From: Bryopsis sp. KO-2023
Lineage: Eukaryota > Chlorophyta > Ulvophyceae > Bryopsidales > Bryopsidaceae
Assembly: GCA_030272585.1 (NCBI GenBank)
Contig: BSYQ01000002.1
Coordinates: forward strand, 2,790,001-2,854,000
Reading direction: 5' to 3'
Length of the DNA: 64,000 bases
Shown here one piece after another: positions 1-64,000 of this stretch (its first letter is position 1; the number at the start of each line of letters is the position of its first letter). The position numbers were made by a program, and so were the translations under genes. The notes under the pieces were generated by a model. That model had not been told where the DNA came from. It was given only the letters and a program-made list of their open reading frames with translations, and did no database searches.

Positions 1-785
1 TTGCCATTCTGATTTTTTTGGGGGCCAAAATGGGCCAAATGGGCCACAATGGGCCACAAAAAAATACACTGGACAACACCGTGCAAAAATCTTGTATAAA
101 TCTTTAAACATCGCCCCTCGTTCGCGCATTGGGCCATAAATCGATTGCAAATGACATTTCCAACGAGTACGTGACATCTGGCGCTGCCAGCGCCGCACTG
201 GGTGCAACAGGCACTCACGTCACCACTTACTGTCGACGAATCACAAATGACCGCGGCGCTCAGATACATATTCTCGGAGGTAAGTGTTCAACACGGACCT
301 GAACTGACGACAGGTCGGCATGAAAACAAATCATTGAAATCGACGGCTAAGGATGAAACAAGACGTCTGTGTTGGTGTCGGCATCAACGCCAACCCAGAC
401 CTAGATAAACCCGCCTTGGCTGGGTTAAACTCAATGGAACGGCCCCTTTCCTGGGCTCGTGGAAGTGGTGAAATCGCCCTCACGCAGGTCGTTTTCTTCT
501 TGCCGTCGCTTGTTGGTTGTGGAGGGCAGGTGCCAGCTCTCTTCTATTTCCCGATATCGTTGTGCTCCTATCCTTTCGTTTCGTTTCGTTTCGATTTTCA
601 TTTATGGAGGGGTATTTGCTCGATCAGAAGGCTAGCATTCTTTCTCACCTGAAAACGCCCTACGCGGGGAGTTTTCTTGTCGAGGCACGCCGTCGTTGGG
701 GACGTTTCCGTCTGTTCGACCCTAAACACGCATCACAGGAAATTTCGGGAAAACCGGGCGTTGTGTGTTGTGTTATGAACGCAGG
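1..785. other. Upstream region without a supported gene
   Basis: The first 60 bases contain several copies of ATGGGCCA. At about 250-285 there is a short ATG-led stretch ending in a good GTAAGT donor. Its phase does not join the ankyrin gene's first coding exon, so if real it would be a 5' leader exon with a short upstream ORF. No other coding signal is convincing here. Confidence 0.3.
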
Positions 786-3700
786 ATGACTTCCAGTGAA
801 GAAGAACAAATGCCTGGCTCGTCAGAGTACCTTGCCCACAGTACCCAGCAAGGAATCCGTTCGGACTTCGATACGGATGCCAGAGACAAGGGAATCACGA
901 GCTCAGAAAGCCACGACGCCGAATGTGAGTGCCTTTTGTAGATACCCCAGTTAGGAGGACTGGGTACACTATCACCTTTCGCGGAGAATTTTGTTTGGGG
1001 CTCTGTAGCGCTGGGTGCTACACGTTTGGCAGTACTTCTTTCTGAAGCCGTGAGACAAAAAAATGAGTTGAAATTTCATATCAGGTGCGGAACTGGAGCG
1101 CTTGCTGACATCACCTTCCACCGCCAGGGTGTGCAGAAGCGAAGGCGGGCTGTCAGAAGAGGTGCACTTCTGTTCCTGTCAATCCAAAGCTATAGAATAT
1201 AATCTCGACATATAGTACTTTCACATATGTTTCAACATCTTGTACAACCTAATATCTGTCATGTCCTTATATTCATATATGATAAATGGATTAATCAGAG
1301 AAGGGTTTGCATCTAGTGAGTGTCTTTAGAATCATGGAGGGCGATGATCCTATTTTGCTGTGGGGAGTTGTTATTGAATGAGTGATCGATTCATTGAGAA
1401 TCTCGAGTCCAGCTCGCATAAGCTTGTGTGCTTTTCTTTTTGTGTTGGACGTCCCCAGCTTATAAAGAGAAATTCGATTCAGTCATTGGGATCTCGATGA
1501 GAAGAGGAAAAAAAAGCAAAAATAGAGTGTAGCAGACCATTGTGGTTCAGGTGGAAAAGTTGAAAGCAGAGCTCGAGAGCCTACAAGAGGACCTCAAGAA
1601 CATAGAGCACAAGATCAAAGAGAGAACATACACCCTGAGCAATGCATGTCAGACCGACGTCAGTGAGCTCACCTTTGAGTTTCAAACTTTGCGAAGCCGT
1701 GTTCCAATTTTGAAAATGCAAAACGAACTCAAAAAGCATGAGATCTGCGAAGCCAAGCTCAGGGCTGATGCAGGTGAGTGTCGGAATTTTTCTGGAGACG
1801 AAATGAAAGAAGTATTGGTGCATTTGATCGACAAAGGTTTCACAAACATTCCAGGCTTGTAGAGCTATGGGAGACACAACAAACCATTGGTGCTTTAGAT
1901 CATTGCACGAACAGCGAAAAATCGTTAAGTTTGATTTAACTGGCAGCGTTACGCACTGAAGTGAATGCGGGGGAAGGCAATCGGGAAGATCCTGTCGTCT
2001 CTATTGACCACTGTGGGGCAATCAGTTCCTACTGCTGATTCACTCTTTTGCGTTTTGGCCTGTGATAAAGGTGTTTGTGCAAATAAGGCAATCGACTTTT
2101 CTTCAATATTAATTTAAATTTTAATTATCTGACATTACATTAGTTATTATTTAAAACTAGTTTGTTGATTTAATTCAAAGGAATTTCGTTTGTTTGTCAC
2201 AGAGCGCGTAAAACGAGTCAGCGACATCCTGAAGACGCTGTGTTTGAAAAAGGTAGGTTTGACGAGGCATCCAGCGAAAACATATATTTTTTCTATTCAA
2301 TAGAATGAAAATGATTCACTGACTGACTACTGATCCTGTTCTATTTCCTCAAGGGACGGGGGGTAGATCCGATTTTGAAGGCATCCATACTAGGAAACCC
2401 CCTGATCGTCGAGGTGAGTGATAATATTTGGCTTCTGCCGATTTCAAATGTTATTATTAAATAAATATTTTGACTACTACTAATAGTATTATAAAGATAA
2501 ATCTTTTTGACAGTTTTTTTTTTCTGTGAAGAAATTGTTTAGTCAACATCACAAGCATTGTAAAAAATCCGATCTGCTCCATTTTTTTTTTGTAATTCTG
2601 GAACTCATACCCAACTCAATCAAAAGAGACATTCACTATAGAATTATTATAACGTGTTTATTTTGATTTTTTTTTCTTGCAGTTGCTGATCTGGTTTGGA
2701 TCAGATGTGAATGCTACGGATGCTAGCAGCTATACACCATTGCATTGGGCCACAAGGCAAGGCCACCTGGAAGTGGTCAAGCTCCTTTTGGACAAAGGTC
2801 TGCTAGGCTTCAGCTCCGCAGGAATTCGAACAGCTGGGAAAATAGAAAATGAAAAATCTGAATTGAATTGAATGAAAAAAATATCAAATCAGCCTAGTTA
2901 TCTTGTGTAGGAGAAGAAGAGATAGATAGACCGACCCGGTCAGACTAGGAATCATGCCCTTTTCATGTTGCATTTGGAAGCCATTTTATTTTCGAGGTGG
3001 TGAGAATCATGTGGTGCATAGTTCATTTTCGTGATGACTCGATCAATTTTAATTTGTTTATTGTTTTAAAAAAGTATCGATTCATTCAGTCGTTATATAT
3101 TTTTTTTCGTGCCGCTGTCAATCATACGATTGTTTTGGTCCTCTTCTATTGATGTGATGACAACAAGAAAAATTGCTGGAAAAAGTTTTGAGAACGGCTG
3201 TTTTCTCAGGGGCTGAGGTCGATACTCGATGTGCAAGTAAGCAAACTGCACTGCATCTGGCGAGTAAGTTCCGCGAGGTCTCCATAGCCTTGACATTGTG
3301 TGCCTATGGTGAGTTCACTCAGATCCTCCCAGCTTTTAAGGAGGTTATATTAAGCTGCAGCTTATCATACGTTGGTGGTCCCTGGTATCTCAATTCAATT
3401 GGTGAAATGAAATATACAACAGAGGACATACTACTGTTGTTTTGTGTTTTGTTTTGTTTTCCTCTGACTTGATTCGAATTGGTAAAAATAAAGTGATAAA
3501 GTCCTTGTGATAATAAAGAAAAACCTCAAATTTTTTTCCCTCCACTCCATGAATTTTCTGGAAAGTTAACCTGTTTTTTTTTTTTTTTTCCGGCTTTGTG
3601 TTTTTTTTGAAAAGGTGCAACCCGAGATCTTTGTGATGAAAATGGGAAGACTCCTGTACAGCTTCTTTTTGAAAACAGCAAAAGTCAAAGCGGTATGATC

Positions 3701-3805
3701 GACAAAAAGGAGGAGGAGGCGGAGGGTTATTCTAAAACGATTCGATCGAAGAATGTATTGAACAACATTGCGTCTTCGCTGTATTTCTGTTTTTTCAAAA
3801 TGTAG
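786..3805 (+). CDS. Coiled-coil and ankyrin-repeat protein, 8 exons
   Basis: Joining 786-924, 1085-1161, 1551-1773, 2203-2252, 2354-2413, 2683-2797, 3210-3308 and 3615-3805 gives 954 nt, 317 residues, with every intron phase closing and GT-AG borders throughout. Residues 1-72 are acidic and Ser-rich. Residues 73-165 are charged and heptad-like (for example VEKLKAELESLQEDLKN), so a coiled coil. Residues ~165-280 form about three ankyrin repeats with the TPLH-type core (YTPLHWATRQGHLEVVKLLL, then QTALHLASKF, then KTPVQLL). Such proteins are protein-binding adaptors; no catalytic motif is seen. The donor at 1162 (GTGCAC) is weak, and ATG 786 is the first in-frame start after the upstream acceptor-like CAG. 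The stop is TAG. A second, decayed gene with the same coiled-coil-plus-ankyrin order lies at 32.9-33.5 kb. The partner cannot be inferred. Confidence 0.85.
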
Positions 3806-4853
3806 AAATGGTTCCCTGCAGAGTTTTAAACCGTGGAGACGGATTTTTCTCAAGGTTTTTTTTTCTGGTTTGATCGTTGAGGCGAGATGAAAGTGCCTAC
3901 CAGGTTTTGGTTTTTTTGATACGATATTTGTATGAGCTGACCGATAATAATGTATACTATTTTTGACCATTTTTGTACATAAATTAACATCTGAATATTT
4001 ACAGGGATGATATCTTTGTAACACAATTTTGAGCAATTTTTTCTGTGATAATTTTTGATCTTTGTCTTAACCTGTGACGCGATTTTCGCACCAACAGGAG
4101 ACAAAGAAAGGATTTGTGTGTGGGGGGGGGAGGGATAGGGGCGGGAATCCTGTTCGGCTCCGTACATGTTGTCACCTTCCTTTCATTCTCATCCTCAGGG
4201 CAGATTAGCTTTTACTTTCGTTTTTGAACTGATAAATCCATCCTCGAAAGAGATGAGTTATGCTCAGTGGACGCCTATTTCCTTGAGTACCTCCTCGCTT
4301 TCGAGCAGAAAAATTTTCGACGGCGCTGATACAGTGTTTTTGTAGATTCTATGTCTGTTTTTTGCGGCGGAGCACAAGTGGCGGCGGCACAGGATAACTG
4401 GGCCCAGTTTTCTTAGCGATATATCTAACCTGACAACCAAAGAATAATTTCTCCTGTTCCTCCTGCCGACAAAACGTGTCACAACCGCAACGAATTTTAA
4501 GATTACCTGCACGACATCTTGTCTGCACCACTGAGAGACAAAACCTCTTTAGCGGCAGAGGTCTTAACCGTTCATGCATTAAAGTGGAAACATCGATGTT
4601 AAACAGCGATATCGCTGACGATCACAAGCTGTTTGGGTCTGGTTAGAACGAACCTCGCATCAACCGTCAATCGATGCTGTGAACTCCGAGAGTGATCACT
4701 GCACCAGACCGAAGCAGGGGATTCACCATCGGCACACAATCAGCGAAACCATTCTCGTCATCTTTACTGTGACTTTGGGAAGCTAAGTATTCCCCCAGAT
4801 TCGGCAGAGAAACGGGCCAGATTAAAAAAGAATTGAGCAAAGGGTTAATGTGT
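3806..4853. other. Intergenic, no gene seen
   Basis: T-rich sequence downstream of the ankyrin gene, with a G-run near 4120-4135. Open frames on either strand are short and show no recognisable domain. Confidence 0.4.
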
Positions 4854-4926
4854 GTCCACTTGGCCTAATGGAGAAGGGGTTTGCCTCTGGAGCAGAAGAC
4901 TGCAGGTTCGAGTCCTGCCGTGGACG
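4854..4926 (+). tRNA. tRNA-Arg-like gene with anticodon CTG
   Basis: A 73-nt cloverleaf: acceptor GTCCACT/CGTGGAC with a mismatch at pair 7-66, D arm GCC/GGG with one mismatch, anticodon stem TTTGC/GCAGA, T arm GCAGG-TTCGAGT-CCTGC, discriminator G. Internal Pol III boxes are good (TGGCCTAATGG and GGTTCGAGTCC), and a T-run lies about 25 nt downstream. The body (TGGCCTAATGGA..AAGG, A20, loop CTC-GGA) is that of eukaryotic tRNA-Arg(CCG/TCG), but the anticodon at 4887-4889 reads CTG, which would decode CAG (Gln). The two stem mismatches and the anticodon change fit either a pseudogene of tRNA-Arg(CCG) or an identity-switched tRNA. Confidence 0.75.
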
Positions 4927-5588
4927 CCCTCAATTGCATTGCTTTAATTTTCAATAAAATGTGGGAAGACCAGCTGGGTTTGGATCAGTAAAACACGGAC
5001 CCACGACTCTCTTTGATACGGGGTGGTACTTCATCTTAAAGTATTCTTGGTAGATTCTGTACGCTGGATTTACTATTTTTGGTGTCAATGGAGCCCCTGG
5101 CTTCTATGTGTGTAATATTGATTATTGATTCGTTGATTGAGTCTCGAAGAGACCAAAGGCTTTATTACCCAAGTCCGTATGTACAAACAACAATTGTCAT
5201 TCGAAAAGAACGAAAGAGGGATCGGAGTGCTGGTCAGTGACTAATGGTACATCTTCACAAAGAATGATTGGGTGGGGCAACTGGTGCCGACTGTAGCCTC
5301 AACTGTTCTTTTTGATACTTTGCATATCCTGAGTTTAAAATCGTGAACTCTGGAGTTCCATAGCTTAGGGTTCCAAACCATGACGTGTTCCACCATCCTG
5401 AATTCAGGTAAAGGGACTTTCCACACGCTTTTTCTTTTCGGTTTATCAAGTATCATCTTAACCTTTATTTTTTGGCTTGTTGCGTTGCAAAATGGGAGAG
5501 TGGATACACACTTTGGATTGTTCTGGATATGCCTTGTCTAAGACCTTGTTACTTAAGGTTAACCATGGATTTCTTTAACTATGGATTT
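4927..5588. other. Intergenic, no gene seen
   Basis: Between the tRNA-like gene and the U2 cluster. Short minus-strand open frames at 5241-5456 have no recognisable domain. Confidence 0.4.
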
Positions 5589-5629
5589 CAGCGCTTCGGG
5601 AGTTGAACCCGAAGTAAGCCACAACGCTG
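5589..5629 (-). other. tRNA-like mini structure lacking an anticodon arm
   Basis: On the minus strand a 7-bp acceptor-like stem (CAGCGTT/AGCGCTG) encloses a 10-nt linker and a T-arm-like hairpin (TCGGG-TTCAACT-CCCGA) containing a B-box-like GGTTCAACTCC. There is no room for D or anticodon arms. It lies 13 bp beyond the predicted U2 3' end on the same strand. It may be a deleted tRNA remnant, a 3'-processing signal, or chance. Confidence 0.35.
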
Positions 5630-5641
5630 CTTGTCTGTCAT

Positions 5642-5831
5642 GGGTGCACGATCACAGCGGCAGTGCAAGACTGCAACCATGCCGTGCAGGGCAAATGCAA
5701 GCATCTGTTACCCCCGCACCCCATGAAAAATCAATTTAATCGTCAAGGGATCGAATAGATCCCATATCAGCGATTAAACTGATAAGAACAGATACTACAC
5801 TTGATCTTAGCCAAAAGGCCGAGAAAGGTAT
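5642..5831 (-). ncRNA. U2 spliceosomal snRNA
   Basis: U2 pairs with the intron branch site in the spliceosome. Read on the minus strand from 5831, the sequence starts ATACCTTTCTCGGCC, the plant-type U2 5' end. It continues through the near-invariant TTTTGGCTAAGATCAAGTG and the branch-site-recognition GTAGTA, then stem IIa (CTTATCAGTTTAAT). Further on are an Sm-like site (GATTTTTC near 5724-5731) and a 3' stem region ending near GATCGTGCACCC, as U2 RNAs usually do. The length of about 190 nt matches the family. The 3' end is estimated to within a few bases. An SRP RNA gene is transcribed divergently 450 bp away. Confidence 0.93.
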
Positions 5832-6140
5832 GAGTTTCAAAAGAAAGGCACCTGTGTTGGTAGCAAAAAAACCCTTGCTTTTCTACCTTTTTTGCGTGTT
5901 GGAGAAAAGCGCTTGAGAACGACCCTGGTGGACGGTGCAAACGCCTGTGCCTCTGCTCGAGGTTCCTGTGCCGAGGACGTCTATGGGGTTCTTCAAGGAG
6001 GGTCTCTTTCAATCGATCGGTCAATCGACAGGTATCAGTGGTTGAAACTCTCAACTGGTCACGTGATACCGCCGTCACCGGGTTCCAGTACTGACTAGTC
6101 ACTTCGGCGTGGTGGTACTGGTGGAGTTTTTTCTTGGAAC

Positions 6141-6226
6141 AACGTTCCACTCTGTGTACCTCGTTATCAGGCACGCAGAGTGTGCTGGAGCTTCACAGAA
6201 CTGACATTTGGTTTTGTCGCCAGCAC
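6141..6226 (+). promoter_or_regulatory. Conserved upstream block of SRP RNA copy 1
   Basis: A block from ACGTTCCAC to TTTTGTCGCCAGC, conserved before all three SRP RNA copies at a fixed distance (here -142 to -57). Plant 7SL genes use external elements, so this is the likely promoter. The assignment comes from conservation between copies, not from a known motif match. Confidence 0.6.
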
Positions 6227-6282
6227 TCTAGTTCCACCTGAAAGTCTGGAAATGACGTGAGTTAAAAGTCTACCAATAGAAT

Positions 6283-6575
6283 GTCGAGCAGGGTAGCGCC
6301 TGCTTATCACCCAAGCGGGGACTGTTGAGCGTGGATTGAAGGTGTCTATCCTTGGTCCAGTGCTGAGCGTTGATGGTGCATCCTTTCCAAGGGGTAGGTC
6401 TGTTCTAGCACCTCCTCTGAAGAGCGGGCGGTCGAACGGTTGAAGTGTCAGGCAAAGCGCCAGGCGGGGAACCGAGCAGCGATCACTGGCCGCCTGCCTC
6501 GGTGGGAGGACAATGCACCAGAGCAAAGCACAGGATTCACCATTGGCAGACAGGCAGAGAGACCGCTCAATTTTT
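6283..6575 (+). ncRNA. 7SL/SRP RNA, copy 1
   Basis: This is the RNA scaffold of the signal recognition particle. The 5' end GTCGAGCAGGGTAGCG followed by TGCTTATCACCC and AAGCGGGG matches the Alu-domain order of plant SRP RNA (GCCGAGC..GTAGCG..TGTAACCC..AGCGGGGG). Near the middle, GGGGAACCGAGCAG matches the conserved helix 8 loop (GGAA followed by GAGCAG), flanked by GCCAG/CTGGC pairing. The gene ends GACCGCTCAA in a T-run, a Pol III terminator. Length is ~293 nt, typical for eukaryotes. The two other copies in the window differ by scattered substitutions. Compared with copies 2 and 3 this one is the more divergent; whether it is functional is unknown. Confidence 0.82.
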
Positions 6576-6694
6576 GTCCTTTTCACTGTCCTCAACTAGG
6601 GGTGACAAGTAATTTTGAAGTACTCTTGCTTATTTTTCATTTCAACCAATTTAGGATCACGATGAAAAAACGAATTTGTCGACTTACTTTTGCG

Positions 6695-6779
6695 GCACAA
6701 GTGGCCGAGTGGTCTAAGGCGTCAGACTTAAGACCTGATGGAGCTGGTCTCCGCGTGGGTTCGAACCCCACCTTGTGCA
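6695..6779 (+). tRNA. tRNA-Leu(TAA)
   Basis: An 85-nt class II tRNA: acceptor GCACAAG/CTTGTGC with discriminator A, D arm GGCCGAGTGG, anticodon loop CTTAAGA with anticodon TAA, long variable arm, and T arm GTGGG-TTCGAAC-CCCAC. Boxes A and B are canonical and TTTT lies about 20 nt downstream. One mismatch sits at the base of the anticodon stem. Adjacent to SRP RNA copy 1 in the RNA-gene cluster. Confidence 0.93.
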
Positions 6780-7179
6780 AACATATTCTGGATCACCATT
6801 TTCGTCCGTTTTGGTTTTGGCATGAGCTTTTCACCGGAGTCTCGACCCGACAGATCTGGCTCATCCTGCCCACAGTTTCAAGTTTTATGCTTGTGCCAAA
6901 TCAATCAGGCTAGAAAAGTTTTGGGCAAAATTTGTTCGAAATTTCGGGTGTCTGGGAGAGTCTTTAGTGGTCAACTGTGTGTTTCTCACTGCAATGTGCA
7001 AATGAAAGAAACCTCACGTTCAAATGACATGACTTTTCATGGTGCACTGACGGTAATGATATGCCCTCCCAAGCACTGAGAATCACACGTGGTGCGCCTT
7101 GTGGGGTATAAAACGTCGAAGGACATCTGTTTCCGCGAAAAAGAGATCGGAACACCCTTCTGAACTCAGTTAATCAAGG

Positions 7180-7711
7180 ATGCGTACCTTCGTCGCGATT
7201 TTGTTGGTTGGCCTCGTGGCTACTGCTGCCATGGTTGAAGCTGGTGGGTTGCATTTTCCGACCCTTGCTCCTCCTGATTGCAGTAAAACAAAACTCTCGC
7301 TCGGAAACTCAGTTGGCCTTTTGGTTTCTTTTGCAGACATCGAAGCTTCTTTGTCTTCTGGACGCCATTTGGCTGGTTGCGGTTGGAGAGGTTAGATATC
7401 CGCTGTAGCTGTCGGGTATTTGTTTTGCAATGAACTGCTGCGTTCGAACAGTCTCTATCTGAGGATGTATGGGTTGATTGTTTGCAGATTGTGGCTGGAA
7501 AAACAATCAGTGCTGTGATTACGCATTTTGGGACTCGTGGGCTTGCCGCTGTAAGTGCCACCGAGGCTGCTATGGCGGCGGCGGTGGCGGCGGCGGCGGC
7601 GGCGGCGGGGGAGGAGGAGGAGGCGGCGGTGGTGGTGGTGGTGGTGGTGGTGGAGGAGGGGGCGGCGGCGGTGACGGGGGAGGAGGAGGAGGAGGGGGCG
7701 GTGGTCGCTGA
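7180..7711 (+). CDS. Small secreted protein: 8-Cys core with poly-Gly tail
   Basis: Exons 7180-7243, 7337-7390 and 7488-7711 join to 342 nt (113 residues) with all phases closing. Residues 1-21 are a clear signal peptide (MRTFVAILLVGLVATAAMVE). Residues ~35-70 carry eight cysteines within about 35 residues, including a CC pair and the cluster CRCKCHRGC. The rest is almost pure glycine (about 40 residues, one Asp) and ends in Arg-stop. The tail is encoded by mixed GGC/GGT/GGA/GGG codons, so it behaves as a simple repeat and may vary in length. The mature protein is likely extracellular, as a disulphide-rich wall or defence-type peptide; the family is not recognised. The unspliced frame across exon 3 is open in two frames, but only the spliced frame has the signal peptide. 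Confidence 0.8.
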
Positions 7712-8872
7712 ATCCATGTGTGTTAAAAATGACAGCTGCTGTTTATTTGACGTTCTTTTTATCAAATTTAGAGAAGATTTTTTCTCACATGGTATGTTGG
7801 CATCGTCCTACAGGTGTACTAATGACTCGGCCCCTTGATGATTCTGCAAGATTTGCTGAGGCATTTTTTTTGGAAGAGAGGGGTGTTCATTTCATGTGAC
7901 TTTATAGAGTTTTGTGTTGGGAGATATCCGATGGGTTTCGTCCTGTTTGTGTTAGGCAAGATATCAAATATTGATTTTCAGTGGCCTCCCTTTGCCAAGC
8001 AATGATTCCACAGGACAGCAGTGGGTCTGCTTGGCGATCATTTTCTTAAGATTGAACTTTGTGAACGATAAGACATCGCATGTAACCAATTGATTAATTT
8101 CAGTGTTTTTTCGCCATGGCTGTCAGTTTTTTATAACATTGGTTGTATCAATTGATAGGAGAAGTATCAAGGAAAAAAAAAGCGTCAGGATCAATGTACA
8201 AAAAGTCTCATTGCTGTGTTCCCAAAGGAAAGCTTTACAAGCGATTCTAGAGAAAAAAGCTTGTAAAGCGATTCTATCTACATATTCTAAGTCAATTGTA
8301 ACTGCCCTGGACCATACTCAAAGGAACCGATTTCTTGCAGATTGATAACAGTTCATTATAAAATTGAATGTGAGCGCTGTGCACCAACGATGGACTCGGC
8401 TGTACCTCGTTTCAGCACTTCCTGGTCCGGGGGCAACTTTTTTAGAGCGACCCCCACACCCAACTTGTATTTTTGAACGTTTCAGCCAACTCTGTATCAC
8501 TCTTTTCTCCTTCCCCCCCCCCCTCTTCAAAAAGGAGCTCCATCGGAATTAGTAATATTTACGATCAGTCACACTGACGGGCAGCCTCGTTTTCGCTGCG
8601 CCGCTGCAAAGGGTTGCAAACGTCGTCACAGGAAACGCATCGTTTTTCGCAGATAAATACCAGAGTTTTTTCAACCGGGAAAACCAAAACGCCCTGCTTT
8701 CTTTTCTTTCCGCAAATAGTGCCGTGAAGTGCGTTTTCTGGTGCCCGCGTTCGTAACAGGCCCGCTCGATTCTCCCGCAATTTTTTCCTTTGTGGAAAAC
8801 ACCAAAAGCTCGAGGCTTAGGCGAGGTACATCGTGGGGGAAAAGGGGTTCTCTTTGTGCCGCGTTTGAACGA
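7712..8872. other. Intergenic, with homology to the region upstream of the second WD40 gene
   Basis: No gene seen at 7712-8560. A small inverted repeat (GCTTTACAAGC / GCTTGTAAAGC) lies at about 8230-8270. From about 8680 the sequence matches 30680-30883 upstream of the paralogous WD40 gene, so the duplicated unit includes the 5' leader and probably the promoter. Confidence 0.5.
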
Positions 8873-9922
8873 ATGAGCGACTACGTGAGTGTTGAGTGGG
8901 AGCTCCCCAGTGGCGTGGTTGGTCGAATTTTCGAGGGGCTTTGCCCAAGGGCTTTGGCCAGATGCTCCAGTGTCGCTAAGGCTTGGAACGAGGTCACCAA
9001 GGAAGGCCATTTCGTTAAAAAACTCGACCTCGAGAGATCCTGGCGATGTGGCACCGTTGTGCCGAAATGTATCGAGTTCCCCAAGAATCGGTGGGCTGGT
9101 AGTTGTGATATGCGGGGCGATATGATTGCGATGGTTCAGGGAAAAAAGATTCTTTCTGTGAACGCTGAAAACGGCGACGTCTTGACTAGGACCGAAGCCA
9201 ACACGAGGATTTCGGTTGTGTGTTTGATCAATGGAACACTGCTGTGCAAGAATGACAATCGAATGGTGATGGTCCTGGAAATGCCTGAATTGAGACAGAT
9301 CGCGGCCATTAGCCTTCGTTTCACGGTTGATGTGATCGTGGATGTCAGGGACCACGTGGTCTTTGGCGGTAGGTTTGGGTGCCTGGATTTGTGGAGCAAG
9401 ATGGGCTGGACTCGTGTGAAGGTTTTGAATGAGGGTGGCCCGGAGCAAGAGGACATTCTGTGTGCGGCATTCGCCAAGGGAGTGGGTTTGTTGATATGTG
9501 GATTGAGGGTTGGGCATCTAGAAGTGTGGAGCTTGGCCTCCTGCACCCGCGTGGCGGCGCTGGAGGGACACTCTCGTCCTGTCTCGCGTGTTGATGCCAA
9601 TGACAATATGGTCGTTAGTAGCTCTATGGATTTTACCGTCCGGATATGGGACTTGGAGACCTTCGAGTCTGTGCGAGTTATCGACAATCACCCAAGGTGG
9701 TTCTTTTTTGCGCTAAACGAAAGCAAGTTTGCGCACTGTACGGTAACCTCGATGGAAGTGGTGGTTTCTGGTGTTGTCGAGGAGGATTGTTTCCTTCGCA
9801 CGTTTCATGTAGGGGGTAAACTCATAGGTCTTTTCTTGACGGAGGGTAAGCGGACGGCTGTGCGGCGTGACGGGAAAATCTTGGTGTGGGACTTCTGGGC
9901 CCATTCTTGCCTTGAAGATTAA
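8873..9922 (+). CDS. F-box-like/WD40 protein, paralogue A
   Basis: An intronless 349-residue frame. ATG 8873 was chosen because the paralogue at 30884 starts at the same place and the upstream frame diverges. Residues ~8-50 look like an F-box (LPSGVVGRIFEGL...RALARCSSVAKAWNEV), which in this class binds Skp1 in SCF ubiquitin ligases. The rest is compatible with degenerate WD40 blades; the clearest are LEGHSRPVSRVDAND...VRIWDLE and, at the end, DGKILVWDF. The blades would bind the substrate. Paralogue B has the same length and is identical over most of the protein. A third, broken copy lies at 33.8-33.9 kb. The stop is TAA, and the broken copy has TGA at the matching codon, so the C-terminus is reliable. 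The target is unknown. Confidence 0.85.
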   Translation: MSDYVSVEWELPSGVVGRIFEGLCPRALARCSSVAKAWNEVTKEGHFVKKLDLERSWRCGTVVPKCIEFPKNRWAGSCDMRGDMIAMVQGKKILSVNAENGDVLTRTEANTRISVVCLINGTLLCKNDNRMVMVLEMPELRQIAAISLRFTVDVIVDVRDHVVFGGRFGCLDLWSKMGWTRVKVLNEGGPEQEDILCAAFAKGVGLLICGLRVGHLEVWSLASCTRVAALEGHSRPVSRVDANDNMVVSSSMDFTVRIWDLETFESVRVIDNHPRWFFFALNESKFAHCTVTSMEVVVSGVVEEDCFLRTFHVGGKLIGLFLTEGKRTAVRRDGKILVWDFWAHSCLED

Positions 9923-11648
9923 CAAGTGTTGATTTTTGGCGTAAGAAACCTGTTTCAATGATTATTGATTGTTTAAACAAATTTTTGTGTGTGTGATCCT
10001 GTGTTGTGGAAGTCTTGCAACAAGTCCATTTTTATTGATTGAGAAAGAGAGAGGGGATTCTGCAAAGGGCAATCAGCTACCGATCCGCAGATGTACACCC
10101 GTTAAAAGCCATACTCTTGGCATTCTCGTTCAATAATCAGAGGTGGATCCTGCTTTTCTTTGACCTAGTTGCTGTCTACAACACAAAACCTCGTTCGACG
10201 AAACCAAATTTGATAGTCGTTATCCATGGGAATGCCGTCGAGTCGAACCGCGGCAAAGCTTTCCTGACTTCGACGTCACGATGGCGCCTTACAAATTATT
10301 ATCTCAAGATGCAATAGAAACAGAGGTGATGAAATAAGAGGTCGCGTTCACTTGTTGACCGGCCTGGAGAAAAGCATAGGGCCCCAACGTGCGTGTTCGT
10401 TCCATAACTCGGGTGTTTCTTTTCGTTGAATTTGTCCCAAACAACAGGGATGTTTTGCAAATAAATTGTTTTCCTGAGTTCTTGTTTATGGTTGGGACAG
10501 GCGCCCGATTGACATGATGTAAATTCTCCCACCGACGGTCTCGCCGAGTTAGAGCAAGACTGGTGGCTTGCATTGGAGGGAAAGGAGTAGAACACCAAGA
10601 AACGCTCTCTGACGATACTCAAAGACTTGACAAGCGGACCCTGGGTGGCGACGGGATATTACTTGAAACAACTCAGAAGCTGAAGAAACAAACATTGAAT
10701 TACATTGTGAAGGAGATGCCAATCATGAAGCTGAAAAAAGTATGAAAAAAGGCTAGTCCAGAGGATGGCCAGCTTATGGGAAAGACTGGCTCGTTTCTTA
10801 TATTTCTTACATTTTGAGTTTTCGGTGTGCTTTTTCCTGACGTAAGTTTATGGTAATCCTCGCTTCTGTCGAGACCAAATCGTGGAAAGTTCGTGACCGA
10901 ATTGATCTTTTTTTAGCTGTGTAAGAAGAGTGATATATTGTACAAACCAAACCAAACCAAACCAGAAATTACATGTTGTACAAGATCCAAAGTCGTGGAA
11001 ACGTTTCTTAAAAAAAAAGCAATCTTGGCTGATATCTAGGCTGTTCATTTCTTTATCATGTGCCATCGTTTGAATCGCAAATCCATGCATGCATGCATCC
11101 ATATCCAGCATGAAACTTTGGGAAAAAGATCTAGTGAATACTTTTTGCCATTGGGCCCCAATATCCAACATTCTGTTTTTCAATTTTCAAGCCTTCCACA
11201 GTGGAGAAGGCTAAAAGCAGAACCAAATTACAGGTCTTGTTTCAAATATGATGCCAGACTTTTAAGGTGGCAATCTTGCCTGAGAATTAAAAAAAACCAA
11301 GAGTACTGCAGAACCTGTCACCAATTTTCAGCGAAAAAGAAAGAAAAAACACGGCTACAGGGAGGGAAAAGCCTCGAGAAACAGCACAACATCGTTCTTT
11401 TCCTCACAAGGACCATTTTGAACGTCAGGGAAAGCTCGTATCAAACCAAGAAATGTGATCATCCAGAAACACAACTCGTGGAAGATTCAACAAAAAAAAT
11501 ATCTTGCTTTTATCATGCCACCAACCAAAAAAAGCCCAATCTTGGGCACCCAGTGGTTGATCAGGGGATTCTATGAAAAAGAGGTAGGAGAAAAAACTGG
11601 TACAAAAATGGGGGTGGTGTTTTTTTTCGTTTCTTCCAACCAACAAGG
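9923..11648. other. Intergenic, WD40 3' flank then no gene seen
   Basis: About 9960-10100 matches the 3' flank of the second WD40 gene (31980-32070), including the GTGTTGTGGAAGTCTTGCAA segment. The rest, about 10.1-11.6 kb, holds only short frames without recognisable domains on either strand. Confidence 0.45.
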
Positions 11649-12081
11649 TTAAAATCTGCAACAAAACTCAAAGTGATCCCCCTTCTCATGCGACCACGGG
11701 ACGCCGCCTTCTTTCACGCAAACGAAAGGGTAGAAATTGCAATCAAAAGCCAAGTAGCAATCGCGGCACCAATCCTCCCCTGCGGAACACGATGGTTTTT
11801 TCCTCGTTCAACGCTTTTTACAGCCTAAACGTTCGATCACACTGAGGAAAAGAAAGAAGAAAACGCCGCAGCAAGCGATAACGCCCTTTTGTTCGTGGAT
11901 GGATCGCGAGAAACCATGTTGTCTGGAAAACTGGACAAGGTTAAACCGTCCGGATAGTAAAAGCGTTGAGAAAAACGCCCCCCTTTGTTGGCGTACCTGT
12001 CGTAGGAGCTACTGGCCTGGAATGCGAACCCACTATCGAAACCATAAGGATCAAAACAGCGAGCGCGGTTGATTTTGACAT
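11649..12081 (-). CDS. Small secreted 6-Cys peptide, 2 exons
   Basis: On the minus strand exon 1 (12081-11997) and exon 2 (11779-11649) join in phase to 216 nt, 71 residues. Exon 1 encodes a signal peptide (MSKSTALAVLILMVSIVGSH) plus a short Pro/Thr stretch. The donor is GTACGC and the acceptor CCGCAG. Exon 2 encodes the cysteine core: WCRDC, then C at +6, C at +7, and a C-terminal CC before Arg-Phe-stop. That is six cysteines in about 42 residues, with aromatics between them. This is the architecture of a secreted disulphide-rich peptide (antimicrobial or signalling type); I do not recognise the family and no function is claimed. Reading through the intron gives a short Cys-free tail, so splicing decides the product. 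Confidence 0.75.
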
Positions 12082-12710
12082 TGTGGCGTTGGTTCTGTTC
12101 TTTCGAGGAAGATGGAGGCGGGTAAAACGCACGAGTGAAGTGCTTCTGAATCGATCGCCTCCCTCCAACGTTTTGCTGCTCTATGTGAACGAGGGGGCTC
12201 GCTTGTGTTTATCGGAAAATGACCAAGGCCCTTTGGGGCGTCCTTTCCAACTTCTTGGAGCGCCAACCTGCGGTTGATATTGTCTACTCACAGTCATCTC
12301 TGGACCGTTCTGGTACCCCCAAACCAAACCAACAGATTTTTCGCGCGTCGAATGATGTTCTTCTCCCAATCAGCGACGTCTTGTTCACATACTTCTAAGA
12401 GTGGGCAGCGAATTGGCTTGGGACCCATGCTGCACACGAACTTCGATAAAAAGCGATCTGTGGGTCCCTTCTTTCTCCACGCTCGACACACCTGGGGAAG
12501 AAGAGGGGAAAGCTTTCTCCCCTTAAGAAAATCGAATCGAGAGGGAAGCGACGACGGGATTAGCTTGCGTCTTTCGTCGAATGGCCGAAGAAAAACACTG
12601 AGAGTTGCCAGGGGCAATTGTGTCCCTGGTTCAGCCAAAAGCTATGGAAAGCTCGTGTTTGACCCATGATTGTCGTCGGACCAGGGTTGTTCTGCGGCCA
12701 AAAATGAAAG

Positions 12711-12745
12711 TGTGGAGAGGAGGAATCGAACCCCCGCCGATACCC
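12711..12745 (-). other. tRNA T-arm remnant
   Basis: On the minus strand GGGGG-TTCGATT-CCTCC followed by TCTCCAC has a perfect B box (GGTTCGATTCC). No matching 5' acceptor (GTGGAGA) lies within tRNA distance, and the anticodon-like hairpin next to it has a 9-nt loop with no variable region. It is a decayed tRNA or tRNA-derived repeat, not a working gene. Confidence 0.35.
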
Positions 12746-13021
12746 TAGGTCAGCGACGCTCCAAGACCAGATCCGGTCAGAATTCGGAACCGAGTCCATG
12801 TACTGAAGGTGCTATGGAACCTCCACGTTCATTTTGACAACCAACTCCATATAGACCCGGCTTCGCACACTTTTCTCAGCTGAAATGCATATAAAGGAAC
12901 CATCAGGCGTGAAGTCTAACGCCCTGCCAATGTGCCCACCCAAATTTGCCAACAAGCTTGTATTTTGTTCGTGATCCCAAATGGGTTGGTGGCACAAAAA
13001 ATTTGAGTACCTCCGCTACCA

Positions 13022-13316
13022 AAAAAACTTGAGCGGTCCCTCTGATTGTCTACCATTGGTGAATCCTGTGCTTTGCTCTGGTGCATTGTCCTCCCACCGA
13101 GGTAGGGGGCCAGTGATCGCTGCTCGGTTCCCCGCCTGGCGCTTTGCCTGACACTTCACCCATTCCGTCACCGACTCTTCAGAGAAGGTACCAGAACAGA
13201 CCCACCCCTTGGAAAGGATGCACCATCAACGCTCAGCACCGGACCAAGGACAGACACCTTCGATCCACGCTCAACAGTCCCCGCTTGGGTGATAAACAGG
13301 CGCTACCCTGCTCGAC
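13022..13316 (-). ncRNA. 7SL/SRP RNA, copy 2
   Basis: Minus-strand copy starting GTCGAGCAGGGTAGCG at 13316 and ending GACCGCTCAAG before a run of seven T. It has the same Alu-domain start and helix 8 loop (GGGGAACCGAGCAG) as copies 1 and 3, and is closest to copy 3. It is head-to-head with copy 3, the two starts 359 bp apart, so the pair was made by an inverted duplication or is kept alike by gene conversion. Confidence 0.83.
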
Positions 13317-13370
13317 GTTCTATTGTAGCGGTTGGAGGCAGGTCATTTTGTGCTCTGGGTTGGATTTGGA

Positions 13371-13458
13371 GCGCTGGCGACAAAACCAAATGTCAGTTCT
13401 GCGAAGCTCCAGCTCACTCTGCGTGCCTGATAACGAGGTGCACAGGGTGGAGCGGGGT
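13371..13458 (-). promoter_or_regulatory. Conserved upstream block of SRP RNA copy 2
   Basis: The same block as before copies 1 and 3, at -55 to -142 of copy 2. A weaker A/T-rich element (ACAAAATG) lies about 35 bp before the start. Confidence 0.6.
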
Positions 13459-13534
13459 GCTTTCCTTTCATTAAGGGCACCAGTTCCCCCAGCGTGGTTA
13501 TCATACACATCTGGGTGATTTTTCTATTGTGACA

Positions 13535-13620
13535 ACGTTCCACCCTGTGCACCTCGTTCTCCACCACGCAGAGTGTGCTGGAGGTTTGCAGAACTGACAT
13601 TTGGTTTTGTCGCCAGCGCC
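13535..13620 (+). promoter_or_regulatory. Conserved upstream block of SRP RNA copy 3
   Basis: Block ACGTTCCACC to TTTTGTCGCCAGCGC at -140 to -55 of copy 3. An ACATAAAAATG element, TATA-like, lies about 37 bp before the start, where copy 2 has ACAAAATG. Confidence 0.6.
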
Positions 13621-13674
13621 CAAAATCCAACCGAGAACATAAAAATGGCATGCCTTCAACGGATACAACAAAAC

Positions 13675-13968
13675 GTCGAGCAGGGTAGCGCCTGTTTATC
13701 ACCCAAGCGGGGACTGTTGAGCGTGGATCGAAGGTGTCTGTCCTTGGTCCGGTGCTGAGCGTTGATGGTGCATCCTTTCCAAGGGGTGGGTCTGTTCTGG
13801 TACCTTCTCTGAAGAGTCGGTGACGGAATGGGTGAAGGGTCAGGCAAAGCGCCAGGCGGGGAACCGAGCAGCGATCACTGGCCCCCTACCTCGGTGGGAG
13901 GACAATGCACCAGAGCAAAGCACAGGATTCACCAATGGTAGACAATCAGAGGGACCGCTCAATTTTTT
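13675..13968 (+). ncRNA. 7SL/SRP RNA, copy 3
   Basis: GTCGAGCAGGGTAGCGCCTG start, TTATCACCCAAGCGGGG Alu loop segment, GTCAGGC...GGGGAACCGAGCAG helix 8, and GGGACCGCTCAA then six T. Length ~294 nt. Between this copy's conserved promoter block and copy 2's is only about 75 bp, with no gene. Confidence 0.84.
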
Positions 13969-15049
13969 AATTTTTTCAATTATATATATATATGTATTTC
14001 TTGTACTCCTCATCGTTTGGGAGGATAACTGTGGACAAACTACATTCTCATTCGTGGTGGGATCGAGCAAGGGAGCTCAGAGAAAAACAGAGAGCGTTCT
14101 TGGAGGGTTTGCTTCAGGTGTATACTTTACTTCTGTTGCCGCTTAACAATCCCTAGATTGTTATCCATGGAAATATATTTCTCCATTTTGGAAACTATTG
14201 TTCGGGGGAGGAGGGAAATTCTTATAGAAACACTTTATTCCTTTTGGTTTCAGGTAGTTTTATGTTGCTTCATGAACGAGGTGCAATTCACGAAGGTGCC
14301 TTAGAAGGGTTTCAAGAAAATGTACCACTTAGAGAGGTGTTCTCCTGATCAGTCCTGTCGACCAGAGAAAACGGTTCTGTCAATTTGAACTGCTGAGCAA
14401 AAACCTTTCAATACACCAACATTGGGCAACTGAACAGCGTAATCACACAGCTTAACGATGATCGCTGGTCATACGCAACCATATTTGCAACATCCCTTGA
14501 GAATACAAAAATACGAGTTGAAATACTTGTACAAATAGTGGGTACCAAACCATTGCATTCTAATGCCAAAAAGCAACATAACCTAAACAGCAAAGTCAGC
14601 AAAAAAAACCCTTTCAACATTTCTCAATAATATCCAGGGATTACGAAACAGTTTTGAATTGTCTTTTCCTCAGGCCTGAGGGGAAAAACATTGCGCCAGC
14701 GTTGATCACATGGTGTTTGGCCAGGATGGAGGCCTTGCATTCACTGATACTTGGAAGTCGGAAACGCTCAGTCGAGTAGCTCATGCAGCTCGTTCTCGGT
14801 TTCCTCATCACAAGGATTGAATGGACAAGTACAAATAGCATCCTTCGCAGTCTCCCCATCCGAGTCTTCCGCGTTTTTATGAAGCCCTGTCGAAACGATC
14901 GCTCACTCAACGGTTGGCTTAATACACGAGGTTGTTTGAGGTCGTTCACTTGTCAGTAAAAGTTCTTCGTCCAAACATGCATCTCATATCTCGTTGGACT
15001 GCAAACAGGGTACATCAAGGAAGAAAACACACATTTATTTCGTTGTTGC
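13969..15049. other. Intergenic, no gene seen
   Basis: Begins with a (TA)n tract near 13980. A minus-strand open frame at 14641-14949 is basic and has no recognisable domain or splice partners. Nothing else supported. Confidence 0.4.
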
Positions 15050-15791
15050 CTAAATGTTCTTCGCTTTGAGGATTTTTCGCTTCGCACCTGCTCCAAGAAG
15101 AGTTTTGACAGCCACAACACTGCCGTTCATAGCAGCCGTGCCCAACAAATTTAAAGGACCGGAGTCGGCGCCTAGCAATCGCAAAACAAAAGCGACCTCA
15201 GTTGCTCATCAACTGCTCCAGATCACATCTTTGAAGAAATAAGGCAGGAAAGGAAGTAGCCATAGTCGAGCATATACCCGCTAGAAGCAAGTACTCCACA
15301 ACTTCAGAGTGGCCGTTCCAGGCCGCACCGAGGACCGCGTCGCTGCCAGCCTCAGACTCCAAGTTTGCCCCACGGCTAACAAACACCTGCAAATATTGAA
15401 AGAGGGCATGGTTTCGTGGGTTTGTGCTGATTTCGGCTCGCAAAGTACGATTCACGTATAATATTCAAGAAGAAGAACCGGCGGTTGCCGCTTCTTTCCA
15501 CCAAAGTACCACTAACAATAAGATGTTCTAAATGGTGGGATTACCTTCACTTGGTCAAGATCTCCATCGCGGGCAGCCTCCAAGAGCATGTCATCAATTT
15601 CCTTGAAACCAAACCAGCCTCAGCATGTTTTTCGGTCGTTTTTTAACGCACCAGTGACGTTGAAACTAGAGCATTTGGCCAGAAGGTAAGGATACCTCTT
15701 GATCATCTGCTGATAAAATAGTAGAAGGGGATGGAGGTCCAGCAACCTCCTCCAGGGACGCCTCTAATACCGACTCGAGCTCCAGATCCAT
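15050..15791 (-). CDS. Small ankyrin-repeat protein, 4 exons
   Basis: Minus-strand exons 15791-15696, 15601-15545, 15386-15278 and 15204-15050 join to 417 nt, 138 residues, with all phases closing. The N-terminus is acidic (MDLELESVLEASLEEV...). Ankyrin repeats follow: DDMLLEAARDGDLDQVK, then GANLESEAGSDAVLGAAWNG with EVVEYLLLA, then a last one ending VVAVKTLLGAGAK. The C-terminus is short and basic. The acceptor of exon 4 (GATGAG) lacks a good pyrimidine tract and is the least certain border; it was chosen because it is the only one that keeps the last ankyrin repeat in frame. Likely a cytosolic or nuclear protein-binding adaptor. The stop is TAG. Confidence 0.8.
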
Positions 15792-16313
15792 ATCAGCCTT
15801 CAGGAACGAGCGAACACATACTCATACACGAAACAGAGATAGACAAATCTGGTAGAAAGACAAAAACGTCAAGGTGAATGAAGGACGTCCGCATACGCGC
15901 GAACGCACGTCACATGGAGAGGAGGAGTCTCGTTAGCATTCGAAGGAAACGCAGCAATGCTGAAAAGATTCTATTCACCTCATTTTGGAGTAGTTTTCTG
16001 AAATCGCGGTGAGGGCGAGCGGAGGGTGTGGAGCCTCCTGTGGACAGAAGCAAACAGATTGAATGGAGAAACATGGGGCCAACGACAGGATTAGAAAAGG
16101 GAACACCACACGCTACGGTCGTACAAAATTAAAGCTAATGCTCCCTGCTGCTTGCTGGTGGCACACGAAAACAAGAACAAAGGCGTTTCAAGGATCCCAA
16201 TCGTTCAATCTTTTGTTTGCGCCGACCTGAGCGTAGCGCTTGCGTCGGTTTGCTCACCGGATCGAAGCTGTTCCGTCGATTTAAGACAAGGGAGAGCTGG
16301 CGTCGTTTCCACG
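15792..16313. other. Intergenic, divergent promoter region
   Basis: Lies between the minus-strand ankyrin gene and the plus-strand secreted-protein gene. The last ~110 bp before 16314 match the leader of the paralogue at 18934 (TCGGTTTGCTCACCGGATCG and following), so it belongs to that duplicated unit. Confidence 0.45.
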
Positions 16314-16640
16314 ATGGTAGACGCTAGTAAAAGAAGAAGCGCTATTGCTGGAGCAGTCATCATCGTGTTTGAGATGTCCCTTCTCGTCGTGAGCAGCTCG
16401 GCGGGAAAAGGAGGAACTTTACCGAAAACAAGGCTTCTGAACGGGGAACGAAAAGCTGCTCAGAAACTAATCGAAAAGAGTCTGTGGTGCTGGGAAGTGG
16501 GCGGCTGTTTCCTGTCGTGGTCGTTGCGGGAGCGTTACGACGCCTTAAAAAGTCCCGCTGGCGACGCGGAGAATGGAGGATGTATGGTCACTTGTAAGAC
16601 ATTCATACTCGGAGCAGCTGGGGGGTATGCCCACGCTTGA
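16314..16640 (+). CDS. Small secreted protein with WCWEVGGC motif, copy 1
   Basis: A single 108-residue frame from ATG 16314. A basic N-terminus (MVDASKRRS) precedes a hydrophobic stretch (AIAGAVIIVFEMSLLVVSSSA) that looks like a signal peptide or signal anchor. A basic linker follows, then a conserved core WCWEVGGCFLSWSL..RYD, a GDAENGGC segment and a C-terminal TFILGAAGGYA. The predicted mature part has four cysteines. The paralogue at 18934 shares start, core and C-terminus, but its linker is read in another frame. The 3' flank (16641-16860) is also duplicated; its sister copy was moved to 28975 by a transposon. No family is recognised. The spaced cysteines and duplication suggest an extracellular peptide under lineage-specific expansion. 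Confidence 0.68.
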   Translation: MVDASKRRSAIAGAVIIVFEMSLLVVSSSAGKGGTLPKTRLLNGERKAAQKLIEKSLWCWEVGGCFLSWSLRERYDALKSPAGDAENGGCMVTCKTFILGAAGGYAHA

Positions 16641-17939
16641 CCCTCACTGTACCATTTTGCGCGCACGTTCTGATCGGGTTCCGATTCGGAACTTCCGGAA
16701 CCCGTGATAATGTATGAAAATTCCTCGTTTTGGTCCCCCCCCCCCCCTCCGTTTTCCGATTGTCGTTGCCCTTTGCTCAGAGCGCTGAAGCACATGCGGA
16801 TCGAATTCGGCTGAGGCGCCGCTGTGGCGCTACTATCTTGGGTCGGTGGAAGGAAAACAGGTTCAGCAAAGTTTCTCGAGACTATGGAAAAATTTGTGAA
16901 CATGGAGGATGGATTCCTCGAGCTTCTTCCATTTTTCTCTTGAAAAGCTAAACGTTTTGATACCCTGCGACAGTCCTGGCATGAAACATCTATTCTTGCA
17001 AACTCTTTTTACTCACGCCCATTTCTGGCTTTATCCCCATAACGCCCGCTCAGGCGTCACCCTGTCTCTGATTCGCAGAAGAAGAACTATTCAGTCGAAT
17101 TGATGATAGTGGCGGTTTTTGCTTTGTGGGACCCACAAAAGCGGTGAAATACTTTTCTGCCAACGAAACCAAGTGTTGGTTCGATTAAGCAGCGTAGTTT
17201 ACATTGACAGGGTTTCTTGTACATTTTTTGTGACACATCGCAATATCCCTCTGGAGAGAATCTGGGCTGGATATAACTGGTGCAATCTTGACAATCAAGC
17301 ATCCGATGGCATCCAACCTTGGATGAATAATGTTTGATGAACAAATTTGACGTCAAATAATGATCACTTGAGATAAAATTAAATGAAATCACCTCAAAAA
17401 AAGCCAACAATTCATCCTCACCCAATCCAATCCAAAAGTAAATCGAATCAAATCAATACATCACAAGCAAAAGCCAACAGTTCATCTCCACACTAAATGA
17501 AATCGATCCATCTCAAGAAACATCTAACAGTTCCTCCCTCAGCCTGTCCAATCCAAAACAAAATCAATCAAAACTAATTCAATCAACCCCCCTCGACCTT
17601 GAGATGGCCGTCCAAAAAAAGGCCTCCACCTGAATTCCAAACTATCAACAAAAACACTTCCCCCTTGTCCACATCACACTTTTCTCACATATATGAGGCC
17701 ACCATTGACTACAGGGGATTTGCTAACCTCACCCATTTCTTCACTTCGTCGAGCGATTTATCGGCATTTAGTTACCATCTCCATGGATGGCAGCAATACC
17801 GGCCTAACAGCTGCACACTTTGTACTGGATGCAGTTTTTACTGCAATCCTAACACACTCGAAAACCTTCATCAAATATTCAAAACTGGTGCTGCGTCAGC
17901 GTATAGACACACCGCCCACCAAAACGTTGATTCAAGGGT
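16641..17939. other. Intergenic
   Basis: 16641-16860 is the 3' flank shared with 28975-29165 and contains a C-run at 16735-16748. 17340-17620 is rich in AATCC/CAATC-like direct repeats. 17620-17939 has open frames with no recognisable domain. Confidence 0.4.
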
Positions 17940-18668
17940 TTACAAACACTCGTCGACCCCCGCGGCAATGGCTTTAGCAATAGCGTCAATCGTCTCATCG
18001 TCCCTGAGGAGCTCGCTGTCGATAGGACTGGTGAGAAACCCTGCTTCCACCAAAATTGCAGCCATTCTGGTTCTTTTAAGAACAGCTAGGACTTGTGATC
18101 TCACTTCCCCCGTCTTGATTTTGGTCTTCTCGCCCAGCTGCGTCAGCACAGCGGTAGCACACACCTCAGCCAGGTCGCCTTCCTCCACCGACGGGTCCAC
18201 CAGCACCAAGGAACCGTGCGCTTCAGGAACTTGAGCGTTGTAGTGAATGCTGACGAACAGATCAACTTCTTCCTCATTGGCCATTTTCGCCCTGTCTTTG
18301 ACATCGACGTGTTCGTCGTCGGTACGTATCATCAAAACCGTGAAGTCTCTCGCTTCCAGATATTCTCGCACCAGTTCGGCTGTTTCAAGATTAAGCTCTT
18401 TTTCTACGAAACCATTGGCCACGGCTCCTGGTTTTCTTCCGCCATGGCCTGCGTCGACCATGATACGCTTCTTCGACCCCTGAAAATTCGCAGATCGGGT
18501 TAAGAGTCAGAAACCGGACTGTCCGACAGAAAACAGGAGTTTGAGGGCGATCCAGCACAGGGCAATCGAAGAAACGAAGATCACAGCCGAACAAATTAGC
18601 GTTTGAACGCCTCGGTCCTGAAGTGGATGGATCCAACTCACCAAAAGCTGTCGCTGGGGTCTTTCCAT
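17940..18668 (-). CDS. N-acetylmuramoyl-L-alanine amidase, Amidase_3 (AmiC-type)
   Basis: The catalytic exon, 18479-17940 on the minus strand, encodes a whole Amidase_3 domain, the zinc enzyme that cuts the amide between muramic acid and the peptide of peptidoglycan. All metal and catalytic positions are visible: His in VDAGHGG, Glu in VEKELNL, His in LFVSIHYNA and Glu in AAILVEAGF. The TRxxDxxVDxxxRAxxAN-like stretch is also present (IRTDDEHVDVKDRAKMANEE). The 5' end is less certain. ATG 18668 plus donor GTGAGT at 18641 joins in phase (MERPQRQLL to GSKKRIM) and gives a cytosolic or organelle enzyme of ~188 residues. Without that splice the frame runs into a ~24-residue hydrophobic helix before a stop, which could be an alternative anchored N-terminus. 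In a eukaryote the domain is bacterial in origin, by plastid ancestry or transfer. It faces the secreted-protein gene at 18934 across a 265-bp shared promoter region. Confidence 0.85.
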
Positions 18669-18933
18669 GCTTTCAGAAACTTGATCGCCTGTACACCAGA
18701 AATGCTAGCGTTAGGCAGGAGAGTCAAGGCTATCATAGCGATGAGACTCATTGTAAATAGGACACTGTGCACCGCCTCCTCCAAAACTCGGCGAAGCGAA
18801 ACATCTCACGAGTTTGGACCAATCTTTACGTGGCGCCGAACTGAACGTAGCACTTTTGTCGGTTTGCTCACCGGATCGAAGCTGTTCCGTTGATTTTACA
18901 AGAGGGAGAGATGCTAGACGCGTCGTTTCCACG

Positions 18934-19263
18934 ATGGTAGACGCCAGTAAAAAAAGAAGCGCTGTTGCTGGAGCGGTCATCATCCTGGCCGACATGTCGC
19001 TTCTCGTCGTGTGCAGTTCGGCGGGACAAGGAGAAAACTCTGCCGAAAACAAGGCTTCTGAATGGGGAACGAAGAGCTACGGAGAAACAAATCGAAAAGA
19101 AAGTCTGTGGTGCTGGGAAGTGGGCGGTTGTTTCTTGTCGTGGTCGTTGCAGGAGCGTTATGACGGCTTTAAAGGTCCCGCTGGCGACGCAGAGAATGGA
19201 GGGTGTATGGGCACTCGTATGACATTCATACTTGGAGCGGCTGGGAGGTATGCCCGCGCTTGA
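18934..19263 (+). CDS. Small secreted protein with WCWEVGGC motif, copy 2
   Basis: A 109-residue frame from ATG 18934. It has the same hydrophobic N-terminal segment (AVAGAVIILADMSLLVVCSS) and the same core (WCWEVGGCFLSWSLQERYD, GDAENGGC, TFILGAAG) as copy 1 at 16314. Between them, from about codon 32 to codon 60, the nucleotide sequence still aligns with copy 1 but is translated in another frame because of two compensating indels, so the linker is acidic/polar here and basic there. One cysteine differs near the end (GCMGTR versus GCMVTC). The gene survives intact, but a 9.7-kb transposon inserted 11 bp after its stop codon separates it from its original 3' flank. Confidence 0.68.
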   Translation: MVDASKKRSAVAGAVIILADMSLLVVCSSAGQGENSAENKASEWGTKSYGETNRKESLWCWEVGGCFLSWSLQERYDGFKGPAGDAENGGCMGTRMTFILGAAGRYARA

Positions 19264-20344
19264 CCCCCACTGTACACCCTCAATCGTATTTAGTGTGGTG
19301 CTTTTAATAGTGTTACCCCAGTAATAGTGTGGGCCACACTAATTAACGAAAAACCAAAACGCTCTGGCAAAAGAATAGTGTGGTCTACACTATTCAGCGA
19401 AAACTGTGGATTTACATAAATTAGTGTGGGCTACACTATTCATCGAAAACTGTGGATTTACATAAATGTGGCGCTCGAAGTGGCTGAAGTATAAGTCATC
19501 TATATTCGGTGAATCTCATTCAGTCGATTCGGAATACTCCTAGCCATCGGGTAATATCCACAGCAACCCACAATGGCTAAGACCAGCCATTTCACTTCAA
19601 CTTAGTGGTCTCTAGTCTTACCATCGACAATCTTGCAGCCGAAAACTAGGCTTATCAACCAAAATGAACGAGACACAGACTTGAGACTGAGACAGAAAGA
19701 AGAGCATAACACATAACACAATATTATAGCACAGCATAATAACGAACACAACACCACCAAACCAAAACGTCGACCTCGTTGGGAGTCGAACCCAGCGTCA
19801 GAACCACAAAGGTCTCATAAGAACCGCTAAAAAACAAGTGTGGAATGAGTTTGGGGTGTCTGCAAGTGTTTCCAATTGTCGACAGGTGGGTCTGCAAGTG
19901 ATTCCACTTATCGACAAGTGGGTCTGCAAGTGGTGCACTTGCCGAGAAGTGAAAGACAAGTGAAAGTTTTTGCGATATTGAGTCCTCACAAAAAATTCTA
20001 TCAGTGTTCGCAATCACCACCAGCGCCTTTCCACCACCACCCCTTAACCGCCACTGCCAAGGATACGTGTGAGATCCCTAAACCTAAGCTGCTCTTTTGT
20101 GGTGGGGAGTGGAGATGTGTTTGTGGCTGTAAGCAGCGTTGATGTGTTCACGCGGGCCGCGTGATGCGGCCTTCGAACCGTGCTGTGAACGTTTGTGGTG
20201 GTCCAAGTCTCACGAAATCCAGTGGTGGATATCAGGCTCTATTAGCGGCTACCGCTGGTTCCAGTGGTGTTCGCGTGTTCTGAAAATTCTTTTCACGCTC
20301 TTAAAAATTATTCCGAACGCACTGTTGCACCCAGTGGGGCCACT

Positions 20345-21655
20345 ATGAAAACTCCTTCTTCCTCACCTCTTATTGCAGCATGGCAACGGGGCGGCATAGA
20401 CGAAGGGGGGGGGGGCAGACGGGGGGGAGCAGGTGGTTCGAGCAGAGAAATGGGAAGAGAAGGTCCAAGCAGATGTGCCCCGAGTGAAGATGAGGGAGAA
20501 GGTGGTGAAAACAGAGTACAGGCGGTATCTAGCGACGACAAAACAGGTCACGACAAGAAACGACAACGGCAGCATGTCTCGACACTGATGAGGAGAAAAT
20601 ATATTATTCTTTGGCAACAAGAAGAAGTCAAACGTTCTGGAGAAAGACACATTGCTTCAAAGACTGTTAAGAAATTTCCTACAGATTTTTCTGGAAATGA
20701 AAAAGCCAACCTTGCGAAGGCATCGCGATGGTGGAAGGGGGCGGACGCATTTCTGGCTCAAGTCGAAGATACCAACCAAAGCACCAGCAGAATTCAACGC
20801 ACAGGTGAGACCGGGCGAAAAGTGTTGAGGGCAAAGGCGATGTCGGGAAGGGGAAAAAAAAGGGAGCCTTGGGTTTTGTGGTTGCATAAGGAAATTCTGG
20901 AAGAATTTGACAGAATGCGGAAAGCGGGTGTAAAAATTACACCAGCAATGCTTGGGAATATCGGAAAAGTCATATTAGAAAATTCTGATGATGTTTTCAA
21001 GGCAGGCTCCCTCTCGGCCAAAGGAGTACCCCTGATTGAGTTGATAACTCCACGTTGGGTGCAAGTGTTTCAGGAAGCAAACAACGTAGTAAGTCGAAAA
21101 CAGAGTGGGAAATTGCAGGTCAGTGAAAAAAAACAAGCAGAAATCGAAAAAGAAGTTGCTTTTCACTTGGGTGAGTTAGCACGTCAGTTTGAAGCAGGGG
21201 AGTTGGATGAGGATATGGTGGAGAATATGGATGAGACCCACAAGGTAATAAACATGGACAACGGTAAAACTCTGGGATTTTTTGGTGATGAGAATGTGAA
21301 GTATGCTGATGTAGTTTCTGGTGGAGAGGGGATGACAATGGTTGTCCGAATTACGGGAGGGAGAGATGCAAAGGTTGCTGCTCCCATGTTAATTTTTCAG
21401 AACAAGGGAAGAAGTTATCCGATCAGGGGGGTTCCTGATAATATTTCTGGAGTTTGCTACCGCAGCGGTCCAAAAGGTTGGATGGACAAAACAGTTTTTT
21501 TGGAATGGATAAGGGAAAAGAGAGCCATCAGTGCGGATATTTATCAGAGAAAAAGAGTGTTGTTTGTGGATAATTGTGGGGGGCACAAGCCTTCTCTTGA
21601 AACTTTTCAGGCCCTTCGAGACATTAATACGGAGCTCAGAATGTTTCCCAAGAAT
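20345..21655 (+). pseudogene. Pogo-like DDE transposase, N-terminal part
   Basis: 437 codons from ATG 20345 up to the CACTA insertion. A Gly/Arg-rich N-terminus is followed by a basic helix-rich DNA-binding region (from about residue 90). The DDE_1 catalytic core begins at ENMDETHK (first Asp). The second catalytic Asp is in LFVDNCGGHK near the end. The third catalytic position is missing here: the reading frame is cut after MFPKN, and its continuation (ATDLVQPAD) lies inverted at 25086. DDE_1 proteins cut and join DNA at transposon ends. There are no internal stops in this part, so the break by CACTA insertion is recent relative to decay. Confidence 0.82.
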
Positions 21656-24542
21656 CACTAGTAAAAACAGGGCCGATTTACCACTTTTTTTTACCAAAAA
21701 CTGGTAAAAAATCACGCTAATTTCAAGAAACTGAGAGAAAAAGTGGTAAAATAGAGGCTTTCACCTCAAACTGGTAAAATTTACCACAATCTGGTAAAAA
21801 TTTACCATATTCACGAAAAATCGCCGCAACATGGTAATAATTTACAAGATTCACAAGATTTTACCAAAATATGGAGAAAAAAAAATCCAGAATGCGCTGC
21901 AATAAGTGCGATCAGAGGTTATCATACACGCGACAAGGTTATCGACCAAGGCGATCTGGTTGTACTTCTTGCGAGGCACGAAACCCACGAGGGCAAACAA
22001 GCTACGAAGCAAACCAAGGTCCCATCACAGTTTTCCAGTTTTTTTTTCCAGGAAAGGCGCAAGGCCTATCGCGGTTGGTTGGGGCGGTGTGCAGACATCT
22101 CTCAAACATCGAGATTCTTTTTGTGGTCGATGATCACGTCAAAGGCGACGGGATAACAGCAAGTCTCGTGACAGTGGTGGCTCAAGTCTCGTGACAGTGA
22201 TGGCTGGGGTTGTACCTCTTGCGTGGTCACGAAACCCACGAGGGCAAACAAGCAGCGAAGCAAACCATCACAGTTTCCCAGGAAAGGCGCGAGGAGAACC
22301 TTCCCCGGTTGGTTGGAGCGGTCTGCAGACATCTACTGAACAGCGCCAGTAAGAACAAGCCAAAAGCGACGAGACAGTAAGAGGTCTCGTCAGAGGGGAG
22401 GACATAAGACTACGAGGTCATGTGCTTCTATTGCCAGTGGGTAAGTTTTAACAGCAGCTCCCTGAAAACAATCCATTTGGCCATTTTTTTTTTTCTTCTT
22501 GGGATATACCGGTTAGAATCATATTGGAGTTCAATTGCACATCGCAAAGTGAAACCAATGGTCTTTCTTTTAATCGATAAAATTCCTTTGTTTTTGTTCA
22601 TACAGTTGTACTTTCTCACGAGAATCAATCTCACACGACCAGGCCATACCCTGCACACCAGAAATCCCCAGCAAGATCACTAAGGTTATTTCTCCAGTTT
22701 GGGTTGTTTCTGATTTGTAGTTTTCTTGATATACAGACAACAAGATGAGGCAGTGCTTCTGATGAATTGACAGAGAAAGAAGGTACTTTCAACTGAGAGT
22801 CGTATTTGAATTGTGATTATGCAACTCCTGGTTATAATCTTGGGGTCCAAACAGGGAAGAAATGGGCAACCCTAATCCTACCGTGCAGAATTTTGGAAGG
22901 GTTCTGCAAACGACGATCCCCACGGTGTGCTTCGGCTCTTGCCAGCCTGGCACAACATGCACACCATCATAAGAATCTATTCAATGGGAACAGGATGCCC
23001 ATTGACTTTCAAACAAGCGGAGTGGACTTAGGTTTTATTGTTTTTATAGCTTTTCGCAGAATCGGGGAGTTGCAGTTGGATCACTACATGGCAGCGATCA
23101 CTCGGCAATTCAGAGCTGGCCGTTGCGAAAGAAAGAAGGAAACAGTTGGGCAGGTGGAAGAGGATGATCGATCAAACAAAACAAGCTGCCGCTGATGAAA
23201 AAAAGTGGGTGATAAAAAATATTAACACATCTCTGTGCGTGTGTTCTTTCAATTTCCTCTCAATTCACATGTTGAGGAAAATCCACAAAACCACGACAAT
23301 ATCGCTTTTGAAGGTGTAACAAGATAACATATAACATAGAACAAAATTCCCTCCTCCCTCTCAGGTGCAGTCTGATGATTGTAGTGTTTGCTAATTTTTA
23401 TCATTTCAATGCTGCTGCTGGTGATGGCAATCCTTATCTTCTGTGGAAAGGATCGTTTCCTCCACCAACAATCGGAAAAAAGAGCAGAGACCTGTTCTTC
23501 TTCGAGAACAGGTTTGTGGGAGGAGCTCTGGGTATTGCAGTTCTGGGGTTCAGACATGAGGAATGCAGGTGCCTGAAAAAGAAACCAGGAATGCAGGTGC
23601 CTGCTTATCACCCACTTTTTTTTTTCTCTGTTTGAAACTCTGCCCCTGGCAAACAGAAAGAAGCAAAGGAGGGAGGGAACTTTTGCGGGATACACAGATT
23701 GGTCACATTTTTCCATTCTTTCTTTATTTTCTTTTACTTTGTTTTATGGAGAGATGGTGAATATCCAATCAATGGGACAGTTTGGATCTCGGATCTCACA
23801 TTCTGAACAGGGACACAGTGCCAACGATACCATCAAGGGAATATATTATATATATATATACGAGAAGAACTTGTTTCTTGGATGAGCAAAGTGGTTGCAG
23901 GAGATGGGTGGTCTCCCCCAGTTCTAGTTTCAGATCGGAGTAGTGATAGGAAGAAGAGTTCCAGGGACAGGAATATTAGATCTGAAAATGATGGGAAACA
24001 CGATTTCAGGGCAACGGGGGGTTGTTGAATGTGGGGGCAGTGGGGGGTTGGATGCGTGGTTTGGCTCTGTAAAATTATTACTCAATGAACTTGTTTCCCG
24101 TTTCGATAGTTTTGCCTGTTACCAATTACCAAATTTTCACAATTACCAGTTTTCCTGAAACTACCAGATTTTCAAAGTGCATCACTTTTCCAATTTACCA
24201 GATCGTTCTCACAATTACCAGTTTTTCAAAAGTCGTCACTTTTCGAATTTACCAGATTACGACCACGATTACCAGTTTTTAAAATTACCAGATTCTTGAA
24301 ATTACCAGATTTTCAAAAGTCGTCACTTTTCGAATTTACCAGTTTACGACCACGATTACCAGTTTTTTCACCTCCCCAGAAAACTGGTAAATTCTAATAA
24401 TGTGGTAAAAAAAACTGGTAATCGTGGTCGTAATCTGGTAAATTGAAAAACTGGTAAACTCAAAAAAAACACGAAACGACTGTTGGAACTTCGTGCAAAA
24501 ACTGGTAAATAAACTGGTAAATCGACCCTGTTTTTACTAGTG
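21656..24542 (+). mobile_element. CACTA (En/Spm-type) element, left copy
   Basis: 2,887 bp with ends CACTAGTAAAAACAGGG and its complement, the CACTA signature. Both ends carry dense arrays of TTACCAG/CTGGTAA (roughly 200 bp on the left, 400 bp on the right), like the subterminal transposase-binding repeats of CACTA elements. The inside has a ~240-bp tandem duplication (21960-22330) and no recognisable transposase, so it is non-autonomous. The flanks are AAT on the left and CTT on the right, which do not match; see the inversion finding. It appears identical to the copy at 25087, in opposite orientation. Confidence 0.85.
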
Positions 24543-25086
24543 CTTGCCCCAGAAGCCCCCCCTGCACACCCTGCCCCAGAAGCCCCCCCTGCACACCCTG
24601 ACCCCCTTGACCCAGAAGCCCACCCTGCACACCTTGCTCACCCAGATGCCCACCCTGCCCACCTTGCGCACCCAGCTCATCTTGATCCCCAGGTCCAGAA
24701 CTTGGACATCGTTCGGGACAAGGGTCAGTCCCCCCAACTGGCTCACCATTGAAGTGGTGTTCATACTTGCTTATGATTTTCTGTAAGTTGGGGAACAACT
24801 GGCTCTTGTGCTACACGTTGTTGAGATCCTTTGCAAGTCCGCACCTGATCATTGCCTTCCTCGCATAGCTCAGCCCATTTTCATCCCTCAGTTTATTAAA
24901 TTCTTTCACGCACTCGGAAGCAAGAGTTAAGAAATACGGCTTTCCTGGATTCTTGAGCTTGCCACTTTCCTGCCAATCACCATTCATGATCATTTCCTTT
25001 TTTTTTTCATCCCATTTCTTTCGCCATATCGTTTTCAGCTTTTGAATCACAAAAGAATCGGCTGGTTGTACCAAATCTGTCGCATT
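24543..25086 (-). pseudogene. Inverted middle part of the pogo-like transposase
   Basis: On the minus strand from 25086 the frame reads NATDLVQPADSFVIQKLK, which continues exactly where the plus-strand part stops (MFPKN). It supplies the third catalytic Asp (QPAD, the QPLDQ position of pogo enzymes). The frame goes on through a charged region, crosses one TAG at 24813-24811, and continues in the same frame into Gly/Gln repeats (VQGGLLGQG type), ending at the next CACTA element. The flanks are CTT and ATT, complements of the AAG and AAT target duplications, so this segment has been turned around. Confidence 0.82.
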
Positions 25087-27973
25087 CACTAGTAAAAACA
25101 GGGTCGATTTACCAGTTTATTTACCAGTTTTTGCACGAAGTTCCAACAGTCGTTTCGTGTTTTTTTTGAGTTTACCAGTTTTTCAATTTACCAGATTACG
25201 ACCACGATTACCAGTTTTTTTTACCACATTATTAGAATTTACCAGTTTTCTGGGGAGGTGAAAAAACTGGTAATCGTGGTCGTAAACTGGTAAATTCGAA
25301 AAGTGACGACTTTTGAAAATCTGGTAATTTCAAGAATCTGGTAATTTTAAAAACTGGTAATCGTGGTCGTAATCTGGTAAATTCGAAAAGTGACGACTTT
25401 TGAAAAACTGGTAATTGTGAGAACGATCTGGTAAATTGGAAAAGTGATGCACTTTGAAAATCTGGTAGTTTCAGGAAAACTGGTAATTGTGAAAATTTGG
25501 TAATTGGTAACAGGCAAAACTATCGAAACGGGAAACAAGTTCATTGAGTAATAATTTTACAGAGCCAAACCACGCATCCAACCCCCCACTGCCCCCACAT
25601 TCAACAACCCCCCGTTGCCCTGAAATCGTGTTTCCCATCATTTTCAGATCTAATATTCCTGTCCCTGGAACTCTTCTTCCTATCACTACTCCGATCTGAA
25701 ACTAGAACTGGGGGAGACCACCCATCTCCTGCAACCACTTTGCTCATCCAAGAAACAAGTTCTTCTCGTATATATATATATAATATATTCCCTTGATGGT
25801 ATCGTTGGCACTGTGTCCCTGTTCAGAATGTGAGATCCGAGATCCAAACTGTCCCATTGATTGGATATTCACCATCTCTCCATAAAACAAAGTAAAAGAA
25901 AATAAAGAAAGAATGGAAAAATGTGACCAATCTGTGTATCCCGCAAAAGTTCCCTCCCTCCTTTGCTTCTTTCTGTTTGCCAGGGGCAGAGTTTCAAACA
26001 GAGAAAAAAAAAAGTGGGTGATAAGCAGGCACCTGCATTCCTGGTTTCTTTTTCAGGCACCTGCATTCCTCATGTCTGAACCCCAGAACTGCAATACCCA
26101 GAGCTCCTCCCACAAACCTGTTCTCGAAGAAGAACAGGTCTCTGCTCTTTTTTCCGATTGTTGGTGGAGGAAACGATCCTTTCCACAGAAGATAAGGATT
26201 GCCATCACCAGCAGCAGCATTGAAATGATAAAAATTAGCAAACACTACAATCATCAGACTGCACCTGAGAGGGAGGAGGGAATTTTGTTCTATGTTATAT
26301 GTTATCTTGTTACACCTTCAAAAGCGATATTGTCGTGGTTTTGTGGATTTTCCTCAACATGTGAATTGAGAGGAAATTGAAAGAACACACGCACAGAGAT
26401 GTGTTAATATTTTTTATCACCCACTTTTTTTCATCAGCGGCAGCTTGTTTTGTTTGATCGATCATCCTCTTCCACCTGCCCAACTGTTTCCTTCTTTCTT
26501 TCGCAACGGCCAGCTCTGAATTGCCGAGTGATCGCTGCCATGTAGTGATCCAACTGCAACTCCCCGATTCTGCGAAAAGCTATAAAAACAATAAAACCTA
26601 AGTCCACTCCGCTTGTTTGAAAGTCAATGGGCATCCTGTTCCCATTGAATAGATTCTTATGATGGTGTGCATGTTGTGCCAGGCTGGCAAGAGCCGAAGC
26701 ACACCGTGGGGATCGTCGTTTGCAGAACCCTTCCAAAATTCTGCACGGTAGGATTAGGGTTGCCCATTTCTTCCCTGTTTGGACCCCAAGATTATAACCA
26801 GGAGTTGCATAATCACAATTCAAATACGACTCTCAGTTGAAAGTACCTTCTTTCTCTGTCAATTCATCAGAAGCACTGCCTCATCTTGTTGTCTGTATAT
26901 CAAGAAAACTACAAATCAGAAACAACCCAAACTGGAGAAATAACCTTAGTGATCTTGCTGGGGATTTCTGGTGTGCAGGGTATGGCCTGGTCGTGTGAGA
27001 TTGATTCTCGTGAGAAAGTACAACTGTATGAACAAAAACAAAGGAATTTTATCGATTAAAAGAAAGACCATTGGTTTCACTTTGCGATGTGCAATTGAAC
27101 TCCAATATGATTCTAACCGGTATATCCCAAGAAGAAAAAAAAAAATGGCCAAATGGATTGTTTTCAGGGAGCTGCTGTTAAAACTTACCCACTGGCAATA
27201 GAAGCACATGACCTCGTAGTCTTATGTCCTCCCCTCTGACGAGACCTCTTACTGTCTCGTCGCTTTTGGCTTGTTCTTACTGGCGCTGTTCAGTAGATGT
27301 CTGCAGACCGCTCCAACCAACCGGGGAAGGTTCTCCTCGCGCCTTTCCTGGGAAACTGTGATGGTTTGCTTCGCTGCTTGTTTGCCCTCGTGGGTTTCGT
27401 GACCACGCAAGAGGTACAACCCCAGCCATCACTGTCACGAGACTTGAGCCACCACTGTCACGAGACTTGCTGTTATCCCGTCGCCTTTGACGTGATCATC
27501 GACCACAAAAAGAATCTCGATGTTTGAGAGATGTCTGCACACCGCCCCAACCAACCGCGATAGGCCTTGCGCCTTTCCTGGAAAAAAAAACTGGAAAACT
27601 GTGATGGGACCTTGGTTTGCTTCGTAGCTTGTTTGCCCTCGTGGGTTTCGTGCCTCGCAAGAAGTACAACCAGATCGCCTTGGTCGATAACCTTGTCGCG
27701 TGTATGATAACCTCTGATCGCACTTATTGCAGCGCATTCTGGATTTTTTTTTCTCCATATTTTGGTAAAATCTTGTGAATCTTGTAAATTATTACCATGT
27801 TGCGGCGATTTTTCGTGAATATGGTAAATTTTTACCAGATTGTGGTAAATTTTACCAGTTTGAGGTGAAAGCCTCTATTTTACCACTTTTTCTCTCAGTT
27901 TCTTGAAATTAGCGTGATTTTTTACCAGTTTTTGGTAAAAAAAAGTGGTAAATCGGCCCTGTTTTTACTAGTG
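25087..27973 (-). mobile_element. CACTA (En/Spm-type) element, right copy, inverted
   Basis: 2,887 bp, same length and, as far as I can read, same sequence as the copy at 21656 but in reverse orientation. The same CACTA/TAGTG ends and CTGGTAA arrays are present. The flanks are ATT (left) and AAG (right). Together the two copies form a ~2.9-kb inverted repeat with a 544-bp spacer. Confidence 0.85.
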
Positions 27974-27976
27974 AAG

Positions 27977-28617
27977 GTGTGCAGGGGGGGCTTCTGGGGC
28001 AAGGTGTACAGGGGGGGCTTCTGGGTCAAGGGGGTCAGGGTGTGCAGGGTGGGCTTCTGGGGCACGGTGTGCAGGGTGGGCTTCTGGGGCAAGGTGTGCA
28101 GGGGGGGCTTCTGGGTCAAGGGGGTCAGGGTGTGCAGGGTGGGCTTCTGGGGCAAGGTGTGCAGGGTGGGCTTCTGGGGCAAGGTGTGCAGGGGGGGCTT
28201 CTGGGTCAAGGGGGTCAGGGTGTGCAGGGTGGGCTTCTGGGGCAAGGTGTGCAGGGTGGGCTTCTGGGGCAAGGTGTGCAGGGGGGGCTTCTGGGTCAAG
28301 GGGGTCAGGGTGTGCAGGGTGGGCTTCTGGGGCAGGGTGTGCAGGGTTGCTTGGGTGGGTCTGGGGATCAGGGTGAGTTTATTGTGCAGGGTGTGCAGGG
28401 TGGCTTGGGTGGGTCTGGGGATCAGGGTGAGTTTATTGTGCAGGGTGTGCAGGGTGACTTGGGTGGGTCTGGGGATCAGGGTGAGTTTATTGTGCAGGGT
28501 GTGCAGGGTGGCTTGGGTGGGTCTGGGGATCCGGATCAGGGTGAGCTTGGTGTGCAGGGTGGGCTGGGGGAGATGGAATCTTGGGACGACTTTTTGCTAA
28601 GGATGAACGAAGCTTAA
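27977..28617 (+). pseudogene. Pogo-like transposase, C-terminal part: Gly/Gln repeat tail
   Basis: In the restored order this follows the middle part after the AAG target site. It encodes a long array of VQGGLLGQG-type 9-residue units, then LGGSGDQGEFIVQG units, and ends in a non-repetitive acidic tail (GEMESWDDFLLRMNEA, TAA). The DNA is a minisatellite (GTGCAGGGTGGGCTTCTGGG units). The array is open over more than 200 codons in two frames. A collagen-like low-complexity tail is not a usual part of pogo transposases. Its role is unknown. Confidence 0.7.
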
Positions 28618-28974
28618 ATGAATTTTTGTGAGTTGCTCATCCCTGTAAAGAACAGCCACGAAGTGTATCGCGTTTCTCTCCAGACTGAGTGCGACCCACC
28701 ATCACTCTTTTGAACGACTCCTGTGATTACCGATGACTCACCACAGGTACAATGACGACAAGCACGGAACAATGTTTCAAATTTGAACAATTCCCTCTCT
28801 CAAAAAGGTAACACTAATTTTGAATCCAAGTTTTAGTGCAGCCTACACTATACGTGTGCAAACATAAATTAGTGTTACCCGGAGAATAGCGCAGGCCACA
28901 CTATTCTCCGTTTTCTGAAATTTCGGCCGTCTTCGGAAATAGTGTAGGCTACACTAAATACGATTGAGGGTGTA

Positions 28975-29165
28975 CCATTTTGTGCGCACGTTCCGATCGG
29001 GTTCCGATTCGGAGCTTCCGGAACCTGTCAAAATGTACGGAAATTCCTCGCTTTGGTCCCCCCCCTCCATTTTCCGCTTGTCGTTGCCCTCTGCTTAGAG
29101 CGCTGAAGTCCATGCGGATCGAATTCGGCTGAGGCGCCGCTGTGGCGCTACTATCTCGAGTCGGT
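28975..29165 (+). repeat. Displaced 3' flank of the WCWEVGGC gene copy 2
   Basis: Matches 16655-16850 downstream of copy 1 (for example CGATCGGGTTCCGATTCGGA-like and GCGGATCGAATTCGGCTGAG). It begins exactly at the transposon edge, so it was continuous with 19274 before insertion. Confidence 0.8.
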
Positions 29166-30883
29166 GCAAGGAAACGACTTCAACGAAGTTTCCTTAGACC
29201 ATTACTAAGCTTTTTGCTCACGTGAGTGCGCTCGTCTCGTATCTCCAAGTGGAACTCTGTTCCACCCGTCCGCAGTACGACAATATCATCTGTGCGCGAC
29301 GGTTTGACGATTTGTCACGGTGTTTCGGGATGAATACTGGCGCAAGACTGAGGAGAGGTGCCTTCAAAACAGGGCGAGGATCTTTCGTATCACGGTATTT
29401 TTAACGGAACCACCACTGGGCGCCAGAAAAAAAAATCCAGAAATTGTTTTGGAGCTCCTTTGTACAGGTTTCACCTCCCAAAACAATGATTGTCTGCAGA
29501 CAGCAGGTTTATTTCAGCATAGGTTTTTTCCATTTCCGTCAACTTTTTTTTTCTCGCTCTTTCCGCACTTATGGAGAGGCAGGCCCTTGTGTTAAGGTAT
29601 TTCTTTCTTGAACCTGTTTTTATTTCTGGGAATGTTCCCTCCCCTGATTTAATCCTTTTTTTTCTCACTCTTCTGGAGCCCCTTTTGATGGTGGTGTTTT
29701 TTTTTTTTGCTACATGCTGACCTCTTCCATGTTGAAATGGTTATCAAAAGGTTTGATCTCCTTTCACGAAACTTAGATTCTGTATGGTTTTTCACACCCC
29801 CACCCATAATTGTCAAAGTAATACATGCACAGAAGTCCGGCACTTTTTATAGGCACCCGCACAAGGCTAAGAAAACAAAAAACAAAAAAACATGGGGATG
29901 GCCCCTTTTTGTTAACATCACTGTGATATTTGCATGGTTGATTCAGTCAGGGTGTTACAATATGAAATAGTAGGGTTGTCTTACATAATTTTCTCCTCTG
30001 TCGAATTCACATGCATCCATTCTTTTCAAGAGCTTCCCACCATGAATTGCAAAACAGGTCAACCACAAGCATGGTTGGGGGGCTGCCTCGCTCATTTTTT
30101 TTTTCGCCATTGGGTGGGTAGTTCCGTAGATGGATTTATTTTACTTAAACTCTGGCCAAGGCTCAGTCCAGGTGATGGCAGGATGTTCAACTCAATGTTG
30201 AGTCACGACCAAATAAACATGCATGCACGGCTTGACAGCATTCGCGTAAGCTGCCCGACACAGCAAAGCCACAGAGCGGCAAGCAAAAGAGGCCGCCTCG
30301 GAAAAATCCGCGAGGCATCGGGCAACCGCATCCTTCCGAAAGTTTTTGAAAAAGAGTAAACGACCCCATCGACCGGCTTTGGCGCGAAATCTGCTGCTGC
30401 CAGCAGCCTGCTGGTCCATTTTCCCAGGTGGCGCACGTCGAACCGAGGGTAAGCGATGGCATAACGAACGCAGCGAGGGACCCACCGCTTCCATTCTTCC
30501 TTCGTGCGTTTGTTTGCTCGACCGGTCCAGTTCAGGCGCAAGCAAAAAACCCTGTTAACGTTTTGCAGACAAAGGTTCCCTTGCCAGTTTTCCAAGTGAC
30601 TATCGTTAGTATTTGATACCCCCCCCCATGACTTCAACACTGTGAATTCAACAAGGACATCACTATATTCACTGTTTTTTCATCCTGGAAAACCAAAAAA
30701 CCCTGCTTTCTTTTATTTTCGCAAATAGTGCCGTGGAGTGTGTTTTCTGGTGCTCGCATCCGTAACAGGCCCGTTCGATTCTCCCGCATTTTTTTTTTCT
30801 TCGCTGAAACCACCGAAACCACGAGGCCTAGGCGAGATACAACTTGGGTACAAAGGGGTTTTCTTTGTGCCGCGTTTGAACGA
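29166..30883. other. Intergenic, no gene seen until WD40 leader
   Basis: T-rich sequence without recognisable coding features from 29.2 to 30.6 kb. From about 30680 it matches the 5' leader of WD40 paralogue A. Confidence 0.4.
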
Positions 30884-31933
30884 ATGAGCGATTACGTGAG
30901 TGTTGAGTGGGAGCTCCCTAGTGGCGTGGTTGGTCGAGTCTTCGAGGGGCTTTGCCCGAGGGCTTTGGCCAGGTGCTCCTGTGTCGCTAAGGCTTGGAAC
31001 GAAGTCACCAAGGAAGGCCCTTTCGCTAAGAAAATCGGCCTCGAGAGATCCTGGCGATGTGGCACCGTTGTGCCGAAATGTATCGAGCTCCTCAAGAATC
31101 GGTGGATCGAAAGTTACGCTATGCGGGGCGAGATGATTGCGATAGTTGGGGAAGAAAAGATTTTTTCTGTGAACGCTGAGAAAGGCGACGTCTTGACTAG
31201 GGACCGAGCCAACATGGGGAGTTCGGCTGTGTGTTTGATCAATGGAATGTTCCTGTGCGAGAGTGACACGCGAATGGTGGCGGTCCTGGAAATGCCTGAA
31301 TTGAGACAGATCGCGGCCATTAGCCTTCGTTTCGAGGTTCATGCGATCGTGGATGTCGGAGACCACGTGGCCTTTGGTGGTACGTTTGGGTGCCTGGATT
31401 TGTGGAGCAAGATGGGCTGGACTCGTGTGAAGGTTTTGAATGAGGGTGGCCCGGTGCAAGAGGACATTTTATGTGCCGCATTTGCCAAGGGAGTGGGTTT
31501 GTTGATATGTGGATTGAGGGTTGGGCATCTGGAAGTGTGGAGCTTGGCCTCCTGCACCCGCGTGGTGGCACTCGAGGGACACTCTCGTCCTATCTTGCGT
31601 GTTGATGCCAATGACAAGATGTTTGTTAGTGGCTCTGTGGACGATACCATCCGGATATGGGATTTGGAGACCTTCGAGTCTGTGCGAGTTGTGGACAATA
31701 ACCCAAGGTGGTTTCTTGTAGCGCTCAACGAAAGCAAGTTTGCGCAGGGTACGAGAAACTCGATGGAAGTGGTGGTTTCCGGTCTTGTCGAGGAGGATCG
31801 TTTCCTTCGCACGTTTCATGTAGGGGGTAAACTCATAGGTCTTTTCTTGACGGAGGGCAGGCTGACTGTTGTGCGGTGCGACGGGAAAATCCTGGTGTGG
31901 GACTTCTGTGCCCACTCTTGCCTTGAAGACTAA
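30884..31933 (+). CDS. F-box-like/WD40 protein, paralogue B
   Basis: A 349-residue intronless frame from ATG 30884, the same length as paralogue A and aligned without gaps. The F-box-like N-terminus (LPSGVVGRVFEGLCPRALAR) and the WD40 blades (LEGHSRPILRVDANDKM..., IRIWDLE, DGKILVWDF) are kept. Differences cluster in surface-like stretches: the region after KCIEL, the segment with MGSSAVCLINGMF, and the blade with VSGSVDDT. Both leader and 3' flank are also homologous to those of copy A, so a unit of roughly 1.5 kb or more was duplicated. Likely a substrate receptor of a ubiquitin ligase; the substrate is unknown. Confidence 0.85.
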   Translation: MSDYVSVEWELPSGVVGRVFEGLCPRALARCSCVAKAWNEVTKEGPFAKKIGLERSWRCGTVVPKCIELLKNRWIESYAMRGEMIAIVGEEKIFSVNAEKGDVLTRDRANMGSSAVCLINGMFLCESDTRMVAVLEMPELRQIAAISLRFEVHAIVDVGDHVAFGGTFGCLDLWSKMGWTRVKVLNEGGPVQEDILCAAFAKGVGLLICGLRVGHLEVWSLASCTRVVALEGHSRPILRVDANDKMFVSGSVDDTIRIWDLETFESVRVVDNNPRWFLVALNESKFAQGTRNSMEVVVSGLVEEDRFLRTFHVGGKLIGLFLTEGRLTVVRCDGKILVWDFCAHSCLED

Positions 31934-32885
31934 CAAGTGTTGACCTTTGGTGTAGGAAACCTTTTTCAACGATTGTTTATGCAAATTTGTGTGTGATTTT
32001 GTGTTGTGGAAGTCTTGCAACAGTCATTGTTTTTTGGATGGGCAATCAGCTTCCTATTTGCAGATGTACACCTTTAGAACGAAGTTTCACTTTCCTACAG
32101 CAAAATTGTCCAAATGGAAGAAACAATGTTTTTATCGCATTGGTTATGAAGAAGATGAAAAGGTTTGTGGGATGCATGTCTGGACTTGCTTGTTTAAAGG
32201 GGAAGCTCTCCCACACAAGGAAAAGAACAGTACAAGAGAGCACCAGAATGAGGAAACAAAAACCAACATTTTGGGGTATTTTGCAGCCATTGAGATTCCA
32301 CTGTTGGGATAGCAGTGCCATGGTGAAGATGGGGTCAGCACAAACATCAAATGTATCAAGTTGAGAATTTTGTTTTGATTAAACACCCTCAGCCATCCCT
32401 TTTTCGGAACAGTGAGTAGCACTGCCCCCCTCCTGGACCCCATTCCATACGTTTTCCCGCATTTCAAACAAGAGTGAGAAACATGTACTGCTTATAAGCA
32501 GTAAGTAACTAACTGTCATCGACTGAACATGTGTGAAATCAAAGAAAAGAGAAAGAATGCTCCGAGCCTTCCTTGTTGGACTGCCCCCAACCATAAGACC
32601 TTAAAAAACCGACTTGATTTTTGGGGATCATGCTTTATCATCCTGGTGGGTTGGTGGTCAAGCGAAATGAACTCATCCCATCCCTCCTTGAAACAACAAA
32701 GGGGGTTGTTAAATCCTAATTCTGTATGATCATTATAAATATGACCTCTTTCAAAACTAATCTTACATGTTCAGTTTTGCAATTTCTGGACCACTTTCGT
32801 TTGTAAAGCGTGGGCTCCAGGAAAACCGTTTTCAAAATTAACAGTGATTGGAAAGGAAAAAATATATTGCTGAGAAAAACGAACC
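31934..32885. other. Intergenic, no gene seen
   Basis: Starts with the duplicated WD40 3' flank (to ~32070). Overlapping short frames in several phases, none with a recognisable domain. Confidence 0.4.
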
Positions 32886-33469
32886 TTACTGAAGGAGCAC
32901 CTTCAACTCTCCCTTCGTCGCTTCAGGCGGAGAATAGTTTTCAACAAGGGCCAGTGGTGTCCTTCCATAATTATCAAGTAAGCTCTTGTCCGCATCTAGC
33001 ATAGCACACAATTGTTAAAGACCTGGCTATCTTCCTGCACCATGATATGTTCCCACAGACGGAGCAGAATTTTTTCTTTGATGAGCTTTTTGCTGGTTTG
33101 GCTGTTGCTGTCAAATTCTTTGGCGGAGACCATCTAATTCTGCAAGTCTTTCTGGTCATTAAGCTTTGCTTCCAACGCCTTTATCTTCTCATCTTTCTCC
33201 TAAACGGCTTGCATAAAATCTTTCAGACGCGCCCTCTCCTCCTCCAGTTTCCGGTCCATTGCGCACAGGCGCTCTTTGACGTCCTCCGACTCTAATTTCC
33301 GTTTCTTCCCAGCGGCCTTGTCCCTTTCATCACCACTCTTGGCCAGTTTTCCCTGGAGTTCGCTTATGTGGCTGAACAGCCCCCGCACCATGACCTCCTG
33401 CTCACTGATACGAGCACGGAGAGCGGCGTTTTCTACCTCCAGACGTTTCTCTTTCTCGGTTGCGCTCAT
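32886..33469 (-). pseudogene. Decayed coiled-coil/ankyrin gene
   Basis: The minus strand from ATG 33469 gives a strong coiled coil (VENAALRARISEQE..., then MDRKLEEERARLKDFMQAV). It continues in the same frame across a TAG at 33202 (EKDEKIKALEAKLNDQKDLQN) and a second TAG at 33136. Further down, in another frame, is an ankyrin segment (LDADKSLLDNYGRTPLALVE) ending in TAA at 32886. The order coiled coil then ankyrin matches the intact gene at 786-3805. Two stops and a frame change with no usable splice sites between them make this a broken copy rather than a multi-exon gene. Confidence 0.6.
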
Positions 33470-33779
33470 CCTGCACGTAGTGTCAAAACCTCCCTGTCAG
33501 TTTGGCAAGTTGCCTGCGGAGGAGTGCGAAAGAGATGCAAAAAAAAGACTGTGGCTTGGCTACCTTGTGTATGCACAACGTGTTCATCGATTTTCCTGGG
33601 CTTGTTCAGTTGCTTTCAGGAGTTTGCCACAGTGAAACCTGGTGAAAGGACGTTCTTTGTGTCTGATATTTATGTGGGGATTACTAAGCGGGAGAAAATC
33701 TCCTTACAGTAAAGGATCTTTTTCTTTCCTGACCACCCCTCGTCGTTCCCAGTCGACGGTTTTTGGCGAGTGGAAAAAA

Positions 33780-33946
33780 TCCACTCGACGTGGTGATTCG
33801 CGATATTGCCGAGGGCTGTTGCATCAACACGCTCAATGTGGGAGGTGGCTTTATGAGTAATTTTCACCGAAACGAGCTCACTGTTGTGAGGCGGCGATGG
33901 GAAAATCTTGGTGTGGGATTTTCTTTCCCACTATTCTACAGAGTGA
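33780..33946 (+). pseudogene. WD40 gene fragment, third copy
   Basis: The C-terminal ~50 codons of the WD40 family: CINTLNVGGG aligns with FLRTFHVGGK, then ELTVVRR, and after a one-base frameshift DGKILVWDF. The matching stop codon is TGA where the other copies have TAA. The 3' flank (CCTTGCAACAAG, then GTGTACACC near 34080) is also related. The rest of the gene is absent. Confidence 0.65.
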
Positions 33947-34332
33947 AAAAAATTGATCTTGGCTGAAGGAAACTTTATGCATGGTTTGCGTGTATGGTCT
34001 TGTTGAAACCTTGCAACAAGCAAATTAGTGTTTTTTCGGTGAGAGAGGGATTTGAGCATCCTACATCAGGAAGGTGTACACCTATCAGGAGTTGTTTTCT
34101 TTAATTATTACCTTAGTGATGTCAGAGATAACGCTCTGGTCTTTCAAAGTTTCAACCATCACTGGAACTCACACAATGTAGTGAAACTTTTTATGGTTTC
34201 CCCTTGTTGACCTTGGCTCACACTGGAGGAAAGTAGAAAAAGAAAACATCACACCAACCAAAAATGCTCTTGTGTGGAATGATCCGAAAGAATCATGTCT
34301 TGAACAAAAGCCAAAGTTCCGTCTTCCTCACT

Positions 34333-35277
34333 TTACAGCCAGAATTCCACAAAGACCACTGTCGCCAGGGCAAGAACTCCCCACAAGTTCAGAAACGAGA
34401 CCATTGGGGCTGCATTGCCCGTTTTGTTCGTAGTCTTCTTCCCCTCGCTGCCGTTGAAGCTCCCCTCGCCCCCAAAGCAGCGGGGGATCTCACCCACTGG
34501 TTCACCAAAAGATTCGCAAACAACGGTGACGTTGTGCAACTCCAAATGGTTCAAAATAACAGGCGACCGCGAAGCTCCATCTCCCAAGAAAGCTGGAAGG
34601 CTGACGTCGAACTGATCGAAGAATATGCCGGCTACCTCGAGTTTGTTGATCGAGAGCGAAGGGGGGGCGATGGTGAGATTTCCGTAGTCCCTCTTGACGA
34701 AGTGTTGCTTGAAATCTTCCAGCGAAGCGATGAATCTGTCGAAGTCGAGGTTGGAGGGACATGTTCGATACATCACCGATACGTTGGCTATTTGAACCAG
34801 CGAGTCTTGGAAGGCGAACGGGTAGGGAAGATACAGCGGCCACTACAGCAAAGTAAAGTTCCATTTTCAATACCAAAAGAAGCTTTCCTGGTAGCTCGTG
34901 CTGGGGCTTGGTTGGAGAAACCTCAGCTCAAACCACGATCGAGCTCACCTTGTAAAAGTAATCTTCACCATCACAGAACTGAAAATTCCAGTCCGTTTTT
35001 GAGAAGCAGCCTGGTTTGAAGCTCTCCAACTCCAATTCGAGGTTCGTCAGCTGGAGCGTAATTTCCCCCAGTGCCTTGATCAACACGTGATTTGTAAGGA
35101 ACGTAAGGGGAGCATGACTCCCATCTTCCAAACGACCATCGATCGACATTCTTGTCCCTCTTCTCGCCACAATCCTGATGGGGTTCGACCACTGATATTC
35201 GTAAACTACCAGTTTTCCGAGCAAACGTATCTCAAGGATTTGAGGTTCGGAGACCATACCGCCAAAAGCCGCCAGTC
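34333..35277 (-). CDS. C-terminal half of a secreted, probably GPI- or membrane-anchored glycoprotein
   Basis: Exon 35277-34949 (upper limit uncertain) ends in AAG/GTGAGC and joins in phase to 34842-34333 (acceptor CTGTAG). The joined ~280 residues contain beta-rich sequence and several N-glycosylation sites (NVS, NLT, NVT, NGS, NKT). The end is a hydrophobic C-terminus (VSFLNLWGVLALATVVFVEF) of the type cut for a GPI anchor or used as a membrane helix. The 5' part is missing: upstream of 35284 the sequence turns abruptly GC-rich and transposon-like. The secreted gene at 56294-57162, on the same strand and upstream in reading order, has a signal peptide and no C-terminus, so the two may be halves of one gene. 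Function unknown. Confidence 0.65.
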
Positions 35278-35549
35278 CTTGCATTGGGGGGACGGCCGGG
35301 CGGTCGCCCAGTCCGACTGGGGACGCGAGCCCATTGATCCGCGAAAACCTTCCAGGTGCGCGATCGCGAAGACGTCGGGACGACGCGACCGTCCGAGGTG
35401 TGACCCGAGGTGAGGAACGGGCGGACGAGGTAGGGCGTGGAACTCGCGCGCGCGCGCGGCGGCGGCCACGGATCCAGATCGGCGGGGGATCGCGGGAGAG
35501 TCGAGGAAACGACAGGAGAATCGAGGAAGCGACAGGGAAGCCCTCTGTC

Positions 35550-37880
35550 GTCGCAAAAATGTACTCGGTATTAAAACTGCGTTAATACCCTGTAACACCG
35601 CGGTATTATTAATACACGTTAATGTCTAGTCTCCCAACTTAACACCGTGTATTAATAACACCTCGCACGCGGTATTAAATGCTATCGGTATTAACCGATG
35701 TTAATAACACCGGTAATACCTGGATTGACGTCTTTGAAACTCAGGCGGGAGACTGGGTATTAGCGGTATTGTTAATACCGTCTAACACCGAGTAATACCA
35801 CGGTCTCCTAACACCGTGCATACGGTGTTATTAACACCATAGGATTGATAATGAAATGCAATAATATTAATCGATATCATTAGGTGTTAGTAATATCAGA
35901 ATGCAGACGTAATGTCAAAATTAAAAAAATACAATTGCTTCATTACATTTCCCAAATTGCATTGACAGGCCCAGAATCGAACTAGGCATCGACCATCCTG
36001 CTCTCTCAAGACCTTTTCTCCCACCACAATCTAATCAAAACCTGAGAAGAGCTCTTGTCCATCACCATAATCTGAACTCACAATCGTTCAAAGCCGCTAC
36101 AGTTCAGCAATTCACCCCCCCAGGTTCTCTGTCCTCAAATTCCCCACACATAAATGAGCGACCGGAGTGGCATTCTTTCCTGGCCTCAGCCTTGCTCTCT
36201 ACAAGAGTGGGTCGCAGTTGTGCAATTTCCTCCAGCAATCGTACATCAACAGAAGGCTTTCGCAGGTGTAAGGATTCTCCTCTTCCTCCTCCCATTCACT
36301 TGGATCCTGCCCAGAAAAACAAGTACACATCTCAGTAAATGAATAAGCACTTGATAATATTGGGCACTACTGGGGGGGACAGTCGTTCTAGAAATAGATA
36401 CCAACAGTGTTCAAGGAGGCCATTTTGGAAACCTGGGGAAGGCTGTTGCATGCTTTCAACCATAGGTCCAGTTGGCTATCTGCCATGCACATCTCCAGCA
36501 CCCCATCATTCATGGGGTATTGGGTTGGCTTGCAGTGCCCCTTTCCACTGCAGGATCCAGGGTTTCCGAAACTTCTTCAAACTGAAAGCACACCGGAAAG
36601 AAAAACATAAAAACAAAACTGAGTGAAACTAAATATATTAAACAAAAAACCCTCTCGAAGCCAACGTTGTTCCACCCCCCTCGTTGAAACGCACCTCGAT
36701 CCTATCCTCACGGGTTCATCCCACCGCCACCCCTGCGAAACCATGAATCAAAGTTTCAACAGATTGGGGCTTTGAAACTAAAATATTGACTCCCTTTTTG
36801 CAACGGCTTTTCCCACTAAAAACACTCCTTGTCTCTTGACTGGTGGATGACAGAACCACTTACCTACTTCTCAGCAAAATAACTTTCATTTTCCATCGAC
36901 GAATCCATATTATTTCCCTAGCACAGCAGACAGAGTTTGAGCTAATTTCAAGTACAAACACGTGGAAGGGAGGAATAAATAACAAGAAAGACCTCCCAAA
37001 ACTGAACCTGGCAAAAAAAAATTGCAAATCAACAATTGCTACCTGTACAAAAGAAACTGTTCTGATTTCCACCACTAAAATCAGGCTACACTAAAATCAG
37101 GCTACCCCAGCTCAGGTCAAATTTTTGGTATGGGCAGAGTATTGCTTCAGCCTATCTTCCACCATGGTAAAATCCTTAGAAGCCTCCTGCAGAAAATGAA
37201 GGAACAAAACAAAACAAAAAGGATATGCAGAAAATGATCTGGGAAGTACAGCCCAAAGAGCAAAAGAATGCTGATGCCACAATAGCAACGCGCTCTCTTT
37301 CGCGCCTGATCTACCGCACCTGCCAGCGGTGCTGCCATCATGCTCCGTCGCTAATCAGCACACTTTCGCCAACGATGGAAAAAAAGGTCGCGCCGGTCCT
37401 CCCAAACGCCTCGAAACTCTGAAACGAGGCGAAAAAAAGAGACAACCTCGTCCGACAAGGAATCGACCGCTTCTCGGCACACTTCAGGCGCAATGCTGGT
37501 GCTGAAGTTTTTTTCCCAGATGCGGCTCCAGAATCGAACTGGACGATTTCCATTCCGCATTGAGTACGACGTGAGGACGGCGGCGAAGTTGGGACACCAC
37601 TGTCGGCAGTAACTTGACAATTTCAGTGAAGGCGTTGTCGCGACGAGACGTCATTCTCACCCCAGCTCGCGGTATTAAGATGATGTTATTGTTAATACCT
37701 ATTAATACCCTGTAACACCCACGGTATTATAACACCGTAGCACTGGTATTATTCTCGTCCCATAATAATACCGAGTACATTTTTAATACCTGGTAACATC
37801 GGGTAACACCAACGGTATTATAATACCGTAGCACCGGTATTATTCTCGACCCAGAATAATACCGAGTACATTTTTGCGAC
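35550..37880. mobile_element. DNA transposon with GGTATTA/TAATACC subterminal arrays
   Basis: The inverted ends GTCGCAAAAATGTACTCGGT match at 35550 and 37880. About 300 bp inside the left end and 200 bp inside the right are packed with TAATACC, GGTATTA, TAACACC and GGTGTTA. The interior holds short frames only; the largest, minus 37351-37653, has no recognised domain, so the element is probably non-autonomous. No clean target duplication is visible at these borders, so the superfamily is left open. Confidence 0.6.
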
Positions 37881-37959
37881 GGTCTCTTTTGAACGCTGTT
37901 TTTCTTTTTCTTTTTGGTTGGGGGGGAGGGAGGGAAAAAAAAGGAAGCCCTGGCGCGGC

Positions 37960-38200
37960 CGTCGCAGGTCGTGATCGGCGGGAAATTCCAGCGGAGCCGA
38001 AGCCTGACAACGTTTTTTTTCGGGGCGGGGGGGGGGGAGGGTATTTATTCGAACTGGACGGGGGTTGCGTTTCTTTTCTGGGAAGACTCTTTCTTGGTCG
38101 TGATCGGCGGGAAATTCCAGCGGAGCTGCCTGCGTTTCTTTTGCGTTTCTTTTCTGGGAAGATTCTTTTTCGGTCGTGATCGGCGGGAAATTCCAGCAGG
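37960..38200 (+). repeat. Three direct copies of GTGATCGGCGGGAAATTCCA
   Basis: The motif recurs at about 37970, 38098 and 38176, each after a stretch like TTTCTTTTCTGGGAAGA. A related TCGAACTGGAC..GGGGTTGCGTTTC segment recurs at 38050 and 38355. This is a local tandem duplication in a G-run-rich region. Confidence 0.6.
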
Positions 38201-38572
38201 CTCGAGCAGATGGCGGGCGAGGCTCGGCCGGCGAGGTGCCACGGCGAGGAGCATACTTTTTCAGGGGAAAGCTCGTTCTGTGAGAAGCGGAGCTGAAGCC
38301 TGAGAATTTTTTATTTTTTATTTTTTATTTTTTTTGGGGGGGGGGTATTTTTTCGAACTGGACAGGGGTTGCGTTTCTTTCTGGGAAGACTCTTCCTCTA
38401 TTTCTTTCGATTTGGGGGTGATAGTGGGCTGTGATCTGGAACAGAACTCTGGAAAAGACTCTCAGAAACATCCAAACATAGATCAAGGAAAACCCTATAT
38501 GGATGCATCCTATTTATCCAATTCTGCCATCTATTCTGACAGGGGTTCAAGGAGGCAAAACAAATGATGCGG

Positions 38573-39610
38573 TACCATGTTACTAAAAATGCAGAGTTGG
38601 ATGGTACAGGGGGTAGAAGTGGAGCTGGCTCCAGGAAGAACTAACTTTCCCAGCCTGCACGTGTTCGGCTTTGGTCGCTGGCATACCCTAGTTCCCCCCT
38701 ACCCTGAGGGGTTTTGGGGAAAGGAGTGACAGAGGTGTTTGTGTGTTTTGCTATGAGTTGTTATGAGTGCCTGAAAGTGGGTGGAGCCAATGGTGTATGG
38801 AGAGTTTCTTCGATACGCTGGATCCTGTAACGAATGAATGCTGAAATGTGGACCAGCCTGAGGGTAGGCTGGACGGGGCAGAATGTCCTGAAAGTGAGTG
38901 GACTGCTTATCTTAGTTGAGTTATTATCCTGGGGAGTGCCAGAATTCAAAAAACCAGTTGAAGAGATCAGTTTTAGTATAAACTGCAGAATGAACAGGCC
39001 GGATTAACCTACCGTAATCAAACATGTCCACTCTTTGGGCATTGTTCAATATTTTCTCAGGGGTAAATCTAGAACTGGTCAGGAGGAATGCCCAAAAGTG
39101 GGTGGGAAAGTGGGAGGGTTCTGTAAGGTGACCTTGTCTGAGCTCGAGGGAGAGTAAAAAGGAACATTGGACCTAGTTTAGGCATCCTTCATCGCCTATC
39201 CGTCGCCTGCTTCACCCACATATCATCTCACACATTCAGTCAGGAGGAGCGAAAAAAAATCCAAGAAATCAACAGGGAGGAAAACGAAAAATCGATCAAA
39301 GGACCCCTCGAACAAACATAACCAAGAAGAAGACACACCACACGAAAATGGGTGATTTACTCTGGAAGAGTAAGGGTGTAGTACCATGTCACTATAGCTT
39401 GCTGAGGTCGATGCTTGCAGGGGGTAGAAGTGGAGCTGGCTCCGGGGAAAGTAAACTTTTAAGAAAAGTCGTCTTTGGCTTGGTCGCTGGCGTATCCTAG
39501 CCCCCCCGTCCTGAGGGGGTTTTGGAGAAAGGAGTGACAGACGTGTGTGTGGGTTTTTCTGTGAGTTGTTATGACTCCCTGGGAGTGGGTGGAGCCGAAG
39601 GGAGGAGGTG
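38573..39610 (+). repeat. Pair of diverged ~230-bp repeats
   Basis: 38573-38790 and 39380-39610 share GGGGGTAGAAGTGGAGCTGG, a GGTCGCTGGC..ATCCTAG segment, GGAAAGGAGTGACAGA and GTGAGTTGTTATGA-like sequence in the same order. No coding frame is conserved between them. Confidence 0.6.
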
Positions 39611-41936
39611 GTTTTTGTTCTAGGTAGTTGGATGGGTGCTGAAATGGAGAGTAGGCCAAGTGAGGGGTGGAGTGGTCAAAATGTCTTGAACGTGGTTGAG
39701 GCTTTGAACCACTGTGATGCAAACTGCCAGAATTCCTACTGGGAAACAATGGAAGAAATCGGCTTCACTCATCTGCAGAATGAACAACCCGTTGTAACCG
39801 ACTATAAAGACAGAAATGCAGACCCTAAAAAAACAGACATATGGAAAAGAAGCCCAATAACCTTCAATAGGCTTCAGCCTTGGAGCCCTTTCTTAAGCTT
39901 TGAATCAAATCTTTCACGGCCCTTATCAAAGTGGTTCCCACCAAGGCGTCATCCCATTCGGTTCCTCCCTTGTTTTCATGGAGTTGCGGTTGATCTCAAC
40001 TAGACTTTTTTTTTCTTTTTCCCACAGCTTTATGCTTTTGGTGAGGGCCCTTTGTATTCACATTCTCTTTTATGGGTGATTGATTCATGGGTATATGATT
40101 TCGACTGATTTCATCATCCCCTGAAGCGTTGATATCATCATCCCCTGAAGCATTCATAAACATCTAAATCTGAAGTGTTGTGTTGTTTAATGAAGTGTCC
40201 AAAGCCCCCACCAAAAAAGCACATCCACCTCTTGTTGCTCCATTGACACTCCGCTTAAAAACTTGGAACTTAACATGATAATCTGTAGATACTCCTCTTT
40301 TTTAATAGAAAACCTATCGACACAATGAAAGTATTTTTTTCCACGGAGGAACCTCGCTTCTGCCACGGCATCCCCACAAACGCCCGTCTTAATTCCATGT
40401 GAAAATATACATTCACCCTCTCCTCTTTCATTCCATTTAAAGAGCCTTTCACCAAGTCTATTAAACCTGCAGGTCTTGTTATCGAAGAAACGCTGATTTC
40501 GCCCCCGGCCCCCCCCAAAATAAAAATAAAAGAATATCTTTTCTTGCAGGGTAAAGTCTATCAAAGAGGAAGCATGACAAATTGAGCTTTATGCATCTTT
40601 ACCTATCTCCTTGTGCATCCTTGCTTGTTTGTATATTGATGAAAAATTGCACTTAATGGGGCTGGGGAGGGCTTTAAAAGCACTTTTTAATAGTTATCGA
40701 GATCGCGAAAAGTTACGATCTTTCGTGAGAAGATAAGATCAATGGAATTGCTGAATAAAACAACAGTTTTTGCCGCGTTGTGTCCGTGTGTGCCCCTGGC
40801 TGAACCTCTGCAGGGCCATACGTGGGGAGAAACAAATTGAGGAGATTTCAACTGAAGGTTGGCAGGATCTGGTCGTGCTAGAGGAGGCGGTTCTCAGCTC
40901 CCCCCCCCCCCCCCCCCGCCCCCCTTCATGTTTCCCGCCATGTTTCCCCCTTCATGTTTCCACCCACGCCACGTTGTCTTTGTAAATTCCAGTTCGAGAG
41001 GAATTAAAAAAAAAATCAAATTAAACCAAAAGTAGCCTCAAAGACCTTGAAGAAATGCTGAATCTGAATCCACCTAGTATTCTCCCTGTAGTGCCTTCCA
41101 CTAAAACTTTGCAGTAGCCAGAAAATTACCAAAAAAACCTATTGAAGGAATAGTCCCTTTAGTGTTAAAATGCTGCAGTAGAATGAACCTAGTGCCTTTT
41201 GGTGTGCAAAAAAACAATCCTGCAAGTGCATTCCTGAAAGAAAAATAAATTATACTATAAGTTGTTGAAGAGAAGGCCGGGCTTACAGCATTGCACTGCT
41301 TGAAGGATAGGGGAGTACTATTTGCACTAGGCTTGTGGCACTTCAAATCGCCGTCAGACCGGACTATTTGCACCGGGCATGAATTTTCGGCGGGCCTCTA
41401 GTCAGCAAGTCACGGTAGATTTAATAGTCCCACTATCGGACTCCCACATTTATTAGCTTGTTCTTGTCTTGAAATCATCGAAAACGGGTTTAAATTGTGG
41501 ATAATTAGGATTCGCCCATTAACTCCGACCACACTCAGATTTTGGCCCCGAAAATGTGTTTTTGTGTGGATGGTGCACTCAAGTTTGTGTGGTCCAAGAA
41601 TCAAGAAAAAATTCTGTCCGAGGAAGCTGTGACACCGGATTTTAGTTTTGATGACAAAAACTAGTTGAAGGAAATCCATCACAGAAGGATTCGCCCATAA
41701 CTCCAAACTGTGAGGATGTTTTATGTGGAGGTGTTGTGCACATTTAACTTGTGGGTAACGAGGGGGCGATAACCCCTGCAGGGCGGTCGATAATGCGAGG
41801 GGCGTTAACGGCCCGATGTCGTACGACGCTTCACGTCTGACACGCACCCGTCGCCCTCAGAACGATTCCGCAGTTTCCGGCGTCCCGTGGCTCTGAGGGA
41901 CGGGAGGTCGAGCGTCCCAGCCGAGTTCTCCTGCGC
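39611..41936. other. Unrecognised sequence
   Basis: Open frames at 39608-40003 (plus) and 40187-40564 (minus) are coding-like in composition but match no family I recognise. A C-run lies at 40900-40925. From about 41750 the sequence turns CpG-rich (GGGGCGATAACCCC and similar), resembling 49680-49800, so an older element may enclose the hAT element. Confidence 0.35.
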
Positions 41937-42309
41937 AGCCGCGCCAGAGATAGGACTTGGGCCGATTTTTTGGTCCGGCTCCGGTCCGGTCCGGTTACGG
42001 TCGGGTTACGGTCACCGTACTACGGCCGTAACTCCGTACCGTAACCGGACTTGTTTACTCCGGTTAAGGTCCGGCTGATTTACGGTTGGTTACGGTCCTG
42101 GTTACGGTGGTTTTTTATGGTTTACGGTTTTACGGGTTACGGTGTTACGGTCAGAATTTACGGTGGTCCGGTGGGTCAATTACGGTGTTACGGTCAGTCT
42201 TTTACGGTTGTTTTTACGGTCCGTAGTGCACCGTAGTTGCCAAAGTACGGTACGGGATGTACGGAGTCATTACGGGTCACTACGGTTGCTACGGTCACAC
42301 CTGATACAG

Positions 42310-42960
42310 GGAGAAACATCCACAGAGTGGTTGTAAAACCATTTATATTTGTTCCCACCCAGCCCAACATCCCACAGAGTCCCAACAGGTCATGAACCCA
42401 CAGAGTCACAACCATTAACTCAAATGATCCCACCCATCAACCCACAGAATCCCAACTGTTTATCAACCCACAGTATCCCAACAGCCCATCAACCCACATA
42501 ATCCCAACAGCCCATAAACCCACAGAGTCCCAACAGCCCAAAAACCCACAGAGTCCCAACAGGTCATGAACCCACAGAGTCACAACCATTAACTCACATG
42601 ATCCCACCCATCAACCCACAGAATCCCAACAGCCCATCAACCCACAGTATCCCAACAGCCCATCAACCCACAGAGTCCCAACAGCCCATCAACCCACAGA
42701 GTCACAACCATTAACTCACATGATCCCACCCATCAACCCACAGAATCCCAACTGTTTATAAACCCACAGTATCCCAACAGCCCATCAACCCACATAATCC
42801 CAACAGCCCATCAACCCACAGAGTCACAACCATTAACTCACATGATCCCACCCATCAACCCACAGAATCCCAACTGTTTATAAACCCACAGTATCCCAAC
42901 AGCCCATCAACCCACATAATCCCAACAGCCCATCAACCCACAGAGTCACAACCATTAACA
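42310..42960. repeat. Minisatellite inside the hAT element
   Basis: About 22-bp units of the type AACCCACAGAGTCCCAACAG are grouped into higher-order units of ~120 bp (for example CCCAACTGTTTATAAACCC recurs 120 bp apart near 42748 and 42868). Lies between the left subterminal motifs and the transposase 3' end. Confidence 0.85.
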
Positions 42961-43070
42961 TCCCATCGGATGATTCATTTTGATTCTATTTTTTTTTTGG
43001 TTTTCCCCCCCCCTTCCCCCCCCTTCCCCCCCCTCCCCCCTTTCCCCATTGAATCACCCCCCCCCTCCAA

Positions 43071-46000
43071 TCAACCCCGCTCTTCACACCAGCCCGATAA
43101 AAGTGAAAGCTCGGTGACGTGATCATCGGATAACCGTGACCTTCTAGAACGCACTATGTGTCCCAGTTTTGAGAACGCACGCTCACTAGCAGCTGAGCTG
43201 CTTGGGACAGCAAGATACCGACGAGCCAACTCACTGACTATCGGAAGTCGACTTTTATTTTCCCGCCACCACACCAGGGGTTCACTACACTTGCCCATAT
43301 TCTGTCTCTCACCCAGAAATCTGTCTATTTCATGCAAAGCCAAGGTCCTGTCACCCCCACCACCACCGTCATCGCTGTCATCGCTGCACAAGACTGTGCT
43401 CATGTTCCCTTTTCTTTTTTTGGTTTGTGTGGCTTGGACGGTGATCTCCCCCTTCTCGATCAGATCACGTGCATGATCCGAAAGCAGTATCCTGAGGTGC
43501 CTCAGCATGGAGGACTTGTGGAAGAGGAGTCTCTCAGGGCCAAACCGGAGCATCCCCTGGGGAGCAGGAAAATCAGCTTGGTTGTCGGGCAGCAGTTGCA
43601 AAAACAGGTACGCTTCTTGGAGGGATCGCCACCGCACTGACACATCCATAAGAGCGCACAACATCCAGGCCAGCCCGAGCTGCGGGTCGCTCCATTCCTT
43701 CTCCAGCTTGTCCACCATGGCATACACAATTGGCGACAGCGCCTGGATGTTCGGTGGGGGGGATCTCCCCTCCTTCACGGCCTCCACATTTGTTCTGATC
43801 CAGTCTTTCCAAAAACTGTGGATCCTCGCGAACGTCAGGACCACCCTCCCGCTTGTCACTGTTTTCGATGCCTCCAATCTAAAACAAGACATCACATTGA
43901 ATGAATACTTGATAAATAACGGGCTGCAGTTCAGTTTGTTATTCCCTGTTTTTTCTTTTGTCGTTTTGTTCACACTACTTGAAAAATCATACATCTTCTC
44001 AATAATCAAGTTTTTTGTTTGGTTTTTTTTCTGCAATGTTGTACTTACAGGTGTGTGGCATCCCTCGCAACTTTCAGCAACTCCAACAGGCTCTCCAGCA
44101 GCGTCCACTGCCGTGGTGTTATTTCACGGTGCTCATCCCCCTCCCCATGTTGCTCAGCTAGCAATCGATCGATTGCTGGCCTGAGCCTCACGGCTCTCTG
44201 GAGCATGATGAAGGTGCTGTTCCACCGTGTGCTCACGATCGTGGGGAGTTGCAGCACCCTAGGTTTTCTTGGTGGGGGTGCCGGCTGCGATGATGGTGCA
44301 CCAGACTGTTGCGAAGGGCCACCAGCCTGTTGAGAAGGGCCAACCACTTCCACATCCATGGTCTCTGCCGTGCCCTCTCCCTGCAGATCACACAACACTT
44401 GTCACCTCACAGACATGCATTGAAATCGATTGGAACACAACATGTCAATGATAGTGAAAATTTGTTCGACCGTAAAAAACCGTAAAAAACCGTAAACACC
44501 GTAAAACACCGTAAACACCGTAAACACCGTAAAAAAACCGTAAAAAACCGTAAAAAAACCGTAAAAAACCGTAAAAAACCCGTAAAACACCCGTAAAAAA
44601 CCCGTAAAAAACCGTAAAACACCGTAAAACACCGTAAAAAACCGGAAAAAACCGGAACCGGACCAAAATTTTGGAAAAAAAAATACAACTCAATAATCAC
44701 CTGTGATGTCAGATCTTCCACAGCAGCAGCAGCAGCAGCAGCTGCAGCAATATCATCAAGATCCTGACTGGTGGGACCCTGCAGCCAAACAACACCCAAA
44801 ACAAGCCATTTAGATGTCAGAAAAAATTCAACTTATAACAAGAAGCAAGCAGCAACACAGAAAAAGGGAAGTGAATGGAAGCAACAGAAAATAAAGGAGA
44901 GTTTATCCACCTGTGGCGCCATATCCTGTGCATCCTCCAGCGAGTCCTCGCTTTCCTCCTCCCCGAGGTCCGCCGGCATGTACTCCACCTCCCCCCCCTC
45001 CCCCCCTTCCCCCCCTTCCCCCCTTTCCCACATCTCTACCTGAGCCTGACTGAACTTAGTTTTAAAAGTAGAGGAGCGCCGTACATGGGCTGCTACCCCT
45101 TTCAACACATCTATTGCCTCTAGTAGTAAGGCCGTGTGTTTATTGACCCTCCCAATAACGCCTATATGCCCTAAGCCCAGCTGCACCACATTGTGGAGCA
45201 TGTGCAAGGAGCACCTGAGCCAGTCAAATTCTAATTCTTCTTGAAGGGCCTTCCTAATATTCGATCCACAATCTGAAATTATGGTCGGCCTCATTTCTCC
45301 TAACTGAGCTGACCCCCCAAAGTACCCCTGAAGCAGTTTTGGAATTTCCACCGAAAGAACCTCTGCGGTTATGCTTGTATACTCTAACCTATGCGATCCT
45401 AATGTCCTAGTCTGCAAAACCCACTCTGTATCTACCCAGCTGCATGTGAATGTTATATATTCACATGAAGTCCTACTCTTCCACAGGTCGGTCGTAAAAG
45501 CGGTTACCTTCCATGGGACGGACCTCGTCAACCTTTCCATCTCGCTCTTGTAGACAGAACTGATCTCGCGCTTTATGGTTTTGGGATCCACTTTTGGGCA
45601 TTTGGGTTCAAGCACCCTGGCGAACTCGAGGAAGGCTGGAGTGCATGGAGTCCCAAAAGGAAGGGAGTCCCTCGCCACCCACTTTGCCGCTTCCCTGACG
45701 AACCTCTTGTATCCGGCACTGCCGGCTTGGTAGCGCACATTCTGTACATCACACATGCACATCAGCACCACATGCAGTCCCCCAAAATTCAGGCTGGAAA
45801 TTCCAGCATCCAGCAACACAACAACACATGCAGTCCCCCAAAAATCAGGCTGGAAATTCCAGCATCCAGCAACACAACAACACATGCATTAACATCACAA
45901 GCAATCACAAACCTACCCGGTGTAGAGACTTGGATATCAGCGTCTCGGATGGGTCCTCGCTTGACTTCCCCCCCTTTCCTGGCTTCAAATGGCCTGCTGC

Positions 46001-46445
46001 TGCCATTTTCGACGTCCATTCTTCTAATGGGAAGTCCTTCCCATCCTTCGCAGCATCATCGATCCACCCCTTGGCAGTGGTGAGGACATCATGGTCTTTC
46101 ACACCATGCCTCCCAGAGCAGTGGGACTTGAGGCCACTGTAGGACCCCTTGGCTGCAGACATCCACACCAAAATAAAAAACTACTCCAGAAATATTAACC
46201 CAGAAAAAGAAAAAAAAAAAAAATACAAAATACTTACACCAAGAGCACATGTGTCCGCACAGCAAACACTTCAGCTTGACCAGCCTGTCCTCTTTTTTCT
46301 TCCCCTTTTCTCCTTTTACATAGGCCTCCCACGAGCCGTCGTCGAGCTGCACCACCAGGGTCGCCAGCGGTGCGTAGTCGACAGGACGCAACCCCGCATC
46401 CTTTCTGACCTCGCCCATCAACTGAACATCCGACGTCGCCGACAT
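43071..46445 (-). CDS. hAT-family transposase, 6 exons
   Basis: Exons (minus) 46445-46238, 46152-45917, 45741-44911, 44778-44701, 44380-44049 and 43878-43071 join to 2,493 nt, 830 residues, with every phase closing. A BED-type zinc finger is split by intron 1 (LKCLLCGHMCSW, then KGSYSGLKSHCSGRHG). Exon 3 carries the RNase H-like core with FTTDLWKS and ISDCGSNIRKAL. Exon 4 ends in a poly-Ala run, and exon 5 has TRWNSTFIMLQRA. The C-terminal hAT dimerisation domain (RYLAVPSSSAASERAFSKLG) is complete and ends at TGA. The enzyme would bind the TACGGT arrays and terminal repeats and excise the element. No frameshift or internal stop is seen. Confidence 0.9.
44467..44660 (-). repeat. ACCGTAAAA array inside intron 4 of the transposase
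   Basis: About 190 bp made almost only of ACCGTAAAA-type units, the same ACCGTAA/TTACGGT word as the element's subterminal arrays, but placed in the middle of the element within the intron 44381-44700. Confidence 0.85.
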
Positions 46446-46984
46446 ACTGAACACACTCCGGAAAAAAACGAAAACACACCGCGAGACAGTAGAAAACCAA
46501 AGGAGAAACTAGCGATGGGAGAGTGGCTAGGTTATAAGGGAGGTTGCGTACGACGGGACAGCTTCCCACCGTAACTCCTCTTTACGGTGGAACGGACTCC
46601 GGTTTGCGGTTTACGGTGTTACGGTCACGTGATTACGGCGCTACGGTGGATGATTTACGGTGCTACGGTTGTTGATTTACGGTGAGTTTACGGCATGCTC
46701 CGGTGTACGGTGATAACCGAACCGTAAATCCGTCATTTCATGCTCCGGACCGCCGTAATGACGCCGTAGTACTACGGATAACATTTACGGTGGTCCGGTT
46801 CCGAGCACGAAAACCACTCCGGTCCGGACCGGAGTGACCGTAACCGTAAGTGACCGGAGTGAGGTTACGGTACGGTTTACGGTACCGTAACCGTAAAGTC
46901 CTATCTCTGAGCCGCGCCGGACGAATGCGCGCCTGGCGCGATGGACGTAGCTTGGTAAAAGCCGGACGGACTCGAAGCGTTGAA

Positions 46985-47267
46985 AACTGGAGCCGCGAGG
47001 GTCAAGCGTCGAGCGTCCTCGAAAAAAAAACAACAGGCGAAAAAAAAAACGGTCGAGATAGTCCGCGCGAAACGAGCGAGCATAGGCATTGGAAGTCGCG
47101 CTGCGGACGGCGTCTTTTGGCACGTCACTGTCGCACTCGATCCGCCCCCTGTCAAGCCAAAGTTCAAACCCGTCGACAACATTCGATGTGGCCTGGAAAC
47201 TCTTTTCGCTCGCGTCTCACAACCAGACATGGGCTGAGACCCCTGTGCACAGGACAGGACAGAACAG
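46985..47267. other. CpG-rich stretch of older transposon sequence
   Basis: Continues from the hAT target site. Several short frames overlap in both strands; none is recognised. Confidence 0.3.
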
Positions 47268-47519
47268 ACTGTCTGTGCTGTGCACAGGGTCAGACCTGTG
47301 CTGCACAGGTGCACAGACCTGTACAGCACAGCACAGACAGGGTCTGTGCAACATCTGTGCAGTTTCTGTGCAGTTCTGTGCAGATTCTGTGCCAAATCTG
47401 TGCAGATTCTGTGCAGTTCTGTGCAGATTCTGTGCAGATTCTGTGCAGATCTGTGCTGTGCTGTGCAGGTCTGCTCACCTGTGCAGCACAGGTCTGACCC
47501 TGTGCACAGCACAGACAGT
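47268..47519. repeat. CTGTGCAG-rich inverted repeat
   Basis: Two exact 44-bp arms (47268-47311 and 47476-47519) in inverted orientation enclose a ~165-bp loop of tandem TCTGTGCAG words. Related CTGTGCAC/AG words continue to about 47640. The RNA would fold into a long hairpin. Confidence 0.8.
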
Positions 47520-47739
47520 CTGTGCTGTTCTGGCCTGTGCAATTCCGCTGCACAGGACAGGACAGCACAGGGTGCACAGAACCTGCACAGAACCCTGTCC
47601 TGTGCGGTGCACAGGACAGGGGTCTGTCCTGTGCAGCCCATGACTGCTCACAACCTCAACCTCGTCCTTGATATCTCGAAAGCGCTAGAAAAAAACCACG
47701 CTACAGCGATTCTTCCAAAAAAAGGCCATATAAGTCCAA

Positions 47740-49190
47740 TATGGGACTTATGGGCGATCCTTGATTTTCCTAAAGGGAATTTCCCCACCAAACTGGAATC
47801 CGACGTGGCAGCCCACATATACAATTTTTTGGCCTGATTTTCGAAACACTAAGATTTTGGAATGTGCCAAGCACACCATCCAAGTTTCGGAAGAAAAATC
47901 ACCTTGAAGTGGGACTTATGGGCAATCCAAGAAAATACCTGATTTTCCTAAAGAGAATTTCCCCACCAAACTGAAATCCGACGTGGCAGCCCACATATAC
48001 AATTTTTTGGCTTGATTTTTGGAACACTGAGATGTTGGAATGTGCCAAACACATCATTCAAGTTGTGAAAGAAAACACTGCCTGGGGTGAGACTTATGGG
48101 CAATCCAAGAAAATACCTGATTTTCCTAAAGAGAATTTCCCCACCAAACTGAAATCCGACGTGGCAGCCCACATATACAATTTTTTGGCTTGATTTTCAA
48201 AACACTGAAATTTTGAAATGTGTCAAGCACATCATCCAAGTTTCGGAGGAAAAATCACCCTGGGGTGGGACTTATGGGCAATCCAAGAAAATACCTCATT
48301 TTCCTAATGGGAATTTCCCCACCAAACTGGAATCCGACGTGGCAGCCCACATATACATTTGTTTGGCCTGATTTTCGAAACACTGAGATGTTGGAATGTG
48401 CCAAGCACATCATCCAAGTTTCGGAAGAAAAATCACCCTGAAGTGGGACTTATGGGCAATCCTTGATTTTCCTAAAGGGAATTTCCCCACCAAACTGGAA
48501 TCCGACGTGGCAGCCCACATATACAGTTTTTTGGCTTGATTTTTGTAACACTGAAATTTTGAAATGTGTCAAGCACATCATTCAAGTTTCGGAGGAAAAA
48601 TCACCCTGGGGTGGGACTTATGGGCAATCCAAGAAAATACCTCATTTTCCGAAAGGGAATTTCCCCACCAAACTAGAATCCGACGTGGCAGCCCACATAT
48701 ACATTTGTTTGGCCTGATTTTCGAAACACTGAGATGTTGGAATGTGCCAAGCACATCATCCAAGTTTCGGAAGAAAAATCACCCTGAAGTGGGACTTATG
48801 GGCAATCCTTGATTTTCCTAAAGGGAATTTCCCCACCAAACTGGAATCCGACGTGGCAGCCCACATATACAATTTTTTGGCTTGATTTTTGTAACACTAA
48901 GACTTTGGAATGTGCCAAGCACATCATCCAAGTTTCGAAAGAAAAATCACCCTGAGGTGGGACTTATGGGCAATCCAAGAAAATACCTGATTTTCCTAAA
49001 GGGAATTTCCCCACCAAACTGAAATCCGACGTGGCAGCCCACATATACAATTTTTTGGCTTGATTTTTGGAACACTGAGATGTTGGAATGTGCCAAACAC
49101 ATCATTCAAGTTGTGAAAGAAAACACTGCCTGGGGTGAGACTTATGGGCATCCAAGAAAAAATCTGATTTTCCCAAAGGGAATTTCTCCA
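47740..49190 (+). repeat. Satellite: about nine tandem ~170-180 bp units
   Basis: Each unit contains GGGCAATCC, GGGAATTTCCCCACCAAACT, CCGACGTGGCAGCCCACATA and a GTGCCAAGCACATCATCCAA-like segment. Starts fall near 47752, 47921, 48089, 48268, 48447, 48620, 48799, 48968 and 49147. Units differ by substitutions and a ~10-bp indel (AAGAAAATACC present or absent). Confidence 0.9.
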
Positions 49191-50119
49191 CTTATACAAC
49201 AGAAACAATAACAGGAACACAGGAACACCAACAACAGCAATAAAAAAGACAGCAACAGAAACAATGAATGAGAGGACTGCCCAGGATTTCAGACCCTCTC
49301 TGCCACCCACCCCTCCCCCTAAAAAATAAGGAAACACGAAGTTTCAACAGACGCTCGTGTTCCCTTGGCGTTCCCTGCACAACGCCCTTTGGGCTGGGTT
49401 CGTCACGATCACCTGCCCTTGCGTTCCCTGCGCCAAACACACCTTTGATCCCCAACCCACTCCACGCCACAGAACGCCCCAGCCGATCCCAACGCCTCGC
49501 TCATCACTCTCGGAGCCGTGGTCCTCGCGCTGCGCCAGTACACGGGGGACGAGACAACGAGACGCCGAGACGCCGAGAACGCGCGTGCGCAGGCAGGGGT
49601 GGGTCGGTGGAGAGGAACGCCTTATATCGGGTCGGTCGCGCGTTGAAATCGCCTCGTACGACGCGACAATGTGACCCCCCCTTGGATGCAAGGAAAAGGG
49701 GTCGATAACGCCTCGCGGGCGGACGGCGGCAATGTGACGTGACGGCGACCCGTTATCGATAATGCCTCATCTGCCCCACAGCCGTTATCGACCCCCCGAC
49801 ATGTGCTGGTTTTCAACATCCTTTGTTGGGGAGTGTAATGCTAAATGACCCACTTAGCAATCAAGTATTTCATACTCATATTTTACACTCAAACTACTGA
49901 TCACACCCAATATTTTACATGAGCACCCCAAACAAAACCCCTAAACACAAACGTGTCCCCTGATTTATACCCTACCAGGGTCCCTTCTAAGTCCCATGCA
50001 ACCCCGTCAAACACCCTCGTCCTAGGAGCATGTTTTTGTTTGATCAATCATCAGCACTTCTGTCTCTCTCTCTCACACACAAAACACAAACGTTAATACC
50101 CTTTCTGGGACTTGTTTTC
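49191..50119. other. Unrecognised, partly CpG-rich
   Basis: 49340-49800 is CpG-rich and ends with GTTATCGATAATGCC and GGGTCGATAAC-type words also found near 41755-41800. This may be the other end of the element that encloses the hAT insertion. No gene seen. Confidence 0.35.
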
Positions 50120-50370
50120 AAATTGTGAAAGAGGTGGGCTGGCTGACGTATGGTGTGTAGGTATGATGGTCTGGACTGGCTGAGGTGGGTATGGTGGGTT
50201 GGCTTGGCTTGAGTGGGTGGGTTGAGTGAGGTGGGCATGGTGGGTTGGGTTGGCTTGAGGTGGGTTGAGTGAGGTGGGCATGGTGGGTTGGGTTGGCTTG
50301 AGGCGGGTTGAGTGAGGTGGGTATGGTGGGGTGGGTTGGCTTGAGTGGGTGGGTTGAGTGCACCGACTTT
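50120..50370. repeat. Minisatellite, ~40-45 bp units
   Basis: Repeats of GGTGGGTTGAGTGAGGTGGG and GCATGGTGGGTTGGGTTGGC in tandem, five or more copies, diverging toward the left. Confidence 0.8.
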
Positions 50371-50679
50371 GGGGTGCGTTCAACACAAGGGGAAAGGAAC
50401 TACCTGATTAGGTTCACTCCCAGGTCATCCTAGGATAGCATCTTCGATTCAAATCGATCGCTTGTTGGCGATGTGGAGGAGTTAGACCCAGCGGGGGAAG
50501 GGAAGGACTCTGGGAAATAGGTAAGGAAAAAGACATTCAGTCAAAAGTCAATCAGTACCAATAAACTCTGCCGTTTGTGCAAATCAAGATTGATTGGATG
50601 GTCGATCAACCAGACCCCATCATGGCAAAGTCTGTTCAAAGAAAGACAAACAACCAAAAGCTCACCAAAGGTTTCCTCA

Positions 50680-53600
50680 AGGGAAGAGGAAATCAATTGG
50701 CGGAGAGAGCCCAGCATCACATTGTCGAGGGACCTTCAAATCCAATACGCCGGCGGTGGCTGGAGCTCTGGAAAGCACCCCTTCTGGCCCAGCCAAGACT
50801 TTCCTGGTGGTGCAGAAGAGCAGTGACAGGCTGTTTAAATTGCTGGACATCCTGCTGATCGTCGAGGAAAGATTGGGCTCCGAGTAGAGACTCTGAGAAG
50901 AAAAAAAACAACAGAAAAATCCAAAAAGGGTGGGAGGCAAATTCCTACCACTGATTGAATCACTAGGTCAGTTACACACCTGACAACAACTTGAGACACT
51001 TCCAGATGGCAGGGCCCCAGCTCTTCTCGGGATTGAGCAACAGGCATGCAAGCCTGCAAAGAAAACCATGGCTTTTTTTTTCTGTTCTTTGTTGCGAGCT
51101 GTGGGTGGTGGGTTGGTTGAATGACATGGGTGGAGGGTTCTATTCTTTGTTGCTGGCTGTGGGTGGTGGGTTGGTTGAATGAGGTGGTTGGTAGGCTTTC
51201 TTCTTCCTGTTCCTTTCATTTTTTGTTTCTCTTTTCTTTTCCTACTTTCTGGCTGGGGGTGGTGGGTTGATTGAATGGAGATTGGAATGTTCATGATAGT
51301 GATGTCTGTGATTGCGGTTGTCTTACCACATCCATGCAAGCCACTCCCTATCAATGGGCTTCGAAACTGCTGCAAGTGAGGGCCTCAATCGTCGCAAGTG
51401 TATCCGTGTGCAATGTCCCAAGCATGTCGCACTCCATCCCCATCCAGTCTGAGTTTATAGCAATTCAAAGCTACAACGCACACTGCACACAAGAGTTGAT
51501 GGATGAAGGTTCTGCCAAATTCTAGCAAAATCTTACCAAGGATTCACTTTTCATGAGCAATTGAGAACACGTGTGGAAACAACCAGCACCCACCTTTTGA
51601 ACAACCACCTTCTGAACATAGAACCTTTGAGCATTGTCAGCAGGTCAGCCAGCAGCCACGGGAAATCGTGGTACGGCATGGTGAAGTTTCCAGTGGTAGA
51701 TACGATCCACCACGGTACCAGGCCTCCAACGCCTTGATTACCTTGATTACCGCAGATTTTGTCAATGTTGGGCAGAATCACGTGGAGCGGGTTCCAGCAA
51801 CAACCCAAGCTTTCTTGCACACACTGCAGAACATACCCCCAAACTTTGCAAATTCTCCACTATGCCTTTGCTACAGCAATTTGTGCCAAATTTTCTTAAA
51901 GCGGTAACACCGATGGAAATTTTCAGCCTGCCTCTGTAGATCATCCCTACCTTCTTTATGTTCATATTCTGAACTCATTTCCAATTGGAGAAGAAGGTGA
52001 TTCAGAATAGTCTTCAGCATCGGGCTGATGACCTCCGCCCTGAGCTGAAATATCCATCTCCAGGATTTTGTGCAAGATGGCATGTCTCTCACCAGCCTCA
52101 TGGTGTCTATTGCCACTCGTTTCTCCAATCTGTTATTCCGGCCTGCACCACCTTCAGCACAATCCCATGCGCACAATGATCTGCAGAGAGCATTTCTGCT
52201 AATCAACAGGAGAATAATGTCAGCTCACAAGCATGCACACGCAACGCCCTCTCCTATAAGCTCAAAAACCTCAATTACAATTAGGAAACTCATCCATTTA
52301 TCAGCGTTCGCACAAACACACATTCTAGAATACCTCCCCTTTGCTCCACATCGCGGCTGATAATGAGAGTCAAGACCAGCAGCCACTGGAGGGGCAGCAA
52401 TGCTTCCTCGTTAAAGGCAGCACGTGCTTCTTCACGAAGTCAATCAGACTGCAACGCCCAAAGTCAAGTGTCCTCAGAACCTCCAGCGCTGTCAGCTTCG
52501 CCTCTATCAATTTTTCCCTGCACGCGACATGTCCAATAAACTACGATCGACATGGACCAGCCACATTATCTAATGTGCATGTCTAGGCAACTGCACCGAT
52601 ATCATACATAAGCTTGCCGAGTTTTCAAAAAGAGATCTATCCTTCTATCAGACATTTGTTCCTTAGCATTAATATTGGGAGAACCCAACCTGAAGGCTTA
52701 TGAGCTGCCGTTTGACTTTTCCTGGGAGATACTCCTCTCTGACCACAGCAGTCATCAATGAGACCACCTCCTTGTGTTTTACCTGCACCACATGAGACCA
52801 GAAAAAATATATCAGGAAAACAATACTTGATACATCAAGCAAGCAATGAGAGTGGCCTCCTCTTCTACCCGTTCGTGGTCTGGGCTGAACTCCTGATCTT
52901 CCGTTATCAATGTCACGCCTTTCTCTTCCTCTGGTTCGGGACTACTGTCCGTATCTTCAGCAAGCAAGGCAACATCAGGTGCGGCATCTTCAATCTCTGC
53001 TTGCTCTCCCTCAGTGGAAGGGCTCAATGAAGGCACCTGCTGGGTCCCCACAAACCCATCAGAATACTTGATTAAGGTCTGTTTCCCACTTCGAAGTTGA
53101 GAATCGCCTTCAATGGAAAACAAGAGCGGGATCTTCTGTCTGCATCTCCTTTGACCAATCAGGTGGGGCATAATCAGGTGGGGCGTAATATCATATTTTT
53201 GCTCATATTTTCCAGAAAACCCACATATCTCCACATACCCACATACGTCGGGCTCAAGTGCAGGTGCTTCTGAACCTTCCACATCACTACCCTCAGCATC
53301 AGGTTCGGGTGCAAGCACCCTCACCTCATCGCTGGGTCCAGCTCCCTCCTCGTAACTGAGCAACCCCACCACAGGTATCTCCTGCTTTCGTGATGAACTC
53401 CTCTGTGGTGGACGTAGCATCACCCTTGCAATCACTCTGCAATGACTTCATCTCCCTCTGGAATTATCAAACCAAAAGAAGACCCTTCAATTTTGCGAAC
53501 CAAATCTTAGAATGTTGCAACAAATATTCTGAAAAATTTGTGGTTCAAAAAACCACAAAGGAGTCCTGTATGTATATGACATGAGAACAACACGAACCTT

Positions 53601-54960
53601 GAAAAGATGCAAACTGTCCCAGCACTTCCATCCCCTGTATTCAGGAAAAAAGAATCTCCATGAGAAAAACAAGTAGGAAAAACTGTGGGCAATAGTAAGG
53701 CAATGGGGTTGAATCAATTTATATAAGCCAGATCTAGAGTATTACGTTGACCAAGACCTCAATGAAGACACATTGAAAGCTGAGAGTGTTATGCTTTTTT
53801 ATGTCATGCTGACCTTTTCAGTGTCCATGTCATGACTTTACTCTCTTGATGCCTCAGTAAACGCTGCTTGTTTGGCACTTGCAGCAGACTCAGCAGTGGC
53901 AAACTGCATAACTACCTCCATCAGATGCAAATTAGTTGCAAGGTCGACCTGTGGCACAAAGACTGCACCACCATTTCCAACTCCACTTATAGAACCTCCC
54001 TGAGTTTTTCCTTGGATTGCTTTGTATCATCTGAATGCATGAATCCGGACGAAATACACTGAATGTTAGCCCTCCAACCCCACATTACAAAAAAAAAAAG
54101 TCTACCAAAACAATGAGGCACACCACCTCTCCCTCCATGGACTTCAGCAGCCTCCACCTTTGCATGAGTGTGGTGAGGGACTCTCTCCTGATGCAATTCT
54201 CTGGGGCGATGTGCATCATCATGGCGTCAAAAAACTGGTATCGTAGTCAGCTCCAGCACATGAAAAAAAGGGAAAAAACAAACCTTCAAAAGTTAAAAAT
54301 TAATGGTGTTGAGAAAACTTCTTTCCATTGTAGGCATTCGGTGGTGGTGCTTGTGGTTGTGGTGCTTGTGGTTGTGGTGCTTGTGGTTGTGGTGGCGGTG
54401 GTGGCTGTGGTGGAGGTTGTGGTGGTGATGTTTTTATTTGTTTGGTCATTTGGTTGTTTTGGATTTGGTGGTGGTTTAGGCTGGCCAGCCCATGGGTTTG
54501 ATTGAATCCTTGATGTGCTTATCTTTTAAGCTCCCCTCGATTGCACTGAAAAGTTGACAGAACATGTACAATGACTAAGTTATCAGCACACCAAAACAGA
54601 CTCAATAGTTGACAGGCGTCGCACCTCATCATTTAGCACAAAACACACAACAGATGCCCGTTTTTAAGAGAAACACATGTACACCCTCCACCGATTTCAG
54701 AGCCTTCATTTTCTCCCCGCAAGGGTGGCACTCCAAAAAGAAACCAACCTGGGAATGATGATCTTTGCTTCGCAATGTCTGCCACGAATTCGTTGAGGAA
54801 TCTATCCATGAGATCGGCGTTGGCAGCCTTTTTGTTGTTCTCCACTCCTGCGCTAAGTAACTCCAATCTCTACAGCCAAGGTATCACCTCGTTCATCATG
54901 AGAGCTCTGTCACTGGAATCCAGGTCCTCATCTGGCAAATTAGAAATCCTACAGCACAGG
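50680..54960 (-). pseudogene. Decayed multi-exon gene, minus strand, family not recognised
   Basis: Coding-like stretches follow one another on the minus strand with plausible splice sites. They include LLSAGVENNKKAANADLMDR (~54.8 kb, preceded in frame by a TAG at ~54870), IEGSLKDKHIKDSIKPMGW (54.5 kb), MHIAPENCIRRESLTTLMQR (54.2 kb) and an acidic Glu/Pro segment (53.4-52.8 kb). Further on are VVSLMTAVVREEYLPGKVKR (52.7 kb), LTALEVLRTLDFGRCSLIDF (52.5 kb) and VGGLVPWWIVSTTGNFTMPY (51.7 kb). Stops and frame changes interrupt several. The length and the transposon-rich neighbourhood suggest either a transposon gene or a host gene carried inside one. I cannot name it. Confidence 0.4.
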
Positions 54961-55659
54961 CCAGCAATTCACATCTGTTTGGACTAGGAATCTCCATGTG
55001 CTAATCTCCAGCAGGGAAGCAATTTCGACCTACCAGCACGCGAACGCCAGTATCACCCCACAACACTCGCTGGGTTCGACAGGGCACCTCACAACCGGCT
55101 TCAGCTTCGCCTAATTCCCAGTCGTCGTTGGATACGAAACGACGAAGCAGCAGCAGCACAACCTTTTCTATACAATAAAAAACAACAGACGTCGCCGAGC
55201 GGATGCTCCGTACCACATTCGAACCGAATTTTCTTGGTCAGGTATCGCGAAGTGCGTCAAAAGCACACCTTCGACAGCGATAGCTCCTGTGGAGGCACCT
55301 CTTTTAAAGCCACCCTCCAAACCTCGCGACGACGCCTCATAAAAGGCTGGGCTCCAGAACAGAGCCACCAACACTATCCTCTTAGCCAGCTTCACTGGCG
55401 GGACAATCCGCTGCAGCGGCGCACCCTGCGATCGCAAGCACCCGACAGCGGAATCCTCCTCTAAAACACACCAAACAGAAACTCCCTCTAAGACAAGGTT
55501 TCGAACTGCCAGCACACGAACGCCAGTATCATACGACAACACACCTTGTAGCTCCAGAACAGAGCTCCACGAGATCCACCGTCTCCTCCTCCTTTCGTCG
55601 ACCTTTCCCTGCCTCTCCGCCTATCCCTGCCTACCTTTTCTCTCCCTCCCCGAAAAATC

Positions 55660-55990
55660 CACGAATAGTAACGATTACTCACCACTTTGTTGTTCCTCCT
55701 GCCTGAGATCCACAGTCGCTCTTTCCTGCTCGTCGCTCGCTCTCGTCTGCTCCTCCATGGCGATCCCTTCTTTTTCTCTTCCTTCGCTTCCTGGAAGAGG
55801 ATCACTCCCCCTCGCGCTTTGTTCCTCCTCCTTGAGATCCACCGTCCCTCTTCCCTGCTTGTCGCTCGCTCTTGTCTGCTCCTCCATGTCGAATCCTTGG
55901 CTTCCTTGGCTTCCTTTCCTTTTTTTCCTTCGCTTCCAAGACGAGGACCACTGCCCCTCGCGCTTTGAGGGGCAAGGATATGCGGTCCAG
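55660..55990. repeat. Tandem duplication of a ~140-bp segment
   Basis: GAGATCCAC..GTC, CTCGCTCTTGTCTGCTCCTC-like and TCCCCCTCGCGCTTTG-like segments occur twice in the same order (55700-55810 and 55835-55970). Overlapping frames on both strands follow the repeat and are not convincing genes. Confidence 0.6.
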
Positions 55991-56293
55991 GATTCGTGGG
56001 TGGTCGCGTCGGATCCGCGGCTCCCTGGATGACCGACATGGGCGATGTCAATTTCCCATCGCGCTGCTTGACGAGGATTCGGGGACAGATTTTGTCCGCC
56101 GAGCCGTCCCATCCACGAATCCTGTCCCCGCGCTGTCCCCCAGTCCGACGGTGGCGTCCCCGAAACCGACACAAGTCTACCACAAGCTGACGACTGTCGG
56201 ACTGGACACACACACACACACACACTCAATGAGAACTTCAAAAATGATGCCTTGCAATCATGTTGTGACCAAACGTTGTGAAGCTTGCCTTAC

Positions 56294-57162
56294 CGTGGAG
56301 ACTTGCACGACTGGAATATCCTGCAGGCGATCGTTCATCTTGCACTTTTCAGAGCACGATAAAGAGGTGTTGTGGAAATGGATGCTCCCTGTGATCTTGC
56401 TGGCATCCCACTCTTGGGGAAGCACACATCCTTCGTAATACTTGTATGTGTGGAAGGGCTCTTCCGCGTCTGGAAACGGGCAAGAGTCCACATCGAGTGC
56501 GCTAAGAGCTGCCTTCGACGATGGCACGATCACTCTCAAATCATCAGAAATCGACGTGCACACTTCTGGAGGAAAGCAGCAGGTGGAGTTGTGGATGTGG
56601 ATCGATTGGGGAGCATTCACACGGAACAGATTCATGATGATGCCAGCGCCTCCGGATCCGTAACCCCCAAGCGCGAGTCGGTATATTCCATGAAGCTGCA
56701 GGTCATGAAAATGCAATTCCCCAGACGGCCCGCTCACAAAAGCCAAATCGGAGCCTCCACCAAGGTCCAGAACGAAGTCTTCTGTGTGCTCCAATGGTCG
56801 AATCTCAACCTGAAAATATCAAATATGAAAACAGACACAGTCAAAGAACTTGTTCAGATTGGATTTTAGCCTTTGGTGACCAAAAGATTTTTTTGGAGGG
56901 GAAATGTGCATATTTTCTCCATATCATATGATAATTTCGGTCCAATTACCCGTCTTTTGACGTCCGGCCTCAAGAATCCCCACTCTTCGCCTGATACAGT
57001 GAGAGGGTGCTGAAGATATATCGCATCGATGCGTGTATCATACAGCGCCTTGGAAAACTCTTTGGTCGTCCTGACGACCGTGCTGTTCTGTGACGTCGCG
57101 AGCTCCACTGTGGCCGTGAACACAAGGAGAAACCAGAGAGCGTTGACGAACCTCCACATCAT
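56294..57162 (-). CDS. N-terminal half of a secreted glycoprotein
   Basis: Minus-strand exon 1 (57162-56950) and exon 2 (56809-56294) join in phase 0 to 243 residues. The signal peptide is clear (MMWRFVNALWFLLVFTATVE). The next part has an N-glycosylation site (NST) and short beta-type strands with His/Gly turns (GELHFHDLQLHG, SIHIHNST, GSIHFHNTS). This pattern resembles right-handed beta-helix (pectin-lyase-like) surface proteins. Six or more cysteines lie in exon 2. Exon 2 ends at a good donor (ACG/GTAAGG), so the gene continues, but the next ~20 kb in reading direction is transposons. The gene piece at 35277-34333 is the best candidate for its end. Exact function unknown. Confidence 0.7.
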
Positions 57163-58510
57163 TCACGTCTCTGGGCTCCTGTCGGTGGTGAGAGGGGTAC
57201 GAAGAAGAAACTGAGTCGCACGGTCGAATTTGATATTCTAGGCGATTGGTGAAGCGCGTCTCAAGTTTGACCACCTTTGTTTTCCACGTTTCCAGGACCT
57301 CCTGATTTTGTGGCTTTCGTGGTACGAACAGGTACTTCCTAAAGTCGTCGACCGTACCACGAGACCGATTTTTCGTTCACATGCTATTTAAACCAGGGCC
57401 AGTATGTCTGACAACATTACACTCGTTTGACCTAATAAAAATATCTGTGTAACCGTCATCAGTAAAATTATTTTTGCCATCTTTTTAGATTTCTCAGAAC
57501 ACAGCTTTTCCTTGTTCAGGGGGCTGTAAAAGATATGGGTTAGAATGAGAGTGGGATTTGAACCTGGGTGGTTTGAGAATCAAAGATGGAAAGGATGTCG
57601 TGATACAGATGAGGGTGGCGGCAAGAATGTGTTTTGTGAGCGACTGATCATTGTGATTGGGTTGTTTTTGGTTATGTTGACAGATACAGTTAGGATTTTG
57701 GACTGAGGGTTGACCGAATGTGGTTGTGAGTTGGGTAATATTCGGGAAGGATAAAAGAATTGGAATGTGGTGTTATTGTAATCCGGTTCGCCGGGAATTT
57801 GGGTGTCTCTCGTGTGTTGTGCCTCCATCATTCTATACCAAGTTTTATAGGGGCCTAAATCGACGGGATCTGAGCGGTTTCAAAAGCTTCCCACCAGAAG
57901 GTCCAACATTCTCTCTTCTAAATCACATGCGTAGACGAGTCTGATCTCTCTTGGATTTCTGTCCCAAAAAGGTGGTGTCGAGAGGAGCCCAGTCATGGTT
58001 AGTTGGGAAAACCAAGCCATGCTTCCGACGCTCAGCAATCGTTCACTTTTCTTTTTTTTCTCTCAATGAAGAAAAACTTCTACACTGTATGGTGTTAGTA
58101 TAAGCACCCACACTCTGTGCGACTTTTGGAACGTTTCACGATGGACACTGGCAGCGAACCAAACATCTCCCTCACACCGACACCAGTTGGGAAAAAATTC
58201 GCCTCATGATCTGTATGGCTTTGAGTATCTTACAAACAAACTTTAACATAATTTTTTGGTTCCTGATCGATCAGGTAGCCCGCAAAAAATCCATTCCAAA
58301 ATGATCCACGCACCCCAGACTCTTTCTCTACAACACAGTGTACAATTTTTCCATTTTCGTTTCCTTCTTTGTCCATCAGTCCGCCAAGAAATCAAAATGT
58401 AAGGAATGTACTGAGTCTTTCTCATAAGCTGGCCATCCTCCCCAAACTTGAAACAAACTGAACGAGGAGGTTCGAGTGTGGCTAAATGAGCTGCCCTGTT
58501 TGATTTTTGT
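57163..58510. other. Intergenic, no gene seen
   Basis: Short frames only. A B-box-like GGTTCAAATCC on the minus strand near 57557-57570 suggests an old tRNA-derived fragment. Confidence 0.4.
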
Positions 58511-58519
58511 CATATCCTC

Positions 58520-59060
58520 CAGCCCGAAGCACTACGGGAAATGGGTAGTACCTGGGTAACACCTGGTGACACCTGAGTAACACCTACTCTCAAGTGCAAT
58601 GATATAATACCTAACAGGTAACACCTATGTGATACCTGCATGGCACCTAGAATCTGATACCTGGCCAGTCACACCTATAGTAACACCTGCACGACACCTG
58701 GAATCTGATACCTGGCCAGTGACACCTACAGTAACACCTGCATGACACCTGGAATCTGATACCTAGCCAGTGACACCTACAGTAACACCTGCACGACACC
58801 TGGAATCTGATACCTGGCCAGTGACACCTACAGTAACACCTGCATGACACCTGGAATCTGATACCTAGCCAGTGACACCTACAGTAACACCTGCATGACA
58901 CCTGGAATCTGATACCTGGCCAGTGACACCTACAGTAACACCTGCATGACACCTGGAATCTGATACCTGGCCAGTGACACCTATAGTAACACCTGTATGA
59001 CACCTGGAATCTGATACCTGGCCAGTGACACCTATAGTAACACCTGCATAAGTTCAGCTG
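58520..59060. repeat. 51-bp minisatellite
   Basis: About eight units of 51 bp containing TGATACCTGGCCAGTGACAC and CACCTGCATGACACCTGGAA, preceded by a looser TAACACCT/GGTAACACC stretch. The period is a multiple of three, which produces a spurious minus-strand frame with a 17-residue repeat. Confidence 0.9.
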
Positions 59061-59319
59061 CATAACACTTTCATGTACGACACCTTCATTGACGGTGTTC
59101 GTTTTCTAGGGTTACTATGTTGAACCCAGTGGCTTCCCCTGTCTCACGACTTGCTACGGCGAGCATCCTTTGAAAATCAAAACGCTCTTGAGCAGTAGTT
59201 CGCTGTTGGACGCCTTGCTCCTTGATACTTTCGACTATGCTCAGGCGGTCAGAGACGCGTCGGCGGCGTTTCCCGTTGCGGGGGGATTCTTCAAGGGAAG
59301 CGAGCTGAAAGGGACTTGG

Positions 59320-59504
59320 AGGAAAACTACCGTTCCACGGTCGAGGAGCTGGATGCGGCCGCAGCTGAGGGAAGCTCGACAAGTAAGGCGCTAAAGATTT
59401 TGTGCGATGCCTTAATCGAGCAACAAGAGGTGTTTAGTGATCACCTCTATCATGAAAGCCTAAACTATGAGGACGCTTCTTCAAAGAAAAAAAATTTGCG
59501 GTAG
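59320..59504 (+). other. Coiled-coil-like exon candidate
   Basis: One frame reads EENYRSTVEELDAAAAEG and then ALIEQQEVFSDHLYHESLNY to a TAG stop, with heptad-like spacing. The upstream frame changes and no clear acceptor was found. May be a fragment of a gene. Confidence 0.3.
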
Positions 59505-60204
59505 TGTTGAAGAATTGTTATACAGCTTGCAACGTTAGAAAAATAGTTTCAGTGGTGAGAGAGGTGGGGGGGGCATTGGGTTCAGAGACTTTCTTGAGCT
59601 CGTTCCTCAGGTCAGTTTATGGCTTCAAAAGACATCAGCAAGCTCATTCTGGGTACATGTCAGATATCATTCATTTGGTGCATGGTCAAATGCGTTCATA
59701 ACATTTTAGCTTTTGCACATTTGTGTTGTAGGCTAGGGACTGCGTCTGTCTCAGTGGGCCTCTTGTGTGGCAAATTTAAATCCAGCTTGGCTTTGGACTT
59801 GTTCCTTAACTCCCATGTGGAGGCTCTGCAAACACATTCGCCAAAAAGCACTCCTTGAACACCACCCCTTTCTCATCGGTTAACCTGACTCCAATGGCGA
59901 AAACTTTCGGTGTCTGTTTAAGGAGGGGATTTCTTTTGAATTGCACGAAGTTGGACACATGGTGCAGCTGGGGACCACGATGAAAAAAGGTACCACAATT
60001 TTTCTCAAAGGTTCGATGCCTTTTCCATTCCAGGGAGGGTTTCTGCTTGAGATGGATGCAGTTGTTGCAGAACCTGATGCACTTTTGTTTCTGTTTTTTT
60101 CAATCTGGCTGAAAATTTCCTGGGATTGTTGGTTGTGTCATGTTTGGAGCTGATGTATGAATGTGATTTTTGTGACAGTGTTTTTTTCTTTTCCTTCTTT
60201 GTAG

Positions 60205-60551
60205 TGGAAGGTTGTGAGTTGCTGTGTGGAGCTTGCGAAACAGACTATGGTCATTCGAGCGTCGGTGAATGCACCCGATGCCAGGCGACCTGGATATACA
60301 CCGCACTCATCAGTTTCACGATGCTTCTGTCCCTGTTCCTCGTCATTGACACCCTTCGTGGATATCTATCAACGGAGCGCTGCCAATACGTGTTCGAAGC
60401 CCAAGGCTTTTCCATGCACATCCCCTTGGCAGAGATCAGCTGTTTGAACGGAGAACCGCAGGCTGAGAAATCACAAGCCAGCAGTCGGGAAACAACAAGC
60501 CACAGGCTGTTGGTGGTAGATATAGTCAGACTTTGGGGAATCAGTCTGTGA
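60205..60551 (+). CDS. Cys-rich ectodomain plus membrane helix, last exon
   Basis: After the acceptor TTTGTAG at 60204 the frame reads CELLCGACETDYGHSSVGEC..C, a compact cysteine module. It is followed at once by a hydrophobic helix (IYTALISFTMLLSLFLVIDT) and a ~70-residue polar tail ending at TGA. This C-x3-C-x2-C...C-x2-C module just before a membrane helix is common in large cell-surface proteins of algae and protists. Upstream exons should encode the ectodomain; a possible one lies at ~59870-59980 but could not be joined with confidence. Confidence 0.55.
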
Positions 60552-60645
60552 CCATACATAAGCATCAAGAAAACAAGAAAGTCAATTCTGAACTGGAGTG
60601 TGGACTTCAGAGTGGAGGAAAAGAGGTTCTTATGACCATACTATG

Positions 60646-61105
60646 GACGTGATCGGAAATGATCGGCCGTCCATTTTCGATGTCAGGACAGGTCGTTTCA
60701 TCGATCTGACCTGATACGATCTCGTTCCACATGATTCTGAAAATGATCGGTCTTTTTTTTTTTTTTTTTTTACCGATCATGATCGATGATCGTGATCGTG
60801 ATCGGCCGATCAAAACCTGATCGATGATCGTGGTCGGCCGATCAAAGCTTGATCGTGATCGTGATCGGTTCGCCGATCACCGATCTGATCGGTTCCTCCG
60901 ATCACGATCCCGATCACGATCAAGCGTTGCGACATGCAAACGCCTAATCGGCCGATCAAGATCGGTAAAACGCCGATTAATCGGCCGTTGATCCGATCAG
61001 CTCCGATCATGGTCGGTTGATCGGGATTTGGTTTCAAATTCCGATTATGATCGGTCCAAGAAATCAAAAACCGACTTTTGCGCCGATCATCACTTCCGAT
61101 CAAAT
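60646..61105. repeat. GATCGG/CCGATC subterminal array
   Basis: Dozens of GATCGG, GATCGTGATCGG and their complements, with a T-run at 60750-60770. By analogy with the other elements here, it is the subterminal array at the left end of a second hAT element whose transposase C-terminus is at the window's right end. The terminal repeat itself was not pinned down. Confidence 0.65.
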
Positions 61106-61235
61106 CCAAAGTTAGTCAGTTCTGCCGTACTGTCCCGAATATATCGACTTCGCTCCCTGTTCAACTTCACCGCACCGTGCGCCTTTGTATCGTGGTATCT
61201 TGTTGTTGTCTCGCCTGCAGTGCTGATCGATTGCG

Positions 61236-63025
61236 ATGTACGTGGAACTCAAAGCACGGCAGTATGTCGTGAGGCTCCGGAACAGGCTCCAAAACCGAAC
61301 AGACCTGTTCCAGCCCGGGACGGTGGTAGATCGGGATGCCGCCGAGGTGGTGTTCCGGCATTTGACGTCGCTTAACACGTATTTTGGTCTGGAAAATGTA
61401 AGTGTATGCTGCCTGCTATCTGCTGCGCTGTTTCTGTTTCGAATGTTTTGACTTAGGGTTACTGTTACTTGTCTTCCTAGGCTCTGTTCTGGAAAGCTGC
61501 ATCCGCCCTGGACAGCGCTGCGGGAAGCGAAGACGAACTTTTCTTGCGAGCGTACCGAGCGGGCAACCCCCCTGAAAGGCGCATCGACCCCATACTCGAT
61601 TCCATTTAGGTGACACCTCCAGGACTGACCAGGAAGGGGAGCACCAACCTGGGGGACATGGAATACCCCTACATGGTGCCTACAGGTGAGCAGTCCAGCA
61701 TCAGGTTCAAATTAGGTTGTTTTTCTCTCTGCCCTCTCATTCACATTCTGTCTTTTGCAGAACTCCTTCGTGATCGCCAGCTATTGCCTCATCTGGACCA
61801 GCTCAGAGAGGAGGTTGCAACCATGCACGAGGTTGATCTAGATCTGAGCAGAACGTTCGACTGGAGCATCGAAGCTGCAAGTCTTCCAGCACCTGATCCT
61901 GCACAAGAGATTTTGCCTGAAGCTACACTTCCAACCGCAGATGAACCTGAATCTGAACCTGAACCTGAGGGATCCTCTGAGCAGCTGCCGGAAAACCCGT
62001 GGAGTATGACGGACGAGGAGTCTGTTTATGAACCTGAACCTGTGCTTCACCCTGGTGGAAGAGGCTCCCCCCCAAACATGTTCAGACCTGCTGGAGCTGG
62101 TGGAAGAGGGCCACCCCCCAAGCTGTTCAGAGCCTCTGAAGCTGGTGGAAGAGGGCCACCCCCCAATCTGTTCAGAGCTGCTGAAGCTGGTGGAAGAGGG
62201 CCACCCCCCAATCTGTTCAGAGCTGCTGAAGCTGGTGGAAGAGGGCCACCCCCAAACATGTTCAGAGCTGCTGAAGCTGGTGGAAGAGGGCCACCCCCAA
62301 ACATGTTCAGAGCTGCTGAAGCTGGTGGAAGAGGGTCACCCCCAAACATGTTCAGAGCTGCTGAAGCTGGTGGAAGAGGGCCACCCCCAAACATGTTCAG
62401 AGCTGCTGGAGCTGGTGGAAGGGGGAATGTTGGTGGATGGGAATTCGGGGGAGGCGGCAGGAACAGGAACAGAGCAGGTCAGGGTGGTCAGGGTGGTCAG
62501 GGTGGCCAGGGTGGTCAGGGTGGTCAGGGTGGCCAGGGTGGTCATGGTGGTCAGAGGCAGGCAAACCCCAGACCCCCATTGATGGACAGGTGGCCAATGG
62601 ATTTTGATGGACAACCTTGCATCAACGACAGTGAGGGGTACCCTCGGCGCAGGCAGGCCCCCTTGCGAAGGATCATGTCTGAACGGAGCAGGGAACAGCG
62701 CAGAACTGCCCAGCGAGAGAGAGCCAACATGCAGACGGAGTACGCCTTCTTCCCCGACTTCACCATCCAATTCCCGATAACCTTCGCCTCCATGCCCCAT
62801 CTGAATCAGTTCGTGCAAAACGTGTATCTGCAGAACTGTTACGCTCTCCACAGAGTCCGTGAAGGCCTCTTCCACCATCAGACCCGTTTGGAGGACCGAA
62901 ACGTAATGAGGGACCTGGATACTGGCTCGGTCGACTTTGCACCGATCCCTGAAGACCGCACACGTGTGTATCGGGTCAGGGTTGGACCGGATGGGAGGTT
63001 GGTGGAGGAGGAGGAGCCAAATTAA
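61236..63025 (+). CDS. Proline-rich repeat protein encoded within a hAT element
   Basis: Exons 61236-61397, 61481-61685 and 61761-63025 join in phase to 544 codons, but one codon, 61607-61609 in exon 2, is TAG with coding-like sequence on both sides (RRIDPILDSI / TPPGLTRKG). The N-terminus is helical and charged. A Glu/Pro-rich stretch follows, then eight or so 15-residue units (AGGRGPPPNMFRAAE), a GGQGGQGGQ run, and a conserved-looking C-terminal domain (TIQFPITFASMPHLNQFVQN...) ending at TAA. It lies between the GATCGG array and the convergent hAT transposase, so it appears to be a second gene of that element. If TAG is a true stop, the 3' product would start at ATG 61657. Function unknown. 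Confidence 0.6.
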
Positions 63026-63029
63026 ATAA

Positions 63030-63570
63030 CCTGTTTTGAGTCACCATAAACAGAGGGTTATCTGTTATCTGTTATCTGTTTTTTGATTCACGTAATGAAC
63101 CATGAACCAGTCTGGGATCTGTTATCTGTTTTTTGATTCACGTAATGAACCATGAACCAGTCTGGTATCTGTTATCTGTTTTTTGATTCACGTAATGAAC
63201 CATGAACCATGAACAGAGGGTTATTTGTGTGGGCTGAATCAGTGCTGGAATCTGTGGAACCTCTGAAACTTTTTGTTTTGTTTGAGTCATGTAATGAACC
63301 ATGAACCATAAACAGAGGGTTATTTGTGTGGGCTGAATCAGTGTTGGAATCTGTGGAACCTCTGAAACTTTTTGTTTTGTTTGATTCACGTAATGAACCA
63401 TGAACCATAAACAGAGGGTTATTTGTGTGGGCTGAATCAGTGTTGGAATCTGTGGAACCTCTGAAACTTTTTGTTTTGTTTGAGTCATGCAATGAACCAT
63501 GAACCATAAACAGAGGGTTATCTGTGTGGGCTGAATCAGTGCTGGAATCTGTGGAAACCTCTGAAACTTT
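63030..63570. repeat. 99-bp and shorter tandem repeats
   Basis: Units with AATGAACCATGAACCATAAA, CAGAGGGTTATTTGTGTGGG and TCTGTGGAACCTCTGAAACT recur at ~99 bp four times, preceded by ~53-bp units with TGTTATCTGTTTTTTGATTC. They separate the two convergent genes of the hAT element. Confidence 0.85.
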
Positions 63571-63796
63571 TTACCAAGCATTCAAAAAAGTTTGGATTAC
63601 ATACCCATACCAAAACAAACAAAACTCGGGGCAAATCACACCAGGTCAAGATGCAGATTGTCTGATCCATACCCAGCACCCCAAACAGAGAACATACCCG
63701 GCACCCCAAACCAAAAAAAGGAGAGTTCCTCCGAAACAGGAGGGTTCTGAATCAGACTGCAGATTGTCCCACACAATCAAACAGAAGCAGTTCAGG

Positions 63797-64000
63797 TCAT
63801 GCCCTGAACAGATGCAGATTGTCCCGGAGCACGGTCAGTTGGTTGACCTTGCTCTCCTCCATCGCCCTCCTGCGCTTGTTCAGCTGGTGGCCATTGACAC
63901 TGAACATCCGCTCAACCGAGGCGCTGGAGGCTGGGATGCAGAGATACTCGGCAGCCAGGATCGAAACTGTTGGGTATGCCGCCTGGTGTACCCTCCACCA
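63797..64000 (-). CDS. hAT-family transposase, C-terminal end (cut by window edge)
   Basis: Minus strand, 67 residues plus TGA: YPTVSILAAEYLCIPASSAS, then VERMFSVNGHQLNKRR and a leucine-rich end. This is the hAT dimerisation domain, which forms the transposase dimer. The rest lies beyond position 64000. It is convergent with the proline-rich repeat gene and belongs to a different hAT lineage from the element at 41945. Confidence 0.85.
   Translation of the reverse strand, partial: WWRVHQAAYPTVSILAAEYLCIPASSASVERMFSVNGHQLNKRRRAMEESKVNQLTVLRDNLHLFRA

Follow-up and report, generated by a model that had tools for sequence, protein, structure and literature searches.

Two identical CACTA-type elements in opposite orientation bound a 544-bp inversion within a pogo-type transposon of Bryopsis sp. 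KO-2023

Results

Organization of the locus

The window analysed here is a stretch of 64,000 nucleotides from the Bryopsis sp. KO-2023 genome (assembly GCA_030272585.1, contig BSYQ01000002.1, positions 2,790,001 to 2,854,000; contig C2 below). It contains a pogo-type DNA transposon that is interrupted by two CACTA-type elements, which lie in opposite orientation on either side of a short spacer (Table 1). The geometry of the pair was obtained by self-comparison of the region, and it agreed to the base with the coordinates, lengths and flanking triplets that a first-pass annotation had given for both copies. The pair is the sole 100% inverted repeat in the window's inverted-repeat list.

Table 1. 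Features of the interrupted transposon, in window coordinates
Feature	Position	Strand	Remarks
Host pogo-type DNA transposon, interrupted	19275..28972	+	Ends set by comparison with the copies on C1 and C5
5′ part of host transposase frame	20264..21661	+	Stops 6 bases into the left CACTA element at site A
AAT, outer half of site-A duplication	21653-21655	.	Left flank of left CACTA element
Left CACTA-type element	21656-24542	+	2,887 bp, CACTAGTAAAAAC...GTTTTTACTAGTG; without recognised transposase
Inverted spacer, 544 bp	24543-25086	-	Middle of host transposase frame, on the strand opposite to the rest of the frame
CTT, reverse complement of site-B duplication AAG	24543-24545	.	Right flank of left CACTA element
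ATT, reverse complement of site-A duplication AAT	25084-25086	.	Left flank of right CACTA element
Right CACTA-type element	25087-27973	-	Exact reverse complement of left element
AAG, outer half of site-B duplication	27974-27976	.	Within 27-bp minisatellite; right flank of right CACTA element
3′ part of host transposase frame, GVQGGLLGQ repeat tail	27974..28617	+	Frame continuous in C1 and C5

The terminal inverted repeat (TIR) of the host transposon is CACCCTCAATCGTATTTAGTGT, and TA duplications are present at positions 19273-19274 and 28973-28974. Two further host copies, on contigs C1 and C5, likewise possess the TIRs with TA adjoining each end, and the intact copy on C1 matches the Pfam family DDE_1 (PF03184) with an E value of 1.4e-14. 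With a TA duplication, TIRs and a DDE_1 transposase all present, the host is a pogo-type (Tc1/mariner) transposon. The GVQGGLLGQ-type tail of its transposase derives from a 27-bp minisatellite (window 27974-28617; L041 3889-6453; L040 3696-6251), the length of which varies between host copies (854 vs 851 amino acids) and which contains insertion site B. The sequence at and just beyond the right end of the host (window 28971-29530) recurs on C2 from about 2.25 to 3.64 Mb, and is probably part of the unit of an amplified gene family.

Elsewhere in the window, F-box/WD40 genes were located at 8729-9922 and 30728-31933. This family has at least 108 matches in the genome, including 98 on C2 and 10 on C12, C3, C4 and C6, a lower bound obtained with 104 of 358 candidates scored; its expansion is largely confined to one chromosome. 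The genome also yields 107 matches to the light-harvesting family PF00504, as befits a photosynthetic eukaryote. The window also holds an inverted repeat of 433 bp with 95% identity and an 81-bp gap (13022-13968), and a related copy lies at 6120-6575.

Empty insertion sites reveal an inverted spacer

The spacer and the left flank were used as queries against the alga's own genome (91.1 Mb in 28 contigs), and full-length matches were found on C5 and C1 besides the window. Among the best candidates scored, these three loci account for all full-length matches of the spacer, and none of them is a further inserted locus with the spacer turned the other way. In C5 and C1, the spacer adjoins the left flank with a 3-bp overlap, and its orientation relative to that flank is opposite to that in the window. 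Site A in both copies reads ...CCCAAGAAT and runs directly into the spacer end (GCGACAG...) with a single AAT, while site B reads ...GGGGCAAG and runs directly into the right flank (GTGTGC...) with a single AAG. Comparison of the window junctions with these empty sites revealed that 3 bp were gained at each site, that nothing was lost at the junctions and that the spacer was turned. The probability that two swapped triplet pairs match fortuitously is about 1/4096 under uniform base composition, and a chance match is ruled out by the exact agreement with the two empty sites.

The host frame is unbroken in both un-inserted copies, encoding 854 amino acids in C1 and 851 in C5, and MFPKN is followed there by ATDLVQPAD, so that the continuous pogo-type frame which the first-pass annotation had reconstructed across the insertions indeed exists. 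Relative to C1 and C5, the window copy has differences at 2 of 2,384 left-flank bases and at 1 of 544 spacer bases. A partial flank match to a host relative at C4:3020053-3020262 (98% over 210 bases) ends short of the insertion sites. Since the empty copies on C1 and C5 carry the other order together with an open frame, the order in the window is derived; the converse, that it is ancestral, was rejected on the same grounds. Host copies free of CACTA elements were checked for the window's order; the two that were found in full both show the un-inverted one. These results confirm the spacer inversion with 3-bp duplications that had been proposed from the window itself.

Characterization of the CACTA family

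The inserted element has the CACTA terminus CACTAGTAAAAACAGGG at both ends and TTACCAGT/ACTGGTAA-type short subterminal repeats close to both ends. A 3-bp duplication accompanies nine of nine other two-ended copies, a 128-bp relative and the empty sites A and B. Three open reading frames of 107-155 amino acids in the element, read unspliced, gave no Pfam match, including to an EnSpm transposase, at an E value of 0.001, and the element appears, as far as can be seen from its sequence, to be a non-autonomous copy. Transposase_21 matches occur elsewhere in the genome (C12:548569-549374) and represent a candidate mobiliser of the CACTA elements.

The comparison drew on nine other elements with both ends, of which six are full-length copies (2,811-2,886 bp) and three are divergent relatives. 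Target duplications were evaluated for those nine element loci, among 20 stretches, for which the BLAST table lists both ends, and for the 128-bp relative (L037), the remaining element loci of these stretches being partial; matching 3-bp duplications were found in 10 of 10 copies evaluated. A search with a TIR pattern returned 66 matches (34 forward and 32 reverse), compared with 2 and 3 for the reversed control pattern, and took in both the window's family and a related family with the TIR CACTAGTAAAAAAACGG. Ten end pairs of the related family were fetched, and all nine evaluable elements have matching duplications, the tenth being an element that a separate inversion of 1.9 kb has split. The ends of this tenth pair (C2:3058118/3061597) were considered as a second swapped pair and rejected, as they belong to that one related element. 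In the split element (L065, C2:3054501-3061900), positions 2537-2542 of the element form a 6-bp overlap, and the inversion looks more like staggered-break end joining than transposition.

No second inverted pair of the same kind was found within the window or among the TIR matches examined, namely those other than C6:1711812, C7:5031780, C9:931576, C12:1445377, the distant C9:44471/56476 ends and unpaired ends. The pair at C4:725728/829158 lies 103 kb apart, differs by 10 mismatches and 2 indels and has normal duplications. A pair of the related family on C14 is in direct orientation, with right ends 95% alike over 120 bases and normal duplications at both members.

The two window copies share private variants

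The two window copies show 0 differences over 2,887 bp, as the first-pass annotation had noticed, whereas the six other full-length copies differ from one another by 8-30 events in their 15 pairs. The nearest of these copies are 6 mismatches and 2 indels away from the window pair. Moreover, four variants are common to the window pair and absent from the six other full-length copies, at element positions 1567, 1729, 2192-2193 (a TA unit) and 2875. The TA variant is a microsatellite unit and hence weak evidence of kinship. In view of the 0 differences and the shared private variants, the window copies are each other's closest relatives among the copies compared. Unless conversion overwrote one of them, they are sisters, which means that one gave rise to the other or that both stem from a single immediate parent. 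A common donor with the same variants, missed or lost, may exist. In the truncated copy at C8:2130738-2131684, for which the comparison covered the terminal repeat, this repeat has the common form.

The private base at position 2875 (window 24530 and 25099) makes the right TIR equal to the left TIR over 17 bp. In all six of the other full-length copies, the right TIR carries an A here. The match perhaps arose by a small TIR-to-TIR conversion.

Discussion

Proposed origin of the inversion

Four histories were reconstructed symbolically, namely two insertions followed by a crossover, hybrid-end transposition, replicative intramolecular transposition and hybrid-end transposition from the other site. 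All four yield the observed arrangement, so the arrangement alone cannot choose between mechanisms. The relationship of the copies carries more information: chimeric copies are expected under ectopic recombination and identical copies under hybrid-element insertion (PMC2775673). At the present locus, the copies are opposite and have exchanged duplications, as in inversions of the Galileo type, but in place of chimerism there are 0 differences and private variants in common. Identical copies with exchanged duplications and no gain or loss of flank are what hybrid-element insertion would leave. The identity thus speaks against two independent insertions and agrees with one element as the source of both copies; it is also compatible with insertion of a daughter copy nearby and a subsequent flip, or with later conversion, which could mask chimerism.

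We therefore favour, at about an even chance, a one-step hybrid-element transposition between sister chromatids that made both copies and the inversion together, a weight that reflects judgement rather than a computed posterior. One CACTA-type element would have entered the recently arrived pogo-type transposon and, after DNA replication, would have undergone an aberrant local transposition with transposase supplied in trans. The right end on one sister chromatid would be joined with the left end on the other, and this hybrid end pair would insert 544 bp away in one chromatid. The unused ends would still hold the elements to the donor site, and the segment between donor and target would consequently be reversed between two identical mirror copies. 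The old duplication would be split between the two copies, and the new one would be made and split likewise. If the first insertion was at site A, the left copy would keep its left junction AAT and acquire a new one on the right, and for the right copy the junction kept would be the right one, ATT beside the spacer, with AAG as the new left junction; a first insertion at site B, with the roles mirrored, is just as possible. The other chromatid would retain an excision footprint. The use of one end from each of two element copies fits a transposase acting on sister chromatids. The inversion, the two target sites, the swapped duplications, and the identity and shared private variants of the copies are observed, and we infer the sister-chromatid ends, the transposase from elsewhere and the single step.

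Alternative routes to the same arrangement

An ordinary local transposition would give the same arrangement and identical copies if a daughter from the sister chromatid had landed 544 bp away, facing the opposite way, and a crossover between the two inverted copies had later turned the spacer. Crossovers of this sort readily use inverted repeats that are long, perfect and separated by a short spacer. This route needs two events, however, and the copies examined include no further pair that is both close together and near-identical, the C4 and C14 pairs having normal duplications; we consider it possible but rather unlikely. Given the ordinary duplications of the other copies examined, these offer no further hint that elements often hop locally or that segments often flip. 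Nevertheless, inverted repeats that are perfect over 2.9 kb and lie 544 bp apart are expected to flip now and then, so the orientation seen today may differ from that of the original product. The first-pass annotation had proposed two independent insertions, with the segment between them later flipped by recombination, and had regarded the identity of the copies as the mark of recent exchange. The inversion, the identity and the recency of the event are all borne out, and a crossover is one possible route, with a one-step hybrid-end event giving an identical arrangement; exchange between independent insertions, in contrast, predicts copies other than those observed. Two independent arrivals without conversion are disfavoured by the identity and by the four private variants in common, given that other pairs differ by 8-30 events.

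Arrivals from different donors could still have been homogenised by gene conversion before a recombinational flip, and the private base that equalises the TIRs over 17 bp would fit some conversion in this lineage. The swapped duplications and inverted copies match the expectation of such a history, and the Galileo inversion 2z3 of Drosophila buzzatii arose in this way (PMC2775673). Yet it predicts chimeric copies where identical ones with shared private variants are seen, and it requires either additional conversion spanning the full 2.9 kb or a common donor that escaped notice; the random chance that any two of about 10 copies fall within 544 bp in 91 Mb is about 5e-4. We regard this history as improbable. 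Slightly more improbable still is an assembly error in which the spacer between two plain opposite insertions was placed the wrong way round. The misplaced spacer would give the same string by construction, but 28 contigs for 91 Mb suggest that the reads exceeded the 6.3 kb over which the locus extends, and the sister relationship of the copies would be left unexplained. The least probable of these routes is a replicative, nick-only (Shapiro-type) intramolecular transposition as in Tn3 and Mu, whereby the element would copy itself and invert the segment in a single step. It would account for both the arrangement and the identical copies, but nothing at the locus demands replication by the transposase, and we know of no attribution of a Mu/Tn3-like replicative mode to the CACTA superfamily. 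CACTA elements are described as cut-and-paste transposons (PMC4158355), which counts against this route.

Comparison with known systems

A close parallel is provided by the Galileo inversions of D. buzzatii, in which opposite DNA-transposon copies lie at the inversion ends with exchanged duplications, and single target copies are present in un-inverted chromosomes (PMC2775673). The Galileo copies are chimeric, which their authors took as proof of ectopic recombination, whereas those described here are identical; the present case further differs in its 544-bp segment, its CACTA-type element and its photosynthetic eukaryote host. Hybrid-element insertion of the Drosophila P element is an experimental observation (Gray et al. 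1996, cited in PMC3744419 and PMC8225341), while the reaction proposed here is deduced from one natural locus and involves another superfamily. In alternative transposition of maize Ac/Ds, either sister-chromatid or reversed-ends, the ends of two element copies are likewise used, and inversions with elements at the breakpoints result (PMC8225341, PMC3744419). In the reversed-ends reaction the fragment between two pre-existing elements is lost, whereas nothing is lost in the window. A head-to-head VANDAL21 pair in Arabidopsis similarly combines close opposite DNA transposons with inversions and other rearrangements, for which alternative transposition was proposed (PMC12312487). That element is of the MuDR type and the events are somatic, and, according to the authors, the reads left some events and duplications unresolved. 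A literature search of limited depth brought to notice no CACTA inversion with exchanged duplications, and we make no claim of its absence from print.

Significance

The event is of a known kind and is unusually cleanly documented. It constitutes a natural case that is clean to the base pair, and both breakpoints are exactly known because one genome holds the inverted product together with the two empty sites. Swapped duplications between identical copies do not automatically signify recombination between two old insertions. If the hybrid-end reading is true, the locus would represent an intact product, formed in nature, of a reaction that has come to light mainly through the genetics of P and Ac/Ds, and would extend that reaction to another superfamily and lineage.
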